This document shows positions 1 to 64,000 of a stretch of 64,000 bases of DNA, in pieces; the first letter of the stretch is position 1, and every line of letters starts with the position of its first letter. A model generated the notes under the pieces. That model was given only the letters and a program-made list of their open reading frames with translations. It was not told the DNA's origin and made no database searches. This stretch comes from Clostridiales bacterium CHKCI006 (GTDB lineage: Bacteria; Bacillota_I; Bacilli_A; Erysipelotrichales; Coprobacillaceae), in the NCBI GenBank assembly GCA_900018345.1, contig FCNA01000108.1, forward strand, positions 1 through 64,000, in the 5' to 3' direction. The translations under genes and the position numbers were made by a program.

Positions 1-119
1 TCAGGATTTGACGTTTCTAAATTAACTAAATTAGAATAATCTATTTTTGTTTTTTTCAAACATAATTCAAACTTGTTTTTAGGTTTGTCTTTTTTTATGC
101 AGTTTAGCTTTGTTTTGTT
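1..119 (-). pseudogene. Possible 5' end of a frameshifted gene running off the left edge
   Basis: On the minus strand a strong Shine-Dalgarno (AGGAGGG, about 129-135) stands five bases before a GTG at 117-119. The reading frame from this GTG (MKQNKAKLHKK...) stops after 14 codons. If one A were missing from the run of seven A (90-96), the frame would stay open to the window edge as a lysine- and asparagine-rich protein (DKPKNKFELCLKK then TKIDYSNLVNLETSNP). This fits either a disrupted gene or a slippery-run gene. No family is recognised and only about 35 residues are visible, so this is weakly supported. Confidence 0.25.
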
Positions 120-264
120 TCACACTTTCCCTCCTATCACCTATCATAGTTTTATCATAAGCTTTCCCACTGCAAAAGTACAATACCAATAGATCATTCA
201 GTATAACATACAGTCATACTAATTAGAGAGATCATAAATGCAGGATGCGCATACCAATCACTTA
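120..264. other. AT-rich intergenic stretch, no gene seen
   Basis: Apart from the Shine-Dalgarno at about 129-135 for the edge gene, I see no open frame with a start signal, no RNA fold and no repeat of note here. Confidence 0.5.
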
Positions 265-289
265 CAAAAAAAGTGCTCGGAAGCACTTT
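265..289 (-). terminator. Intrinsic terminator below the aldo/keto reductase remnant
   Basis: An 8-bp stem (AAAGTGCT/AGCACTTT at 270-277 and 282-289) with a four-base loop is followed on the minus strand by a run of T (265-271). It lies about 40 bases past the stop of the aldo/keto reductase remnant, so it is probably that gene's original terminator. Confidence 0.8.
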
Positions 290-325
290 AGGACTCAATA
301 AAAGCACAAGAAAAGAGACAGATCT

Positions 326-632
326 TATTTTTCAAATGTCGCCGCGACATCTTCTTCGCTATTTAATTTCCATGCTAGTAATTGATTGGCAATTGTGTAT
401 GAATCACGAGGATAGTAATCAATGAGCGTTGCTTTCATTGCAGCCTCACTTCCCCATACACATACGCTGTATCAAAATAATTAAAACCAGTCTTCATAAA
501 AGAATCAACCATATACTGGATTTGAGTCAAATCAATATCTCCTATATTGTCTTTTGGTAGACGCATTAAACCATAGCCTAGTTTTGAATTAGATAGCATT
601 ATTCTACTCTCCTTTAAGGGATAATCTGACAA
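326..632 (-). pseudogene. Aldo/keto reductase, frameshifted and truncated remnant
   Basis: The first frame gives the start of an aldo/keto reductase (KLGYGLMRLP, then SFMKTGFNYFDTAYVYG), matching the first beta strand and the FDTA-YG motif with its catalytic Asp and Tyr. Just after YVYG, around 450-458, the frame changes. The other frame continues the same family (SEAAMKATLIDYYPRDSYTI, then ANQLLAWKLNSEEDVAATFEK) until a stop at 326-328. The expected GG at this point is short by one G in a G-run, so a one-base deletion is the simplest cause. The product would end near residue 100 of roughly 300-380, so most of the barrel is missing. It lies beside another broken oxidoreductase, which suggests a decaying operon. 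Confidence 0.8.
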
Positions 633-638
633 TTGTTT

Positions 639-1625
639 CTATATCCGTTGTACTATAACATGCCGACTTGCGAATTGATTGATTTTATCAGCAAATTCAG
701 CCACTTCACGATCTCCACACCCTAAGTCCTTAACAGTATGGGCTAAGTCCATTTCATCAATAAAATCCTGTAAAGCCTTTCCACCAGCCAAAACTATTTC
801 ATTACAGGTTTTATCAACTGGTACAATTCCCATTACCGTTAATGCATATGACCAACCATTAAATATTTAGGCAGGGAAATGATGATTCCATGAGCATATG
901 TGATGCCTAAAGTATCAACGATCAACCTGCCTAACCATGTTGCCTTTTTCACACGTCCTTAGATTCGGTCACAGGTAAGCGCACTCGCCCACATCAGATT
1001 TGCTTGCGCATGATGATCGCGCAGATTTTCTTTTATTTTTCTTAAAGACCTGATCACTATTTGACAGATTGCTTCTAGAAATCATCTTGAATATTACAAA
1101 CCGTCCTTTCAACCAAATACTGCTCCATTGCTTGAACAATGATGATCATTCCATGCTAAGCTGTTAGCTCAAACGGACAACTGTATATCAATTTAGGATC
1201 AAGGATGCTGAAAACCGGATTGGTCTTTATAAAACTACCAATACTACCATGTTCTCCGGTATCCAAACGATTAATCTCACTATTGCCGTCCATCTCACTC
1301 CCACAGCAATCACCTTGGCCATATCGATACGACCTCCTCCACCAACACCAAGAATCAAGTCAGCCTGTAAAACTCTGGCTTTCTTGATTCCCTGATACAG
1401 TAACGATAGGGATGGTTCTGTCACATGTCCTAGCTCCTGATAAACAATCCCGGTATCCTTAAACTGCCTTGTGATGATCTCATAAAGACCAATCTCAAAA
1501 CTACTGTGACCACCATAAACCATGAAGACCTTCTTTCCGTACCGTCGGACCTCTTTAGACAAGTCATGAATCGTTTCTTTGCTAAAAATGATCTTCATTG
1601 GAATTTGATAAATAAAGTTCAGCAT
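639..1625 (-). pseudogene. Iron-containing alcohol dehydrogenase, decayed
   Basis: The minus strand from 1625 encodes the N-terminus of a group III iron-dependent alcohol (butanol) dehydrogenase: FIYQIPMKIIFSKETI, then YGKKVFMVYGG and the nucleotide-binding ADLILGVGGGGRIDMAKVIA (family pattern GGGSxxDxAK; S is G here). Further down, pieces in different frames match the rest of the family: GSIGSFIKTN, FSILDPKLIYSCPFELT, an MEQY segment, NLMWASAL, ITYAHG, and finally the C-terminal helix piece at 639-833 (LAGGKALQDFIDEMDLAHT). Several frameshifts and stops separate these pieces. The full span fits a protein of about 385 residues, so almost the whole gene is present but broken. The original role was probably NAD(P)H-linked aldehyde/alcohol interconversion. 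Confidence 0.8.
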
Positions 1626-2118
1626 ATCGTATCCCTGGTATAATATGTAGTGTAACCAAAAGTAATAAACATTTGACTACTTTCTTTGATTCTTTGTTGA
1701 TGGTTACACTTTAGCATAGAGAAACGACCCGCGATACCCTTCCAGCACATTTTCAAACGCTCTTTACATATGATCCGCATTTGAGGCAATATAATCCCAA
1801 CTGTGTATAATACACTTTTTTTCGACTTGTCTGATTGACCATTGTTTGGTTCCCTTAGTGGTTTTCAGATCCCACGCAAGTGAAAAATGAATTGTTATAT
1901 CATTTAAGTAAACCACGATAAAACGTACTGCTGACCGAGCCAGCATAAAGTCTATATGCTGTTCCAACCTTGTCGACTGTTAACTATTTCTGAACATCTT
2001 ATTTTAGATATTTAAGCTGTCTACCAGACAGAGGGCATACCTGTTCACAGATGGCTTTTTTCTTTATGAAATTCAGCTTTATTTGTGGATATAAAACTCC
2101 CAATCTTCCATTAAAACA
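1626..2118. other. Intergenic region with a long-range inverted repeat and an orphan 67-codon frame
   Basis: The arms GTGTAACCA (1650-1658) and TGGTTACAC (1701-1709) form a perfect 9-bp inverted repeat with starts 51 bp apart, upstream of the broken alcohol dehydrogenase. An open frame of 67 codons (1764-1967, minus strand) starts MEQHIDFMLARSAVR; it resembles no family I recognise and has no convincing ribosome-binding site. It may be a further gene remnant. Nothing else is seen here. Confidence 0.4.
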
Positions 2119-2145
2119 CAAAAAAAGCGCTGATATACAGCGCTT
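2119..2145 (-). terminator. Terminator of the asp23-fakA operon
   Basis: The stem AAGCGCTG/CAGCGCTT (2125-2132, 2138-2145) with a five-base loop is followed by a T-run on the minus strand, 13 bases beyond the fakA stop. Confidence 0.9.
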
Positions 2146-2157
2146 AAACCTCAAGCT

Positions 2158-3795
2158 TTATTCAACACCAATAATGAATGAATAAACAGGTTGTTTTCCG
2201 TCATGAACTTCATATTCAATTTCTAATTCATTTTCAATGAAATCTGTTACGGCTTCTGCTTCTTCACTTGTCACATCTTCACCATAGATCAGCGTTACAA
2301 TTTCAGAATCATCATCGACCAGTCCCTTTAAAACAGCTTTACATGCCTCCACCTTATCAGGGATGCAAGCAACAATTTTCTTTTCGACCAAGGCCATATA
2401 ATCGTTAGCATGGATATCCACACCATCGATATTCGTATCCTTAATAGCGAAAGTAACCTGTCCGGTCTTGACATTCGCGATTGCTTCATTCATCTCATTA
2501 ATGTTTTCTTCCAGATCTGCTTCCGGGTTAAACATAATGCAAGCGGACAATCCTTGAGGAATGCTCTTTGAAGGAATTACAATCACATTGATTTCATCTT
2601 CCAGAACCACCGCAGCCTGCTGAGCAGTCATCACAATATTTGAATTGTTCGGTAAGATAACAACATTATTCGCATTCACTTCACGAATCGCTGCAACAAT
2701 ATCTTCTGTCGATGGGTTCATTGTCTGCCCGCCATTGACCACTTCATCGCAATGCAGCTCCATAAACATATCGCGTACACCATCACCGGCTGCAACAGAA
2801 ATGACCGCCACTTCTTTACGTGGACGTTCAACCGGTTTAGCCGCCTCTTTTTCAATAATGTGGTTATGCTGCTCCTGCATATTTTCGATTTTCAGTTTAA
2901 TAAATTCACCAAAACGTTGACCTAAATTCAAGGCGTTTCCTGGTTTCAAAGTGTGTACATGCACTTTGACGATATCATCATCCTGAACCACAACAATCGA
3001 TTCTCCAGGCAGTTTGGACAGCTCTGTTTTTAAGCGATCTTCCGTAAAGGATTTGCGTTTCTTTGGATCCAGTCGTAAGATAAACTCTGTACAATAACCA
3101 AAGCCCTGCTCTTCCACATCCAAATTGGCGAGGTTCTCTTTCGAACTTTCCTCACCATGGTTCATATCCACTGGCTTGATCTCTTCACCATGTAAACCAG
3201 CTAAGAAGCCCGATAAGATCAATACCAGACCGGCACCCCCGCTGTCCACAACGCCGACTTCTTTTAAAACCGGCAATAACTCAGGTGTATGATCCAATGA
3301 TACCTCTGCTCTTTTCACAAAAAAGGCAAAAACATCTTCAATATCCATTCCTGGTTTAACGTATTGTTTGGTTTCCTCCGTAGACTCACGTATAACAGTT
3401 AAAATGGTTCCTTCCACAGGTTTCATGACAGCACGGTAAGCAATTTCAGCCCCTTTGCTTAAAGCTTCCGATAATTCTTCAGCATTGATTTCCTTTTTGC
3501 CATCAAGCCCCATGGAAAAGCCTCTGAAAATCTGAGAGAGAATGACACCTGAGTTACCACGTGCCCCCATCAGTAATCCCTTAGACAGCTTTTTCGCTAC
3601 TTCTGAAATATCATCCGTCTGCATCTCTTCCACGTCTTTTGCACCGTTTGAAAAAGTCAGGCTCATATTGGTACCCGTGTCTCCATCAGGAACAGGGAAG
3701 ACATTCAAAGCATCAATTTCCGGATAATAATTGTGTAATGTATTGGCACCGCATATGACCATGCGTTGAAAAATCTCGCCGTTAATCGACTTCAT
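2158..3795 (-). CDS. fakA: DAK2-domain fatty acid kinase catalytic subunit (YloV/FakA family)
   Basis: This 545-residue protein has the two-part layout of YloV/FakA. The N-terminal DhaL-like nucleotide-binding domain (about 1-200) carries NVFPVPDGDTGTNMS at about 31-45, whose Asp residues bind Mg-ATP, and a later GARGNSGVILSQ segment. The C-terminal half is the DegV-like/FakA middle and end domain. In the characterised Staphylococcus system FakA phosphorylates fatty acids held by a separate FakB (DegV) protein, feeding acyl-phosphate to phospholipid synthesis; no fakB is in this window. It lies 11 bases after asp23, and the pair shares one promoter and terminator, exactly as yloU-yloV does in B. 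subtilis. Older annotations call it dihydroxyacetone kinase-like; no DHA-binding K subunit is present. Confidence 0.9.
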   Translation of the reverse strand: MKSINGEIFQRMVICGANTLHNYYPEIDALNVFPVPDGDTGTNMSLTFSNGAKDVEEMQTDDISEVAKKLSKGLLMGARGNSGVILSQIFRGFSMGLDGKKEINAEELSEALSKGAEIAYRAVMKPVEGTILTVIRESTEETKQYVKPGMDIEDVFAFFVKRAEVSLDHTPELLPVLKEVGVVDSGGAGLVLILSGFLAGLHGEEIKPVDMNHGEESSKENLANLDVEEQGFGYCTEFILRLDPKKRKSFTEDRLKTELSKLPGESIVVVQDDDIVKVHVHTLKPGNALNLGQRFGEFIKLKIENMQEQHNHIIEKEAAKPVERPRKEVAVISVAAGDGVRDMFMELHCDEVVNGGQTMNPSTEDIVAAIREVNANNVVILPNNSNIVMTAQQAAVVLEDEINVIVIPSKSIPQGLSACIMFNPEADLEENINEMNEAIANVKTGQVTFAIKDTNIDGVDIHANDYMALVEKKIVACIPDKVEACKAVLKGLVDDDSEIVTLIYGEDVTSEEAEAVTDFIENELEIEYEVHDGKQPVYSFIIGVE

Positions 3796-3806
3796 GTTTG
3801 CTCCTC

Positions 3807-4163
3807 CTACTCAATAACACGGACACCTTGAACATAGACATTGATTGCTTCTACTTCTACATCCAAAGCTGTTTCCAGTACATATTTCACTTTCTTTTGA
3901 ACTTCAGATACGATTTCTGAAATCTTCATACCATAACCGACAATAATATACATATCGACAACGATTCCCGTATCCTGGCTGGTTACGATGATCCCGCGCG
4001 CATAGTTTTCTTTTTTTAATAATTCATAAAAACCATCTTTTAATACCTTTTGGCTAGCCATGCCGACAACACCATAACATTCCATCGCAGCGCCGCCCAC
4101 TATGGTGGCAATCACATCATTTGAAATATTGATGCTACCTAATTTTGTATTCTTTTCAAACAT
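3807..4163 (-). CDS. Asp23/Gls24 family protein (YloU)
   Basis: This 118-residue protein starts GSINISNDVIATIVGGAAME and contains the Asp23 family core with GIIVTSQDTGIVVDMYIIVG and VQKKVKYVLE. It is the ordinary size for YloU. There is no signal peptide or membrane segment. Family members are linked to envelope stress and lipid metabolism. It is the first gene of the operon with fakA, from a promoter at 4234-4262. Confidence 0.92.
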   Translation of the reverse strand: MFEKNTKLGSINISNDVIATIVGGAAMECYGVVGMASQKVLKDGFYELLKKENYARGIIVTSQDTGIVVDMYIIVGYGMKISEIVSEVQKKVKYVLETALDVEVEAINVYVQGVRVIE

Positions 4164-4233
4164 ATCATAATCCCCTTTCCTAAACCTCAGGCATTTTAAC
4201 TGTTTTTTTGCATAAAAAGTCTTATACGGACAT

Positions 4234-4262
4234 ATTATAGCTTATTTTATTGACATAATCAA
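4234..4262 (-). promoter_or_regulatory. SigA-type promoter of asp23-fakA
   Basis: Read on the minus strand, TTGATT (4257-4262) and TATAAT (4234-4239) are separated by 17 bases, about 70 bases upstream of the asp23 start. Confidence 0.75.
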
Positions 4263-4439
4263 ATTAAATTGCTTCAGACACTTTATATTTTATGCAGAAT
4301 ATGTAAAAAAAATGAGTGTTTTGTTAAGAAGAAGCATAAAATATCTTCTAAATCACAATATATTTGAACAGTACGCAATATTTTCTAATTCAGAAAAAGA
4401 ATAGCTGTCATTTTAGTCTGACAAAAAAGTAAAAAAAGA

Positions 4440-4468
4440 TTGATTTTTACTTGAAATAATGCTAAGAT
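4440..4468 (+). promoter_or_regulatory. SigA-type promoter of rpmB
   Basis: TTGATT (4440-4445) and TAAGAT (4463-4468) are separated by 17 bases, about 45 bases upstream of the rpmB start codon. Confidence 0.7.
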
Positions 4469-4513
4469 ATTCTAGCATGAGTAAAAACCACTAAGCTAAA
4501 GGGGGCTATAACA

Positions 4514-4699
4514 ATGTCAAGAAAATGTGCAATCACTGGTAAAGGTGCTTTAACAGGTAATAGACGTTCTCACGCATTAAATGCAACAAAGAGAAAATGG
4601 AACGTAAACTTACAGAAAGTTACCTTAATGGTGGATGGAAAACCTACTAAAGTCAGAATTTCTGCAAGAGCTTTAAAAACTTTAAGAAAATCTGCTTAA
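4514..4699 (+). CDS. rpmB: 50S ribosomal protein L28
   Basis: This 61-residue basic protein has the L28 signature ([20 protein letters not shown], then the segment NVNLQKV and the C-terminal [13 protein letters not shown]). The zinc-binding cysteine pairs found in some L28 paralogues are absent, with only one Cys near the N-terminus. It is a single-gene transcript with its own promoter and terminator, divergent from asp23-fakA. Confidence 0.97.
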
Positions 4700-4705
4700 T
4701 CAATG

Positions 4706-4726
4706 AGCGCATTATGCGCTTTTTTT
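4706..4726 (+). terminator. Terminator of rpmB
   Basis: AGCGCA/TGCGCT (4706-4711, 4715-4720) with a TTA loop is followed by six T on the plus strand, just past the rpmB stop. Confidence 0.85.
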
Positions 4727-4734
4727 ATTTGCTT

Positions 4735-4762
4735 AAAAAAGCGATCGACATGATCGCTTTTA
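4735..4762 (-). terminator. Terminator of the esterase gene
   Basis: The stem AGCGATC/GATCGCT (4740-4746, 4752-4758) is flanked by an A-run on the left, which is a T-run on the minus strand. It overlaps the end of the esterase and faces the rpmB terminator. Confidence 0.8.
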
Positions 4763-5590
4763 TTGATAAATCGGTTTATTTTTAAGTGGCAGCCACTCGT
4801 TAATGACTTTTTTGACAGTCAGATCCCAGAAATCCCATTCATGCCCATAGCCAGGTATTTCTTCATAAGTTACATCATAAGCCAATTCCTTTAAATAATC
4901 ACGTGCTTCACGGCAGTTCTCCAAAGCAAAATCTTTGTCGCCCACACTGATCAGAAAACGAGGCAATTCACGTTTTTCTTCAACATTTCGTTTTGCTGTG
5001 TAGAAACCATCAGCAACGGTATTCAAGCAGTCAGGTCCATCCTTGCCCGGTGAACCCTTAAAAGCCTTTGGATCATCCCCAAACCAGTCAATGACCCGAG
5101 CCGGCTGGTCCACATGATGCATCGCCCCTGACATCGAAAAGGCATAGCTATATTTTTCCGGATAAGCTAAAGCAATCTTCATAGCGCCAGCAGCACCCAT
5201 GGATAAGCCACCAATGAAATTATCTTCACGCTTGGTGGATAAAGGTAGATAGATCTGCAGCATTTCAGGAAGTTCATCTGTGATAAAACTCATATATTTG
5301 GCGCCATTCGGATCATCGCTATAGCCCGCATTATACGCCGCCGGCATGATGACTGCCAGCTGATGATCCTGTGCATATCGAACAATATTCGTAAATTTGA
5401 TATAGTCTTCCTGATCACCAGAAAAGCCATGTAATAACCATAATGTCTGGAATTTCATTCCTTCACGATAATATCCTGCTTGTTTGTCATCACCCATCGC
5501 ATCGCTAAAAGAAAAGCTTGGCAGAATGATGGATACCGTCGTTTGTAATCCTAATGATTTAGATAAGAAATTCATATTAAATGTTGCCAT
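4760..5590 (-). CDS. Alpha/beta-hydrolase esterase (esterase D / tributyrin esterase family)
   Basis: A 276-residue protein from the ATG at 5590, preferred because GGAG stands ten bases upstream; the alternative GTG at 5599 is too close to it. The fold is that of PF00756 putative esterases, such as EstA-type tributyrin esterases: an oxyanion segment LWLLHGFSGDQEDY, the nucleophile elbow GLSMGAAGAM (Ser in GxSxG), an acid region near VGDKDFALE, and the catalytic His in PGYGHEWDFWD. It has no signal peptide, so it should act in the cytoplasm on short acyl esters. It is a single gene with its own terminator. The substrate cannot be told from sequence. Confidence 0.88.
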   Translation of the reverse strand: MATFNMNFLSKSLGLQTTVSIILPSFSFSDAMGDDKQAGYYREGMKFQTLWLLHGFSGDQEDYIKFTNIVRYAQDHQLAVIMPAAYNAGYSDDPNGAKYMSFITDELPEMLQIYLPLSTKREDNFIGGLSMGAAGAMKIALAYPEKYSYAFSMSGAMHHVDQPARVIDWFGDDPKAFKGSPGKDGPDCLNTVADGFYTAKRNVEEKRELPRFLISVGDKDFALENCREARDYLKELAYDVTYEEIPGYGHEWDFWDLTVKKVINEWLPLKNKPIYQ

Positions 5591-5642
5591 TCTCTTCACA
5601 CTCCTTATCTTTATTATATAACTTTTTCAACTTCATGGAAAT

Positions 5643-5677
5643 AAAAAAATGCAAGGGATTTCAAACGAATCCCTTGC
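5643..5677 (-). terminator. Terminator of the hrcA-grpE-dnaK-dnaJ operon
   Basis: A long stem (GCAAGGGATT at 5651-5660 with AATCCCTTGC at 5668-5677) is followed on the minus strand by seven T, a few bases beyond the dnaJ stop. Confidence 0.9.
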
Positions 5678-5688
5678 GCATTGATCCT

Positions 5689-6828
5689 CTATAATTTAAA
5701 AGCCTTTTTAAAATTGTCAAAGAACGAACCGCCCTTGGTCTCTTTATCTTTGATCTTGCGATACATTTCTTTCTCTTCGTTAGAAAGTTTCGTAGGAATC
5801 TTGATTTCAATCGTGACAATCTCATCTCCATACGTCTCACCGCGCAAAGCCTTCACACCCTTGCCACGCAGACGGAACTTCTGCCCATGCTGCGTTCCTT
5901 CAGGCACTTTCAATTCGACTTCACCATAAACCGTTGGTACATCGATCGTACAGCCTAAAATCGCATCAATGGCACTGATTGGGACGGAAATCTGAATATT
6001 CTGACCATCACGAACGAAATGTGGATGTGGTTTTACAATGACTTCAACGAACAAATCCCCGTTAGGTCCGCCATTAGCACCACGATGTCCTTTCCCAGCA
6101 ACACGTAACTGCTGACGTGAATTGATCCCCGCTGGGATATTTAATTCTACTGTGACATTCTTATTAACATATCCTTTACCGTGACAGTGTGGACATTTAT
6201 TTTTGATTGTCTTCCCAGTACCATTACAATCCGGACAGGTTGACTGATTGATAAAGGTTCCAAACGGTGTACGCTGCTGGGTCTTGATCGTTCCTGTTCC
6301 GCCACAGCGCGAACACGTCTGTACATCACTAGGGCTCTTCGCCCCTGTTCCGTGACAGTGTGGACACTGTTCATCGACATTTAATTTAATATCCATCTTC
6401 TTGCCTTTGATGGCATCCATAAAGTCAATGGTTACCTGCATGAAACGATCTTCACCCTGCATTGGTCCGGTACGCCGTGACCGTGAAGAAGATGTTCCCC
6501 CACCGAAGAAGGAACCAAATATGTCACCCAGGTCCACATCCTCGAAGCCAAAGCCACCGCCAAAACCACCAAATCCACCGGCACCTCCGCCAGCAGTCTG
6601 ATCAAAGGCAGCATGACCATAACGATCATAAGCGGCTTTTTTATTCGCGTCGGATAAAACTTCATAAGCTTCTTGAACTTCTTTGAACTTTTCTTCAGCA
6701 TCTGGCTCTTTATTGACGTCAGGATGGTATTTTTTTGCTAATTTACGATATGCGCGCTTGATTTCATCCGCACTGGAGTTCTTATTGACACCTAGCACTT
6801 CATAATAATCGCGTTTACTTCCTGCCAT
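5689..6828 (-). CDS. dnaJ: Chaperone DnaJ (Hsp40)
   Basis: This is a full-length type I DnaJ of 379 residues. It has an N-terminal J domain (KRDYYEVLG..., HPD tripeptide near residue 36, which stimulates the DnaK ATPase), a Gly/Phe-rich linker, four zinc-binding repeats ([32 protein letters not shown]) and the two C-terminal substrate-binding barrels ending in a short dimerisation tail. It is the last gene of the heat-shock operon, 55 bases after dnaK. Confidence 0.98.
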
Positions 6829-6851
6829 ATTTTACACCACCTTTACATCTG

Positions 6852-6880
6852 CAAAGCCAAGGCAAAGCCTTGGCTATCTG
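6852..6880 (-). other. dnaK-dnaJ intergenic hairpin without a T-run
   Basis: AGCCAAGG and CCTTGGCT form a stable stem around a CAAAG loop between dnaK and dnaJ. No T-run follows, so a processing or mRNA-stability element is more likely than a terminator. This reading is inference from structure alone. Confidence 0.4.
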
Positions 6881-6883
6881 TTT

Positions 6884-8698
<1,815 letters not shown>

Positions 8699-8709
8699 TT
8701 ACCTCCTAT

Positions 8710-9270
8710 TTATTCATTGACCTTTACTAAGGATGCCCTCAGGACACGATCTTTTAACTTATAACCTTTTTGCAGTTCCTCTGTAATGACATTGCTTGGA
8801 ACACCTTCCTCGCTGGTCATCATTACTGCCTGATGATAATTCGGATCAAATTCTTTGCCTAAGGCTTCGATTTGTTCGACACCATGTTTCTTCAGGATCT
8901 CCATAAACTGATTGTGGATCATTTCCATGCCTTTGACAAAGGCCTGATTCTCTTCAGTAGTTTCCTGACTCAAAGCTCTTTCCAGATTATCGACAACAGG
9001 CAGCAGATCCGTGGCAAAATCCTGCATCATAAACTTCAGCGCATTCTCATGTTCCGTTTTTAAGCGACGCTTTAGATTTTCCATATCTGCGAAGACTTTA
9101 TAATAATCGTTCTTCCATTTATTCACTTCCTGTTCAAGTTCACTAATCTGATTCTTTAACTGGTCCGTTTCGGAAGAAGATGCTTCTTTCTTTTCCGTTA
9201 TTTCTGTTTCAGGCTGTGCCTCTTTTTCAACGGTTTCTTCCGTAACTTCTTTCTTTTCCTTTTTGCTCAT
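8710..9270 (-). CDS. grpE: Nucleotide exchange factor GrpE
   Basis: A 186-residue protein when started at the ATG at 9270; the AGAGGTGA ribosome-binding site upstream overlaps the hrcA stop. The longer reading to 9306 would begin inside hrcA with no such signal. A charged Lys/Glu-rich N-terminus (about 1-45) leads into a long coiled coil (LKNQISELEQEVNKWKNDYY) and the C-terminal beta domain (GVPSNVITEELQKGYKLKDR, then VLRASLVKV). It releases ADP from DnaK. The start lies only four bases after the hrcA stop, so the two genes are probably translationally coupled. Confidence 0.97.
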   Translation of the reverse strand: MSKKEKKEVTEETVEKEAQPETEITEKKEASSSETDQLKNQISELEQEVNKWKNDYYKVFADMENLKRRLKTEHENALKFMMQDFATDLLPVVDNLERALSQETTEENQAFVKGMEMIHNQFMEILKKHGVEQIEALGKEFDPNYHQAVMMTSEEGVPSNVITEELQKGYKLKDRVLRASLVKVNE

Positions 9271-9274
9271 TTTA

Positions 9275-10306
9275 TCACCTCTTATTTTTACTTTCCTGCT
9301 CTTCAAAAATCACTTCGATATTCTTAGCCACATACTCGACTAAAGAAATGACCTTTTCATAAGGCATCCGGGTTGGACCGATGACTGAGATCGTTCCATG
9401 GGATGTTTCGGATGTTTTGAATGTTCCTGAAATGACAGAAACATCATTGATCAATGGCACATCCGCTCCAATTTTGACGGTAACACCTTCATCGGCATTT
9501 GCTGGGATCAATGCATTCCAGGTTTGCGAATTTTCAAACGCATGCACTAAACGACGAAGCTTCTGGACATCATTGAATTCCGGCTGATAAATCATGTTCT
9601 CTTTGCCTGAGAAGTAGACATTGCTTTGTGCAAATTTCATGAAAGCTTCCAAAAAAGCATTAAAGAGAATTTCATGTTCCTGAATTCGACTCGCCAGTAC
9701 AGGCTTGACATCGTTTTCCAGTTTCGTTGTCACTTCATCGATTGGTGTTCCAACCAACATGTCATTCATCACACCCACACAGGACCGGATATCTTCCATT
9801 GAAATGTAGTCATTGATCGTAAAGGTCTTGTTTTCCACATGCCCTTTATCCGTCACGATAATGACCGTCACACTTTGACTGGTAAGCGGTACGATCGTGA
9901 TTTGCTGGAGTGATTCATAAGTAGAATCAGGACCAAGTACAACGCTGGTCAGATGCGTCAGTTCGCTTAGCATCTCACAGCTTTGCTGAACGATGTCTGT
10001 TAAAGATCGCTGATGATCATTAAAGATCACTTGCATCTGATGCTTGACTTTATCCTCAATTCTAGTTTCTAAGAGATGGTCAACATAATAACGATAACCA
10101 CTAGCACTTGGAATACGACCGGAAGAGGTATGCGTTTTTTCAAGATACCCTTGATCCTCTAAAGCAGCCATCTCATTTCGGATCGTCGCACTAGAGTAAG
10201 GTAACTGATATTTCTGCATGAGCGTCTTGGATCCAACAGGTTCAGCCGTCGCGATAAACTCTTCGACAATACACTTCAATACTGTGGTTTGCCTGGCAGA
10301 TAGCAT
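9275..10306 (-). CDS. hrcA: Heat-inducible transcription repressor HrcA
   Basis: Starting at the ATG at 10306 (AGGAGG eight bases upstream) gives 343 residues beginning MLSARQTTVLKCIVEE. The N-terminal winged helix includes SSATIRNEMAALEDQGYLEK and the HTSSGRIPSASGYRYYVD wing, followed by the GAF-like and C-terminal domains (SVIGPTRMPYEKVI). HrcA binds CIRCE and needs GroEL to fold, so repression lifts when unfolded proteins occupy GroEL. It leads the operon and is preceded by two CIRCE elements. Confidence 0.97.
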   Translation of the reverse strand: MLSARQTTVLKCIVEEFIATAEPVGSKTLMQKYQLPYSSATIRNEMAALEDQGYLEKTHTSSGRIPSASGYRYYVDHLLETRIEDKVKHQMQVIFNDHQRSLTDIVQQSCEMLSELTHLTSVVLGPDSTYESLQQITIVPLTSQSVTVIIVTDKGHVENKTFTINDYISMEDIRSCVGVMNDMLVGTPIDEVTTKLENDVKPVLASRIQEHEILFNAFLEAFMKFAQSNVYFSGKENMIYQPEFNDVQKLRRLVHAFENSQTWNALIPANADEGVTVKIGADVPLINDVSVISGTFKTSETSHGTISVIGPTRMPYEKVISLVEYVAKNIEVIFEEQESKNKR

Positions 10307-10320
10307 ATCCTTAACCTCCT

Positions 10321-10347
10321 TTAGCACTCTTTTATCTCCTGTGCTAA
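10321..10347 (-). promoter_or_regulatory. CIRCE operator 2 (promoter-distal)
   Basis: TTAGCACTC (10321-10329), a nine-base spacer and CTGTGCTAA (10339-10347) match the CIRCE consensus TTAGCACTC-N9-GAGTGCTAA with two mismatches in one arm. It lies between the -10 box and the hrcA ribosome-binding site. Confidence 0.85.
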
Positions 10348-10351
10348 TTTT

Positions 10352-10379
10352 ATTATACTCTTATTTTTAGCACTGTCAA
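10352..10379 (-). promoter_or_regulatory. SigA-type promoter of the hrcA operon
   Basis: On the minus strand a consensus TTGACA (complement of 10374-10379) and a consensus TATAAT (complement of 10352-10357) are separated by 16 bases. The -35 box lies inside CIRCE 1, so repressor binding would block RNA polymerase directly. Confidence 0.85.
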
Positions 10380-10393
10380 CAACTTAGTGCTAA
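10367..10393 (-). promoter_or_regulatory. CIRCE operator 1 (over the -35 box)
   Basis: TTAGCACTG (10367-10375), nine bases and TAGTGCTAA (10385-10393) match CIRCE with one mismatch per arm. Its centre is 46 bp from the centre of CIRCE 2. Confidence 0.9.
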
Positions 10394-10413
10394 TATTTCG
10401 AAGTTTTTTATAC

Positions 10414-10443
10414 AAAAAAAGCTTCTGCAGCCAGGCTGCAGAA
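10414..10443 (-). terminator. Terminator upstream of the hrcA operon
   Basis: The perfect stem TTCTGCAGC/GCTGCAGAA (10423-10431, 10435-10443) is followed on the minus strand by a T-run. It separates the P-loop kinase transcript from the heat-shock operon. Confidence 0.85.
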
Positions 10444-10550
10444 ACCAAACCTCACCTGTTCAGCAATAATGTGCATGATCTTGAAATGCGCCTCAAATGA
10501 TAAGGATCAGCATTTTCGAATCATCTTCTCTTTTGATGATCAGGCTGCGT

Positions 10551-11033
10551 TTATTTTGGACTTTGAAGTATCTTCAGGCACTGGCTTAGGGCCAGTGCCT
10601 CATCCCACGCACCGTAATCACGTTGACAGACATCCGACCAGGAAGGAACCTTGAGGCCCGTCAGATCCGATTGTCGATTTTCGACGCGCTGCCGATGCAA
10701 TTGGATATCTTTCACTTTCAATTCAAACTGATAAAGACAGGCATTACATGTATCAGCAAGTTCTCTAAACCACGAACGCGTCAAATGCATGGGATTGACG
10801 GTATCGATGAGCACACTGTTTCCTATATTCAAGTTTTCCCGAGCTAAATGAATCAGCGCCTGATATCCTTCCCCTTCACTTCCAGCATCCGGGTCGTGCT
10901 GACGAAAACTTGCTTCCACACAATCTACACGCAAATAACAAAGCCAAAGCTGCTTGGATAAATGTCGCGCAATCGTTGTTTTCCCGGTCCCCGGTAAGCC
11001 AGATAGAATAATCAATTGTGGTCGAATCGACAT
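10551..11033 (-). CDS. Small P-loop kinase-like ATPase (AAA_33 type)
   Basis: From the ATG at 11033 (GGAGGAG six bases upstream) this is a 160-residue protein. It opens with the Walker A loop in LIILSGLPGTGKTTIARHLS; a conserved strand YLRVDCVEASF follows, then a Walker-B-like SVLIDTVNP. The C-terminal part has an Arg-rich lid-like stretch (HRQRVENRQSD). This is the layout of small predicted kinases related to zeta toxin, gluconate kinase and adenylylsulfate kinase. The substrate is unknown. There is no antitoxin-like neighbour, which argues against a toxin role. It lies 39 bases after hemW, so may share its transcript. Confidence 0.75.
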   Translation of the reverse strand: MSIRPQLIILSGLPGTGKTTIARHLSKQLWLCYLRVDCVEASFRQHDPDAGSEGEGYQALIHLARENLNIGNSVLIDTVNPMHLTRSWFRELADTCNACLYQFELKVKDIQLHRQRVENRQSDLTGLKVPSWSDVCQRDYGAWDEALALSQCLKILQSPK

Positions 11034-11072
11034 CACATTCTCCTCCTTCTCTTATCACAGGACAGATCATCT

Positions 11073-12167
11073 TTATGCTAGTTTTAACAGCAGTTCATCC
11101 AAAACAGCCAGTCCTTTGGGCAAGCAGTATAAATGCTTGCCATCATCAGCAATGAACCCCTGGTCTATCATCCACTTCAGTGCCTCAGGGTAAAAGGCAA
11201 ATGGACTTTGCTTAAACCGCTCTGCAAACTTTTCCAGATCAATGCCCTCCTTCATGCGCCAGTTCAACATGAAGCTCTCAAAGACCTGTTCTTCCAAGCT
11301 TAAAGACTGCTGCGTATAGGTCGTTACCCCTTTGAGATACTGGTTAATCGAACGTGTATTATCATAACGTATCGACCCGATATAGCCGCTCGCCCCAGCA
11401 CCTATGCCAACATAGCCTTCATTTCTCCAATAGACCATATTATGCTGCGAACGATAACCCGGTTTAGCATAATTGCTGACTTCATAATGTTCAAATCCAT
11501 TGGCTTTTAAAAAGTGTTGAATTAGATCATCTGCTTCAAGGATCCATTTTTCATCTTTAGGCGCCTGTTGCCAAAGAGCAAAAAGGGTATGTTCTTCCAG
11601 GATCAAAGAATAATAGGAAAGATGCTTGACTCCTAGATTGAGACTTCTTTCCAGATCTGTTTTGAGCGTCGCATGCGTCTGTCCAGGCAGACCGTACATC
11701 AGATCAAAAGAAATATTATTCAAACCGACCTCATGACAGCAGGCAACGGCCTTGGTGATTTGACTGACCGTATGCTGGCGGCCAAGATGCCTGAGAATCG
11801 TTTCATCAAAAGTCTGTACGCCTAAACTGAGGCGGTTGATCCCGCCCTCTTTCATGAGCTGGATTTTCTTTTCATCCAACTGCTCCGGATTCGCTTCAAT
11901 GGTCGCTTCTTTTGCACCGCTCAAAGGACGTTTTAAAATCGCCAGTAAGCGTCTTAATTGCGTCTCATTAAGGGAACTAGGCGTACCGCCGCCAATATAG
12001 ACCGTACGGAATGGACGATCTGCATTTCTTGCCTGCAATTCCCTTTCCAGCCGATCAAGATAAGCATCGACCCACGGTTCATAATAGTAGACCTTGCAAA
12101 AATCACAATAGGCGCAAATATGCCGGCAAAAAGGGATATGAACATATAGGCTAGATGGTTCAGTCAT
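11073..12167 (-). CDS. hemW: Radical SAM heme chaperone HemW
   Basis: The start at 12167 (MTEPSSLYVHIPFC) gives 364 residues and overlaps the sdaA stop by eight bases. The radical SAM cysteines are C14, C18 and C21 in FCRHICAYCDF, with no fourth Cys like that of true HemN before them. GGGTPSSL and the NPEQL motif follow, and a HemN C-terminal domain ends the protein. HemW is a heme-binding chaperone, often misnamed coproporphyrinogen oxidase. B. subtilis has the homologue directly upstream of hrcA; here only the P-loop kinase lies between. No heme-synthesis genes are in the window although the hem cluster would be expected between engB and spoVID. Confidence 0.9.
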   Translation of the reverse strand: MTEPSSLYVHIPFCRHICAYCDFCKVYYYEPWVDAYLDRLERELQARNADRPFRTVYIGGGTPSSLNETQLRRLLAILKRPLSGAKEATIEANPEQLDEKKIQLMKEGGINRLSLGVQTFDETILRHLGRQHTVSQITKAVACCHEVGLNNISFDLMYGLPGQTHATLKTDLERSLNLGVKHLSYYSLILEEHTLFALWQQAPKDEKWILEADDLIQHFLKANGFEHYEVSNYAKPGYRSQHNMVYWRNEGYVGIGAGASGYIGSIRYDNTRSINQYLKGVTTYTQQSLSLEEQVFESFMLNWRMKEGIDLEKFAERFKQSPFAFYPEALKWMIDQGFIADDGKHLYCLPKGLAVLDELLLKLA

Positions 12168-13362
12168 CAATAACAAGCTCCTTAGCCAAGCCACCCAATG
12201 AGGTTTCCCGATAAGCAGGATTCAGATCATGCCCGGTATTCTTCATGACACGCACCACGGAATCAAAGGAAACCCGATTTTCTCTCAGCTTCCCTAGTTC
12301 ACGGGCATATATCGCCGCATCCATGGCTCTTAAAACACCAAACCCGTTGCGTTCGATGCAAGGAATCTGGACATAACCACCGACCGGGTCACAGGTCAGA
12401 CCCAGCTGATGTTCAAGGCCCATTTCAGCTGCATATTCTATCTGACGCAAATTGAGGCCAAGCAAGCTGGCATAGGCTGCAGCAGTCATGCTGATGGCTG
12501 AACCCACCTCAGCCTGGCAACCGCCCTCTGCCCCTGAGATCGTTGCATTGGTCTTGATCAAATTTCCAAACAGACCGGCAATGCCCAGCGCCCGTAAGAT
12601 CTTACTTTCCGGCATCTTTTGCACACGGTGACAATAATAGATCAAAGCCGGCAAAACCCCGCTAGCGCCACAGGTCGGTGCAGTGACGATCTTCTCTCCG
12701 CTGGCATTTCCCTCACTGACAGCATAGGCAAAACTTGTCAGCAGCAGTCTTTCATTCTTTGCTTTTTTAGCTTCTTCATACAGATCAGCGGCTACCCGTT
12801 TAAGATGTAACTTCCCTGGTAAATAACCTCGGGTCGTCAGTCCACGTTCCACGCTTTCTTCCATGACCTTTAAGACTTCTCTTAAATAATCCTCAAAATC
12901 GTCATCTTCATTTTGTAAAATGTAAGTATAGACATCCATTCCTACATCATCCAGGTAGTTCTCGATCGCTTCGATAGACTGATGGGGATAATACTGGCGC
13001 GGTTTGGCAAAGGATTCATTTTCAAAAACGATGCTGCCGCCACCAATCGAATAAGCAACTGAACGCTTTAATTCATGATCATCCTTGTCGTAAGCAACGA
13101 TCATCATCCCATTAGGATGAGCAGGTAAAGCTTTGATCTGCCAACTGATGGAAACCGGACAGGGAGCAAGGGTCTTTTCAATAATATAATCCGTTAAGTG
13201 TCCTTTACCCGTCAATGCCAAACTACCATATAGCGTCACTTCATAACGCGTTGCCTGCTCGCCGACTTCCTTTTGAATACTTTCACAGATACGCTGTGGC
13301 CCCATTGTATGGGAAGAAGATGGGCCAACGCCAATCTTAAATAACTCTTTAATGGATTCCAT
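12160..13362 (-). CDS. sdaA: L-serine ammonia-lyase, iron-sulfur dependent, single chain
   Basis: Starting at 13362 (GGAG upstream, MESIKELFKIGVGPSSSHTM) gives 400 residues. The N-terminal beta-type domain with PSSSHTMGP is followed by the alpha domain, with the [4Fe-4S] cysteine motifs APTCGASGVLPAL, GAEGGCQAEVGSA and TCDPVGGYVQIPC. Alpha and beta parts are fused in one chain, unlike the two-subunit B. subtilis enzyme. The oxygen-sensitive cluster suits an anaerobe. It converts serine to pyruvate and ammonia. The gene is inserted between holA and hemW with a four-base gap on one side and an overlap on the other, so it is translated with them. Confidence 0.93.
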   Translation of the reverse strand: MESIKELFKIGVGPSSSHTMGPQRICESIQKEVGEQATRYEVTLYGSLALTGKGHLTDYIIEKTLAPCPVSISWQIKALPAHPNGMMIVAYDKDDHELKRSVAYSIGGGSIVFENESFAKPRQYYPHQSIEAIENYLDDVGMDVYTYILQNEDDDFEDYLREVLKVMEESVERGLTTRGYLPGKLHLKRVAADLYEEAKKAKNERLLLTSFAYAVSEGNASGEKIVTAPTCGASGVLPALIYYCHRVQKMPESKILRALGIAGLFGNLIKTNATISGAEGGCQAEVGSAISMTAAAYASLLGLNLRQIEYAAEMGLEHQLGLTCDPVGGYVQIPCIERNGFGVLRAMDAAIYARELGKLRENRVSFDSVVRVMKNTGHDLNPAYRETSLGGLAKELVIDD

Positions 13363-13366
13363 GATC

Positions 13367-14338
13367 CTATCTCCTTTCGTGCTGTACGCCAACATTCAAT
13401 AAAAACAATTCCAATCCCTGTGTTTTATCGACCTTGCCATTTTTGATAGCGACATCCAACTGGGAAAGCTGATCCAAAAGGGATAATAGGTCTCCCAATT
13501 CAAACTGACGGCAATCCCTGCGAATATAAGGCAGGCGTTTGGAATTAATGTCCAGATACTGGCTGATCTCCTGATCATTATACCCTTTACGATCTAAGAG
13601 CCGCACCTGATAAAGCAGACGCAAATTCGTCGCAATCAACGCGATCAGACGTACGGGTTCTTCATTTTTCAACATCAGATCCTGATAAATATCCATTATG
13701 CGATCCAATTGGCGTCTCAGGATCGCATTGGATAGTTCAAAAACATTTTCTTCAATGGGTTTAGCTACCAAAAGCTTGACATCAGCTAAAGTCGTATGCG
13801 CATGGTGCAGGGTCAGTTTCTCAATTTCCAGTTTCAACTGCATCAGACTGCTTCCGGCTCGATCAATCAGCAGTTCCAGGGCATCATCGTCAATGGTTGA
13901 CTGACGACGCTTGAACCCATTCCGGATCGTTGCCCGCAATTGATGAATATCCGGGTGTTTGGCTTCAAAGAAGGTCGCCTGCTTTCTTAACTGTTTGACT
14001 AATTTCCGCCGCTCATCCAGTTTTCCTTCCTGAAACAGAACCACGATGTGACTGGGATCTGTGGAAAATAAAAGGTTCGTAAAAGCCTCAATTTCTTTAT
14101 CGCTGGCTCCCTTGACCTTTTCAGTCGTAAAAAAATAAGGATGATAAAGGACCGTCATCCGATAAGGACTAAAAAAAGGCGCGCTGGTGATTTCTTCACT
14201 GAGCAATGAGAGCGGAACTTCTCGGCAGTCAAACGTACTGAGATTGAGTTCAGGCATCTCGATTGGATACTCTTCTTTAAGCTTTTCCAGACGGTTGTCC
14301 ATCAAAAGACGTTCCTCACCATAGATTACAAATAGCAT
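13367..14338 (-). CDS. holA: DNA polymerase III delta subunit
   Basis: About 323 residues from the ATG at 14338 (AGGTG upstream). It begins MLFVIYGEERLLMDNRLEKL and carries the delta pattern of a degenerate AAA+ clamp-loader subunit: FFSPYRMTVLYHPYFF, then VLFQEGKLDERRKLVKQL and a C-terminal collar domain (RLLYQVRLLDRKGYNDQEIS). Delta opens the sliding clamp. It follows comEC, as in B. subtilis (comEA-comEB-comEC-holA), though comEB is missing here. Confidence 0.93.
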   Translation of the reverse strand: MLFVIYGEERLLMDNRLEKLKEEYPIEMPELNLSTFDCREVPLSLLSEEITSAPFFSPYRMTVLYHPYFFTTEKVKGASDKEIEAFTNLLFSTDPSHIVVLFQEGKLDERRKLVKQLRKQATFFEAKHPDIHQLRATIRNGFKRRQSTIDDDALELLIDRAGSSLMQLKLEIEKLTLHHAHTTLADVKLLVAKPIEENVFELSNAILRRQLDRIMDIYQDLMLKNEEPVRLIALIATNLRLLYQVRLLDRKGYNDQEISQYLDINSKRLPYIRRDCRQFELGDLLSLLDQLSQLDVAIKNGKVDKTQGLELFLLNVGVQHERR

Positions 14339-14380
14339 TTTCATCACCTAGGGACATTATACTTCAATTCCAGCTGAATT

Positions 14381-16378
14381 TCATCCTTTTTTAGCGGTTT
14401 TCAGCCAGGTCTGATCATCCTTGAAATAGAGGTGGACCATGCCATTTTCACTAGTCAGATAGGTCCTGATACCATAGGCATTGAGCCTGGACATTACTTC
14501 TTCATGCGGGTGACCGTAGAGATTATGCCTAGCTACCGAAACCAGCCCGATTTGAGGCTGGATTTGCGCCAGAAAATCAGCTGAGCTGCCGGTATTGGAC
14601 CCATGGTGGCTGACTTTTAACACATCGCATTTCAACTCAGGATATTCCTTGATCAATTCACTCTCAATCGCAATCGACGCATCCCCCATCATTAGGTAGT
14701 GATAGCCTCCCAACCAAAAAGAGAGAACCTGACTGGTATCGTTATTATCGTCAGCTGGATAATGATTCAGATTACGGATAACTAAGCCGCCCAGTTCCAG
14801 TGTTTCAAAAGAAGTATAGACAGCTTCAACCGGATAATTCGCCTGTAGACTTTCTAAGGCACCGCTGTGGTCAAAATCGTCATGACTGATCAAGACCGCA
14901 TCGAGATGACGAATCCCCCGAGACTTCAAATAGGGAATCAACGTCTTCGTTGCAACATCTGTATAAAGCGACCCGCCCGTATCAATCAGGATATTGGCTT
15001 TCTGATAAGGTAAAGAAATCAGAAAACTATCCCCCTGACCGACATCAATCATGGTGACCTCTCCGTAAGGCCGCAGTAAAGGTGAGAGATAAATGAGCAG
15101 ACAGGCACCCACAAAAGCCAATCCATAAGGCCAATGCGATCGTCTGAAGGTTCTGGCATATCCCCATCCTAAAAGTGCGGCATAATAAAGCAGGAAAAGC
15201 CAGATAGAAGGTTGACCGGTCACAATCGTAAAACTGAATCTGGCTAAGAAGGCCAGTCCATTCTCTAAGATCTGCCACAAAAAGACACATAAACCATCGA
15301 ACCATAACCCTGTCAAGGCATTAAGCAGGAAGATGGGGAAGAGAAGATCCACGATGGGGGCTAAGATCCAGCTAAATAACATGCCTAAAGGATTCACTTC
15401 ATATTGAAAATAAGCCTGGATCATCAGACTGAATAAAAACAAAAAGAGTTCGGAACGCCGATCATGCTTAAAAATAATCAGGGCAAAATAGAGACTCATA
15501 GCAAAGACAAAGGAGAGATGGAAGATCACATAAGGATTCATACACAGCATGATGATCCCTGTGAGACCTAAACGGTCCAGCGTGTTCCAGCGTTTGATTG
15601 GCAAAAACTGAAATAAAAACATCCAATAGGCGCGCCAGGCGGCGAGATTTCCTTTCAGGATCAATGCATAGAGCGTCATCAACAATAAAATCAGATAGCG
15701 CGATACGCGTGGTGAAAAGAAAAAGCTAAAGATCTGTTTACTGATCTTTTCTAACAGACTTAAATGAGTCCCGCTAATTGTAAAGAGATGAAGGACGGCG
15801 AGCGTTTGAAACGTTCCGATCGTCTCACTCAAACTTTCACTTTTAGCCCCTAAAAGCAGATACTCAGAAGCGTCACGCACCCCGGAATTGGCCAATCGTG
15901 AAGTAAACCACTCCTTGAGTGACCATTGATGCCCGGTCACCTGTAAGGTCTCTACCTCCCCCTTGATACCAACCCCTTTACCCAACAGATAGTGTTTCTC
16001 ATTGAAATCAGAATCATTCGATGGTGTCTCCATCTCCAGGGCATGATAAGTGATGTGTACCCGGTCGCCTTCTTTGAGATCAGGGAATTCGCCCTCAAAG
16101 GCATAGCGAGCCCGCCCATCCTTGACAAAGAAACGATACGTCTGCACTTCCTCCACCACCCCTGAAACCTCTGTTCCAGGGGGACGAGGGAAAGTGAAAA
16201 AGGTAAGGCTCAGGATCAAGGCCAGGCCAAAGATCCAGCCAGTCTGCCTGCCTCTTCTCCCGAAAACAAACAAAAGCACGATCAACAGCAGCAAGATTCC
16301 CGGCAAGCCAAAGATAAAGCACCAGTCCATGGCCAAAAGGCACAGGAAAAGATCAAAGCCAACATATCCTAAAGGCAA
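14381..16378 (-). CDS. comEC: DNA internalisation channel ComEC/Rec2
   Basis: The frame is open for 665 codons. The first possible start is a TTG at 16378 overlapping the comEA stop, but it lacks a clear ribosome-binding site; the ATG at 16330 is an alternative. Layout: N-terminal membrane helices, an OB-like segment (about 70-130), the ComEC competence domain with TISGTHLSLL, several membrane helices (about 215-430), and a C-terminal metallo-beta-lactamase-like domain with MIDVGQGDSFLI, ISHDDFDHSGAL and VSHHGSNTGSS. It forms the channel for single-stranded DNA uptake, working with ComEA. Whether the strain has the remaining competence genes cannot be seen here. Confidence 0.93.
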   Translation of the reverse strand: MPLGYVGFDLFLCLLAMDWCFIFGLPGILLLLIVLLFVFGRRGRQTGWIFGLALILSLTFFTFPRPPGTEVSGVVEEVQTYRFFVKDGRARYAFEGEFPDLKEGDRVHITYHALEMETPSNDSDFNEKHYLLGKGVGIKGEVETLQVTGHQWSLKEWFTSRLANSGVRDASEYLLLGAKSESLSETIGTFQTLAVLHLFTISGTHLSLLEKISKQIFSFFFSPRVSRYLILLLMTLYALILKGNLAAWRAYWMFLFQFLPIKRWNTLDRLGLTGIIMLCMNPYVIFHLSFVFAMSLYFALIIFKHDRRSELFLFLFSLMIQAYFQYEVNPLGMLFSWILAPIVDLLFPIFLLNALTGLWFDGLCVFLWQILENGLAFLARFSFTIVTGQPSIWLFLLYYAALLGWGYARTFRRSHWPYGLAFVGACLLIYLSPLLRPYGEVTMIDVGQGDSFLISLPYQKANILIDTGGSLYTDVATKTLIPYLKSRGIRHLDAVLISHDDFDHSGALESLQANYPVEAVYTSFETLELGGLVIRNLNHYPADDNNDTSQVLSFWLGGYHYLMMGDASIAIESELIKEYPELKCDVLKVSHHGSNTGSSADFLAQIQPQIGLVSVARHNLYGHPHEEVMSRLNAYGIRTYLTSENGMVHLYFKDDQTWLKTAKKG

Positions 16379-16824
16379 AGATAAGGCCGATAATTTTGAT
16401 ACGATTTTTCACCGATTCCCTTCACATTCAAAAGATCCTCAAGGCGCGAAAAAGGCCTGGCCGCAATGATGGCCTCCGCCCTTTTTTCACCAATCCCTTT
16501 GATCTCCATGAGTTCTACCTTGCTGGCTTTGTTTAAAGAAATGAGTCCTTCCTGTTTCTTTTGAATGTAGAGATGATCTTCATGGGAGAGAACCACCGTC
16601 ATGTTTAGACATTCCAGGGCTGCCTCATGACCAACATCCAATTCATCAATCACCATCTGTACGGTAGGTTCCTGATCAAAAACAAGTGTCTTCTCTACCA
16701 TCCCTTCAACATGGATCACAATCTCAACAGGCATTTCTTCTACCTCACTTTCCTGCGTCCTAGATTGGGACTGAAACCAGGCGAACAAACAGAACAAAGC
16801 AACGCATAACCATTTCTTTAACAT
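16369..16824 (-). CDS. comEA: Competence DNA receptor ComEA
   Basis: This 151-residue protein has one N-terminal membrane anchor (WLCVALFCLFAWF, about 5-17), an SLBB-like segment (VEIVIHVEGMVEKTLVF, about 33-49) and a C-terminal double helix-hairpin-helix DNA-binding module (LISLNKASKVELMEIKGIG and LEDLLNVKGIGEKSYQNYRP). It binds incoming double-stranded DNA outside the membrane and passes it to ComEC. It overlaps comEC by a few bases. Confidence 0.95.
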   Translation of the reverse strand: MLKKWLCVALFCLFAWFQSQSRTQESEVEEMPVEIVIHVEGMVEKTLVFDQEPTVQMVIDELDVGHEAALECLNMTVVLSHEDHLYIQKKQEGLISLNKASKVELMEIKGIGEKRAEAIIAARPFSRLEDLLNVKGIGEKSYQNYRPYLCL

Positions 16825-16835
16825 GTTGATCCAAT

Positions 16836-16859
16836 AAAAAAAGAGATCTTTGGATCTCT
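16836..16859 (-). terminator. Terminator of ruvAB, overlapping the ruvB stop
   Basis: The stem AGAGATC/GATCTCT (16842-16848, 16853-16859) is followed on the minus strand by seven T. Confidence 0.8.
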
Positions 16860-17865
16860 ATAATAATTGCTGCATAAAAGGAATATGAAAATGTGCATAG
16901 CCTAGTTCTGTGACAACGCGCCCTCTGGGTGTTCGTTTGATCAAGCCCACCTGTAAAAGATAAGGTTCATAAACATCTTCGAGTGTCTGCGGCTCTTCAC
17001 CAATCGACGCAGCCAATGACTCCAGCCCGACCGGGCCGCCTTTAAAGCGTTCAATGATTCCCATGATATACTTCTGATCGACATCATCCAGTCCCAGGTC
17101 GTCGATCTTCAGACGATCCAGCGCCTCGCTGGTTCTAGCCTTGGTAATATGATCGTCCCCATTAAACTGTGCAAAATCACGCACACGTCGAAATAAACGG
17201 TTGGCAATACGCGGTGTTCCCCGTGAACGTTTGGCCAGTTCGACTTTCGCATCCTCGTCCATCTCAAAGTGATAGACTCGACTTGTTCTGGAGATAATCT
17301 GAGTCAGCTCTTCAATGGAGTAATACTCAAGCTTAGAAATAATGCCAAAGCGATCACGTAAAGGGGCAGAAAGATCCCCGGCTCTGGTCGTCGCACCAAT
17401 CAGCGTAAACGGAGGCAGATCGATACGTACCGAACGTGTCGCTGCATCCTTGCCAATGACCACATCGACACAAAAATCTTCCATCGCTGGATAAAGCACC
17501 TCTTCCACCACTTTAGGCAGACGGTGGATCTCATCAATAAATAACACATCACCGGGTTCCAAACTCGAAAGCAAGGCCACCAGATCACCGGTCCGCTCAA
17601 TGCTCGGTCCGGTTGTGACCCGGATATGTGAATGCATCTCATTGGCAATGATCATGGACATCGTCGTCTTTCCCAGCCCCGGTGGACCGTACAACAAGAC
17701 ATGATCCAGTGATTCATTACGCATTTTGGCAGCCCCGACAAAAACTCTTAGATTCTGCTTCAGGTCGCTCTGCCCGACATATTCATCAAAAGATAAGGGA
17801 CGCAGACTGCCTTCTTCATCATCTTCCAGCGAAGGATCTAAAATTTCATCTCTTTCCAAGATCAT
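16858..17865 (-). CDS. ruvB: Holliday junction branch migration helicase RuvB
   Basis: 335 residues. It carries [14 protein letters not shown], Walker A in [20 protein letters not shown], Walker [21 protein letters not shown], sensor 1 [19 protein letters not shown] with the arginine finger, and the C-terminal winged helix ([14 protein letters not shown]). With RuvA it drives branch migration of recombination intermediates. It lies 19 bases after ruvA. Confidence 0.98.
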
Positions 17866-17884
17866 TCCTCCTCTCTTTCAAATT

Positions 17885-18445
17885 TTATTTCACTAATAGA
17901 CTCAAGGCCTTTTTCACATAACCATTCGTATCAAGGGTTTCTGTAATACGCTTCATCACAGAAGTGATCTCACTGGCTTTATAGCCCAATGCTTTTAACA
18001 CTTCCATCGCCTCTTCGCGATCAGCATCCACTGACTGATCCGCCTGATCACTGAGAACTAGCTTGCCTTTCAGATCCAGAACGATCTGCTGCGCAGCTTT
18101 TGGACCGATGCCCGGAATCTTCTTTAAATAGGCGATATTCCCATCCTCGATTGCACCCACTATCTTTGTATAATCCCCGCAGGCTAAAATGCCGACGGCT
18201 GTCTTCGGACCAATGCCCTTGACCATGATCAGCTTTAAAAACAGGTCCTTGGCCTCTTCAGATGGAAAGCCGAAAAGCAGCTGAGCATCCTCGCGAACCT
18301 GCTGATAAAGATAAATAGTGACTTCTTCGCCTTGCTTGTAATCATAAGGATTGGCCACAAAGACCTCATAGCCGATACCCTGATGATCAAGCACGACATG
18401 ATCTTTATAGCGTCTTGTTATTGTTCCTCTGATGTAGTGATACAT
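17885..18445 (-). CDS. ruvA: Holliday junction DNA-binding protein RuvA
   Basis: 186 residues with an N-terminal OB fold (YHYIRGTITRRYKDHVVL), two helix-hairpin-helix motifs (LIMVKGIGPKTAVGIL, then LKKIPGIGPKAAQQIV) and a C-terminal RuvB-binding domain (EAMEVLKALGYKASEITSVM). It forms the tetramer that holds the four-way junction. Its start overlaps the preceding gene by 28 bases. Confidence 0.97.
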   Translation of the reverse strand: MYHYIRGTITRRYKDHVVLDHQGIGYEVFVANPYDYKQGEEVTIYLYQQVREDAQLLFGFPSEEAKDLFLKLIMVKGIGPKTAVGILACGDYTKIVGAIEDGNIAYLKKIPGIGPKAAQQIVLDLKGKLVLSDQADQSVDADREEAMEVLKALGYKASEITSVMKRITETLDTNGYVKKALSLLVK

Positions 18446-19161
18446 GTGGCATGCTCCTTTACTTTAATGCTAAAGTGTTCAAAAAGATGCCGACATCCCT
18501 CATCATTTTCAAACATCATCTCCGGATGGAACTGAACTCCCCAGACAGGCAGGGTCATATGTTCAATTCCTTCAATCACACCATCTCTGCTTTGCGCCGT
18601 GACTTTAAAATGAGGTGCCACTTCCTTGATTGCCTGATGGTGATAACTATTCACAAAGGCTTTTGAGCCAAAGATTGCATGAAGAAAAGATCCTTCTTTG
18701 ATATCGATCCAATGCGAACCATATCCGCGCGATCCTTTCTGATGATGCATCAGCAAAAAATTGGGATTTAAGCCTAAATCCTGATACAGGGTCCCCCCAA
18801 AAAAAACATTCAACATCTGAATGCCACGACAGATCCCTAAGATCGGCTTATTTTGCTTTTTCACCGCTTCCAGCAAATGCCATTCAAAAGTATCACGAAA
18901 ACAATCAAAATCCCCGCATTCTTTTAAGATCTCTTCCCCATAGTAACGCGGATGGATATCCACACCACCCGTTAAGATCAATCCATCACAAAGGCTGACC
19001 ATCTGCGCAATACTGTTTGCATCCTGAATAATCGGAAGCATGATCGGCGTATTTCCTGTCGCCTCGACTGCCTTAAAATACAATTCGTTGATTCCACCGC
19101 GGACAAAACCTTCGACATTGGTCGATCCACCGGTAACTCCAATCACTAATCGTTGACGCAT
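18418..19161 (-). CDS. Class I glutamine amidotransferase-like hydrolase (peptidase C26, PuuD-like)
   Basis: 247 residues with the C26 pattern: IGVTGGSTNVEGF start, DGLILTGGVDIHPRYYGEE, the nucleophile elbow ILGICRGIQMLNVFFGG with catalytic Cys, and the His-Glu pair in VWGVQFHPEMMF. Family members hydrolyse gamma-glutamyl bonds, as in gamma-glutamyl-GABA in putrescine breakdown, or folate polyglutamates. No other polyamine genes are nearby, so the substrate is open. It overlaps the start of ruvA, which suggests one transcript. Confidence 0.88.
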   Translation of the reverse strand: MRQRLVIGVTGGSTNVEGFVRGGINELYFKAVEATGNTPIMLPIIQDANSIAQMVSLCDGLILTGGVDIHPRYYGEEILKECGDFDCFRDTFEWHLLEAVKKQNKPILGICRGIQMLNVFFGGTLYQDLGLNPNFLLMHHQKGSRGYGSHWIDIKEGSFLHAIFGSKAFVNSYHHQAIKEVAPHFKVTAQSRDGVIEGIEHMTLPVWGVQFHPEMMFENDEGCRHLFEHFSIKVKEHATCITTSEEQ

Positions 19162-19208
19162 TCACAATCCCCCTCTTCTATACTCACTAGTATAACATAT
19201 TTAAGGAA

Positions 19209-19238
19209 AGAAAAAAACCTTCCTGAAAGAAGGTTTTA
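19209..19238 (-). terminator. Terminator overlapping the obg stop
   Basis: The stem AACCTTC/GAAGGTT with a short loop is followed on the minus strand by seven T. Confidence 0.85.
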
Positions 19239-20519
19239 GTTTGTGAATTCGAATTCAAAATCCAGAATACGGACCGTATCGCCATCCTGACAGCCTGCCT
19301 TGCGCAAAGCATCGACGATCCCCATCTTTTTCAGCTGAACACTGAAACGCTTAAGGGCATCATCACTAGAAAAACTTGTCATCTGAACTAAACGTTCGAT
19401 CTTCTTGCCTGTCAATGAATAAACCCCATTGCCTTCATTATGAATCTCATAACCGCGCTCTTCACGACCATCATAACGATAGAGCACCTGTTCATCCTGA
19501 ACGTCCTCAAAGATGACTTTCTCCTGGTAACTGTCTAGCAGATCAGCAATCTTATATAAAGGTTCATTCAGTCCTTCAACCATATAGGCACTGATTGGAT
19601 AGACCGGCACATCCGGTACTTTCTCCTTAAAGCGGGCAAGATTTTCCTCCGCTCCAGGCAGATCCATCTTATTAGCCAACACGATCTGTGGACGATCCAT
19701 CAAATGATACTCATAGGAACGTAATTCTTCGTTAATGATGCAGTAATCCTCATATGGATCACGCCCTTCACTGGCCCCCATATCGACGATATGAACAATG
19801 ACCCGACAGCGCTCAATATGTCTTAAAAACTGGAATCCAAGCCCTTTCCCCTGACTGGCACCTTCAATCAATCCCGGCAGATCGGCCATGACGAAACTGC
19901 GCCCATCAGGACTTGAGACAACGCCCAGATTCGGCACAATGGTCGTAAAATGATAATCGGCAATCTCCGGTTTTGCACGTGAAACCACTGAGAGTAAAGT
20001 TGATTTTCCCACGGAAGGAAAACCGACTAAACCAACATCCGCTAAAAGCTTTAACTCGCAGACAACATCAAAAGATTCTCCCGGCTCACCACGTTCACAG
20101 ATCTGTGGTGCTGGATTACGGCTCGTCGCAAAGCGACAGTTGCCCCGGCCGCCACGACCGCCCTTGGCAATGACCGCACGCTGACCGTCTGAAGTCAGAT
20201 CGGCCATGACTCTCCCCGTCTTTTCCTCATAGATGACAGTACCGATCGGCACCCGAACAATCAGGTTCTTCGCATCTGCCCCGTGCATGCGCTTCGGCAT
20301 ACCATTCTGTCCGGCCTTTGCCTTGTATAAACGATTATAACGCAAATCTAATAAAGTCGATAAATGTGTCGTTGCTTCAAAGATAACCGAACCGCCGCGT
20401 CCGCCATCGCCACCAGCCGGTCCGCCTTTAGGGACATAGGCTTCCTTACGAAATGACACGATGCCATCTCCACCTTTACCTGCCTGAACCGAAATGCGTG
20501 CTTTATCTATAAACTGCAT
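19236..20519 (-). CDS. obg: Obg/CgtA GTPase
   Basis: 427 residues in three parts. The glycine-rich Obg fold (about 1-158; [20 protein letters not shown], then [12 protein letters not shown]) is followed by the G domain (G1 [12 protein letters not shown]3 [10 protein letters not shown]4 NKMDLPG, G5 PISAYMVEG) and a C-terminal OCT domain, about 345-427. Obg takes part in large-subunit maturation and stress control. It follows rplU-prp-rpmA, as in most bacteria. B. subtilis has spo0B between rpmA and obg, and none is seen here; the terminator before it implies its own control. Confidence 0.98.
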
Positions 20520-20537
20520 TCTTTCACCTGCTTTCTA

Positions 20538-20567
20538 TAAAAAAGAGGTGCCGGCAAAGCACCCCTT
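20538..20567 (-). terminator. Terminator of rplU-prp-rpmA
   Basis: The stem AGAGGTGC/GCACCCCT (20544-20551, 20559-20566, one G-U pair) is followed by six T on the minus strand. Confidence 0.85.
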
Positions 20568-20573
20568 CAGTCA

Positions 20574-20861
20574 TTAAGCTTCTACTGGATAAACAGAAAC
20601 TTTCTTTCTGTCCTTACCTAAACGTTCATAACGAACAACACCATTCACAGTTGCGAATAAAGTATCATCGCTGCCTTTACCAACATTGGTACCTGGATGG
20701 ATCTTTGTTCCTCTCTGTCTGTAGATAATAGAACCTGCATGGCAGTACTGTCCGTCAGATAATTTCATTCCTAATCTTTTTGAATGAGAATCACGACCGT
20801 TCTTAGTAGAACCAACACCCTTTTTAGAGGCAAATAACTGTAAGTCTAATTTTAACATCAT
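20574..20861 (-). CDS. rpmA: 50S ribosomal protein L27, precursor with Prp-cleaved extension
   Basis: 95 residues. The N-terminus [20 protein letters not shown] carries the short extension typical of Bacillota, cut after Phe in LQLF/ASKK by the protease Prp before L27 can reach the peptidyl transferase centre. The rest is standard L27 ([17 protein letters not shown]). The gene starts within the prp stop region; the adjacent prp supplies the enzyme. Confidence 0.97.
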
Positions 20862-21193
20862 GATGCGTGCACCTCCTGCTTAATTACGTTGATGTATTTC
20901 GAATAACCTTCTTCAATGGTTTTCAGCTGTATTTCCAGTGTCTCTAGTATCACCTGAACCCGTCTGTCATCCACATCATGAAGGGTCAGCGATGCTTCTC
21001 CTTCCCCCATTTCAACCTGAAAACGAGAAGAATCTTCACCCAGTGCCAGGATCACAGCATTAAAGCCGCCAATTAACACAGCACTCACTCCAGCACATAC
21101 CAGATCTTTGCCATGCCTAGCAAACAAGGCATGTCCACTGGCCTGCATCGCTTTAATTTTCTTGTTTTGGGTTAAGATACGTACCTCAATCAT
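20858..21193 (-). CDS. prp: Ribosomal-processing cysteine protease Prp
   Basis: 111 residues, usual size for the YsxB/Prp family. The catalytic His lies in [10 protein letters not shown] and the Cys in [15 protein letters not shown]. It sits between L21 and L27, its invariant position, and its substrate is the L27 extension encoded by the next gene. It overlaps rpmA by four bases. Confidence 0.96.
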
Positions 21194-21197
21194 TTAA

Positions 21198-21506
21198 CTA
21201 AGCGTTGATCGCTTCAACAGTTAATTTTGTATAAGGTTGACGATGACCCTGTTTTTTGTGATAATGTTTCTTTGGTTTGTATTTGTAAACAATGATCTTC
21301 TTACCTTTACCCTGCTTTTCTACCTTAGCAGTCACCGTTGCACCTTCAATGTATGGTGCACCAATCTTAGTAGATTCACCACCGATGAAGAGAACCTTAT
21401 CAAAAGTATAAGTTTCGCCTTCTTCAACATTTAACTTTTCAACAAAAATAGTGTCACCAGCTTCAACTTTAACCTGTTTTCCACCTGTTTCAATAACTGC
21501 GTACAT
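21198..21506 (-). CDS. rplU: 50S ribosomal protein L21
   Basis: From the ATG at 21506 this is a 102-residue protein, [20 protein letters not shown], with [20 protein letters not shown] and the terminal [20 protein letters not shown] stands upstream. It is first in the rplU-prp-rpmA operon. Confidence 0.98.
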
Positions 21507-21515
21507 GAACCGCAC

Positions 21516-21605
21516 CTCCTAATTTGATATTCCAAGACTCGCCAAATAAGGCAGACAACTGTCTTTTCACCTTTTTTGAGCGGTTGTAGCTAGAGGTCTA
21601 CAACG
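21516..21605 (-). promoter_or_regulatory. Probable L21 autoregulatory leader
   Basis: About 90 bases of untranslated leader stand between the promoter and rplU. It holds the hairpin GTTGTAGAC...CTACAAC (near 21583-21604) and a second pairing region AGACAGTTGTCT, in the place and general form of the ribosomal protein L21 leader of Bacillota. The assignment rests on position and hairpins; a covariance-model scan was not possible. Confidence 0.55.
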
Positions 21606-21611
21606 CATTCC

Positions 21612-21640
21612 ATTTTAGCATTTTCATTTTTACTTGTCAA
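21612..21640 (-). promoter_or_regulatory. SigA-type promoter of rplU-prp-rpmA
   Basis: On the minus strand a consensus TTGACA (complement of 21635-21640) and TAAAAT (complement of 21612-21617) are separated by 17 bases. The -35 box lies inside the 3' end of the spoIVFB-like gene. Confidence 0.8.
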
Positions 21641-22385
21641 CCAAAAACTTAGCTTGAATGAAGCTTTTTTCATCCATCAGGCATCCTTTTTCGAGATAAA
21701 AATTATGATAGGGACGCAGCAAACAGCGATCATGATGAAGAACGCTTCGCCGGTAACGGCACCCAGCCAACCGACCGATCAACCAGTTGAGATAATAATA
21801 ATAGAAGTGACTGGCATAATCCCATATTTGCGTCAATAGATACGCATAGATCAGGATATGTCCGATCTGAAACGTATACCAGGCAAACAAACCAAGCGTC
21901 AATAAAGAAATTGGAATCAATAATTTCATACATAGTAGATAATCCAGTTTAAAGCTCAGACACAGCAGGAGCAACTTGGCACCGTCCAACGGCCAGATCG
22001 GCAGCAAGTTTAAGATCAGGACACTTTGATTGACCAGCGTATAATAAGCATAACTATGTGTACCGAGCCATGGTCGAAGGAAAAGTCCAAACAGATAGAG
22101 CCCCAGATGACTCAATGGTCCGGCTAAAACTAACAGCAGATCCTGCCAGATCGGTTTCAGGCCAAAATCCCTGACCATCAAAAAGGCACCGAAAGGATAA
22201 AGGCGGATCTCCTTGATTTCATACCCGAACAGGCAGGCGACCAGCCCATGACTGTACTCATGCCATAAAATAATAAAGAAAGCAATGATGCTTTCTTTGA
22301 ACCATCCTACAGCCAGGCACATCCCAAAGTACATGAGCACACTTGGATGTGCGACAAGCTTAGGCCATTGCCAGCGCTTCTTCAT
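21630..22385 (-). CDS. spoIVFB: SpoIVFB-like site-2 membrane metalloprotease (M50)
   Basis: From the ATG at 22385 there are 251 residues with several membrane helices. The zinc site is HEYSH (H42, E43, H46) in the first helix and the third ligand is Asp134 in NLLPIWPLDGAKLL. SpoIVFB in B. subtilis cuts pro-SigK inside the mother cell. Position supports the name: upstream of rplU-prp-rpmA and after an SpoIVFA-like gene, with minCD further up, the same order as B. subtilis. The usual LDGG is LDGA here. The start overlaps the previous gene by 26 bases. Confidence 0.85.
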   Translation of the reverse strand: MKKRWQWPKLVAHPSVLMYFGMCLAVGWFKESIIAFFIILWHEYSHGLVACLFGYEIKEIRLYPFGAFLMVRDFGLKPIWQDLLLVLAGPLSHLGLYLFGLFLRPWLGTHSYAYYTLVNQSVLILNLLPIWPLDGAKLLLLCLSFKLDYLLCMKLLIPISLLTLGLFAWYTFQIGHILIYAYLLTQIWDYASHFYYYYLNWLIGRLAGCRYRRSVLHHDRCLLRPYHNFYLEKGCLMDEKSFIQAKFLVDK

Positions 22386-22935
22386 AGGAAATCGCCTGTC
22401 CTTCGTAGGAAAACTGCAGGCTGAACGCACTTTCCCAATAACCTAAGAGATCGCCGCTTTGCACATGATCATACAGCGCAACCTCTACTTCACTCAAATC
22501 ACCGTACACAGCCTGTATCCCGTTTGTCTGTTCGATCGTGACACTTTTTTCATCAGCGGCAATGACCACCCCTACACCGATCGCGCTGATAGCGCTGGTT
22601 GGGGCGGTGAAATGGGTCTCGTCAATCGCCTCATAACTGACCGGCCCATCCACAGCAGTCGTTTCATTGTGGAAAAAAGGAATGACAGATAACAGATGGG
22701 TATCGATCCAATCCTGATATTTTGCGAATGAAAGATGCTCACTGATCCACTGCGTGAACACCTCACCCTGCCCGCTAGCTCGCATATAGGTTCCTACTCC
22801 CAGCACCAGTGCGCCCGCCAGCATCAAACGAATCATCCAGCGGTAAAGCCGATTAAACTGACGATCATTCAAAACAGGTTGACTATGATGATGGCGCTGA
22901 CGCATGCGACGACGAATTTCATCTAAATCATCCAT
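22360..22935 (-). CDS. spoIVFA: SpoIVFA-like membrane protein with degenerate LytM domain
   Basis: 191 residues: a basic, His/Arg-rich N-terminus (RRRMRQRHHHSQ), one membrane helix (about 35-49), an external linker and a C-terminal M23/LytM-like beta domain (GVGVVIAADEKSVTIEQTNG, VYGDLSEVEVALYDHVQSGD, LLGYWES). The zinc-binding histidines of active LytM enzymes are missing, as in SpoIVFA. SpoIVFA holds SpoIVFB inactive until the engulfed forespore signals. The call rests on domain layout and on overlap with the spoIVFB-like gene; overall similarity is low. Confidence 0.72.
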   Translation of the reverse strand: MDDLDEIRRRMRQRHHHSQPVLNDRQFNRLYRWMIRLMLAGALVLGVGTYMRASGQGEVFTQWISEHLSFAKYQDWIDTHLLSVIPFFHNETTAVDGPVSYEAIDETHFTAPTSAISAIGVGVVIAADEKSVTIEQTNGIQAVYGDLSEVEVALYDHVQSGDLLGYWESAFSLQFSYEGQAISYEEALAMA

Positions 22936-22975
22936 CCCATCACCTCATTATCATGATATGAAAGAATGGCTTTCT

Positions 22976-24040
22976 TTATGTACGACGCTCAACGATTTTC
23001 TTCAGACCGGCAAATCCAACCATCAGTAAAGGCACTGCAAAGACCATACCGGTAATGCCAAACAGATTGGTTCCGATGATAATCGCACACAGGATCCAGA
23101 TTGGCTTGGTATTCGTATTACTGGAATAAACACGCGGCATGATCACATACGAATCTACTAAAAAAAGAATCAGGGTCAAAAGCAGCATGACCATAAACTG
23201 AAGCGATGGTAAACCATATCCTGTCAGCAAACCGACCAAACTGGACATCAGCGGGCCAATATAAGGAATGATCACACTCAAAGCATTTAATACGGCCAGT
23301 TCCTTATAATAACTATGCCCCACCAGAAAATACATCAGTCCATATTCTAACAGATGAATTCCCATTAAGACCAGGACCCCTTTTAGAAAGCACAGCATAT
23401 AATAATCCAGACTGGATAGATAACTCGGCAAGAAGGGATGGATCAAACGCGAGAGTCGCTTGATCTGCATTTTGACTTCATCAATATGCGCAATCATGTA
23501 AAGAGAGATCGCCAGATAGATCACACCACTGGTAAAATAACCCAGCGCATCAGTCAGGGCTGTTAAAGCATTTTGCCAGATGCCCAGATTATCGACTAAA
23601 GTCCGAATACCTTCAATGAAACTGGAAAATAACGGGCTCAAGTTCACATCATGTTCAATGATCAGCCAGATATTGATTTCCTGGGCTGCTGCGATCAGCA
23701 TGGCCGACAGTTCTGAGATCTTGCGAATCATCGCCGGCAATAAAACAACGCCTAAGACCAGAACCAGAAAGATCACAGAAATATAGACAAAAGCAATCGC
23801 CAGACCTCGTTTCATTCCCATATCTCTTAAAAAATTCACACATGGATTTAAAATATAGGCAATCATAAAACCGATTGCAAACGGTTTGATGATGGCTATC
23901 AGCATGCCGAAGATATCAGCAAAGACCGGACTGAGGGAATAGAGGATCAAGATGATCAAAAGGATCATAATGATACCAAGCGAACGATACAAAGTGGATA
24001 TATCCTGGAGCTTTGAAATGATTTTTTTCATCAGGTTCAT
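22976..24040 (-). CDS. AI-2E family transporter (YtvI/PerM-like)
   Basis: 354 residues with about eight predicted membrane segments. The family features are an N-terminal pair of helices (IIMILLIILILYSLSPVF, IIKPFAIGFMIAYILNP), a central soluble stretch with RLIHPFLPSYLSSLDYYMLC, and the conserved C-terminal part ALSVIIPYIGPLMSSLVGLL then GITGMVFAVPLLMVG. Family roles include export of AI-2 and Na+/H+ exchange, so the cargo is unknown. YtvI-type members are often found in spore formers. It sits between minD and spoIVFA, where B. subtilis has no such gene. Confidence 0.87.
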   Translation of the reverse strand: MNLMKKIISKLQDISTLYRSLGIIMILLIILILYSLSPVFADIFGMLIAIIKPFAIGFMIAYILNPCVNFLRDMGMKRGLAIAFVYISVIFLVLVLGVVLLPAMIRKISELSAMLIAAAQEINIWLIIEHDVNLSPLFSSFIEGIRTLVDNLGIWQNALTALTDALGYFTSGVIYLAISLYMIAHIDEVKMQIKRLSRLIHPFLPSYLSSLDYYMLCFLKGVLVLMGIHLLEYGLMYFLVGHSYYKELAVLNALSVIIPYIGPLMSSLVGLLTGYGLPSLQFMVMLLLTLILFLVDSYVIMPRVYSSNTNTKPIWILCAIIIGTNLFGITGMVFAVPLLMVGFAGLKKIVERRT

Positions 24041-24071
24041 AAACTCACTTCCTTATACCCCTATTCTAACA

Positions 24072-24094
24072 AAAAAAGCGCCATAAAGCACTTA
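24072..24094 (-). terminator. Weak terminator after minD
   Basis: The short stem AAGTGC/GCGCTT (with a G-U pair) is followed by seven T on the minus strand and overlaps the minD stop. Confidence 0.55.
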
Positions 24095-24871
24095 TTTTTG
24101 AAATAGTTTTTGCAGAAAGGTCTTTTTGCGACTGACCGTATAGTTCACATTCTCACCATTTAAACGACGCGCAATTCGACAAAAGCATTCCCTCAAGATA
24201 CTTCTATCATCAAAGTAGACCGGTACACCCCGATTATTCGCAGCAATCATATGGGCATCTTCATAAACAATTCCTAACAGTGGCAAAGAAAGGATCTCCG
24301 TTGCATCGCGCAGCGTTAGACTGGTCTTATTTTGTATGTAATCTTCATTTAACCGATTGACGATCATTGAGATATTGCCGATACCCTTCTTCATCAGCAA
24401 GCCCACCACCCGATCGCAGTCACGGATGCTGGCGAGATCTAAATTAACGACCACGATGGCTTCATCTGCACAGTTAGCTGCATACTGAAAGCCTTTCTCA
24501 ATACCGGCCGGACTATCAATCAAAATATAATCAAACTGATGTTTAAAGTGATCCACCAGCGTTTGCATATATTCCAGGTTGAAATCACCAAACTGCAAGG
24601 TCTTACAAGCAGGAATCAAATATAAGGACGCACAGCGTTTATCTTTGATCAGGACCTGATCCATGGTACAACGTCCATCCACGACGTCTTTCAGATCATA
24701 GATCACCCGATTTTCCAGTCCCATCATCACATCCAGATTTTTCAGACCCAGATCAGCATCGACTAAACAGACCCGATAATCCTGATTGGCCAGTGCACAA
24801 GCCAAATTCACACTGATACTGCTCTTGCCGACACCACCTTTTCCCGAAGTAATTACGATTGTTCTAGCCAT
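24092..24871 (-). CDS. minD: Septum site-determining ATPase MinD
   Basis: From the ATG at 24871 there are 259 residues, MARTIVITSGKGGVGKSSIS (deviant Walker A with signature Lys), then CLVDADLGLKNLDVMMGLE, IDSPAGIEKGF and a basic amphipathic C-terminus (KKTFLQKLFQK) that binds the membrane. It recruits MinC and keeps the division ring away from poles. It overlaps the minC stop by eight bases. MinE is absent; DivIVA (55.8 kb) is the likely pole marker. Confidence 0.97.
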   Translation of the reverse strand: MARTIVITSGKGGVGKSSISVNLACALANQDYRVCLVDADLGLKNLDVMMGLENRVIYDLKDVVDGRCTMDQVLIKDKRCASLYLIPACKTLQFGDFNLEYMQTLVDHFKHQFDYILIDSPAGIEKGFQYAANCADEAIVVVNLDLASIRDCDRVVGLLMKKGIGNISMIVNRLNEDYIQNKTSLTLRDATEILSLPLLGIVYEDAHMIAANNRGVPVYFDDRSILRECFCRIARRLNGENVNYTVSRKKTFLQKLFQK

Positions 24872-25433
24872 CACTATCCCCCTCCAAAATATCCCCATCG
24901 TGGGACACATCATCGTATAATCTCAGTGTCCGCGTGCTGACATGCTCTAAACGCTTCTGATTGATGCACAGGGTCGCATCCACTAAGTGGGTCGCGCTGA
25001 TATGCGCATTTGGCCCATGCACCTCAATCACCCCGCGCACTTCACCCAGCGCATAGACATTGCCCTGTACCCTCAGATATCCACCGGGATTGATCCTGCC
25101 ATCAAAGACCACATCTTCATCAGCCTGGACAACCTCGCCATTGCGGATGGTCATGGATAAATGAGTCATCTCTGTTTTGGTTGGACAAGGCTGATTGAAG
25201 CCGCAAAAAAGGACCTGTTGGCTGGTCGTCAGAACATCCAGCAAAGCAAAAAGGAATTGGCGCGAGAGCAGCCGCTGACCAAAATCAAAATAAGCACGGA
25301 TAAAATATCCCTCTTTATGGAGCAGCGGATTGTCGATCCAGTCAGTGATACCGACAAGAACCTCTGCTTCTGACAATGTTTCATCAATCACAAATAAAAG
25401 ATGATCATTGATGCCTTTGACCTGTATCTTCAT
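24864..25433 (-). CDS. minC: Septum site-determining protein MinC
   Basis: 189 residues, slightly short for MinC. The N-terminal FtsZ-inhibiting domain (KIQVKGINDHLLFVIDE...) is followed by the C-terminal beta-helix (VVFDGRINPGGYLRVQGNVY, ALGEVRGVIEVHGPNAHISA), which binds MinD. mreBCD, upstream of minCD in B. subtilis, are absent here; the next gene upstream is radC. Confidence 0.93.
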   Translation of the reverse strand: MKIQVKGINDHLLFVIDETLSEAEVLVGITDWIDNPLLHKEGYFIRAYFDFGQRLLSRQFLFALLDVLTTSQQVLFCGFNQPCPTKTEMTHLSMTIRNGEVVQADEDVVFDGRINPGGYLRVQGNVYALGEVRGVIEVHGPNAHISATHLVDATLCINQKRLEHVSTRTLRLYDDVSHDGDILEGDSDG

Positions 25434-25510
25434 GCTCCGCCCTCACTTCCTAACACTAAACTCATTGTAAGGGGTCGCCCGTAAAAAAAGTGTCGAAGCA
25501 GCTTATGAAA

Positions 25511-26185
25511 CTAAAAAAGTTCTGCTTCTCTTAAACTGATATAACGATTTTTGCCGATGATCAGATGATCCAAGAGCGGGATACCGATGATCTCACCGGT
25601 ACGGGCAATCATCTCGGTCAATTCAATATCAGCCTTGGAAGGGGTGGCATTGCCACTGGGATGATTATGTGCAATAATGATCCGCGCCGCTGAACAGGCC
25701 ATCGCCTCTTTATAGATCTCACGGGGATGGGCAATGGAACAGTCCAGTCCGCCCTTATAGATCATCCGTTCTCTGATGATCTGGTTTTTCGTATTCAAAA
25801 ATAGGGTGACCAGACATTCCTGCTGCTGATCCTGCAGCTTGCCTGCCAGATAATTGAAGGCATCCTGCGCATTTTCGATACGCCGCTTTTCTTTTGGATC
25901 CGAAAGCTGCAGACGCGTAGCCAATTCAATGGCAGCCAACACTTCCAGTGCCTTTGTTTCCTTGATGCCTTTAATTTGGACCAGATCCGCCAGCGTCAGC
26001 TGCGGCAAGTTCACAAACCCACCGCAGCATTGAATGATCTTATAAGCCAGATCGAGACTGGAAGCACTGCGCGTCCCTGTCTTTAGCAGGATCGCCAGTA
26101 ATTCGGCATTGCTGAGCGTATCAATACCATGATAAAGGGCTTTTTCACGAGGGCGCTCATCCTCATGCATTTCTTTGATTTGCAT
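25511..26185 (-). CDS. radC: RadC family JAB-domain protein
   Basis: 224 residues: an N-terminal UPF0758/HhH part (LSNAELLAILLKTGTRSASS, LVQIKGIKETKALEVLAAIE) and the JAB/MPN metalloprotease-like domain with IIIAHNHPSGNATPS, whose HxHPSG plus downstream D form the zinc site. Despite the name, a repair role is unproven. It lies in the conserved valS-radC-minCD neighbourhood. Confidence 0.95.
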   Translation of the reverse strand: MQIKEMHEDERPREKALYHGIDTLSNAELLAILLKTGTRSASSLDLAYKIIQCCGGFVNLPQLTLADLVQIKGIKETKALEVLAAIELATRLQLSDPKEKRRIENAQDAFNYLAGKLQDQQQECLVTLFLNTKNQIIRERMIYKGGLDCSIAHPREIYKEAMACSAARIIIAHNHPSGNATPSKADIELTEMIARTGEIIGIPLLDHLIIGKNRYISLREAELF

Positions 26186-26188
26186 TAT

Positions 26189-26563
26189 TCACCTGCTTTC
26201 CAGATAGTCAATCAGGGCATCGGGATCATCGATAGAGAGGTCAGAAGGACAGCTGACTTCCTTTGCCACCACGCTTAGGCCAGCATTCTGCAGTGCTGTC
26301 GTGACTTCGGCATTATCACTTTGTTCAAAGGTAAAATTCGCAATCAAATAATACTGATCCTCTTTATGTACGATATAGTGCTCAAAGCCTGCTGATTCTA
26401 ATTGACTGGCTGCCTGTGAAGCATTCTCCTGACTGGAATAAAGACCGACCTGATTATAATAAAGGGTGGATGTCTGCTGTTCAGGCACCAGATAAAGCAT
26501 CAGACTTCCCAAAATACTGCCGATCAACAAGCCTAAAGCGACCATTACATATTCCTTTTTCAT
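26189..26563 (-). CDS. Membrane-anchored SPOR-like protein at the spoIIB position
   Basis: 124 residues: a single N-terminal membrane helix (VMVALGLLIGSILGSLMLYL), then one SPOR-like repeat (LYYNQVGLYSSQENASQAAS, QLESAGFEHYIVHKEDQYYL, IANFTF) with the beta-alpha-beta order of peptidoglycan-binding SPOR domains. It lies three bases before radC. In B. subtilis spoIIB, also a membrane protein with a SPOR domain, lies between valS-folC and maf-radC. The protein here is much shorter, so orthology is inference from domain and place. It probably binds septal glycan. Confidence 0.7.
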   Translation of the reverse strand: MKKEYVMVALGLLIGSILGSLMLYLVPEQQTSTLYYNQVGLYSSQENASQAASQLESAGFEHYIVHKEDQYYLIANFTFEQSDNAEVTTALQNAGLSVVAKEVSCPSDLSIDDPDALIDYLESR

Positions 26564-26650
26564 ACACTCACCTCAACCTATCCTATGAGATAGATCACCT
26601 GTTTATGCCCTCATTCTATTATCCGCTTTTTATCCCAAAAACACTTGAAA

Positions 26651-26680
26651 AAAAAGGAGATTGTTTGGATACAATCCCCT
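26651..26680 (-). terminator. Terminator of the valS operon
   Basis: The stem GGAGATTGT/ACAATCCCC (26656-26664, 26671-26679) is followed by eight T on the minus strand, reaching into the valS stop. Confidence 0.85.
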
Positions 26681-29300
26681 ATTTGGATAAGGCCGCCAGT
26701 CCTGCCAGAACACTTTCATATTGTTTACGGTAATTAGCCAGTTTTTCTTTTTCCTGAGCAATCTTAGCAGCCGGAGCTTTGGCGACGAAGTTTGGATTTG
26801 CCAGCATCTTTTCACAACGCTGGATCTCTTTTTCCAGACGGTCTTTTTCTTTTTCCTGTTTGGCTCTCTCAGCCTGGAAATCCACGAGTCCTTCAAGTGA
26901 TACTTCCAGTACGTTACCGCCACGGATCGTTCGGGTCGTCACTTCTCCTTCTAAGCCCTCAGAAGAGAACCCTAAGCACTGGGCATGACCTAAACGACTG
27001 ATATAAGGCGCTAACTGATCAGCGTAACTGGATAACTGACTATCCGCTGTTTCTCTGATATGATAATGAATTTCTTTAGCGTTCTTGATATTGTAGTTCA
27101 CTCTGATCTCACGAATACCTTTGATGATCTCAATCAGATCTGCTACCTGTTTTTCGACTTCAGGTGCCTCGAAATCAGGCTGAATCTCAGGCCAGGTCGT
27201 GATACAGATAGATTCTTCCAGATGTGGGATGGCCTGATAGATCTCTTCAGTCACAAACGGCATAAATGGGTGCAGCATCTTCACAATGGCATTCAGCACA
27301 TAAACGAGTGTTGCCCGTGTTTCTTCTTTAGCTTTCGCATCTTCACCATTTAAAGCAACCTTCGCCAGTTCGATATACCAGGAGCAGAAATCATCCCAGA
27401 TAAAACGATAAAGTTCTGTGCCGACAATGACAAATTCGTACTTATCCATGTATTCATCGACATGCGCGATGACCTGATTCAAGCGATGCAGGATCCAGCG
27501 ATCTGCCAGCTGATGTGTCTCTATTTTCTTTGGATAAGCCATCTCCTCTTCAATATTCATCAGGACAAAGCGGCTGGCGTTCCAGATCTTATTAATAAAG
27601 TTCCAGGAGGCTTCCACTTTTTCAGGAATATAACGCAGATCCTGTCCAGGCGCTGAATTTGTCGTCAGGAAATAACGCAGCGCATCGGCACCATAAGTGT
27701 CGATCACTTCCATCGGATCCACACCGTTGCCTAAGGACTTCGACATCTTGCGTCCTTGCTCATCACGGATCAGACCATGAATCAGACAGTCTTTAAATGG
27801 ACGCTGACCGGTCAGTTCCAGTCCCTGGAAAGCCATTCTTGCTACCCAGAAGAAAATGATATCATATGCAGTAACCAGCACATTAGTTGGATAATAACGC
27901 TGCAGATCCTCTGTTTTTTCAGGCCAGCCTAAGGTTGAGAATGGCCACAGGGCTGAACTGAACCAGGTATCCAGGACATCCTCATCCTGAACCCAGCCTT
28001 CACCCTCAGGTGCACTTTCACCCACATAGATCTCTTCACCACGATACCAGGCTGGGATCCGATGTCCCCACCAGAGCTGGCGGGAAATACACCAGTCAAA
28101 GCAATTTTCCATCCATTGATTCAGTGTTTTTTCAAAACGTGCAGGATAGAAATGAATCTTTTTGTCTGCATCCGCCTGTTGCTCAAGCACCTGTTTAGCC
28201 AGCTTGTCCATACGTACGAACCACTGTTTGGATAAATATGGCTCAACCACCGCATGCGTTCGCTCACTATGTCCGACACTATGTACCATCGGTTCAATCT
28301 CAATCAACAGATCGGCCTCTTCCAGATCTTTCACCAGGGCTTCACGGCATGCCTCACGACTCATGCCGCAATACTTTCCGGCATTTTCATTCATCGTCGC
28401 ATCCGGGTTCATGACTACCACGCGTTCTAAGTGATGACGATTGCCAACTTCAAAGTCGTTTGGATCATGCGCAGGCGTGATCTTTACGACTCCTGTACCA
28501 AATTCAGGATCTGCGTGCATATCCGCAATGATCGGAATGCGTTTATTCACGATAGGCAGGATAACATATTGTCCTACTAAATCTTTATAGCGCTCATCTT
28601 TGGGATTGACTGCAACAGCCGTATCACCAAACAAGGTTTCCGGACGTGTCGTCGCTACCTCCAGATAACGACTATGATCTTCCAGATAATACTTTAAATG
28701 ATAAAAAGCGCCCGGATCATCCTGATAGATCACCTCTTCATTAGATAAAGCCGTCTGCGAAACCGGATCCCAGTTGATGATCCTTTCTCCACGATAAATG
28801 AGGCCCTGACGATAATAATCAACGAATACCCTGGTAACTGCCTTATTCAGTCCTTCATCAAGAGTAAATCTTTCGCGGGAGTAATCCAACGATAAGCCCA
28901 GCTTGCTCCATTGATCACGAATGTTCTTAGCATATTCCTCTTTCCATTCCCAAGCTTTCTCTAAGAAACCTTCACGGCCAAGATCACGTTTATTGATGCC
29001 CTGCTTCTTCAATTTTTCTACGACCTTGACCTCTGTTGCAATCGCCGCATGGTCCATGCCCGGCAGCCACAACGCATCAAAGCCTTTCATGCGTTTATAA
29101 CGAATGATCATATCCTGTAACGTCGTATCCCAGGCGTGACCTAAATGTAGTTTTCCGGTAACATTAGGCGGTGGGATCACGATTGCATAAGGTTTTTTAG
29201 AGGTATCGCCGGCTTCGAAGTAATGGTGATCAAGCCAGTTCTGATACTTTCCTTTTTCTACCTCCTGATGATTATATTTTGGTGCTAACTCTTTTTTCAT
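26679..29300 (-). CDS. valS: Valine--tRNA ligase
   Basis: 873 residues from [20 protein letters not shown] (29300). Class Ia signatures: [16 protein letters not shown] (HLGH) near the start and [14 protein letters not shown] (KMSKS) in the catalytic core. An editing domain follows the first motif, and the C-terminal coiled-coil tRNA arm ([18 protein letters not shown]) ends the chain. It is controlled by the valine T-box upstream and sits five to ten bases after the DMP19-domain gene. Confidence 0.98.
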
Positions 29301-29311
29301 AAGCATCCTCC

Positions 29312-29911
29312 TTAATTCAAAAATGTGGCTTTATGCTGACGGATGTAGTTTGCCAGCTTATCCTCGATCTGTTCTTCTTCACACAGATCCATAAAATCAA
29401 ATGTATAGGTCTGGAAAGATGGTGCATCATCCTCCTCATCCACATCTACATCAGCAATTTGACCACTTTGTTCCTGAATTGCCAGATCGACGACCTTTTG
29501 CATCAGATCAGCCAGTTTCGGACAGCCGATGGCCGTAAAACTGTCGACCAGATCTGGTAAATATTCCTTTCCGGGTCCAGTGAAAAACTGATAGACCGAG
29601 CCACGGCCATTGTCAACAGCAGTCTGCATCAGATAGACGGTATAGACGACCTTCTCTCCTTCCGTCAGATTTTCCTTGAGATGCTCATAGTCTTCATCTT
29701 CCTTGGTAAAGATGTGCGTCACAATGGCATCCTTGAGTTCATCATCCAGGGTTTCGTCAAATGTTGTTTCATCGATATGACGATATTTTTCCTGTTTTTC
29801 AAGCATCTGCTGCATCATTGCATCCTGTTGCTTTTTAAGTTGACGGGTGCCTATCACGATCTGCACGATCAACCAGACCCCAATCACAATCAATACATAC
29901 TGTAACATCAC
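29312..29911 (-). CDS. Membrane-anchored DMP19/DUF4375-domain protein
   Basis: 199 residues: one N-terminal membrane helix ([19 protein letters not shown]), a Lys/Gln-rich coil ([20 protein letters not shown]), then a domain resembling the DMP19/DUF4375 family ([50 protein letters not shown]) and an acidic patch ([10 protein letters not shown]). The domain is named after a Neisseria DNA mimic, but most members have no known role. It is the first gene after the valine T-box and just before valS, so its expression should rise when tRNA-Val is uncharged. The link to valine supply is inference. Confidence 0.65.
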
Positions 29912-29926
29912 AGATCCTCCTCAAAT

Positions 29927-30133
29927 AAAAAAGACGTCCTCATAAGGACGTCTGGAACGTGGTACCACCTTACTTCGCATCATTGATGCCTCATTACCTT
30001 AACGCGGTCCACGTGTTTACCTACTTCATTTCAATAAACAAGCTCGAGGGCTACCTTCAATAACGGCCTTTATTCCTTTTCAGCAAACGGAACTCTCTAA
30101 GAAAGACGAAGTTATTTACTCCTCCCTGTCAAC
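29927..30133 (-). promoter_or_regulatory. T-box leader, valine specifier (GUA)
   Basis: The leader has the invariant T-box core (AAGGTGGTACCACG, around 29957-29971), an intrinsic terminator (stem AGACGTCCT/AGGACGTCT at 29932-29953 followed by T-run) and an upstream Stem I with AGAGAG. The triplet in the expected specifier position, between GAAG and GCCCTCGAG, is GUA (30052-30054), a valine codon, which matches valS downstream. Uncharged tRNA-Val should stabilise the antiterminator. Confidence 0.92.
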
Positions 30134-30141
30134 GCACCCCC

Positions 30142-30147
30142 ATTATA
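30142..30147 (-). promoter_or_regulatory. Extended -10 promoter of the valS T-box transcript
   Basis: On the minus strand TGTTATAAT gives an extended -10 with consensus TATAAT; the -35 region 17 bases further up (TAGACG) is poor. It lies directly ahead of the T-box. Confidence 0.6.
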
Positions 30148-30167
30148 ACAAATTTTTAAATGACCGT

Positions 30168-31088
30168 CTAGCTATTTTCCAGCTTTAAACAAGAAAGAAT
30201 GACTTCAAGCTGATTCAGGTACATCTGCAACTGAAATATATGTTCGACCTGCTTAAAGGGATCTTTCTGAATTTCCAGACAACCAACCAGGCAAAGCTGG
30301 ATCGCAAAATCAAGTTTTTCGCAATCCTGCCAGTCGAAATGAGCAAAATAAAAAGTCTCCAGCATCTCCCATTCCACAAAGGGAAAATGTCCCTTCTGAT
30401 AAAGGGCCACCAGATCGGCAACCGGACTATCTAAACGACAGTGATCCAGGCCGATCAGCTGATTGGTTTTGCAAGCAAAATGTTCAGGAGCATAATGACG
30501 GTAAGTCAGACAAAGCCGACGGGTCTCTTTCTGTTTAGTCATGCTTTCCAGTTGGCTTATCAAACGTTCAGCTCTAGCCAGATTCTGACATAAGCGGGGA
30601 TACAGATCCTGCCAGCACCAGTAAGCCGGATCAGGATAATAGGACAGCTGCCCCGTATGCAAACAGTTTTCATACCAGGAAGCACATTGCCAACATCGCT
30701 GACGATAGCTTTCAATCAAACGAACATAAAACCCTTCTTCAATTCGTGCTACATAGAAGGTGGACTGATGCAATTTAGCCAACAGGCTTAAATAATGCCG
30801 CAGTTTAAAATCACCGACAAGATTTTCTTCGGTCTCGATCCCCAGACAAAGAAAAAAGCCATCCTGATGGTCACACACAAATAGCTCTCCATTACGACAT
30901 GGAATCAAGGGAGCAAAAAAAGGTAATGACATGGTCTGGACCAAACCGAGAGCTTCCCTTAACTTTGCAGGCGCAGCCCTCTTTAGATAATAGGTCTCAC
31001 CACTCGCTTTCAGACGCCAGACATTCGGGCTGATCGTCTCCAGATGGTCGATTTCCAGGCCATAGTGGGCCTTGATCCAATCTTTCAT
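30168..31088 (-). CDS. ysxE: YsxE-like spore coat kinase-fold protein (CotS family)
   Basis: 306 residues with an aminoglycoside phosphotransferase/CotS fold: an N-lobe with YYLKRAAPAKLREALGLVQT (the Lys is kept), and a C-lobe with LCLTYRHYAPEHF at the catalytic loop and LIGLDHCRLDSPVADLVALY at the metal site. The usual HxDxxxxN of active kinases is changed (YRHYAPEHF), so activity is doubtful. It overlaps spoVID by four bases and is followed by valS, exactly the spoVID-ysxE-valS order of B. subtilis. Probably a spore coat or coat-assembly protein. Confidence 0.8.
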   Translation of the reverse strand: MKDWIKAHYGLEIDHLETISPNVWRLKASGETYYLKRAAPAKLREALGLVQTMSLPFFAPLIPCRNGELFVCDHQDGFFLCLGIETEENLVGDFKLRHYLSLLAKLHQSTFYVARIEEGFYVRLIESYRQRCWQCASWYENCLHTGQLSYYPDPAYWCWQDLYPRLCQNLARAERLISQLESMTKQKETRRLCLTYRHYAPEHFACKTNQLIGLDHCRLDSPVADLVALYQKGHFPFVEWEMLETFYFAHFDWQDCEKLDFAIQLCLVGCLEIQKDPFKQVEHIFQLQMYLNQLEVILSCLKLENS

Positions 31089-31936
31089 CGTTCATCAGGA
31101 ATCAATAAGAGCTGATGGGCAACCAGAGGGGCTTCGTGATGATAATGGGCAAGACGGTCAGCATCAAGGCCATAGCGCATGGCGATAGAAGCATAGGTAT
31201 CTCCAGGGCTGACAACATAGATGCGATAGATCACATAGGCATCCTGATCATCATCGAAAAGATCCTCGACATCGATGTAGTCATCCCGAATGATCTTTTC
31301 CGGTTCGCTCATCTTCTCCGCCACCTGATCAGGACGCTCAGATTCAAAAACAGGTTCTGCGACTGGCTCGCTCTCCTTGACTTCTAAAACCTGCGATGCC
31401 TGATCCGGTTCCGGTTCGATCACTTCTTCCTCAGTCACCGCACTTTCTTCTTCCTGACGTATCAATTCTTCTTCGATGGCCGCCTTGAGGGCGTCTTTGT
31501 GAGGATCGGGTTCGATCATTTCTTTCAGTTGGGCAATCAAAGCCTGTTCATCCTGATCCTCTTCTTCCTCTACGATCTCTACTCTTTTTTCATCGCTCTC
31601 CTGAATCCCGTGACAAAGAACCGTCACCTCAACAGACAAGTTACCAGACTGAATACGATAATCAAAATCGCTGATCTCCAAATAAAACTCTTCATTCTTG
31701 TCTAAGCGATCCTCAGGGGCAAAGATATCCAGGCTCAAGGTATCATTAAAGCGTTCCCGACTAATATTTTTTAAATATTCGCCACTGATTTCCAGTTCAC
31801 CGGTCGCCCGCATGCCCTTCTCTTCCTGACTATAAGCCAGATGATCATCCACATTGATTGAGATCAATTCCGTTAAGTGATGATTCAAATCGATTGATTT
31901 TTCAAATAATAGACGCTGCATAATCATCCTCCTCAC
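31085..31936 (-). CDS. spoVID: SpoVID-like LysM protein (spore coat encasement)
   Basis: 283 residues. The N-terminal SPOCS-like domain (about 5-120) begins MQRLLFEKSIDLNHHLTELI and contains TGELEISGEYLKN. A long Glu-rich linker (about 125-235) follows, and a C-terminal LysM domain (YVVSPGDTYASIAMRYGLDA, DRLAHYH). This is the layout of SpoVID, which drives coat encasement and, through LysM, contacts the spore surface. Gene order with ysxE and valS supports it. The hem genes that precede spoVID in B. subtilis are absent; engB is directly upstream. Confidence 0.82.
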   Translation of the reverse strand: MRRMIMQRLLFEKSIDLNHHLTELISINVDDHLAYSQEEKGMRATGELEISGEYLKNISRERFNDTLSLDIFAPEDRLDKNEEFYLEISDFDYRIQSGNLSVEVTVLCHGIQESDEKRVEIVEEEEDQDEQALIAQLKEMIEPDPHKDALKAAIEEELIRQEEESAVTEEEVIEPEPDQASQVLEVKESEPVAEPVFESERPDQVAEKMSEPEKIIRDDYIDVEDLFDDDQDAYVIYRIYVVSPGDTYASIAMRYGLDADRLAHYHHEAPLVAHQLLLIPDER

Positions 31937-31967
31937 TCATGTATAATCTGCTCCGGCTATTTTAGAA

Positions 31968-31995
31968 CAAAAAAAGAATGCACGTTTATGCATTC
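31968..31995 (-). terminator. Terminator of the lon-engB transcript
   Basis: The stem GAATGCA/TGCATTC (31976-31982, 31989-31995) with T-run on the minus strand overlaps the engB stop. Confidence 0.85.
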
Positions 31996-32582
31996 TCCTT
32001 GAGCAATTCCCAAATCGCATCCCAAACAGCATCCACATTTAGCTTTTTAACACTTGAAAAAGCAATAAAGCGATCTTCATCCTGAAGTCCGAGCTTCTCT
32101 TTGATGATCTTTTTATTTTTCTGCAGTTCGGAACGTTTCAGTTTATCTTCTTTCGTGGCCACCACAATGACCGGAATGTGATAATACTTGACAAACTCAT
32201 ACATCATCACATCATCTTTCGTTGGGGGATGACGATAGTCGACGATCAGAACCATGCCCTTAAGATTCGGTCTGGAACTGATGTATTCTTCCATCATCTT
32301 GCCAAAGCTTTCTTTGATCTTCATGGATACTTTCGCATACCCGTAACCTGGTACATCAACAAAACGCAGTTCATGATTGATCTCATAAAAGTTCAGCGTC
32401 CGTGTCTTACCCGGTGTAGCCGAAACATGGGCCAGCTTGCGTCGATTCGTGAGCGTATTGATCAAACTGGATTTACCGACATTGCTCCGACCGGCTAAAC
32501 AGATCTCAGGCAAAGACTCATCAGGCCATTGAGATTTCCAGGCAGCGCTCAGCACATATTCAGACTGCTTGACTTGATACAT
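31986..32582 (-). CDS. engB: Ribosome-assembly GTPase EngB (YsxC/YihA)
   Basis: From the ATG at 32582 (GGAGG upstream; the longer frame begins inside lon) there are 198 residues. G1 LAGRSNVGKSSLINTL, G2 region SATPGKTRTLNFYEI, G3 VDVPGYGYAKVS, G4 VATKEDKLKRSE. It is needed for late 50S assembly. It follows lon as in B. subtilis. Confidence 0.96.
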   Translation of the reverse strand: MYQVKQSEYVLSAAWKSQWPDESLPEICLAGRSNVGKSSLINTLTNRRKLAHVSATPGKTRTLNFYEINHELRFVDVPGYGYAKVSMKIKESFGKMMEEYISSRPNLKGMVLIVDYRHPPTKDDVMMYEFVKYYHIPVIVVATKEDKLKRSELQKNKKIIKEKLGLQDEDRFIAFSSVKKLNVDAVWDAIWELLKENA

Positions 32583-32622
32583 ATGAACCTCCTCAAAAAA
32601 GGAAGGGAACGACCCTTCCTTA

Positions 32623-34947
32623 CTATTTAACAATTGCCGTTTCTAAAACGGTATCAATATGACTAGCCGGAACAATCGTTAATTCCTTACGAACCTGTTC
32701 AGGAATTTCTTCGACATCCTTCTTGTTTTCTTCTGGGATAATGATGGTTCGAATACCGCTGCGGTGCGCAGAGATGGATTTCTCCTTCAGTCCGCCAATA
32801 GGCAGAACCTTACCGCGTAAAGTAATCTCACCTGTCATCGCAACATCGCTGCGTACTGGCTTATTAGTAAAGGCAGAATAGATGGCTGTCGTTAAAGTCA
32901 CACCCGCACTTGGCCCATCTTTCTTGATGGCGCCTTCAGGCACGTGGATATGCACATCCTGCTTTTCAAAGGCCTTCGCATCAATACCAAAGCGATTGGC
33001 ATTGCTCTTGACGTAGTCTAAAGCAATCGATGCAGATTCCTTCATCACATCCCCTAGCTGACCCGTAATGATCAGCTTACCGGTTCCTTCGAAGTTCGTG
33101 ACTTCGATTGGTAAGATGTCTCCGCCATACTGCGTATAAGCCATACCGGTTACCACACCGACTTGTGGTTCAGGCAGCTTCTGCGTATATTCGAAGCGGT
33201 CCTTACCTAAGAACTCTTCCAGGTTCTCGATAGTCACGGTGACACTTTCTACCTTTTCTTTGAGGATCTTGACCACAGCCTTACGGCAGATCTGAGCGAT
33301 CAGACGTTCCAGCTGACGAACACCGGCTTCACGTGTATGATGATGGACAATATATAAAATAGTGTCATCATCAATTTGGAGCTGTTCTGGTTTCAATCCG
33401 TGTGCTACCAGTTCCTTTGGATATAAATGTTCTCTGGCAATCACAACTTTTTCCTGCTCCGTATAACTTGAAAGCTCAATGATCTCCAAGCGGTCTAATA
33501 ACGGTGCTGGAACCCCGTCCAGGGTATTAGCCGTTGCAATAAATAAGACATTAGAAAGATCATAAGGCTCTTCCAGATAGTTATCAGAGAAGAACGCATT
33601 TTGTTCAGGATCTAATACTTCCAGCATCGCACTGGCAGGATCTCCACGATAATCACTGGCCATCTTATCGATCTCATCAAGCAGGAAGACAGGGTTGATC
33701 ACTCCTGCTTTTTTCATGCTTTGAATGATACGACCAGGCATCGATCCTAAATAAGTACGACGATGTCCGCGGATCTCAGATTCATCTTTCACACCACCCA
33801 GACTCGCCTTGACAAACTGACGGTCCAAAGCACGCGCTACGGATTTCGCCAGGGAAGTCTTACCAACCCCTGGAGGACCGACTAAACAAATGATCGGCGC
33901 TTTTAACGAATTGGTCATCTGTTTAACCGCTAAGTATTCCAGTAAACGCTCTTTGACTTTTTCCAGACCGTAATGATCTTCATTCAGACGTTCTTCAACA
34001 ACCTTGAGATCCTGATTATCTGTTGTTTCCTGATACCAAGGGGTATCCAAAAGCCAATCCAGATAACCGCGCACAACATTCGCTTCACTGCTGGCTGCCG
34101 GCATCATCTCATAGCGTTTCAATTCTTCGATCGCCTTTTTCTTCACATGTTCCGGATAAGGATTGTTTTCAATCTTTTCGCGTAAAGAATCACTATCATC
34201 CTCGCGATTTGGCGCATCCCCTAATTCTTCCTTAATGGCGCGCAGCTTCTCACGCAGATAGAATTCTTTCTGGTTTTCATCAATACTTTCTCTGACCTTA
34301 CGATTGATATTCTGTTCAATATCAGTAATGACTTTTTCCTGTTCCATTTCTGTGATGATCATCATCAAACGATCATTGACAGAAACGGTCTCTAAGAAGT
34401 TCTGTTTCTTTTCCAGCGTTAAAGGCAGATACTGCGCAATGGTATCCGCTAAACGGTAAGCTGGTACCCCTTTGGCTAGAGCCATGCGTACATCACGTGG
34501 TAAGGATGGCACAGCAGCCGCCAGTGTTTCCATGTTTTCAGTGACTCTGCGCACCAGCGCAAGCTCTTCATTGGTATCACCGGTCACATCGTTTAAAACC
34601 GTTGCCTGCGCATACAGGCAGCCGTTAACGACATCCATACTTGTCAGTTCAACACGATCAATACCTGTAACCGTTAATTTGATGGTACCCTGGCTATCAC
34701 GGCGAATGCGTTTCTTGATCTTACATAAAGTTCCGACATGGTAAACGCCATCAAAACCTGGATCCTCATCCACAGGATTGGTCTGGGAAACAAAAATCAG
34801 GTTTCCATCATAGGTATTCATTGCATCTTCGATCGCTCTTAAACTTTTGCGGCGACCCACATCCAGTGTTAAATCATTGTGAGGAAAGACAATCATACCT
34901 CGTGTACAGATCACGGGTAAAGCTAAAACAGTTTGTACTTCTTCCAT
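32623..34947 (-). CDS. lon: ATP-dependent protease Lon
   Basis: 774 residues from the ATG at 34947, which has AGGAGG eight bases upstream; a GTG nine bases earlier abuts the ribosome-binding site. It has an N-terminal substrate domain (VLALPVICTRGMIVFPHNDL), a coiled coil, an AAA+ domain (CLVGPPGVGKTSLAKSVARA near 350, PVFLLDEIDKM) and a C-terminal Ser-Lys protease with KKDGPSAGVTLTTA near 680. Cytosolic quality-control and regulatory protease. clpX and lonB, between tig and lon in B. subtilis, are absent. Confidence 0.98.
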   Translation of the reverse strand: MEEVQTVLALPVICTRGMIVFPHNDLTLDVGRRKSLRAIEDAMNTYDGNLIFVSQTNPVDEDPGFDGVYHVGTLCKIKKRIRRDSQGTIKLTVTGIDRVELTSMDVVNGCLYAQATVLNDVTGDTNEELALVRRVTENMETLAAAVPSLPRDVRMALAKGVPAYRLADTIAQYLPLTLEKKQNFLETVSVNDRLMMIITEMEQEKVITDIEQNINRKVRESIDENQKEFYLREKLRAIKEELGDAPNREDDSDSLREKIENNPYPEHVKKKAIEELKRYEMMPAASSEANVVRGYLDWLLDTPWYQETTDNQDLKVVEERLNEDHYGLEKVKERLLEYLAVKQMTNSLKAPIICLVGPPGVGKTSLAKSVARALDRQFVKASLGGVKDESEIRGHRRTYLGSMPGRIIQSMKKAGVINPVFLLDEIDKMASDYRGDPASAMLEVLDPEQNAFFSDNYLEEPYDLSNVLFIATANTLDGVPAPLLDRLEIIELSSYTEQEKVVIAREHLYPKELVAHGLKPEQLQIDDDTILYIVHHHTREAGVRQLERLIAQICRKAVVKILKEKVESVTVTIENLEEFLGKDRFEYTQKLPEPQVGVVTGMAYTQYGGDILPIEVTNFEGTGKLIITGQLGDVMKESASIALDYVKSNANRFGIDAKAFEKQDVHIHVPEGAIKKDGPSAGVTLTTAIYSAFTNKPVRSDVAMTGEITLRGKVLPIGGLKEKSISAHRSGIRTIIIPEENKKDVEEIPEQVRKELTIVPASHIDTVLETAIVK

Positions 34948-34972
34948 GTTAAACACCTCCTATTACCTCAGG

Positions 34973-34998
34973 AAAACAAAAGACGCGTGTGCGTCTTT
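34973..34998 (-). terminator. Terminator after tig
   Basis: The stem AAGACGC/GCGTCTT (about 34979-34997) is followed on the minus strand by TTTTGTTTT, between tig and lon. Confidence 0.7.
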
Positions 34999-34999
34999 G

Positions 35000-36280
35000 T
35001 TATTTCGCATTATCGCGAATGACTTTCACAGCTTTTCTCATCATGATGTCATGTGAGATTGAGTCAGTGACGCCTGAAAGCATCTTCTTCATTTCATCCA
35101 CTTCTCTGCCATAAGACTGAGCAATCTGTTTGAATTCTTCTTCTAATTCTTCATCTGATACCGTTAATTCTTCCTGTTTAGCGATGGCTTCAAGAATCAG
35201 ATTGAAACGTACACGGCTATCTGCCTGTGGACGCAGTTCCTCACGAATCGCATTTTCATCCTGACCCGTTAACTTTGTGAAAGTATCAAAATCTAACCCC
35301 TGGCTCGTAATGTTTCTCTTAACTTCTTCGAGCATTGCATTCACTTCGTTATCGATCATCACCGCAGGGACATCGATTGGTGTATTTTCGATAACTTTTT
35401 CATAAAGTTCATTCGTATATTTATCTTCAGCCTCTGTTTCTCTTTGATTCTGTAAACGTGTCTGAATGTTGGTCTTTAGATCCTCTAATGTTTCCACACC
35501 ATCGATACCCGCATCTTTAGCTAATTCGTCATCGATTTCTGGCAAAGTACGATACTGGATCTCATGCACAACCACTTTGAAAGTCGCTTCTTTACCCGCA
35601 AGATCACTGGCCTGATAATCTTCAGGGAAAGTCACAACAATGTCCTTCTCTTCGTTGGCTTTCATTCCTTTGACCTGATCTTCAAAGCCTGGGATAAACT
35701 GACCAGAACCGATCACTAAATGATGGTTCTCATCTTTGCCGCCTTCAAAAGCGACACCATCCATGAAGCCTTCATAGTCGATGACAGCTGTATCGCCTTC
35801 TTCCACTTCGCCTTCTTCTTTAACGACCCATTCAGCATTTCTTTCCTGAATAGATTTGATCTCGTTATCAATATCTTCATCAGTCACATTGACTTCGTCT
35901 TTTTTCACTTCGATATCTTTATACTGACCTAAAGTCACATCTGGTTTTTCCTGGATCTTTAAAGTCACCTTTAATACTTTTTCAGTGATCTCATCAGGTG
36001 TTACCTCAGGCTGAGCCACAGGTTCAACCCCGTTATCTTTGAGAAGCTGTGTATAACGATCATTTAACAGCTGTTCCATGGCATCTTCTAAAAGCATGGA
36101 CATATTGATGCGCTGCTTGATCATGGCAACTGGCGCTTTTCCTTTACGGAAGCCAGGGACATTGATATTTTGAGCAACTCTTTTTAACACTTTATTTTGT
36201 GAAGCTTTCCATTCTTCTGAATCAAACTCCACTTTCAGTTCCACTACGTTTCCTTCTAATTTGGTTAATTCAGTCTTCAT
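35000..36280 (-). CDS. tig: Trigger factor
   Basis: 426 residues with the three trigger-factor parts: the ribosome-binding domain with its GFRKGKAP signature (INVPGFRKGKAPVAMIKQRI), a central FKBP-type isomerase (DTAVIDYEGFMDGVAFEGGK, LVIGSGQFIPGFEDQVKGM) and the C-terminal chaperone arms. It docks at the exit tunnel of the ribosome. The GGAGG site and a good promoter stand upstream. Confidence 0.98.
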   Translation of the reverse strand: MKTELTKLEGNVVELKVEFDSEEWKASQNKVLKRVAQNINVPGFRKGKAPVAMIKQRINMSMLLEDAMEQLLNDRYTQLLKDNGVEPVAQPEVTPDEITEKVLKVTLKIQEKPDVTLGQYKDIEVKKDEVNVTDEDIDNEIKSIQERNAEWVVKEEGEVEEGDTAVIDYEGFMDGVAFEGGKDENHHLVIGSGQFIPGFEDQVKGMKANEEKDIVVTFPEDYQASDLAGKEATFKVVVHEIQYRTLPEIDDELAKDAGIDGVETLEDLKTNIQTRLQNQRETEAEDKYTNELYEKVIENTPIDVPAVMIDNEVNAMLEEVKRNITSQGLDFDTFTKLTGQDENAIREELRPQADSRVRFNLILEAIAKQEELTVSDEELEEEFKQIAQSYGREVDEMKKMLSGVTDSISHDIMMRKAVKVIRDNAK

Positions 36281-36310
36281 TCTTGATACCTCCGATATAA
36301 TTCAACAGAC

Positions 36311-36339
36311 ATTATACATGAATTTTTTTAAATAAGCAA
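36311..36339 (-). promoter_or_regulatory. SigA-type promoter of tig
   Basis: TTGCTT (complement of 36334-36339) and TATAAT (complement of 36311-36316) are separated by 17 bases on the minus strand. Confidence 0.75.
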
Positions 36340-36364
36340 ACAATTAACACAGCTTGCGTAAGAT

Positions 36365-37282
36365 TCACTGACAATTTTGAACTTTTTCAAGGATGTCGAG
36401 GACCGGTTCCTGCTCCACGCCATAGTCAAAGCACAGATCTTCCAGTTCAATCTCCATCAGCATCAGTCCGGCTAAATGATAATGGATCGCACAGGCAATC
36501 ACTTCAGGATCAGGCAGACACTCAAAGAGCGGATACCAGTCATGCAGGAAATACTGCGTGAGATCGACTCCCATTTCCAGTAGTGAAGGATTATCGTTTT
36601 CCAAAACATGTTCCAGAGCACTAACAATTGCTTCCATCCAATAGGACTGTTCGATATCTTCTAAATAGATAGGATTGCATTCAATCGTATGCGCATGCTT
36701 GACAACTGTGAGTTCCTCATCGACCTCCTGATCTTTTAGAATCAAAAGCAGCAATGTCTTCAATACCGAGTCACGCGCCGGATCTTCTAAAAAGAGACGG
36801 ATCTGAGGTAAAAACAGACGGATATTAGCCGTTGTCAGCTGATCGATAGCCATCAGCATCACATCATCCGACCCGCCTTTTTCTAAAAGCATGGCGAGCT
36901 CCTTTTCACTAAAGATCTTCTTCTGGGCCTCCAGTTCCTGATAAGCCTCCCGTTTTTCAAGGAGGATCTCGTCGTACAGATCATTGAGGCGCGATTCATA
37001 CTGGAACGGAATATACGGCATGGATAACTCTTCGACCAGAAGATCGACGGCTTCCTCGTAATTTTCGGTCTCCTTTAAGAAACCGACCAGATAACAAAGC
37101 ACATCATAATACGTCTCCTTGGCCAATGCCTTGGCTTCCCGTGCTTCCTTTAAACCTTTCTGGTAATCTTTTAATCCATAAAGACAGATCAAGCGGTAAT
37201 ATCTGACCTGTTCATCCTCCAGATCATCCAGTAAAGCTAAGGCCTTTTGATATTCACCCATTTCTAAATATTCATCTATCAC
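36365..37282 (-). CDS. TPR-like protein of unknown function upstream of tig
   Basis: 305 residues from a GTG start at 37282 (GGGGTG upstream). The N-terminal part shows helical pairs typical of tetratricopeptide repeats (YLEMGEYQKALALLDDLEDE, LKDYQKGLKEAREAKAL, FLKETENYEEAVDLLVEEL), and the rest is acidic and mainly helical with no catalytic motif. No signal peptide. B. subtilis has a TPR protein (YsoA) just upstream of tig, so this may be its counterpart; similarity could not be tested. Soluble scaffold or adaptor role is possible. Confidence 0.7.
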   Translation of the reverse strand: MIDEYLEMGEYQKALALLDDLEDEQVRYYRLICLYGLKDYQKGLKEAREAKALAKETYYDVLCYLVGFLKETENYEEAVDLLVEELSMPYIPFQYESRLNDLYDEILLEKREAYQELEAQKKIFSEKELAMLLEKGGSDDVMLMAIDQLTTANIRLFLPQIRLFLEDPARDSVLKTLLLLILKDQEVDEELTVVKHAHTIECNPIYLEDIEQSYWMEAIVSALEHVLENDNPSLLEMGVDLTQYFLHDWYPLFECLPDPEVIACAIHYHLAGLMLMEIELEDLCFDYGVEQEPVLDILEKVQNCQ

Positions 37283-37311
37283 GATGACACCCCATTTCTT
37301 TATCTTTCCTT

Positions 37312-37339
37312 ATTATAGTAAGCTTACTAATAAATGCAA
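37312..37339 (-). promoter_or_regulatory. Promoter of the TPR-like gene with palindromic spacer
   Basis: TTGCAT (complement of 37334-37339) and TATAAT (complement of 37312-37317) are 16 bases apart. Between and partly over the -10 lies a perfect 14-bp palindrome TAGTAAGCTTACTA (37316-37329), in a good place for a repressor. Confidence 0.6.
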
Positions 37340-37354
37340 GCAAAGCGGTCTTTT

Positions 37355-38341
37355 TTAATACTGATCAAAGATCTCACGGATCTTTTGCGGATCACGCGTC
37401 AAAGTCAAAGCCAGCATCAATAAGACACGCGCCTTAGGCCCCGAAAGGGTATTGGCCGGAATGCAGATCCCCTGGGGATCAAAGATCCGATCTTCAAATA
37501 CAATTCCCTCATTGACCCGGCTGGCCCGTACAAAAAGGATCCCCTGGTTAGCCAATGCTTCGATCTTATCCAGCCATCTGGTCGAATAATTCCCACTGCC
37601 CGAACCAATGATCACGATTCCTTCATGATTTCTAGCCAGATCATCTAAGATATCCGCACTGGCTCCGGCATAGAAATACGCGATCCCGACCTTGGGCAAA
37701 GAGTCCGGCAATTGCCAGGAAAAAACAGAATGAAATGTATGGGTCTTAAACGTCTTGGAATAAAAATACACCTTATCGTCCTGCATATAGCCAAGACACC
37801 CTAACGATCGCTGATCGAATGCATCAATCTTATAATTATTGATCTTTTGGATATCTCTGCCCGCATAGATCGTATTCGAGAAAAGCCCCATGACGCCCTG
37901 CCCAACGGCTCTCTTATCAACCGCCAGGCAAACTGCCTGGTACAAATTGAAAGGCCCATCCGCGCTGGTTGCTGTTGCCGGACGCATCGCACCTGTAATC
38001 ACGATTGGCTTTTGTGTATGTACGACCAGATTCAAAAAATACGCAGTTTCTTCTAATGTGTCCGTTCCATGTGTCACCACGATGCCATCGATATCTTCAC
38101 GTCTGGTCAAAGTATTGATACAGCCGGCCAGCTCTAGCCAATGCGCTTCATCCATTTCATTGCTGTCCAAATTGAACAGCTGATGCATCTCAAGCTGGGC
38201 AATCTCCTCAATCAGCGGGATCGAAGCCACAATTTCTTCCATACCAACACGGCCAGCCTGATAACTGACTGTTTTGCCTGTCTGACCTGTTCCGGCGATG
38301 GTTCCGCCTGTCGCCACGATTGCGACCTTTTTCTTAGACAT
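37355..38341 (-). CDS. ansA: L-asparaginase (cytoplasmic type)
   Basis: 328 residues from MSKKKVAIVATGGTIAGTGQ (38341). The first catalytic Thr lies in ATGGTIAG and the second in VTHGTDTLEETAYFL with its Thr-Asp pair; YAGRDIQKIN and GSGSGNYSTRWL follow. There is no signal peptide, so it should be cytosolic like B. subtilis AnsA. It hydrolyses asparagine to aspartate and ammonia. It lies just downstream of two tRNA-Arg genes, separated by their terminator. Confidence 0.95.
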   Translation of the reverse strand: MSKKKVAIVATGGTIAGTGQTGKTVSYQAGRVGMEEIVASIPLIEEIAQLEMHQLFNLDSNEMDEAHWLELAGCINTLTRREDIDGIVVTHGTDTLEETAYFLNLVVHTQKPIVITGAMRPATATSADGPFNLYQAVCLAVDKRAVGQGVMGLFSNTIYAGRDIQKINNYKIDAFDQRSLGCLGYMQDDKVYFYSKTFKTHTFHSVFSWQLPDSLPKVGIAYFYAGASADILDDLARNHEGIVIIGSGSGNYSTRWLDKIEALANQGILFVRASRVNEGIVFEDRIFDPQGICIPANTLSGPKARVLLMLALTLTRDPQKIREIFDQY

Positions 38342-38363
38342 GTACACCCTCCTTTTTCGTATA

Positions 38364-38386
38364 TAAAAAACCGCCCAATGCGGTTT
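38364..38386 (-). terminator. Terminator of the tRNA-Arg pair
   Basis: The stem AACCGC/GCGGTT (38369-38374, 38380-38385) is followed by six T on the minus strand. Confidence 0.85.
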
Positions 38387-38399
38387 ACTTGAAAGATGG

Positions 38400-38473
38400 C
38401 GTCCACGGCAGGATTCGAACCTGCGACCGCACGCTTAGAAGGCGTGTGCTCTATCCAGCTGAGCTACGTAGAC
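38400..38473 (-). tRNA. tRNA-Arg(UCU), copy 2
   Basis: 74 nucleotides with a complete cloverleaf: acceptor GTCTACG/CGTGGAC (one G-U pair), discriminator G, T-loop GGTTCGAATCC, anticodon loop CTTCTAA giving anticodon UCU, which reads AGA/AGG. CCA is not encoded. Identical to the next copy. Confidence 0.97.
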
Positions 38474-38518
38474 AATGAAACATTTGACAAGCAAATGTTA
38501 TCATGACTTTAATGATGG

Positions 38519-38592
38519 CGTCCACGGCAGGATTCGAACCTGCGACCGCACGCTTAGAAGGCGTGTGCTCTATCCAGCTGAGCTACGTAGAC
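38519..38592 (-). tRNA. tRNA-Arg(UCU), copy 1
   Basis: Identical in all 74 bases to the neighbouring copy, separated from it by a 45-base spacer. It is first in the transcript, behind a promoter at 38621-38648. Confidence 0.97.
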
Positions 38593-38620
38593 ATCTTTCC
38601 TGCTTCTCAAGTCGCATAAT

Positions 38621-38648
38621 ATTATACCATAACAGACTCAAAAAGCAA
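38621..38648 (-). promoter_or_regulatory. SigA-type promoter of the tRNA-Arg pair
   Basis: TTGCTT (complement of 38643-38648) and TATAAT (complement of 38621-38626) are 16 bases apart on the minus strand, about 30 bases ahead of the first tRNA. Confidence 0.7.
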
Positions 38649-38655
38649 GAACTAT

Positions 38656-39144
38656 TTAATCAATTTTAATTTCTTTTCCATCTTTGATGGATTTAAAAGT
38701 GACTTGAAGCGTTTCAGGCGTCAACTCCAGCACACAATAGCAGGCTGGGCTGCCTCCGCGCGGCAAACGTGTCGAGCCCGGATTGATGATATGGATCCCG
38801 TCAATGACCTCATGACAGGGAATGTGCGTATGACCGCATAAAACGATCTTCGCTGCATATTCTTCCGCCAGAGACAGAAAATAAGCTTCCCTGCCATAAT
38901 ATCCGGCGCGATGTCCATGCGTCACCACAATGCGATGGCCCTCAAGATTGAGTGTGATCTCATTTTTGAGATTCGGATTAAACCAGTCATTATTCCCCCT
39001 GACCGCATAAAAACGATCCAGGATCGGACCATAGGCTTCGCTATCTCCGCAATGAATAAACACATCTGCGTTCTTTTCGTAAGCCAGGACCTGTTCGATC
39101 TGTTCATCATCCCCATGATTATCTGACATAACTGCAACTTTCAT
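38656..39144 (-). CDS. YfcE-family metallophosphoesterase (YsnB-like)
   Basis: 162 residues with all binuclear metal motifs of small calcineurin-like phosphodiesterases: MSDNHGDD, FIHCGDSEA, VRGNNDWF, VVTHGHRAGYY, VLCGHTHIP and NPGSTRLPRGG. It should hydrolyse phosphodiesters in the cytosol; the physiological substrate is unknown. In B. subtilis ysnB ends the racE-ysmB-gerM-rph-ysnA-ysnB stretch; rph and ysnA (rdgB) are missing here. Confidence 0.93.
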   Translation of the reverse strand: MKVAVMSDNHGDDEQIEQVLAYEKNADVFIHCGDSEAYGPILDRFYAVRGNNDWFNPNLKNEITLNLEGHRIVVTHGHRAGYYGREAYFLSLAEEYAAKIVLCGHTHIPCHEVIDGIHIINPGSTRLPRGGSPACYCVLELTPETLQVTFKSIKDGKEIKID

Positions 39145-39199
39145 TTGCTCCCCCTCCTTCTATGTAATCTTATTTTAATGAGTTTTGACGCTAAAAACA

Positions 39200-39228
39200 A
39201 TAAAAAGCCTTCTAAATTAGAAAGCTTT
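39200..39228 (-). terminator. Terminator after gerM
   Basis: The stem AAGCTTTCTAA/TTAGAAGGCTT (with a G-U pair) is followed by a T-run on the minus strand. Confidence 0.8.
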
Positions 39229-40191
39229 CTACATGCGGATGGTATTATAAACGATTTCTGAAACTTTACTGGCCTCTCCGGACCCCAGATCCTCTCCCTG
39301 AACCTGCAAACTGATCTCTTCTACACCCTCCAGATGGCTGAAGGACAGCAGCAGCAGGTCATAGATATCCTGATTAATGGTACTTTCATCTAAGAGAACC
39401 GCACTGTTCAAGTTTACCAGCAAGTGCCCATCTTCCAGGCTGGAGCCTTCCAGCACGACCACATCCTCCAGGCATGAAGCCGTCGTCAGTGTCGAGGTTA
39501 CGCTGACTTCATCAAGAACCTCGTTTAACGTATAAGCAATATCATCGGAGATCTCCAAACGTTTAGAAACAGGGACATATAATTCCTCATTCCCGATCTG
39601 TTTAGCATAATAGACGACCACCGATGTCGTATGGTGCAGATCTCGTGTTGAAGATTCGAAGTTATTGATCCCCAGTTCACGCGTCAATGGCTGCGTCAGG
39701 TCAATTTCTCCTTGGGGGAGCTTTGAGAGCGGGTCGCCGGCCATGGAAAATGTCAAACTGTTGACGCCTTCAAACTGACCGTAGACAAAGACCAGTCCCT
39801 CTAAAAAGCGCAGCTCTTGTTCTCTAGTCACCTGCTCGAGTGCTGAGGAAAAATCCAAATTGAGGTTCCCGTTTTCATCCAGCATCGTGCTTACCAGTTC
39901 CAACTCATCAGGCACGAATGAATGGAGATATTCGGATAGTGACCCCGGGCTCTTCATCAGGCTGAACACCTGTTTGAGATCATCCGAATTCGCTGCATCG
40001 ACCGCAATCTGATAGGTAATCGGAATCAGCATCCTGTCCGCGTCCTCATAAACGATCTGATGATAATTACCGTCACTTTCCACACTGACTGTTTTATCAA
40101 CCTGTGAGGTATTGCGGCCAAAAAGATAGCCACCAAGTGTAATCAGACACAATAAGCAAAACAAGCCATTTTTGATCCATTGTTTTTTCAT
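39229..40191 (-). CDS. gerM: GerM-like membrane protein with two GerMN domains
   Basis: 320 residues: an N-terminal membrane helix (NGLFCLLCLITLGGYLFG) and two GerMN (sporulation/spore germination) domains, roughly 55-170 and 195-310, the second with VYYAKQIGNEELYVPVSKRL and LLVNLNSAVLLDE. In B. subtilis GerM is needed for sporulation and germination and helps the SpoIIIAH-SpoIIQ channel stay in place. It lies next to murI (racE), as in B. subtilis. GGAGG stands ahead of the start. Confidence 0.9.
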   Translation of the reverse strand: MKKQWIKNGLFCLLCLITLGGYLFGRNTSQVDKTVSVESDGNYHQIVYEDADRMLIPITYQIAVDAANSDDLKQVFSLMKSPGSLSEYLHSFVPDELELVSTMLDENGNLNLDFSSALEQVTREQELRFLEGLVFVYGQFEGVNSLTFSMAGDPLSKLPQGEIDLTQPLTRELGINNFESSTRDLHHTTSVVVYYAKQIGNEELYVPVSKRLEISDDIAYTLNEVLDEVSVTSTLTTASCLEDVVVLEGSSLEDGHLLVNLNSAVLLDESTINQDIYDLLLLSFSHLEGVEEISLQVQGEDLGSGEASKVSEIVYNTIRM

Positions 40192-40214
40192 AGCCTACCT
40201 CCTTATTGCATCTT

Positions 40215-40248
40215 ATGTCAAAAGGGATGGCTTTAGACCATCCCTTTC
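40215..40248 (-). terminator. Terminator after murI
   Basis: The stem AAAGGGATGG/CCATCCCTTT (40221-40230, 40238-40247) is strong, but the following T-run on the minus strand is short (TTTTGA). Confidence 0.65.
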
Positions 40249-40250
40249 AC

Positions 40251-41030
40251 TCACTTAGTCAATGGCGGTAAGTAGCGTACATCGTAACCGCGATAATCAA
40301 AGAAAGAACGCGATGAGAGTACAAAACTCTCTAAAGCACCGGTCGTATAGATCTTGGACCGTGCCGTCTTCTTTGATGCAATCCGATTGGCTTGAAGACA
40401 ATATTGATAAACCGCATGCGCCACGGCTTCACTGCTGGAGATCAGCTGTGCGCCCGGATAAAGATGCCCGATCATGTCCTGAATGATTGGATAATGCGTA
40501 CAACCTAGCACGATCTGGTCAAACTGACCCTGCAGCGGCTCCAAAAGTGTCTTCAAATACGCCTCGATCATTGCCTGTGGGGCTGCCTGTTCAATCAAAG
40601 GAACAAGTTTAGGACACGCCAATCCATAGCTGGATGCCCCTATTTTCTGCTGGTAAACACCGCTGGCGATGGTAGCTGCCGTAGCCATCACCAGAACTCT
40701 CTCTTTTTGCGTCTGGCTGACTTTTTCGACCGTTGCATCGATGACCCCAATGATGGTCATCTTGTCAAAGCGCAAACGCAGTTCCTCCAGGACCAGACTG
40801 CTTGTCGTATTACAAGCCATCACCACTAGATCAGTGCCCTGCGTCTGAAAATAAGACAGAATATCTGTCGTATATGCCAGCAGCTCCTGGCGGCTCTTAT
40901 CTCCATAAGGAGAATGGCAGTTATCGCCAATATAAATATATGTTTCATTTGGCATCAAATCAGCTAATTCTTTTAAAACGGTCAGTCCGCCGACACCCGA
41001 ATCAAAGACACCGATTGGACTATTGTTCAT
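40251..41030 (-). CDS. murI: Glutamate racemase
   Basis: 259 residues with the two catalytic cysteines in VMACNTTSS and VLGCTHYP, and the N-terminal IGVFDSGVGGLTVLKEL. It supplies D-glutamate for peptidoglycan, which MurD (encoded at the window's right edge) adds to the precursor. It overlaps the M15-like gene by 11 bases. Confidence 0.97.
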   Translation of the reverse strand: MNNSPIGVFDSGVGGLTVLKELADLMPNETYIYIGDNCHSPYGDKSRQELLAYTTDILSYFQTQGTDLVVMACNTTSSLVLEELRLRFDKMTIIGVIDATVEKVSQTQKERVLVMATAATIASGVYQQKIGASSYGLACPKLVPLIEQAAPQAMIEAYLKTLLEPLQGQFDQIVLGCTHYPIIQDMIGHLYPGAQLISSSEAVAHAVYQYCLQANRIASKKTARSKIYTTGALESFVLSSRSFFDYRGYDVRYLPPLTK

Positions 41031-42252
41031 TTGTTTGTTCTCCTTCCGTTGGCGTAGTTTCTGCTTCCGACTGATCGACAGGCGGATTGAGATACTCCTC
41101 TAAGGTCCAGTTTTCAGCATACATCTGGGCTGCAATTTCTTTTCCCACATAGCGGTAGGTTGTTGCTGAATAAGCATGTCCTGTGACTTCTTCCTTTCCT
41201 TCCGGATAGCGCAGAACAAAACCATACAGATGGGCATTTAACTGTAACCATTGGCTTAATTCGGAATCTGCAAAAGTACTCTCATCCTGACCATACTCCT
41301 GTACATCGATCAACAGTCCCAACTGATATTCACTGCTGCCGCCCCGATTGGTCGTCAGCCCTTTGGCATATTCATTTTCAATGGACTGTGAAGAACGATA
41401 GGCCTGTGTCAGCAAGAGACGATGCTCCGGCAGGCTCGCCAGTGCAGCCTGAACCATTTCTTTATAGTCATGGTAGGCATCCTGACGCATATACGTCAGA
41501 AAATCCAGACGATCAACATCGCTGGCAAGTTCCAGATTGGCCGGAACATAAGTTGAGATCGTATGGGCATCATCCACGATCGTCGTCAAACTATCCGGAT
41601 TTTCCAATAAAGAGATCTCGGCATTATCCACCTTCGCTTTTAAGTAAGCATCGATATCTTCGACCTGATAATGGTAATCGACCCAACGGGCCAGCTGATC
41701 AAGCTTGCTGCGTTCTGTGCCATATTCATCCAAAACATTCAGATGATCAATGATACTTTGAATCGTAGCGAACTGCTGATCATCAATCTTCCCCTGAACT
41801 GACAGGATCAGCTCATAATATTCCAGATTCTCCAGTTTAAAATCAGCGTTATTGAGATAATCGTCGACAAAATCATCATCCAGAAGCCGCGTGATCATCG
41901 TATCCGGACTCGCGTTATCCCGTGTTAGTTTCTCGACCAGGGTATTGGTATGACTGATGACATCCGCTGTATTGTCATACAATCCCTCTGCCTCGATCTG
42001 TTCATAGTATTCCAGATAATGAAGATGGAAATCATCATAAGTTAAAAAGCGTAAAAAGCGATCCATCGGAAAAGAATTTTCAACCAGATAATTCTGTTCT
42101 TCCTCTGTGAGATACTCCTTGATCAATTCTCGGTTTTCGTTGTCAATGCCATTGATGCGGTAAAAACGGTCATACTTAAAATTTAATATCGTAAAGCTGA
42201 TGGCAAAGACAAAGATTACGATCAGGATCATTGCCACTTTCTTCTTCTGCAT
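41020..42252 (-). CDS. Membrane-anchored M15B (VanY-like) pseudopeptidase
   Basis: From the ATG at 42252 (GAGGTG upstream) there are 410 residues: an N-terminal membrane helix (KVAMILIVIFVFAISFTIL), a long helical external region (about 30-270), and a C-terminal domain clearly of the D,D-carboxypeptidase VanY type (LLTQAYRSSQSIENEYAKGL, SSEYQLGLLIDV, YGFVLRYPEGKEEVTG, YRYVG). The metal site is lost. The zinc His of SEHQxG is Tyr309; Asp316 remains; the EPWH that holds the catalytic Glu and second His reads SATT (362-365). A Ser/Thr/Glu-rich tail follows. It sits between gerE and murI, so it is probably a non-catalytic wall-binding or regulatory protein. Confidence 0.8.
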   Translation of the reverse strand: MQKKKVAMILIVIFVFAISFTILNFKYDRFYRINGIDNENRELIKEYLTEEEQNYLVENSFPMDRFLRFLTYDDFHLHYLEYYEQIEAEGLYDNTADVISHTNTLVEKLTRDNASPDTMITRLLDDDFVDDYLNNADFKLENLEYYELILSVQGKIDDQQFATIQSIIDHLNVLDEYGTERSKLDQLARWVDYHYQVEDIDAYLKAKVDNAEISLLENPDSLTTIVDDAHTISTYVPANLELASDVDRLDFLTYMRQDAYHDYKEMVQAALASLPEHRLLLTQAYRSSQSIENEYAKGLTTNRGGSSEYQLGLLIDVQEYGQDESTFADSELSQWLQLNAHLYGFVLRYPEGKEEVTGHAYSATTYRYVGKEIAAQMYAENWTLEEYLNPPVDQSEAETTPTEGEQTNEQ

Positions 42253-42312
42253 CTTTTTCACCTCATTTTTTCCTATTATATACCAATTCCCTGCTTTTGC
42301 CTACTCAAAACC

Positions 42313-42338
42313 TAAAAAAGGATTGGCTAACCAATCCT
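42313..42338 (-). terminator. Terminator after gerE
   Basis: The stem AGGATTGG/CCAATCCT (42319-42338 with a short loop) is followed by a T-run on the minus strand. Confidence 0.85.
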
Positions 42339-42345
42339 ATTTCGA

Positions 42346-42549
42346 TCAGAGCTTCAGCTCATTGAGGCGAATCAGTTCCAGCACAGCCTGGATACGACTG
42401 GCTGCGCCCAGTTTTCCCATCACATTCGAAATGTGATTACGGACCGTTTTCTCACTGATGCCCAGTTCACCGGCAATTATCTGCGTTGTTTTATTATCGA
42501 CAAGTCGAGTAAAAATTTCACGCTCGCGCCGGGTCAATATGGAGTGCAC
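42346..42549 (-). CDS. gerE: GerE, LuxR-type late sporulation regulator
   Basis: 67 residues from a GTG start at 42549 (AGGGGGG seven bases upstream). The whole protein is one LuxR-type helix-turn-helix: LTRREREIFTRLVDNKTTQI, then AGELGISEKTVRNHISNVMG and KLGAASRIQAVLELIRLNEL. It matches B. subtilis GerE almost end to end (that protein is 74 residues), with no receiver domain. GerE is the last regulator of the mother-cell cascade and tunes coat genes. The neighbourhood (uvrC upstream, murI and gerM downstream) is the same as in B. subtilis. Confidence 0.95.
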   Translation of the reverse strand: MHSILTRREREIFTRLVDNKTTQIIAGELGISEKTVRNHISNVMGKLGAASRIQAVLELIRLNELKL

Positions 42550-42597
42550 TGGTCATCCCCCCTATCAATGTATCATATGCCGTTTCCGGCTCGTCGG

Positions 42598-44367
42598 TTA
42601 GCTTTCTTTTAATTTTTGATAGAGGTGATGGGCTACGGTCTGCGGCAGCACTTCGCTTAATTCTTCCTCGCTGGCCTCTTTCATGCGCTTCACGCTGCCA
42701 AAGCGTTTTAGAAGCAGTTTCTTGCGCTTAGGACCTACGCCTTCTACATCATCCAGAATCGAATCCAGCAAAGATTTCGAACGCACCTGACGATGGAAGG
42801 TAATCGCATAGCGATGGACTTCATCCTGCATTCTTGTCAGCAGATAGAAAAGCGGCGTGCGACGATCGATCTCGACGACCTCCCCATCCATATCCAGCAA
42901 GACTGCGGTCTGATGGCGATCGTCCTTGGCCAGACCGCATACGTAAATATTGATATGCAGCATTTCAATGATCTCACGTGCCGCCTTGATCTGCCCCTTT
43001 CCGCCATCGACGATAATGAGATCCGGCTTACGCAGACCATCTGTCATGACACGCAAATAGCGTCGATAGATGATCTCGCGCATGCTGCCATAATCATCCG
43101 GTCCTTCGACCGTCTTGATCTTATATTTGCGATAATCGCTGCGTGATGGTTTGCCATCCACAAAAACAACCATCCCAGCTACCGCATAGCTCCCTTGTAT
43201 ATTGGAGTTATCAAACAGTTCAATCACATGAGGAGTTGGTCGATGCAAAAGACGTCCTAACTGCTCAACGGCCTCAATGGTATTGCGGCGATCCGTCTCC
43301 TGCAAAGCAAATTTCTTTTCCAGCATTTCCTTCGCATTTTCGATCGCCATCTTGACCAGATCCGCCTTATTCCCTTTTTCAGGATGGACCACCTTACATT
43401 CCAGCACACTTTCCAATAGTTCGACATCGACACCAGCAGGCACCAGCAGCTCTTTAGGATACGTATTGGCCCGATAAAAGTCAACGACAAAACGAATGAC
43501 CTCATCTGCTTCTTCATCATATAAGGGCATCAGGTTAAAGTCCCGGGATAACAGCTTACCCTGACGCATGAAGAAGATCTGAATACTGAGATACCCTTTA
43601 TCGACATAAAACCCTAAAATATCCCGGTCGACCTGATCGGCAAACTGCACATGCTGCTTACTGGTAACATGCTCGATATAACGGATCATATCCCGATATT
43701 CCTTCGCCTGTTCAAAGTTTAAGGCTTCACTGGCTTCAGCCATCTTATGATGAAGGTCATCAATCACTTCTTTGACATCCCCTTTGATAAAGCGAGTGAT
43801 CTCTCGGGTGATCTGCTGATAGGTCTCTTCAGAAACCTCATTGACGCATGGCGCCAGACACTGATTCAGCGACGCATAGAGACAGGGCTTCTTAGGGATA
43901 TGATTGCATTTTCTTAAAGGATAGAGCCGATTGAGCAGCTTGAAGGTTTCGCGCGCTGCTGTCGCATCCGGAAAAGGACCAAAATGACGACATTTCTTAT
44001 CCTTGGCATCCCGGACAATACGTAAACGCGGATGTCTTTCTCTGGTTAACTGAATATAGGGATAATAGCTGTTATCCATAAACATGATATTATAACGCGG
44101 ACTGTAATCCTTGATCAGATTAATTTCCAGCAACAACGCTTCTTTTTCGGACTGTGTCACAATATAATCAAAATCAACGATTTCTGATACCAGCTTGGTC
44201 GTCTTATAATTATGAACCCCATTAAAATAAGAAGACACACGATTCTTTAGTTTTTTTGCCTTACCGACATAGATCACTGTCCCCTCCGCATTTTTCATCA
44301 GATAACAGCCTGGCTGTAAAGGCAGAAGGGATAATTTATGTTTGATATACGCTAGATCCTGGGCCAT
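42598..44367 (-). CDS. uvrC: UvrABC endonuclease subunit UvrC
   Basis: 589 residues: an N-terminal GIY-YIG nuclease (PGCYLMKNAEGTVIYVGKAK), a Cys-rich stretch (RKCNHIPKKPCLYASLNQCL, APC), the UVR motif (DLHHKMAEASEALNFEQAKE), an RNase H-like second nuclease (IELFDNSNIQGSYAVAGMVV, then DLIIVDGGKGQ) and a C-terminal double helix-hairpin-helix (VEGVGPKRKKLLLKRFGSVK). It makes both cuts in nucleotide excision repair. It lies 16 bases after mutS2. Confidence 0.98.
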   Translation of the reverse strand: MAQDLAYIKHKLSLLPLQPGCYLMKNAEGTVIYVGKAKKLKNRVSSYFNGVHNYKTTKLVSEIVDFDYIVTQSEKEALLLEINLIKDYSPRYNIMFMDNSYYPYIQLTRERHPRLRIVRDAKDKKCRHFGPFPDATAARETFKLLNRLYPLRKCNHIPKKPCLYASLNQCLAPCVNEVSEETYQQITREITRFIKGDVKEVIDDLHHKMAEASEALNFEQAKEYRDMIRYIEHVTSKQHVQFADQVDRDILGFYVDKGYLSIQIFFMRQGKLLSRDFNLMPLYDEEADEVIRFVVDFYRANTYPKELLVPAGVDVELLESVLECKVVHPEKGNKADLVKMAIENAKEMLEKKFALQETDRRNTIEAVEQLGRLLHRPTPHVIELFDNSNIQGSYAVAGMVVFVDGKPSRSDYRKYKIKTVEGPDDYGSMREIIYRRYLRVMTDGLRKPDLIIVDGGKGQIKAAREIIEMLHINIYVCGLAKDDRHQTAVLLDMDGEVVEIDRRTPLFYLLTRMQDEVHRYAITFHRQVRSKSLLDSILDDVEGVGPKRKKLLLKRFGSVKRMKEASEEELSEVLPQTVAHHLYQKLKES

Positions 44368-44383
44368 TCACATCCCTCCTCGA

Positions 44384-46699
44384 CTAATGAAAATAAGCTA
44401 CCGTGGCGCCCAGTCCACCTTCCTGCGGTCCACCGCTGCGGAAGCTTGCGACATGCTTATTTTTCTTTAACAGAGCACTCACCCCATTCTTTAGGGCTCC
44501 CGTTCCCATACCATGAATGATGCGGACACTCGGATACCCCAGCATCAAAGCATCATCTAAAAATTTATCGACCACGCGCATCGCTTCTTCATAGCGCATC
44601 CCGATCACATTGATCTCATAGCTGCCGGTCTTCTTGACCTGATTCTGGCCACGTGTGCGCACCGGCGCTTTCTTGACTTTGGCACGGACAAAACGGACAT
44701 CCTCTTTCTTCAGCTTCATCTTGATGCCGCCCAGGCTAACGATCAGCTGATCCTTTTTGACCTCCAGCACCTCACCTTCGCGATTCATACTTAAGATACG
44801 CACGGTATCGCCTGGCTTATAAACATGATCATCGGCAGGAAGATGCTTAGGATCAACTTCTTCTTTTTTTAGACTGGCCAGTGCCTGTCTAGTCTCATTG
44901 ATCTCATGCATCTTGATTTCGGCCCCCTTGGCTTTAAAATCCGCAACCAGCATATCGACGGTTTGACGCGCCTCATCGACCAGGGCATTGGCCTTCTTTT
45001 GCGCTTCTTGCAGATAACGTTCCTGTCGTTTAGAAAGATTTTCCTGCTGCCAAGCCAGGGCTTCTTTGGCTTTAGCCAGCTCTGCCAGTTCAGCCTGATA
45101 ATGTTCTTCTTTTTCTCTGGCAAGCTGCAGCTCTACTTCCAGTTTCTCCAACAGCGCTTCCTGATCGCTCTGATTTTCCTGTTTGATGATCCTGGCACGA
45201 TTGACGATCTTGTCCAACAGTCCCAAACGACGGCTGATTTCCAGTGCATAGGATTTACCGGATTCGCCTAAGACCAATCGATAGGTCGGTTGAAATAATT
45301 TTTCGTCAAAAGCGACACTGGCCACCAGAATATCCGGAGAGCGCTTGGCAAAATTTTTCAGACCGGCATAATGGGTCGTCGCAATCACATAACAGTGGTA
45401 ATCCTGCAAATATTCCAAGATCGCCTGAGCGATGCTCTCCCCTTCCCGCGGATCGGTCCCGCTGCCGACCTCATCCATCAATACTAAAGAATGCGAAGTC
45501 ACATTTTCGGTGATCGAAACGATCCGTGACATATGACTTGAAAAAGTCGAGAGGGATTGTTCGATCGACTGCTCATCTCCGAGATCGACAAAGATCTCAT
45601 CAAAGAAAGGAATGATGGCCCTCTCACAAGGAACTGCCATCCCTGAAAGCGCCATTGCCGCCAGCAGCCCCACTGTCTTCAGGGTTACTGTCTTTCCGCC
45701 GGTATTGCTTCCTGTGACAAGCAGCATATGAATCGGGTTGGCCAGATCGATCGTATTGGCCACGACCGTTTTAGGATCAAGCAATGGATGACGCGCCTTC
45801 TTTAACAGAAAACGATCAAAAACCTGACTGATTTCAGGAATCACAGCCTCCATTTCTTTGGCATAAATGCCTTTGGCAAAACGAAAATCCAATTCACCTA
45901 AAAGGTCCTGGTTGGCGCGTAACTGAACGCTTTCCTGTTTAACAGCTCCGGACAATTCCAGCAGAATGCGCTCCATTTCTTCATATTCCTGGGCATGCAG
46001 GCTCTGCAGCTGATTATTGAGCTGAACAATAGCTTCCGGCTCAATATACAGCGTCTGATGTGAACTGGATTGCGCATGCACGATACCACGAACCTGATGC
46101 TGATAACCGCTTTTCACCGGAATGACGAATCGATCATTGCGGCGTGTCACTAAATTTTCTGATAAATAATCTTTCATGCTGACCAAATACTGTGACATGC
46201 GGGTCTGGATCGATGCTTCTGTCGAACGGATCTGGCGACGCAGCTTGGCGAGTTTACTGGAAGCCCCATCCAGGATCTCACCATTAGGCGCAATACAGCG
46301 TTCAATTTGAGCACGTAAATTTTTAAGCACGACGATGCGATCGACCGCATCCCTGAAATAAGGGACCTCGATCTTCGCCTCAGCCCCATAACTCTTGACA
46401 TGCTGGGCGCAGTCCACCTGTCCTACCACATCTAAAAGTTCGTCCGGGCTCAAACGGCCATCCATCTCACTTTTGGCCAGTGCATGACTCAGATCATGCA
46501 GCCCACCCAATAAGAGCGGCCCATAGGCATAACATAATCGTACGATTTCTTCGGTTTGTTTTAATTCATCGACTAAAGCATCGTAAGACGTGAAAAAAGC
46601 CATACGTTCAATATGGTCTTTTCCCAGCGAACAAGACGTCAAATGCTTTAACTGTTCAATGACTTTATTTAACTCTAAGGTTTCATTGACTTGTTTCAT
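44384..46699 (-). CDS. mutS2: MutS2 ATPase with divergent Smr domain
   Basis: 771 residues. MutS core ATPase with Walker A LLVTGSNTGGKTVTLKT (329-337), DEIFVDLGDEQSIEQSLSTF and LVLMDEVGSGTDPREG; a long coiled coil (about 515-600), a KOW-like segment and a C-terminal Smr domain (about 692-771) with HGMGTG (729-734). The Smr motif usually reading LDLRG is INVIG (696-700), so the Asp is Asn697 and the Arg is Ile699. MutS2 limits recombination or clears collided ribosomes in Bacillota, not mismatch repair. It follows cvpA and precedes uvrC. Confidence 0.95.
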   Translation of the reverse strand: MKQVNETLELNKVIEQLKHLTSCSLGKDHIERMAFFTSYDALVDELKQTEEIVRLCYAYGPLLLGGLHDLSHALAKSEMDGRLSPDELLDVVGQVDCAQHVKSYGAEAKIEVPYFRDAVDRIVVLKNLRAQIERCIAPNGEILDGASSKLAKLRRQIRSTEASIQTRMSQYLVSMKDYLSENLVTRRNDRFVIPVKSGYQHQVRGIVHAQSSSHQTLYIEPEAIVQLNNQLQSLHAQEYEEMERILLELSGAVKQESVQLRANQDLLGELDFRFAKGIYAKEMEAVIPEISQVFDRFLLKKARHPLLDPKTVVANTIDLANPIHMLLVTGSNTGGKTVTLKTVGLLAAMALSGMAVPCERAIIPFFDEIFVDLGDEQSIEQSLSTFSSHMSRIVSITENVTSHSLVLMDEVGSGTDPREGESIAQAILEYLQDYHCYVIATTHYAGLKNFAKRSPDILVASVAFDEKLFQPTYRLVLGESGKSYALEISRRLGLLDKIVNRARIIKQENQSDQEALLEKLEVELQLAREKEEHYQAELAELAKAKEALAWQQENLSKRQERYLQEAQKKANALVDEARQTVDMLVADFKAKGAEIKMHEINETRQALASLKKEEVDPKHLPADDHVYKPGDTVRILSMNREGEVLEVKKDQLIVSLGGIKMKLKKEDVRFVRAKVKKAPVRTRGQNQVKKTGSYEINVIGMRYEEAMRVVDKFLDDALMLGYPSVRIIHGMGTGALKNGVSALLKKNKHVASFRSGGPQEGGLGATVAYFH

Positions 46700-46721
46700 G
46701 TTGATACACCTGTTCCTTATA

Positions 46722-47519
46722 TTAAGATTGTGACAATTTGGATTTTAACGTATCCTTGATTTCCTGACTAGCTGGCAGTTCATCGATGATCCCCGTCAGC
46801 TTCTCATAGTTTTCAGCAGAGACTTCCTGGACGGGCATGTTTTGTATTTCATTTTGATACTGGTCATAAAAAGAAGTAATCGTGTCTTCATTGATCAGAC
46901 CTAATTGGTTCATGCTGTCGACCATTTCGATCATATCAGCCACCTGCATGCCTTCATCTGCCTGCTGACTGATTTGAGACAGGTTTTCGAACTGTTCACC
47001 AAATGCCATGACCGATGTGGTTAAGGATGGAACCGTCTTAACGACCAAAGAACCGAGGAATGAATCTTCGATTGCCTGGCGTCCATTATTGACGATCGGC
47101 AAACTTACCACTAACAATGCAAGGTAGACGATAAAGAAACTCTTAATGACATTGAAGATACCGCCTAGAACACTATCCGCAAAATTGACAAGGCTGATCA
47201 TTTCCTTCAAATGCCGAATAATGGGCTTCAAAATTGCAAACAAAGCCAGACGGATCAAAGCCAGAACAAGGTAGATGACAATAAAAGCAATCACGCGACC
47301 AATCAATGGTGCAATCAGCTGTGATAACAGAGGATCATCCATACCTGACCATAAATTAAAAAACGGCGCCAGGCCTTTAGAACCCCACCAGGCAATCAAT
47401 AACATGATGATCGACGTAACCAAATTCAAGGCACGATCGACAAATCCTCGTAAATATCCAACAATAAAACTAATGATCAGAACCACTAAAATAATGATAT
47501 CCAGTAACGTTCCACTCAT
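46722..47519 (-). CDS. CvpA-family membrane protein (YshB position)
   Basis: 265 residues with four N-terminal membrane helices (LLDIIILVVLIISFIVGYLR, LNLVTSIIMLLIAWW, VIAFIVIYLVLALIRLALFA, NVIKSFFIVYLALLVVSLPI) including the CvpA pattern GYLRGFVDRALNLV, then a hydrophilic C-terminal extension of about 110 residues. Members are named for colicin V production but their role in Bacillota is not settled. The rnhC / cvpA / mutS2 order is shared with B. subtilis; zapA and polX are missing here. Confidence 0.85.
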   Translation of the reverse strand: MSGTLLDIIILVVLIISFIVGYLRGFVDRALNLVTSIIMLLIAWWGSKGLAPFFNLWSGMDDPLLSQLIAPLIGRVIAFIVIYLVLALIRLALFAILKPIIRHLKEMISLVNFADSVLGGIFNVIKSFFIVYLALLVVSLPIVNNGRQAIEDSFLGSLVVKTVPSLTTSVMAFGEQFENLSQISQQADEGMQVADMIEMVDSMNQLGLINEDTITSFYDQYQNEIQNMPVQEVSAENYEKLTGIIDELPASQEIKDTLKSKLSQS

Positions 47520-47716
47520 GGCAATCCCCTCCCATGCCTACATTCTAGCAAAAAACCGGATTGATGTCAAAAAAAGAGGTTTGCCGACGCGCTTAAAACT
47601 TTTTTAGTCAATCACGAAATACAGTCAAAAATAACCGTTTGTCAAGGGTAGGAAGAGCCTGGCGAGTTTTTACGAAAAAAAGAAAAAAACCCCTATTCAT
47701 CAGCAAATAAAAGTGT

Positions 47717-47722
47717 TATAAT
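47717..47722 (+). promoter_or_regulatory. Extended -10 promoter of rnhC
   Basis: TGTTATAAT gives an extended -10 with consensus TATAAT, and no good -35. The start codon lies 22 bases beyond, with AGGAG at 47731-47735. Confidence 0.6.
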
Positions 47723-47743
47723 ATTAGTATAGGAGTGATATGC

Positions 47744-48661
47744 ATGAATTCAATCATCATTAGTGTTGACGACGCAGTTTTAGAAAAAATGAAAAATTTC
47801 TACAGTGATAAGGCCACTTTTATGGATGAGGGTGCGGTTTTATTCAGAGCTGAAGAAGATGGATGTATGATCACTGCCAGAAGAGATAAGCGCATCCTGT
47901 TTAAAGGAAACAATGCGAAGAAAATTGCAGATAGATGGCAGGCTGCCAAAAAACCTGTTCAGGAAATGACCAGCGGTATGTTTATGCATAGTCACATTGG
48001 TTCTGATGATGTCGGCAATAATGACTACTTCGGGCCAATCTGCACCGTCGCCTGCTACGTGGATGAAAAAGACATCGACTGGTTAGTACACCTGGATATA
48101 CATGATGTCAAGACATTGCCAAATCAGGAAGTTATCCGATTAGCCCGTTTAATCAAGGATAAACTGAAATACAGCTTGTTGATCTTAGATAATCCACATT
48201 ATAACAAAATGGTTAATGAGGGTCTCAACCCTGCCAATATAAAAGCCCGTCTCCACAATCAGGCTATTACTAATGTGATCCAGCGGATTGATGGAACGTG
48301 CCAGACGAAGGTCATCGAGCATTTTGTTTCCCCTAAAACTTTCTACAATTATCTGAAAAATGAAGTGATCGTGGTAAAGGATCTTAAATTTGAAACAGAT
48401 TCCTACAATCACTATCTGGCCATGTCTTGTGCACATCTGCTTGCTCGTTATGCCAGTCTGCAGTATTTCAACAATATGTCACGTAAGTTAAATACACGCT
48501 TGCCTTATGGAAGTACCGCAGCGGTAGATCGTGTCGCAGTTGAGCTCGTTCTCGGACATGGCGAAGCAATCTTAAATAAGGTGGCCAAAAAACATTTTAC
48601 AAACACGAAACGTGTCTTGGACGAGGCACGCCAAAAAGCACATCTTAAAAATCAAAAATAA
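47744..48661 (+). CDS. rnhC: RNase HIII with altered catalytic residues
   Basis: 305 residues from the ATG at 47744 (AGGAG upstream). The N-terminal TBP-like substrate domain (about 1-80) and C-terminal RNase H fold are clear: SDDVGNNDYFGP, SLLILDNPHYNKMVNEGLNP, LHNQAI, KVIEHFVSP, HYLAMSCAHLLARYASLQYF, LPYGSTAAVD. The family's catalytic DEDE tetrad is changed: the DE of SDEVGTGD reads D88-D89, the Asp of IDQF is Glu192, and the Glu of TKAE aligns with Tyr221; the DSK motif reads DVK. The enzyme may have little or no RNA-DNA hydrolysis. Divergent from cvpA-mutS2, as in B. subtilis. Confidence 0.85.
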   Translation: MNSIIISVDDAVLEKMKNFYSDKATFMDEGAVLFRAEEDGCMITARRDKRILFKGNNAKKIADRWQAAKKPVQEMTSGMFMHSHIGSDDVGNNDYFGPICTVACYVDEKDIDWLVHLDIHDVKTLPNQEVIRLARLIKDKLKYSLLILDNPHYNKMVNEGLNPANIKARLHNQAITNVIQRIDGTCQTKVIEHFVSPKTFYNYLKNEVIVVKDLKFETDSYNHYLAMSCAHLLARYASLQYFNNMSRKLNTRLPYGSTAAVDRVAVELVLGHGEAILNKVAKKHFTNTKRVLDEARQKAHLKNQK

Positions 48662-48694
48662 AAGCTTCAGGAGCGGATTAATCCTGAAGCTTTT
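48661..48694. terminator. Bidirectional terminator between rnhC and the flavin reductase
   Basis: An 11-12 bp stem (AAGCTTCAGGA/TCCTGAAGCTT) with T-run on the plus strand serves rnhC; the A-rich left side can serve the convergent flavin reductase, whose stop lies in the loop. Confidence 0.85.
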
Positions 48695-49190
48695 TTTCTA
48701 CTTTGATGATCTCACCGATATACATCGTGTGATAATCTTTTTGAGGATAATTCCTGGTATCGAGCATCGGATCCGTGAATCCCTCTGGTGTTAAATCGGC
48801 TGCATAAAGTTTACGGCAATAGATATTGAGATCCGCCTCTTCAAAACCGCTGATGGTTTTCTCAAAGCGTGGTGTGAGATGACTGACGGCAAGCTTATCT
48901 TCATCCCGTCCTGATGCCTTGCCGCAATAAGCTAAAACCTGACGCATGGACTCTGGCAACACACTGACACAAAAATAATCACTGGCTTCCATCAGTTCAT
49001 GGGTATAGCGCTGTGGACGAATATATACCGTGACCACGTTCTTATTCCAGATCACGCCAACACCGCCCCAGGAAGCCGTCATCGTATTGCAGCGTTCTTT
49101 GTCACCGGCACTGACCAATAGCCATTGCTTACCAATCATTTCAAAAGGATTATATTGAATATCCTGAGCTAAAATCGTTTCAAAGCGCAT
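48678..49190 (-). CDS. Flavin reductase-like protein (DIM6/NTAB)
   Basis: 170 residues from the ATG at 49190 (GGAGTG upstream). It has the FMN-binding split-barrel features: NPFEMIGKQWLLVSAGDKER, NTMTASWGGVGVIWNKNVVT, VYIRPQRYTHELMEASDYFC, YCGKASGRDEDKLA. Such proteins bind FMN and reduce flavin or other acceptors with NAD(P)H; the exact reaction is open. It lies six bases past an ABC transporter gene and could be part of that transcript. Confidence 0.88.
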   Translation of the reverse strand: MRFETILAQDIQYNPFEMIGKQWLLVSAGDKERCNTMTASWGGVGVIWNKNVVTVYIRPQRYTHELMEASDYFCVSVLPESMRQVLAYCGKASGRDEDKLAVSHLTPRFEKTISGFEEADLNIYCRKLYAADLTPEGFTDPMLDTRNYPQKDYHTMYIGEIIKVEKKLQD

Positions 49191-49196
49191 CACTGC

Positions 49197-49997
49197 TCAC
49201 TCCTTTCCTTCCATCATATGCCTATCCTCATAGAATAAGTCTTGTGATTCCTGTGAATTGATTTCAACAATACGGTAAAAATACTCACGTTGCGTATAAT
49301 CCCCACGTTCAATAATCCCATCAATCTTACCATCTCGAATATAGATCAGTTTCTTTGAATAGCTGGCAATCATCGAATCATGCGTGACCATAATAATCGT
49401 GACCCCTTCATTTTCATTGAGATCCTTTAATAATTTCAAGATTTCATACGAATTTTTAGAGTCCAGATTTCCCGTTGGCTCATCTGCGACGATCAGCTTC
49501 GGATTGGTCACCAATGCGCGGGCAATCGCCACACGTTGACGCTGCCCACCCGAGCATTCATCCGGAAACTTGTGCAGCAAGGCCGTGATTTCCAGTTTTT
49601 TGGCAATCGCCTCAACGCGCGAGACGATCTCAGCGCGTGACACGTTTTTTAAAGTGAGCGGTACTGCAATATTCTCCAGAATCGTCAGTGTCCCAAGAAG
49701 GTTAAATTCCTGGAAGATAAAACCCAGATTCTCATAGCGGAAACGGCCAATCTCGATTTCCCCCATGGTCCTGACCTCGGTACCGTTGATTTTGACACTG
49801 CCGCTTGTTGGCAGGTCAATTGTCGATATGTTGTTGAGGAAGGTCGATTTACCGGCCCCTGAAGGTCCCATGATCGTAATAAAATCGCCTTCAAATACAT
49901 CCAGACTGACATGATCCAGAGCCGTCACCTGATTTTTAGGGTCACTGCCATAGATCTTGACAACCTCTTTTGCTTGCAGTATTTTCTTTTTTTCCAT
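49197..49997 (-). CDS. ABC transporter ATPase, BceA/MacB type
   Basis: 266 residues with Walker A IMGPSGAGKSTFLNNIST, Q-loop FIFQEFNLLGTLT, signature CSGGQRQRVAIARAL, Walker B KLIVADEPTGNLDS, and a switch His in VTHDSMIASYSKKL. The sequence is closest in style to the peptide-antibiotic-sensing/exporting BceA group. Its start codon overlaps the stop of the permease (TAATG), so the two are co-translated. Confidence 0.93.
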   Translation of the reverse strand: MEKKKILQAKEVVKIYGSDPKNQVTALDHVSLDVFEGDFITIMGPSGAGKSTFLNNISTIDLPTSGSVKINGTEVRTMGEIEIGRFRYENLGFIFQEFNLLGTLTILENIAVPLTLKNVSRAEIVSRVEAIAKKLEITALLHKFPDECSGGQRQRVAIARALVTNPKLIVADEPTGNLDSKNSYEILKLLKDLNENEGVTIIMVTHDSMIASYSKKLIYIRDGKIDGIIERGDYTQREYFYRIVEINSQESQDLFYEDRHMMEGKE

Positions 49998-51262
49998 TAA
50001 CGAGAACCTCCCTTTAAGACCAGGTGTACATACAAGAAATAGGACAGCACGCCCGATAAAAGAATGACACCCGTGTAAAATGCTGAAATACTGATGGCAA
50101 AGCGACCATCCATCAGACCAGCCATGCAGAAGCGAGCAAAGATCAAGCCCACATAGATCATTGGCAAAATAATGATGATACTAAACAACCCGATCAGTTC
50201 CTCGGCGATGATCTTTTTAAGATCAGCCGTGACATAGCCCAGCATTTTCATATGCAGAAAACTCTTTTTACGTTTCGCGGCTTCAATCAGCACCTTGTAA
50301 ACAATGGACACAGCAATCAGGATCGTCAATACAACATAGGACATGACGATGATGACCAGCTGTCTGAAGTCATTGATATAGCTAGACATGAAGCACACCA
50401 GAAGCGTGACCGAAAAAATGATCGTCATCATCAGAATCGTCAGCTGTTTGATCAAATGGTGCAAATTTCCCAAAGCCGGCAATCGATGTTTGTGATTCAA
50501 ATAGCGTTTTTCAAGACGCATGATCAAGCCAGGCAAGACTTTTTTGAGCATACCGCTGATTCCAAATAAGCCAATAAAAGCAGAAGCCAGATAGAGATCA
50601 CTATTGACCTCCAAAACTAAAAAAAGTACCACCGGCAAGAGATAGATTGCCAAAAAAACAACTGACGGAATCCGAATCGCTGCTTTTTCCTTATTCTGCA
50701 GCGTATGTTCAGCCTCCAGCAGATCCTTGACCTCAGTCCGGTAAGCATACCCCGTATCAATGACCACCAGCCAGACCATTTCAGTCACTAAAGACACAAT
50801 TGTATAGCCTAGTCCGCTGCCATATACCTGCCAGACGGGTGCCGTCACTCCCATTTGCGGATACAGGATCATATTGATCAGCGGAATGACCAAATAACCC
50901 AGACCCAAACCGAACGGAATGGCGAAAAGCATGATCACCATATTCTGTGTCAAAAGAAAATTAGCCAGCGTCAGGACGCTTCCACCGCTGATCGTTTCGA
51001 TAGCCAGTTCCTTGGTTTTCGAATTCAAATAATAGGAATTCGCAAAAAAAGCCAGGACCATGGCAATCACAACAACGACTAAAGCCAAAACCATAGAGAA
51101 GCTTGTTCTGCTCATATCTGTCATCCCACTATAATTGGGATTAGCGGTCATATTAAAAAAGACAAAGACGACCGCTGTCGAAAATACTAGCGATCCACCA
51201 TAAAATAAATTCTTTTGAAAATCTGCCTTGAGCATCCTTAAAGCAAATTTCATTGTCCCCAT
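49997..51262 (-). CDS. ABC transporter permease, short BceB/FtsX-like
   Basis: From the ATG at 51262 (GGAGG upstream; the frame further up overlaps rluD and is not used) there are 421 residues with about ten membrane helices: LVFSTAVVFVFFNMTANPNY start, an FtsX-type block (MVLALVVVVIAMVLAFFANS, YYLNSKTKELAIETISGGSV) and a repeat of the pattern near the C-terminus (VVLTILIAVSIVYKVL then KRKKSFLHMKMLGYVTADLK). BceB proteins have about 650 residues with a large external domain between helices 7 and 8; that domain is missing here. No sensor kinase pair is adjacent. Confidence 0.82.
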   Translation of the reverse strand: MGTMKFALRMLKADFQKNLFYGGSLVFSTAVVFVFFNMTANPNYSGMTDMSRTSFSMVLALVVVVIAMVLAFFANSYYLNSKTKELAIETISGGSVLTLANFLLTQNMVIMLFAIPFGLGLGYLVIPLINMILYPQMGVTAPVWQVYGSGLGYTIVSLVTEMVWLVVIDTGYAYRTEVKDLLEAEHTLQNKEKAAIRIPSVVFLAIYLLPVVLFLVLEVNSDLYLASAFIGLFGISGMLKKVLPGLIMRLEKRYLNHKHRLPALGNLHHLIKQLTILMMTIIFSVTLLVCFMSSYINDFRQLVIIVMSYVVLTILIAVSIVYKVLIEAAKRKKSFLHMKMLGYVTADLKKIIAEELIGLFSIIIILPMIYVGLIFARFCMAGLMDGRFAISISAFYTGVILLSGVLSYFLYVHLVLKGGSR

Positions 51263-51320
51263 ACGGTGATCCTCCTTTCCATGAATTTCATTATAGCGCA
51301 AAGAAAGGGGTTTCGCAACA

Positions 51321-51343
51321 AAAAAACCAGCAAGCTGGTTTTT
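51321..51343 (-). terminator. Terminator after rluD
   Basis: The stem AACCAGC/GCTGGTT (51325-51331, 51334-51340) is followed by a T-run on the minus strand. Confidence 0.85.
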
Positions 51344-52256
51344 AACTTTCTTGACGTAATTCTTCCATTTTTGTAAGCATTTCTTCAGGCAGCTGGGAAT
51401 CAAAGAGCAGGTGCTCATGTGTGCGCGGATGCACAAATCCCAGCACCTTCGCATGCAGATACTGTCCAAAAGGGCTGATATCACGACGATAGCCATATTT
51501 CGGATCCCCCATAACAGGATGACCAATAAACTGCATATGTACACGGATCTGATGCGTACGTCCCGTTTCCAGCCGACATTCTACTAAAGTCGCATGACGG
51601 AAACGTTCAACGACCCGGAAGTTCGTCACTGCTTCCTTCGCGTTCTGATCAGTCACACACATCTTTTGACGATCTTTGGGATCCCGTCCGATCGGTGCCT
51701 CGATCTTACCTGAATTATGCTCGATCACCCCATGTACCAATGCATAATACAGACGATCCACGCTCTTTTCCTGCAGCTGGCTTGAAAGCGACTGATGCGC
51801 CATATCATTCTTGGCCACCATCAATAAACCGCTGGTATCTTTATCGATACGATGAACGATCCCCGGACGATTGACCCCATTAATGCCGGAAAGATCATGA
51901 CAATGATAAAGCAAAGCATTGACCAGGGTGTCCCGATAAATCCCCGGTGAAGGATGAACGATCATGCCGCTGGGCTTATTGACGACGATGACGTCCTGAT
52001 CCTCATAAACAATATTCAACGGAATATCCTGTGGTTCGATCGTCATCTCCTCATTATCCGGAACGCAAATCCAGATCTTATCCCCCTGGCTCACCTTATA
52101 GCTGCTTTTCGCAGGACGGTCATTGACTTTGACCATTCCCTGACTGATCCAGCTTTGAAGCTGTGTACGTGAATAAGGCAGTTCCCATTTCGTCAATGCC
52201 CGATCCAGGCGCAATCCATCTATTTCTTCTGTGATAGTTCTTTCGATAATTTCCAT
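51342..52256 (-). CDS. rluD: RluA/RluD family rRNA pseudouridine synthase (YlyB)
   Basis: 304 residues: an N-terminal S4 domain (LRLDRALTKWELPYSRTQLQ, SWISQGMVKVN) and the synthase domain with the catalytic Asp in HRIDKDTSGLLMVAK, plus RTHQIRVHMQFIGHPVMGDP. It modifies large-subunit rRNA. It overlaps lspA by 37 bases, as lspA-ylyB are adjacent in B. subtilis. Confidence 0.93.
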   Translation of the reverse strand: MEIIERTITEEIDGLRLDRALTKWELPYSRTQLQSWISQGMVKVNDRPAKSSYKVSQGDKIWICVPDNEEMTIEPQDIPLNIVYEDQDVIVVNKPSGMIVHPSPGIYRDTLVNALLYHCHDLSGINGVNRPGIVHRIDKDTSGLLMVAKNDMAHQSLSSQLQEKSVDRLYYALVHGVIEHNSGKIEAPIGRDPKDRQKMCVTDQNAKEAVTNFRVVERFRHATLVECRLETGRTHQIRVHMQFIGHPVMGDPKYGYRRDISPFGQYLHAKVLGFVHPRTHEHLLFDSQLPEEMLTKMEELRQES

Positions 52257-52759
52257 ATTCTATACTCCTGTATTAAAATTTCCAGTATTACCAGGCCCAA
52301 TCCCAGACATACGGCGACATCCGCAATATTAAAGATAGGGAAGTCGTAATTAAAGATATAAAAATGAATGAAGTCGCGGACATAGCCAAACATCAAACGA
52401 TCAAGGAAGTTGCCCAAGGCACCGCCAACGACCAAAACCAGACCAAAGCGGGTCAACAGTTCATGCGGCTTGGTATGCACAAAGAAATAGGCGATCGCAA
52501 TCAGCGCAATGATCGTGGTAATATAGAAAAACCACATACTGCCCCCCTGCAGGATGCTCCAGGCAGCACCAGTATTATGTACATAAGTAAAATAGAAAAA
52601 GCCATCAATGATCTCATAACTTTGCTGAAGGATCATCATACGATCCGCCAGATACTTGGTCAGCTGATCGCCCAGTAAAACAAAGACAATGACGATCATA
52701 TATAAAATAATATCTTTTTTCTTAAGTTCAAGGGTTATTCCCTTTTTTTTCGAATCCAT
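52220..52759 (-). CDS. lspA: Lipoprotein signal peptidase (signal peptidase II)
   Basis: 179 residues from the ATG at 52759 (GAGGTG upstream). Four membrane helices, the conserved block FTYVHNTGAAWSILQ, and the catalytic aspartates in GGALGNFLDRLMFGYVRDF and IFNIADVAVCLG. It removes signal peptides from lipoproteins after lipid modification. It lies between ileS and rluD as in B. subtilis (ylyA missing). Confidence 0.97.
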   Translation of the reverse strand: MDSKKKGITLELKKKDIILYMIVIVFVLLGDQLTKYLADRMMILQQSYEIIDGFFYFTYVHNTGAAWSILQGGSMWFFYITTIIALIAIAYFFVHTKPHELLTRFGLVLVVGGALGNFLDRLMFGYVRDFIHFYIFNYDFPIFNIADVAVCLGLGLVILEILIQEYRIWKLSKELSQKK

Positions 52760-52819
52760 CTTCATCACCTCAACCTATGATAGCATATGCGCTTCGTAAA
52801 AACAAGCTAGAAGCGAACG

Positions 52820-52856
52820 CAAAAAAGAGAATTCCGACAGTAACGGAATTCTCTAA
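52820..52856 (-). terminator. Terminator of ileS
   Basis: The 11-bp stem AGAGAATTCCG/CGGAATTCTCT (52826-52836, 52844-52854) is followed by six T on the minus strand. Confidence 0.9.
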
Positions 52857-52862
52857 ATGACA

Positions 52863-55619
52863 TTATTCTGCTTCTAAAACCTCATGACAACGGCAGCAGA
52901 CATCCTCATCATACATTTCATCAGCGTCATAGACGTTCCAGCAGCGCTTGCAGACAACGCCATTGAATTTTTCAACTTTGATAAAGCAGTTTGGCATTTC
53001 CTCAAGCCCATCAGTATCTGTCGTCAAGTTCAGCTTAGAAACGATGAAGAGCTGTTTTAAGCTTTCGGCCAGTTCCGCTACATCTGCACTCTCCTCTTTT
53101 AAGCAAAGGGTTACTTTTGCTTCCAGCGATTTACCGATCGTCTTGGCATTACGTGCCACTTCCAGTGCCTTCAAGACATCATCACGCACTGCCATGAAAT
53201 GACCAAATAAGGTTTCCAGACGCTCTGTATTTGGAACATCCACAAAGCTTGGCGCATCCTCTAAGAAGATAGAATCTTCTTTGTGATCGTCACAACCAAA
53301 ATGATCATGCATTTCTTCAGTCGTGAAGACTAAGATAGGTGAAAGCAGACGCATCAGATTTTTCAGATGATAATAGAGCACGGTCTGGACTTGACGGCGT
53401 CTAGGGGCATCGGCTTTCTCGATATATAGAATATCTTTGGTGAAATCCAGATAGAAAGCACTCAAAGTGGTCGTCATATAAGCAACGATGCTGGAGGTCA
53501 CTTCCAGGAAATCATAGTGATCATAACGATCCATAACATGCTTCATCAACTGATTCAATTCATGGAGCATATACTGATCGACCGCAGTCAGCTTGTCAAC
53601 GGCAACGATGTCTTTCTCATTGAAATCCGCTACGTTTCCAGCCAGGAAACGTAAAGTATTACGGATCTTACGATAACTTTCTGAGATCTGTTTCATGATC
53701 TCCTGAGAGATGCGGACATCGGACTGATAAGCCACTGAAGTCGCCCATAAACGCAGGATGTCAGCGCCATACTGATTGACCATCTTGATTGGATCCACTG
53801 TATTGCCTAAAGACTTAGACATTTTATTTCCTTTACCATCCAATACGAAGCCATGGCTTAAGACCGTCTTGTAAGGGGCTTTACCATAGCAGGCAGTACC
53901 GATGATCAAAGAAGAGTTGAACCAACCACGATACTGATCACTGCCTTCGAAATACAGATCCATCGGATAACCCAGACCTCTTTCACGCATGCAGCCGGTA
54001 TGGCTGGAACCGGAATCAAACCAGACATCCATGATATCCTTTTCCTTACGGAAGATACCATTTGGTGAATGTGGATTCGTATATCCTTCAGGTAACAGAT
54101 CCTTCTCATCTCTTTCAAACCAGACATTGGAACCATACTGTCTAAACAGATCTGAGATATGTTTGAAGACCTTTTCTTCCATGATTGGTGTTCCGTCTTC
54201 ACAATAGAAGATTGGGATCGGTACACCCCAGGTACGCTGACGACTGATACACCAGTCGCCACGGTCGCGGATCATGTTGTAGATACGGACATGGCCCCAC
54301 TGATTTAACCAGTTGACCTGATCGATCTCATTTAAAAGTTTTTCTCTGATCTTATCGATCGAACAGAACCACTGATCTGTCGCACGGAAGATGATCGGTT
54401 TTTTCGTTCTCCAGTCATGTGGATAGGAGTGTGTGATCCATTCCATATGCAAGAGGACACCCAGTTCATCCAGGCGCAGACAAACGGTCTTATTGGCATC
54501 ATCGACGTGCTGGCCATTCAGGAAGTCACCGACTTCTTCCATCATACAGCCGTGTTCATCGACAGGACAAAGCACTGGTAAATTGTACTGCATACCGACA
54601 TTGAAGTCGTCCTCACCAAAACCAGGAGCGGTATGGACACAGCCGGTACCGGCATCAGCCGTTACGTGATCACCCAGGATGACTAAGATATCGCGATCAT
54701 AATAAGGAGCTAACCCTTTGAATGGATGCGTACAAGTGACATATTCCAATTCAGATCCCTTGAAATGTTTCAATACATCCCGTTTTTCTAAATTAAATTT
54801 ATCCATCAGCTCATCTTTGAGCTCATCTAAAACAATCAGCTTGCCTTTTTCCGTATCAACAACAACATAATCGAAGTTGGCATTTAAACAGATGGCCTCA
54901 TTGGCAGGAATGGTCCAAGGTGTCGTTGTCCAGATGACGAATTTCTCATCGCCCTCTAAGACCCCTTTGCCATCCTTCACATCAAAGGTCACAAAGATCG
55001 TTGGTGACTTGACATCATGGTACTCTACCTCAGCCTCAGCTAACGCTGATTCACTGGAATAAGACCAGTAGACCGGCTTTTTTCCCTTATAGATCAGACC
55101 ATCGAGTGCCATCTTCGCAAACACATCGATCTGATTGGCTTCAAATTCAGGCTGCAGGGTCAGATACGGATGATCATAATCCGCTAAAGTTCCCATTCTG
55201 ATCAGCTGTTCTTTTTGCTTTGCCACCTGTTCTAAAGCGTAATCATAACATTTTTTACGGAAGTCTGCGGTGCTCATTTCTTTACGATTCACACCGAGCT
55301 TTTGCACAGCAGTCTCGATTGGCAGACCATGTGTATCCCAACCAGGGACATATGGACAATAGAAGCCCATCATGTTTTTATAACGAACGATGACATCCTT
55401 GATGATCTTGTTGAGCATATGACCGATATGCATCTGACCATTCGCATATGGCGGACCATCATGGAACACGAAATGTTCCTTGCCTTTATTTTTTTCTACA
55501 ACTCTTTCATAAAGATGCATTTCCTGCCATCTTTCCACGTACTTTGGTTCTTTTTTTGGTAAGTTTCCTCGCATTTCAAACGCTGTTTTAGGCATCAGCA
55601 GCGTATCTTTATAGTTCAT
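52863..55619 (-). CDS. ileS: Isoleucine--tRNA ligase
   Basis: 918 residues from MNYKDTLLMPKTAFEMRGNL (55619, GGAGGGGG upstream). HIGH motif in GPPYANGQMHIGHMLNK, KMSKS in [17 protein letters not shown], and a C-terminal zinc finger (VVCKRCWNVY and CCRCHEVL). It has the bacterial IleS1 form that is generally mupirocin-sensitive; that is family knowledge, not shown by the sequence. An isoleucine T-box controls it. Confidence 0.98.
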   Translation of the reverse strand: MNYKDTLLMPKTAFEMRGNLPKKEPKYVERWQEMHLYERVVEKNKGKEHFVFHDGPPYANGQMHIGHMLNKIIKDVIVRYKNMMGFYCPYVPGWDTHGLPIETAVQKLGVNRKEMSTADFRKKCYDYALEQVAKQKEQLIRMGTLADYDHPYLTLQPEFEANQIDVFAKMALDGLIYKGKKPVYWSYSSESALAEAEVEYHDVKSPTIFVTFDVKDGKGVLEGDEKFVIWTTTPWTIPANEAICLNANFDYVVVDTEKGKLIVLDELKDELMDKFNLEKRDVLKHFKGSELEYVTCTHPFKGLAPYYDRDILVILGDHVTADAGTGCVHTAPGFGEDDFNVGMQYNLPVLCPVDEHGCMMEEVGDFLNGQHVDDANKTVCLRLDELGVLLHMEWITHSYPHDWRTKKPIIFRATDQWFCSIDKIREKLLNEIDQVNWLNQWGHVRIYNMIRDRGDWCISRQRTWGVPIPIFYCEDGTPIMEEKVFKHISDLFRQYGSNVWFERDEKDLLPEGYTNPHSPNGIFRKEKDIMDVWFDSGSSHTGCMRERGLGYPMDLYFEGSDQYRGWFNSSLIIGTACYGKAPYKTVLSHGFVLDGKGNKMSKSLGNTVDPIKMVNQYGADILRLWATSVAYQSDVRISQEIMKQISESYRKIRNTLRFLAGNVADFNEKDIVAVDKLTAVDQYMLHELNQLMKHVMDRYDHYDFLEVTSSIVAYMTTTLSAFYLDFTKDILYIEKADAPRRRQVQTVLYYHLKNLMRLLSPILVFTTEEMHDHFGCDDHKEDSIFLEDAPSFVDVPNTERLETLFGHFMAVRDDVLKALEVARNAKTIGKSLEAKVTLCLKEESADVAELAESLKQLFIVSKLNLTTDTDGLEEMPNCFIKVEKFNGVVCKRCWNVYDADEMYDEDVCCRCHEVLEAE

Positions 55620-55636
55620 CTTCAATCCCCCTCCAA

Positions 55637-55845
55637 TAAAAAAAGACATCCTCTAAAGGACGTCTATAACGCGGTACCACCTTTATTCATACTGACGTAT
55701 GCACTCATATCTTAACGCGACTAACGGCACTACCCTCACACTTTCGAATAGGCTACTCCAGAGTGATCTACCTGTATCCATTCGACCCGTTTACACCGAC
55801 CACGAGCTCTCTTGACCCTGTTTACAGGCATATGTCTCCTTCACT
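55637..55845 (-). promoter_or_regulatory. T-box leader, isoleucine specifier (AUC)
   Basis: The conserved AAAGGTGGTACCGCG (55669-55683) stands before a terminator (AGACATCC/GGACGTCT, 55644-55665, T-run 55637-55643). Stem I carries the triplet AUC (55765-55767) in the specifier place, between GGTAG and ACTCTGGAG, an isoleucine codon that fits ileS. AAGAGAGCTCGTGG near 55800-55813 matches the Stem I platform. The 5' end is set approximately. Confidence 0.93.
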
Positions 55846-55849
55846 GTAT

Positions 55850-56338
55850 TTATTTTTTAAGCATATCATCGTTATCGACCATGAGACTGGCATGATCATT
55901 CGACTTACTGCCCTCATTTATTAAATAATATACTTCAGAATTATCGATGGTGTCAAGTAAATCTTGACTCATTTTCTGAACACTGGCTCTAAAAGTTGCC
56001 GCCTGTTCCTTAAAGCCTTCTACTTCGCCACTCAGTGTTCGAACATAATCCAAAGATTCCTTTAAAATCAGATTCGCATTCCGTTTGGCTTTTTCGATGA
56101 GGTCACTGGCCTCTTTTAAAGCCAGACGAGCAATCTCCTCATTGGCTTTCTCATGAATGGATATGCGGTGACTTAAGATCTTATTCTCTTCACGAAGCTT
56201 CGTCACCTCTTCCTGCATGCTGGCAAGCTGTTTTTCCAGGCGTGCCTGACTGCGGTCCAGATCCTCCAGATAGTCATCTACGGCTTCAGGATCATAGCCA
56301 CGAAATTTAATTGGGAAGTCGACGTCTTTCTGTGCCAA
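55850..56338 (-). CDS. divIVA: Cell-pole / division protein DivIVA
   Basis: Started at a TTG (56338), with AGAGGTG six bases upstream, the protein has 162 residues and begins AQKDVDFPIKFRGYDPEAVD, the normal DivIVA length before the GYD motif. The ATG at 56368 would add ten residues and overlap ylmH. The N-terminal membrane-binding segment is followed by long coiled coils (LEKQLASMQEEVTKLREENK, then NANLILKESLDYVRTLSGEV). It marks curved membrane at poles and septa, guides MinCD, and in spore formers helps chromosome capture. Upstream neighbours ylmH and sepF are as in B. subtilis. Confidence 0.93.
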   Translation of the reverse strand: MAQKDVDFPIKFRGYDPEAVDDYLEDLDRSQARLEKQLASMQEEVTKLREENKILSHRISIHEKANEEIARLALKEASDLIEKAKRNANLILKESLDYVRTLSGEVEGFKEQAATFRASVQKMSQDLLDTIDNSEVYYLINEGSKSNDHASLMVDNDDMLKK

Positions 56339-56352
56339 ATCGAACACCTCTC

Positions 56353-57120
56353 TTATTGATAATAACATCCTTCAATTAAATACTTACCCTTGCGGTTTTG
56401 CTTGTTCAAATCACGTAAAAGCACACGCCCATGGCGCCTTACGGAAATGATATCATTATTATGACATAAAAAATGACATTGTTCAACTTCTTTGTAGTTA
56501 ACTTTTACTAAACTTGCTTCAATCAGCCGCTTTGCTTCAGCCCTGGAAAGATGAAAAAGCTCAGCAATGATCACATCCAGTCGAAAAGAGGCGACTGGTC
56601 GGGTCACACAGCGAAAGTTTGGTTCATTGGTGATGGTTCTTTCACATACTTTGAGATGGATGCTGCCTCTAGATATCTTACTCAGATTTTCCCTAATATA
56701 TGCTGCCATCTTGGCATCGACGGCAAAATAACAGGTTTCTTCCTTGACAAGGATATCCCCATACGATTCCCGCTTCAAGCCTAACGACATCAGCGCTCCC
56801 AGGACATCCCGATGACTCAACTTGACAAATTTGGAAGGATAATGCGCCTCGAAGACCGTGATCTCAAAATCCGCCGGTTCAATCACATAGAAAGATGGTG
56901 CAATAATGACGCGCTGCATTTCAGCCTGTTCGATCCCGCCGTGATGATAAACGACCAGATCATCCTGATGCCCGATCAGGCGCTCGATGATAGCGACTTC
57001 ATGCGGGTTATAAAATGGCGTCAAATGCCACATATTCTTTTCAATGACTTGATCTTTTAGGGAGACGATCATGCGGCAAAACGCTTCATCTCCACTGTAA
57101 TGTTCCAGATATTTTTCCAT
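56353..57120 (-). CDS. ylmH: YlmH-like S4-domain RNA-binding protein
   Basis: 255 residues: an N-terminal domain typical of YlmH (LTPFYNPHEVAIIERLIGHQ, KFVKLSHRDVLGALMSLGLK, RESYGDILV) and a C-terminal S4 domain (FRLDVIIAELFHLSRAEAKR, LIEASLVKVNYKEVEQCHF). YlmH acts in ribosome-associated quality control, where it helps peel peptidyl-tRNA from stalled 50S subunits. It lies between sepF and divIVA; ylmG is absent. Confidence 0.93.
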   Translation of the reverse strand: MEKYLEHYSGDEAFCRMIVSLKDQVIEKNMWHLTPFYNPHEVAIIERLIGHQDDLVVYHHGGIEQAEMQRVIIAPSFYVIEPADFEITVFEAHYPSKFVKLSHRDVLGALMSLGLKRESYGDILVKEETCYFAVDAKMAAYIRENLSKISRGSIHLKVCERTITNEPNFRCVTRPVASFRLDVIIAELFHLSRAEAKRLIEASLVKVNYKEVEQCHFLCHNNDIISVRRHGRVLLRDLNKQNRKGKYLIEGCYYQ

Positions 57121-57124
57121 AAAA

Positions 57125-57155
57125 AGAAAAGTATTAGTGTCCTAATACTTTTACT
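57125..57155 (-). terminator. Terminator or attenuator between sepF and ylmH
   Basis: The stem AAAAGTATTAG/CTAATACTTTT (57127-57137, 57142-57152) with T-run on the minus strand overlaps the sepF stop. It may only partly stop transcription into ylmH. Confidence 0.75.
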
Positions 57156-57582
57156 CCTCCAATTCATCGTCATCCATTGTGATGTTTCCAGATACACCGA
57201 TATTCTTAGGTGTGCAAAGGAAAATCTTTGGACCAATTTGCTGAATGTCTCCATCGATGGCATAGATCACCCCGCTAAGGAAGTCAATGACTCTCTTAGA
57301 CTGCTCTTTTTGCAAACGATGTAGATTGACAACTGCAGCTCTTTTCTGTTTTAAATAGTTGGCAATATCAGAAGCTTCTGAGAACGCACGTGGTTCAAAA
57401 AGAATCAGATGACCATCTTTATTGGCATTAAACGCATTAACTGCTTCGCTTGTTTTTTTAGAATGTGCCTGTTCGAAAATACTGGTTCTAGGCTCTGTAT
57501 CCGAAGTCGCAGGTTCGTATCCCTCTTCATCGTCCTCTACATCTTCTGTAAACCAGTCTTTGATTTTTTTACCATAACCCAT
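57151..57582 (-). CDS. sepF: Cell division protein SepF
   Basis: 143 residues: an N-terminal amphipathic membrane anchor (MGYGKKIKDWFTED), an acidic linker and the SepF core (HLILFEPRAFSEASDIANYL, KQKRAAVVNLHRLQKEQSKR, VIDFLSGVIYAIDGDIQQIG). It links FtsZ to the membrane and polymerises into rings. First gene of the sepF-ylmH-divIVA group. Confidence 0.96.
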   Translation of the reverse strand: MGYGKKIKDWFTEDVEDDEEGYEPATSDTEPRTSIFEQAHSKKTSEAVNAFNANKDGHLILFEPRAFSEASDIANYLKQKRAAVVNLHRLQKEQSKRVIDFLSGVIYAIDGDIQQIGPKIFLCTPKNIGVSGNITMDDDELEE

Positions 57583-57611
57583 GACTTGATTCCTCCTTGA
57601 CTATATATCTT

Positions 57612-57640
57612 ATTATACACAATGGCAAAGAAAAAAACAA
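57612..57640 (-). promoter_or_regulatory. SigA-type promoter of sepF
   Basis: TTGTTT (complement of 57635-57640) and TATAAT (complement of 57612-57617) are separated by 17 bases on the minus strand. Confidence 0.65.
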
Positions 57641-57773
57641 TTAATTCAGCAATAAAATATGACAAATCGTGCTCAATCAATCCAATCTGTTCCTTCGACG
57701 CCAGGACTTTAGGATCAATCCATTATTAGTTGAAAAAACGATGTCAGGCTCAGATGTCATCAGATCAACGCGG

Positions 57774-58247
57774 CTAACGAACCTGTCCATTCTTCCTCAT
57801 TCTTTCTAACTGATTGAGTTTAAATTCAATATCAACCATGTGCGAACGTGCATCCATCAACTTATTACTGTATTTGCGTCTAGCACGCTCCTCTTGATTC
57901 ATTGGCAGAGAAGATGGCACATTATGTGCCTGAAAATACCAATAGTCATCATCCTTTTGCGCTTTTTCATACTCTCTTTTTAGTGTCCGTACTTTTCTTT
58001 CATACTGCTCAAGGGTCATGTTCTCAGGCTTTTTGGTCTTACTAGGCTTCGCGAACATAAGAACGACCACGATTGGAATCACGATGCTGCCAATGATATG
58101 CACCCAAATCGGGGCATTTGCCGTCGATGCAATGGCATTAAACAAAAGTATTCCTGCAGCACTGATTGCAAATATCAAAGCGATCCCAAACACAAAAAGG
58201 ATGCCTATTGTCACTTTCACTAGAAAATCTGTTACTTTACCCTTCAT
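57774..58247 (-). CDS. Small membrane protein of unknown function
   Basis: 157 residues from the ATG at 58247 (GGAG nine bases upstream). Two N-terminal membrane helices (FLVKVTIGILFVFGIALIFA and APIWVHIIGSIVIPIVVVLM) are followed by a charged, cytosolic-looking helical tail (NMTLEQYERKVRTLKREYEK, then RKYSNKLMDARSHMVDIEFK). No family is recognised. It stands alone between sepF and the dehydratase operon. Confidence 0.65.
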   Translation of the reverse strand: MKGKVTDFLVKVTIGILFVFGIALIFAISAAGILLFNAIASTANAPIWVHIIGSIVIPIVVVLMFAKPSKTKKPENMTLEQYERKVRTLKREYEKAQKDDDYWYFQAHNVPSSLPMNQEERARRKYSNKLMDARSHMVDIEFKLNQLERMRKNGQVR

Positions 58248-58372
58248 AGCAAAAGTCTCCATATATATTGATATTTTTATTATAGTCTTTAAAAGCAAAA
58301 TAAGTAATATGTATTTATTCTTCATTCATTATGATTGAAATTGTGTAACGCTATTGACAGGTTTCTAAGAAC

Positions 58373-58411
58373 AAAAAAGCTAAACGAATTGCACATGTCA
58401 ATTCATTTAGC
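58373..58411 (-). terminator. Terminator of the TetR-activase-dehydratase operon
   Basis: A 13-bp stem (58379-58391 with 58399-58411, one G-U pair) is followed by six T on the minus strand. Confidence 0.9.
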
Positions 58412-58434
58412 ACTATTTTATATAATGATACAGA

Positions 58435-59688
58435 TTACTCTTCATGCATGAAATGACCCATCTTGGCATTTTCAAGCATCAGATGAATACGGTTCATCTG
58501 ATTGATCGGACTAGCGCTGGAATCATAATCGATCGCCACAATATTGCTTTGCGGATATTTATCTTTGATCTTACGCATCATTCCTTTAGCCACGATATGA
58601 TTAGGCAGGCAGCCAAAAGGCTGCGCACAGACAACATTGTAGATGCCCTGATTCATCAGTTCGCAGATCTCACTGGTCAACAGCCAGCCTTCACCCATCT
58701 TGACACCTTTGGAAATAACGCCCTCACCACTCTTGATGACCTCTGTGAATGGTGTTGGTTTGACAAATCTAGAATATTTTTCAATGGTCTCTTCCATCTC
58801 CGCCTGTTTTTTCGCTAAAAGATGGGTCAGGACCTTACTGGCTATACTACCCAGCGCCTTTGAACCGTAGAGTTTCTGGTCGATCTGCATATTATAGAGA
58901 CAGTACTGTGCAAAATCCAGGACCCCGCTCACGACTGGTTCCACTCCTTCATTGACCAGCGTATCCTCGAGATGCTGGTTGCCTAAGGGTGCATATTTCA
59001 TATAGATCTCACCAACGATGCCGACCTTGATGCGTTCCTTACCGTCAAGTTCAACCTGATTGAAGACCGTCAGGATCTCACGATAGCGCTTCTTGGCATG
59101 ATGGAAACCTTTGCCATTCAGCAGACGTAAAAGATAATCCATGCAGTAATCCAGGGCTTTTTTTGAATCTCCCTGATGGACCTCATGACTGCGAGCCTGA
59201 TTATAGATCCACATCAGAAAATCACCATACAAGAAGGCATACAGGATATCCAGCAAGAATGGCGGTGTCAATTGAAAGCCGCTGTGACTTTCGAGCCCCG
59301 TAAAATTGATAGAGATGACCGGTACATCATTGAATTCACTTTCTGATAGTGCCTTGCGCAGCAGTCGAACATAATTGCTGGCACGACAGCCGCCGCCGGT
59401 CTGCATCAATAGCAGCGCCGACTTATGCGGGTCATACTGGCCGCTCTGCAAGGCATCCATAAACTGACCGACCACCAGAAGAGCTGGATAGCAGGTGTCG
59501 TTATGCACATTCGCTACCCCCTGGTTGACCACATTGGCATTCTCATTTTTCAACATCACACAATGATAACCATGTTTTTCAAAGGCTGCCGCCATCAATT
59601 CGAAATGAATCGGCAGCATGGATGGGACCAGAATGGTATAGTCCTTACGCATTTCTTCTGTAAACTCAATAAACGGTACTTGACTCAT
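58435..59688 (-). CDS. 2-hydroxyacyl-CoA dehydratase D-component-like protein (HgdB-like)
   Basis: 417 residues related to the Fe-S subunit of 2-hydroxyacyl-CoA dehydratases and double-cubane proteins. Conserved cysteines: C66 in HNDTCYPALLVVGQF, C101 in QTGGGCRASNYVRLL and two in VVCAQPFGCLPNHIVAK near 355-365, probable cluster ligands. In many Bacillota the same sequence is the C-terminal part of one chain of about 1400 residues starting with two activase domains; here it is a separate gene overlapping the activase by 23 bases, so the two are probably made together and form a complex. No substrate is known for this subfamily. Confidence 0.85.
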   Translation of the reverse strand: MSQVPFIEFTEEMRKDYTILVPSMLPIHFELMAAAFEKHGYHCVMLKNENANVVNQGVANVHNDTCYPALLVVGQFMDALQSGQYDPHKSALLLMQTGGGCRASNYVRLLRKALSESEFNDVPVISINFTGLESHSGFQLTPPFLLDILYAFLYGDFLMWIYNQARSHEVHQGDSKKALDYCMDYLLRLLNGKGFHHAKKRYREILTVFNQVELDGKERIKVGIVGEIYMKYAPLGNQHLEDTLVNEGVEPVVSGVLDFAQYCLYNMQIDQKLYGSKALGSIASKVLTHLLAKKQAEMEETIEKYSRFVKPTPFTEVIKSGEGVISKGVKMGEGWLLTSEICELMNQGIYNVVCAQPFGCLPNHIVAKGMMRKIKDKYPQSNIVAIDYDSSASPINQMNRIHLMLENAKMGHFMHEE

Positions 59689-62605
59689 CGTTCTCTTCCC
59701 TCTCTTTCATGGCTGCCAGCAGTGAGCGAATACGAATTCTGACAGCACCCAGGTTACTGATTTCGTCGATCTTAATTTGGGTATATAAACGACCATAGCT
59801 TTGCAGGATGGCACGCACCTCATCACTGGTGATCGCATCGATGCCACAACCAAAACTTACCAGCTGGATCAGTTCCATGTCCGGATTCTGCCCCACCACT
59901 CTGGCCGCATTGTACATACGCGCATGATAGGTCCACTGATTAATGACATCACGTTTCTCATACCCCACAAAATGCGCTAAGCTATCCTCACTCAGAACAA
60001 CCAATCCTAAAGATTCCAAAAGATCACTGATACCGTGATGAATAAATGGATCCACGTGATATGGTCGACCCGCCAGCACGACCATCTTTTTATGGTTCGC
60101 ACGAGCAAACTGCATGGCCTTATACGCATAGAGATTCACCTGCTCCTGATAACGCGCATATTCGGCATAGCCTTTATTCGTTGCTTCGTGAATGCCTTTG
60201 CGGCTGACCTTGAAACCAGCCTGTCGCAAATAAGTATAAATATGCTTTTCAAAAGACGCCTGGTCATTCAAAGAAATATACGGATAGAGGAAATGATCCA
60301 CATCCATATTGGCATCGATCAACTCCGGATAATAAGCGACGACCGGACAGTTAAAATGATTATCTGAAATTTTTTCATCAAAGTTATAAGTCATACATGG
60401 ATAGAAGATATAATCTACTTTGCGATCTACCAGTTCGGCAATATGGCCATGCACGATCTTAGCCGGATAACAGACAGTGTCGCTTGGAATGTGCTGCTGT
60501 CCTTTAATATACATTTTTTTGGAGGTCTTCCCGCTCTTGAGGATACCATAGCCCAGGCTATCAAAGAAGGCATACCAAAATGGCAGGTTTTCAAACATAT
60601 TTAAAGCAACGGGAATGCCAATTGTGACCTTACGATCAGTAATATCCGGGTAGCTCATCAACAAATCATATTTATAAGTATAAAGATTTGGCAACTCGAC
60701 TGTTTTCGCCTTACCGCTGACAGGTTTATCGCAGCGATTGCCAGCAATCTGACGACGTCCATTCGGGAAAATATTCAATGTCAGATGACAGTGGTTATTA
60801 CATCCCTGGCACATGACGGGTTTGGCCTGATGTGTCAGGTTCTTCACTTCCTCATAAGAAAGCAAGCTGCTTGTCTCGTGATGTCTTTTCATTGTGTATA
60901 AGGCAGCTCCGAAAGCGCCCATCAGTCCTGCAATACTTGGACGAATGACCTCATGACCTAACTCGAGCTCAAAAGCGCGCAAGACGGCATCATTTAAGAA
61001 AGTTCCCCCCTGAACGACAATTTCCTTACCAATCTCGTCCTTATTTTTTAAACGGATGACCTTATATAAGGCATTTTTCACAACAGAAAAAGCTAAGCCT
61101 GCCGAAATGTCCTCGACCGTCGCCCCATTTTTCTGGGCCTGTTTCACGCTGGAGTTCATAAAGACCGTACAGCGGGAACCCAGTTCCACGGGATGCTTGG
61201 CAAATAAGGCCTTTTTAGCGAAATCTTCAATCGATACGCCCAGCGAGATCGCAAAGGTCTCCAAAAAGGAACCACAGCCGCTTGAACAAGCCTCGTTCAA
61301 AATAATGTCTTCGATGGCATGATCCTTGATCTTAAAGCATTTCATATCCTGGCCACCAATATCTAAAATAAAGTCTACATCTGCATTGAAGTAACGTGCC
61401 GCTTCATAATGTGCCTGGGTCTCGACCAGTCCATCATCCACTCTGAAACCGGAACGAATCAAATCTTCACCGTATCCGGTCACAGCCGATCCGCCAATCT
61501 TTAACTGCGGCGCCAGTTCATAAATGTGGGTCAGCTGTTGCTTGATCACCTCAACCGGATTTCCGTGATTGCTTTGATAGTGCTGATAAAGAATGCGGCA
61601 ATCCTCATCCAGCACAACGATCTTGGTCGTCGTACTGCCTGCATCGATCCCGATATACGCTTTACCCTCATAGGTCGAAAGATCATTATATGCCACATCA
61701 TCTGCCTGATGCCGTTTGATAAATTCATCATACTCCGCCTGATCCTTAAACAACGGTTTTAAGGTCGCAATATCTTCTTTGGTCTGCATCGCTAGCTGCA
61801 GGCGACGGATCACCTCATCATACGTATAGCTCTCCTTTTGCATGCCCGCATGGATCGCTGCCCCTAGCGCGACATAATACTGCCCGCCTTCCGGGAACAG
61901 GGCATGTTCTTCGTCTAGATCGAGCGTCTCTACAAAGCGACGGCGCAGTCCCTTTAAGAAAGTGAGTGGACCACCTAAAAAGACGATCTTTCCTTTTAAC
62001 GGACGTCCCTGAGCCAACCCGCTGATCGTCTGATCAACAACCGCCTGATAGATACTGGCCGCAATATCTTCCTTTTTAGCCCCTTGGTTGATCAGCGGCT
62101 GAACATCTGTCTTCGCAAAGACACCACATCGTGATGCGATCGGATATAATCTTTCCGCCTTCAGACTCATTTCATCAAAAGTATCAATATCAACATTTAA
62201 AAGCGTAGCCATTTGATCGATAAAAGCACCGGTTCCGCCCGCACAGCTGGAGTTCATGCGCTCTTCGATCGCGCCCTGGAAGTAGACGATCTTCGCATCC
62301 TCGCCCCCCAGTTCAATTTCAATATCCACATTATTTAAACGGTCTCTGATGGCAAAGGCCCCGGCAAAGACTTCCTGTACAAAAGGGAATCCTGCCGTTT
62401 GTGAGATTCCCATACCGGCTGAACCGGTAATCGATAAATGAATCGTTTCTCCTGCCAGTAGATCCTTGAGTTCCTGTAGTTTTTCTAAGGCCATTTCACG
62501 CACACGTGATTTATGGCGTTCATAGCTCTGATACACAATTTCTTTTGCTTCATTGATGACCACACATTTGATCGTAGTGGAACCTATATCTAATCCAACG
62601 TTCAT
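59666..62605 (-). CDS. Double ASKHA-type activase with DUF2229 domain (BadF/HgdC family)
   Basis: 979 residues. Two tandem ATPase domains of the 2-hydroxyglutaryl-CoA dehydratase activator type: GLDIGSTTIK (4-13) and GIDAGSTTTK (319-328). Cluster cysteines are C121 (SCAGGTGAF) and C160 (SRCGVFAK) in the first, C440 with C444 (EACSSGCGSF) and C479 (SRCTVF) in the second. A DUF2229 region follows (about 590-930) with C599, C602, C606 and C625. Activators hold one [4Fe-4S] cluster between two ASKHA halves and use ATP to throw an electron to a partner; here both halves are in one chain. TetR lies upstream with TAATG overlap, the dehydratase-like partner downstream. Confidence 0.9.
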   Translation of the reverse strand: MNVGLDIGSTTIKCVVINEAKEIVYQSYERHKSRVREMALEKLQELKDLLAGETIHLSITGSAGMGISQTAGFPFVQEVFAGAFAIRDRLNNVDIEIELGGEDAKIVYFQGAIEERMNSSCAGGTGAFIDQMATLLNVDIDTFDEMSLKAERLYPIASRCGVFAKTDVQPLINQGAKKEDIAASIYQAVVDQTISGLAQGRPLKGKIVFLGGPLTFLKGLRRRFVETLDLDEEHALFPEGGQYYVALGAAIHAGMQKESYTYDEVIRRLQLAMQTKEDIATLKPLFKDQAEYDEFIKRHQADDVAYNDLSTYEGKAYIGIDAGSTTTKIVVLDEDCRILYQHYQSNHGNPVEVIKQQLTHIYELAPQLKIGGSAVTGYGEDLIRSGFRVDDGLVETQAHYEAARYFNADVDFILDIGGQDMKCFKIKDHAIEDIILNEACSSGCGSFLETFAISLGVSIEDFAKKALFAKHPVELGSRCTVFMNSSVKQAQKNGATVEDISAGLAFSVVKNALYKVIRLKNKDEIGKEIVVQGGTFLNDAVLRAFELELGHEVIRPSIAGLMGAFGAALYTMKRHHETSSLLSYEEVKNLTHQAKPVMCQGCNNHCHLTLNIFPNGRRQIAGNRCDKPVSGKAKTVELPNLYTYKYDLLMSYPDITDRKVTIGIPVALNMFENLPFWYAFFDSLGYGILKSGKTSKKMYIKGQQHIPSDTVCYPAKIVHGHIAELVDRKVDYIFYPCMTYNFDEKISDNHFNCPVVAYYPELIDANMDVDHFLYPYISLNDQASFEKHIYTYLRQAGFKVSRKGIHEATNKGYAEYARYQEQVNLYAYKAMQFARANHKKMVVLAGRPYHVDPFIHHGISDLLESLGLVVLSEDSLAHFVGYEKRDVINQWTYHARMYNAARVVGQNPDMELIQLVSFGCGIDAITSDEVRAILQSYGRLYTQIKIDEISNLGAVRIRIRSLLAAMKEREENDESSTVY

Positions 62606-63150
62606 TACAATCCTCCTTTTTGAAACACGCTTGTTGCCATTCGAATGATCTCATGCTGCGTTTTTTCAATAGGGGCCGGCTTTTCCAAGATAATCGATAA
62701 AAAGCAAAGGGTCCCCAGCGTCTCCATTGCCAAAGCCAATTTGATCTTGGCGCTTTCGGGGCGATAGCCCTCCTGGACCAGGCGATCGATTAACGGAGCA
62801 AAATGACACAGTTTCTCATCATAACGATCCGGCCGGTCCGCCTGCAGGAAAAGAGGCTCATATAGCAGCTTTAGAACAGCGGGCTCACGACAATAAAAGT
62901 CAATCAGCGTCTTGAAAAATGATTCAAGCCAGTCCTCTGTACTTGCCTTCTCGAGCGCTTTAATGATGGTTTTATCGACAAAACGATTGACGATCTCAAA
63001 AACCAGTTCATCCTTATCTTCAAAATAAAGATAAAAAGTTCCCTTGGCCACGTGAGCTTGACGCGTGATCTGGTTTACACTTGTATTTTCTATTGAGTTA
63101 GTTAAGAATAATTCCTCGGCTACTTCTAATATTCTTTCTCTTTTATCCAC
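62605..63150 (-). CDS. TetR-family transcriptional regulator
   Basis: 181 residues from a GTG start at 63150 (GAGGTG upstream). The N-terminal helix-turn-helix is typical (RILEVAEELFLTNSIENTSV, NQITRQAHVAKGTFYLYFED, KDELVFEIVN); the C-terminal ligand domain is divergent, so the effector is unknown. Its stop overlaps the activase start (TAATG). A palindrome overlies the transcription start, so it very probably represses its own operon. Confidence 0.93.
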   Translation of the reverse strand: MDKRERILEVAEELFLTNSIENTSVNQITRQAHVAKGTFYLYFEDKDELVFEIVNRFVDKTIIKALEKASTEDWLESFFKTLIDFYCREPAVLKLLYEPLFLQADRPDRYDEKLCHFAPLIDRLVQEGYRPESAKIKLALAMETLGTLCFLSIILEKPAPIEKTQHEIIRMATSVFQKGGL

Positions 63151-63160
63151 TCTTTCACCT

Positions 63161-63179
63161 CAATGACCGATGGTCATTG
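63161..63179 (-). promoter_or_regulatory. TetR operator palindrome
   Basis: CAATGACC (63161-63168), GAT, GGTCATTG (63172-63179): a perfect 8-bp inverted repeat with three-base centre, between the -10 box and the tetR ribosome-binding site. TGACCnnnGGTCA is a common TetR operator form. Confidence 0.85.
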
Positions 63180-63181
63180 GC

Positions 63182-63210
63182 ATTATACGCTAATTATCGA
63201 CAAGAATCAA
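63182..63210 (-). promoter_or_regulatory. SigA-type promoter of the TetR-activase-dehydratase operon
   Basis: TTGATT (complement of 63205-63210) and consensus TATAAT (complement of 63182-63187) are separated by 17 bases on the minus strand; the operator begins just past the -10. Confidence 0.8.
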
Positions 63211-63221
63211 TCCTTTTGCTT

Positions 63222-63248
63222 AAAAAAAAGAACCCTTTAAGGATTCTT
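63222..63248 (-). terminator. Terminator of murD
   Basis: The stem AGAACCC/GGATTCT (63229-63247, one weak pair) is followed on the minus strand by eight T, and overlaps the murD end. Confidence 0.8.
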
Positions 63249-64000
63249 TACATAGACATTACACACTTTTTAAAATAGGTTCCACGTTCTTCGAAACTAT
63301 GAAACTGATCAAAAGAACTCGTTGTTGGGGAAAGCAGCACCACATCTCCCGCCTTTGCAAGACTTCGCGCTTTTGCCAGCGCCTCGTCCATCGTTGGATA
63401 GTAGAGACCCTCTTCGCCTACCAGATCATCAACCAAACGCTTACCACAAGCGCCATAACCAATGACTTGTTTGACATGCCCCAAATGCTTTTTCAGCTCA
63501 TCCATCGGTAAATTCTTTTCTTTGCCGCCAACCAGTAAAATGACAGGCTGTGTGAAAGATTCTACTGCTACGATCGTCGCATCGGTATTGGTTCCCTTCG
63601 AATCATTATAATAGCGCACCCCATCCAATTCACGGACAAACTCAACACGATGCTCCACACCTGGAAAATGACTGATCACATCATTGATGACTTCATTGGC
63701 GACCCCTACAGCTTTCGCAAAAGCAATCGCAATCATGACATTTTGGATATTCTGACGCCCCACCATCTGGATCTTATCCAAGGCCAGGACCTTCTGATCA
63801 CGATCCATGATCCAGCCATCCGCTAAATGATAGCGCCCGATGCGTTTAGTTTCCTGCATCGTCAATGGAATGATACTGGCATGCGGTGGATACTGCTTCA
63901 TGTATTCCAGGATCATCGGATCATCCTCATTCAAGACGAATTGATCCTGGCGATCCTGATTCATATAGATCCGTGTCTTACTGGCATAATATTCATCCAG
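63248..64000 (-). CDS. murD: UDP-N-acetylmuramoylalanine--D-glutamate ligase, C-terminal part
   Basis: The gene enters from beyond the right edge; about 250 residues are visible. Mur ligase motifs: NVMIAIAFAKAVGV (middle-domain helix), HFPGVEHRVEFVRELDGVRY, YNDSKGTNTDATIVAVESF (C-terminal domain, catalytic DSK), LLVGGKEKNLPMDEL and LLSPTTSSFDQFHSFEERGT (usually LSPAxASxDxF). It adds D-glutamate to the precursor; MurI, at 40 kb, makes that D-glutamate. The ATP-binding N-terminal half lies outside the window. Confidence 0.93.
   Translation of the reverse strand: MDEYYASKTRIYMNQDRQDQFVLNEDDPMILEYMKQYPPHASIIPLTMQETKRIGRYHLADGWIMDRDQKVLALDKIQMVGRQNIQNVMIAIAFAKAVGVANEVINDVISHFPGVEHRVEFVRELDGVRYYNDSKGTNTDATIVAVESFTQPVILLVGGKEKNLPMDELKKHLGHVKQVIGYGACGKRLVDDLVGEEGLYYPTMDEALAKARSLAKAGDVVLLSPTTSSFDQFHSFEERGTYFKKCVMSM

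Follow-up and report, generated by a model that had tools for sequence, protein, structure and literature searches.

A putative VanY-type pseudopeptidase family with a conserved N-domain at the uvrC-ysnB locus of Erysipelotrichales

The window analysed here, a stretch of 64,000 nucleotides from Clostridiales bacterium CHKCI006 (contig FCNA01000108.1), encodes a membrane-anchored VanY-type protein, here called pseudo-VanY, which is almost certainly non-catalytic in the Coprobacillaceae lineage, as judged from its aligned residues. Its family would be one of pseudopeptidases with a fixed place in Erysipelotrichales, the locus uvrC-(gerE)-X-(murI)-(gerM)-ysnB, X being pseudo-VanY. The explanation that we favour, with modest confidence, is that the protein, as a member of an ancient pseudopeptidase family, is tethered to the membrane and works as a scaffold or regulator in vegetative cells via its N-domain.

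Gene and protein architecture

From its N-terminus onwards, pseudo-VanY consists of a single transmembrane helix, a helical external stretch and a fold of the VanY/LdcB (M15B) type:

41020-42252, reverse strand: pseudo-VanY coding sequence, 410 aa, start ATG42252, open frame intact
42165-42252, reverse strand: N-terminal transmembrane helix (signal anchor), a hydrophobic stretch, helix 2-30 in the AlphaFold model
41905-42180, reverse strand: membrane-proximal helical N-domain (profile A3), the part with the strongest conservation and the hallmark of the locus family
41545-41904, reverse strand: middle helical linker, the most variable part, longer in Coprobacillaceae than in Erysipelotrichaceae
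41140-41493, reverse strand: degenerate VanY (M15B) domain, PF02557 match, residues 257-374 in 413-aa numbering

A GAGGTG Shine-Dalgarno sequence lies 6 nt upstream of ATG42252; an alternative start at GTG42261, which overlaps it, would give 413 aa. The residue numbers of the original prediction fit the ATG start, and its description of an intact frame with an altered site is correct. In a Pfam profile search, the 410-aa product matched VanY (PF02557) over the cut-off with an E-value of 6e-14.

The membrane anchor and the extra external region of about 240 residues that had been described earlier are both present, but the region is not unique to this protein. Homology links its first part to the N-region found in intact VanYs (hhalign of the N-domain against the N-region of one intact VanY, probability 95.6, E 1e-8), and only its middle part is lineage-specific. 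We show that pseudo-VanY originates from a membrane-anchored VanY/LdcB protein of a widespread type.

An AlphaFold model of the window protein, built with 33 sequences, reached a mean pLDDT of 86.6 and mostly exceeded 90 over residues 250-390. The predicted three-dimensional fold is LdcB-like, with LdcB as the best PDB match (4jid_A in Foldseek, E 3.6e-14, TM-score 0.82 on the target), in line with the earlier claim that the fold motifs around the altered site are kept. For the N-domain, searches of Pfam, NCBIfam, PDB sequences and PDB folds returned no significant match.

Loss of the active site in Coprobacillaceae

Four positions or segments of the VanY domain are central to what follows:

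41395-41397, reverse strand: Arg286, equivalent to SpLdcB Arg120 (substrate carboxylate), kept in the window and lost in nearly all relatives
41326-41328, reverse strand: Tyr309, replacing the first zinc His
41305-41307, reverse strand: Asp316, the zinc Asp, kept in the window and absent from most relatives
41158-41169, reverse strand: SATT (362-365), replacing EPWH (catalytic Glu and second zinc His)

BaLdcB (4MPH) served as the reference for the site alignment, in which no gaps interrupt the zinc and catalytic motifs. Its SEHQTGLTMDV corresponds to SEYQLGLLIDV in the window protein, and its AYEPWHIRYVG to AYSATTYRYVG. Thus, the SxHxxxxxxD zinc motif of active VanY/LdcB carboxypeptidases is reduced to Asp316, with Tyr309 in the place of His, and their ExWH is replaced by SATT, where Ser362 stands for the catalytic Glu, Thr364 for Trp and Thr365 for the second zinc His. 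The alignment confirms each of the changes first read from the window, as well as the retention of Asp316. Since Asp occupies this position in only six of the 39 Coprobacillaceae members, Asp316 is a leftover.

The zinc site is intact in none of the 39 Coprobacillaceae members (38 relatives and the window protein) and in all 12 outgroup VanYs. The position of the first zinc His is taken by Phe, Tyr, Ala, Glu, Arg, Ser or other residues, and that of EPWH by DAHI, SPTT, NAYT, SATT, SCNI and others. Many members carry D-A-H or D-P-H where EPWH stood, which could hint that a new catalytic activity or metal site, for example Asp-Ala-His, has replaced the old one. We give this reading a very slight probability: the motif is variable, with SPTT, SATT, NAYT and SCNI in other members, and no invariant cluster of Cys, Ser, His or Asp is present.

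A VanY match was present in each of the 43 same-family genomes searched, and an orthologue, full-length or fragmentary, in 41, including that of the window; the two without an orthologue are G024 and the incomplete G015. The frames are full-length in nearly every genome. In G001 the gene is broken into two fragments, which suggests sequencing errors, because several neighbouring genes of that assembly are likewise split. Nei-Gojobori estimates of dN/dS were about 0.05-0.18 in same-genus pairs drawn from the Coprobacillaceae relatives alone (for instance G030/G031, 0.046; G012/G014, 0.09; G037/G038, 0.09); in more distant pairs dS reaches saturation and the ratio carries little information. Pseudo-VanY is under strong purifying selection in these relatives. 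A recent pseudogene or strain-specific loss drifting to deletion would fit the free variation of the active-site letters among relatives, but it has next to no probability and was rejected on the full-length frames, the absence of a zinc site from all 39 members and the low dN/dS. The original prediction of a selected non-catalytic protein stands on the same counts, with no intact motifs in close relatives and a ratio far from 1.

Mean pairwise column identity in Coprobacillaceae is 0.53 for the N-domain, 0.45 for the VanY domain and 0.34 for the middle part. Full-length members continue to conserve the VanY fold under selection, so it is not ballast.

The N-domain and the orthologues of Erysipelotrichaceae

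The sister family Erysipelotrichaceae has an orthologue of about 340 aa at the same locus, next to uvrC in most of the loci examined, and the N-domain is its hallmark. The N-domain profile matches the window protein (G000) with 133 bits (E 1e-38), a score obtained with the window sequence itself inside the profile. It also finds the locus family across Erysipelotrichales as well as in f10, another family of the class, where the gene again adjoins murI; intact VanYs elsewhere gave weak matches.

The 72 Erysipelotrichaceae members with a VanY domain comprise six with H-D-E-H, 21 with the zinc ligands and no Glu, and 45 that have lost one or more ligands. Glu is mostly replaced by Arg, Gln, Lys, Asp or Asn in the 21 zinc-only members. 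Loci L237, L320, L319, L326 and L330 of this family retain the zinc ligands with the catalytic Glu replaced, often by Arg (HDRH), and members of this kind are candidates for zinc-binding, non-catalytic VanY folds. A complete H-D-E-H without the substrate Arg occurs in the locus-family members L300 (G069, 3153-4079; EPYH) and L314 (G106, 1423-2493; EPWH).

Three g23 genomes encode the N-domain by itself, as a protein of 136-143 aa directly before ysnB. No VanY remnant was found at these three loci, which suggests that the N-domain is the indispensable part. The N-domain family is absent from about half of the sampled Erysipelotrichaceae, and its function is therefore dispensable in those. Genus g23 also holds a second group of dead VanYs (L257, L261, L265), which has another N-region, lies away from uvrC and forms its own clade (SH-aLRT 100).

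In a tree built without the four site columns, the locus family forms one clade (SH-aLRT 98), as does Coprobacillaceae (SH-aLRT 99). We dropped the proposal of several independent zinc losses between large clades, as a single clade of all zinc-less blocks was not rejected (p-AU 0.53). Smaller zinc losses are visible inside the zinc-keeping clade in a quick tree.

The genomes were also compared for possible partners. Co-occurrence with the rod-shape protein MreC was uninformative (22 of 41 genomes with the N-domain and 18 of 39 without it), and presence of the N-domain does not track S11 carboxypeptidases. Alternatively, pseudo-VanY might regulate an active VanY/LdcB paralogue by forming a complex or competing with the cell's own catalytic copies. 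Genomes with pseudo-VanY relatives also encode intact paralogues of about 410 aa that share its architecture, with anchor and N-region, and the genome of the window has two intact VanYs. These two are, however, shorter and lack the long N-region, and the three g23 copies are without a VanY domain that could pair, so that we regard such a partnership as unlikely. Contig C117 of the window's genome carries, at positions 1-3232 (L002), a D-Ala ligase-like gene, an intact 247-aa VanY/VanXY-like gene and an acyltransferase-like membrane protein in a row, an arrangement that appears to resemble a vanG-type cluster.

Decay of the substrate pocket

In SpLdcB, the substrate carboxylate is bridged by Arg120, D-Ala is selected by Gln125 and Ser151, and Glu204 and Trp206 shift upon binding (PMC4087270). 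The window protein retains the equivalents of Arg120 (Arg286) and Ser151 (Ser307), and those of Gln125 and Trp206 are gone. Across the locus family, the equivalents of Arg120, Gln125, Ser151 and Trp206 have decayed together with the catalytic residues. Even the six H-D-E-H members have lost the Arg120 equivalent and carry Val, Ile or Leu in its place; of the Coprobacillaceae inspected, only the window protein has Arg, and G006 has Lys. Near-invariant in the locus family are G308, E311, Q313, L314, G315, W338, G347 and R370-Y371-V372-G373 (413-aa numbering), which look like the framework of the fold. This pattern, together with the loss of Arg120, makes canonical binding of stem peptides unlikely.

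These observations weaken the earlier proposal of a wall-binding protein, a module whose dead cleft would still hold stem peptides and so anchor or sense the wall. The VanY fold appears to be kept in the predicted model, the window copy has Arg286, Ser307 and Asp316 in its cleft, and ligand binding by pseudo-active sites is known from other M15 folds (Hedgehog, PMC11266112). Yet the residues with which LdcB grips the stem peptide are not conserved in the family, the cleft has gained no invariant new polar residue, and the better conserved N-domain stands alone in three genomes where the module is absent altogether. We consider wall binding by the cleft quite unlikely.

A locus of probable vegetative character

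The neighbourhood of pseudo-VanY contains the following features:

42598-44367, reverse strand: uvrC, the constant upstream neighbour in Coprobacillaceae
42346-42549, reverse strand: GerE-like HTH protein, 67 aa, the upstream neighbour
42319-42338, reverse strand: intrinsic terminator downstream of gerE, setting it apart from the pseudo-VanY unit (consensus match only)
42275-42303, reverse strand: sigma-A-like promoter TAGGCA-17-TATAAT, about 22 nt before the ATG (consensus match only)
40251-41030, reverse strand: murI (glutamate racemase), its start overlapping the pseudo-VanY end by 11 nt
38656-39144, reverse strand: ysnB-like phosphoesterase, a common downstream neighbour across the order

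The gene lies between gerE and murI, as had been noted at the outset. uvrC adjoins it in 39 of 39 relatives' loci in Coprobacillaceae, where the commonest order is rnhC-cvpA-mutS2-uvrC-(gerE)-X-(murI)-(gerM)-ysnB; the window locus follows this arrangement, with uvrC upstream and murI, gerM and ysnB downstream. We take its order in 38656-42549, uvrC-gerE-X-murI-gerM-ysnB, to resemble gerE-ysmB-racE-gerM-ysnB of Bacillus subtilis, with X in the place of ysmB. Because a terminator follows gerE and a predicted promoter precedes the ATG, pseudo-VanY and murI probably form a vegetative unit of their own. Elsewhere in the window, two tandem tRNA-Arg(TCT) genes with equal Rfam scores lie 42 nt apart (38397-38473 and 38516-38592, reverse strand), and Rfam also places T-box leaders at 29941-30141 and 55653-55853 (reverse strand) and an L21 leader at 21525-21595.

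The neighbours gerE and murI-gerM had suggested a protein of the spore cortex or germination, and the genome of the window does have both Spo0A and SpoIVA. Both are missing, however, from nine genomes (G010, G011, G018, G019, G025, G026, G029, G030 and G031; in G025 SpoIVA gave a sub-threshold match only) that keep pseudo-VanY at full length in a uvrC-X-ysnB locus without gerE, murI or gerM. We rejected the spore role because the gene persists in these non-sporulating genomes; that it has a sigma-A-like promoter of its own behind the gerE terminator likewise speaks against this role. A function in the spore is thus highly unlikely, and the role of pseudo-VanY is very probably vegetative rather than spore-specific.

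Comparison with known systems and proposed role

LdcB/DacB and VanY (MEROPS M15B; Bacillus LdcB 4JID/4MPH, SpLdcB 4OX5) give the best sequence and fold matches to pseudo-VanY and share its fold and motif order and, in many members, its membrane anchor. Pseudo-VanY differs from them in lacking the zinc ligands, the catalytic Glu and most substrate residues, and in having an extra N-domain and a fixed locus. The nearest fold analogy, without implying membership, is the N-domain of Sonic Hedgehog, an M15-type fold that binds proteins non-catalytically and, like the zinc-only Erysipelotrichaceae members, keeps zinc without the catalytic residue. Unlike pseudo-VanY, Hedgehog retains zinc and is an animal protein that is secreted and lipidated, and its Foldseek match to the window model is weak. 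A review of pseudopeptidases from 2024 has no other M15 entry (PMC11266112).

The nearest working analogy is provided by dead LytM regulators such as DipM, EnvC and NlpD, in mechanism only and not in membership. In EnvC, NlpD, ActS and DipM, too, a wall-peptidase domain lying outside the membrane is catalytically dead (PMC10336132); they differ in being M23 (LAS group) rather than M15 proteins, in being Gram-negative and in having known partners. Profile searches of the window protein found VanY alone and no M23 LytM domain. BA0330 and BA0331 of Bacillus anthracis are reported to be Gram-positive wall pseudoenzymes with an envelope role, polysaccharide-deacetylase-like lipoproteins without activity whose fold is unrelated to that of pseudo-VanY (PMC4505593). 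Our literature searches on inactive VanY or Coprobacillaceae wall proteins found no description of the pseudo-VanY family and no named bacterial M15 pseudopeptidase family.

We propose that pseudo-VanY would no longer cut or grip stem peptides. Tethered outside the membrane, it would bind other proteins chiefly via the helical N-domain, and its dead VanY fold may offer a second docking surface, as the dead LytM domains of EnvC, NlpD and DipM do for wall hydrolases. Its role would then lie in vegetative envelope growth or division and not in the spore. That the N-domain is the centre of a scaffold or regulator of wall enzymes has, in our estimate, an even chance. More tentatively, the family may represent a bacterial case akin to Hedgehog, in which an M15 wall peptidase that stayed at a single locus throughout the order has turned into a non-enzymatic membrane-tethered adaptor, with all stages living and the N-domain carrying the function.

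The N-domain, for which Pfam, NCBIfam and the PDB gave no significant match, appears to be undescribed. Pseudo-VanY resembles the D-Ala carboxypeptidase models of annotation pipelines, although it is very unlikely to be active in the Coprobacillaceae lineage, so that an envelope protein conserved in common gut bacteria goes unnoticed. The living series from intact through zinc-only and zinc-less to domain-less members makes the order in which the chemistry was lost, and the function that replaced it, testable at a single locus.
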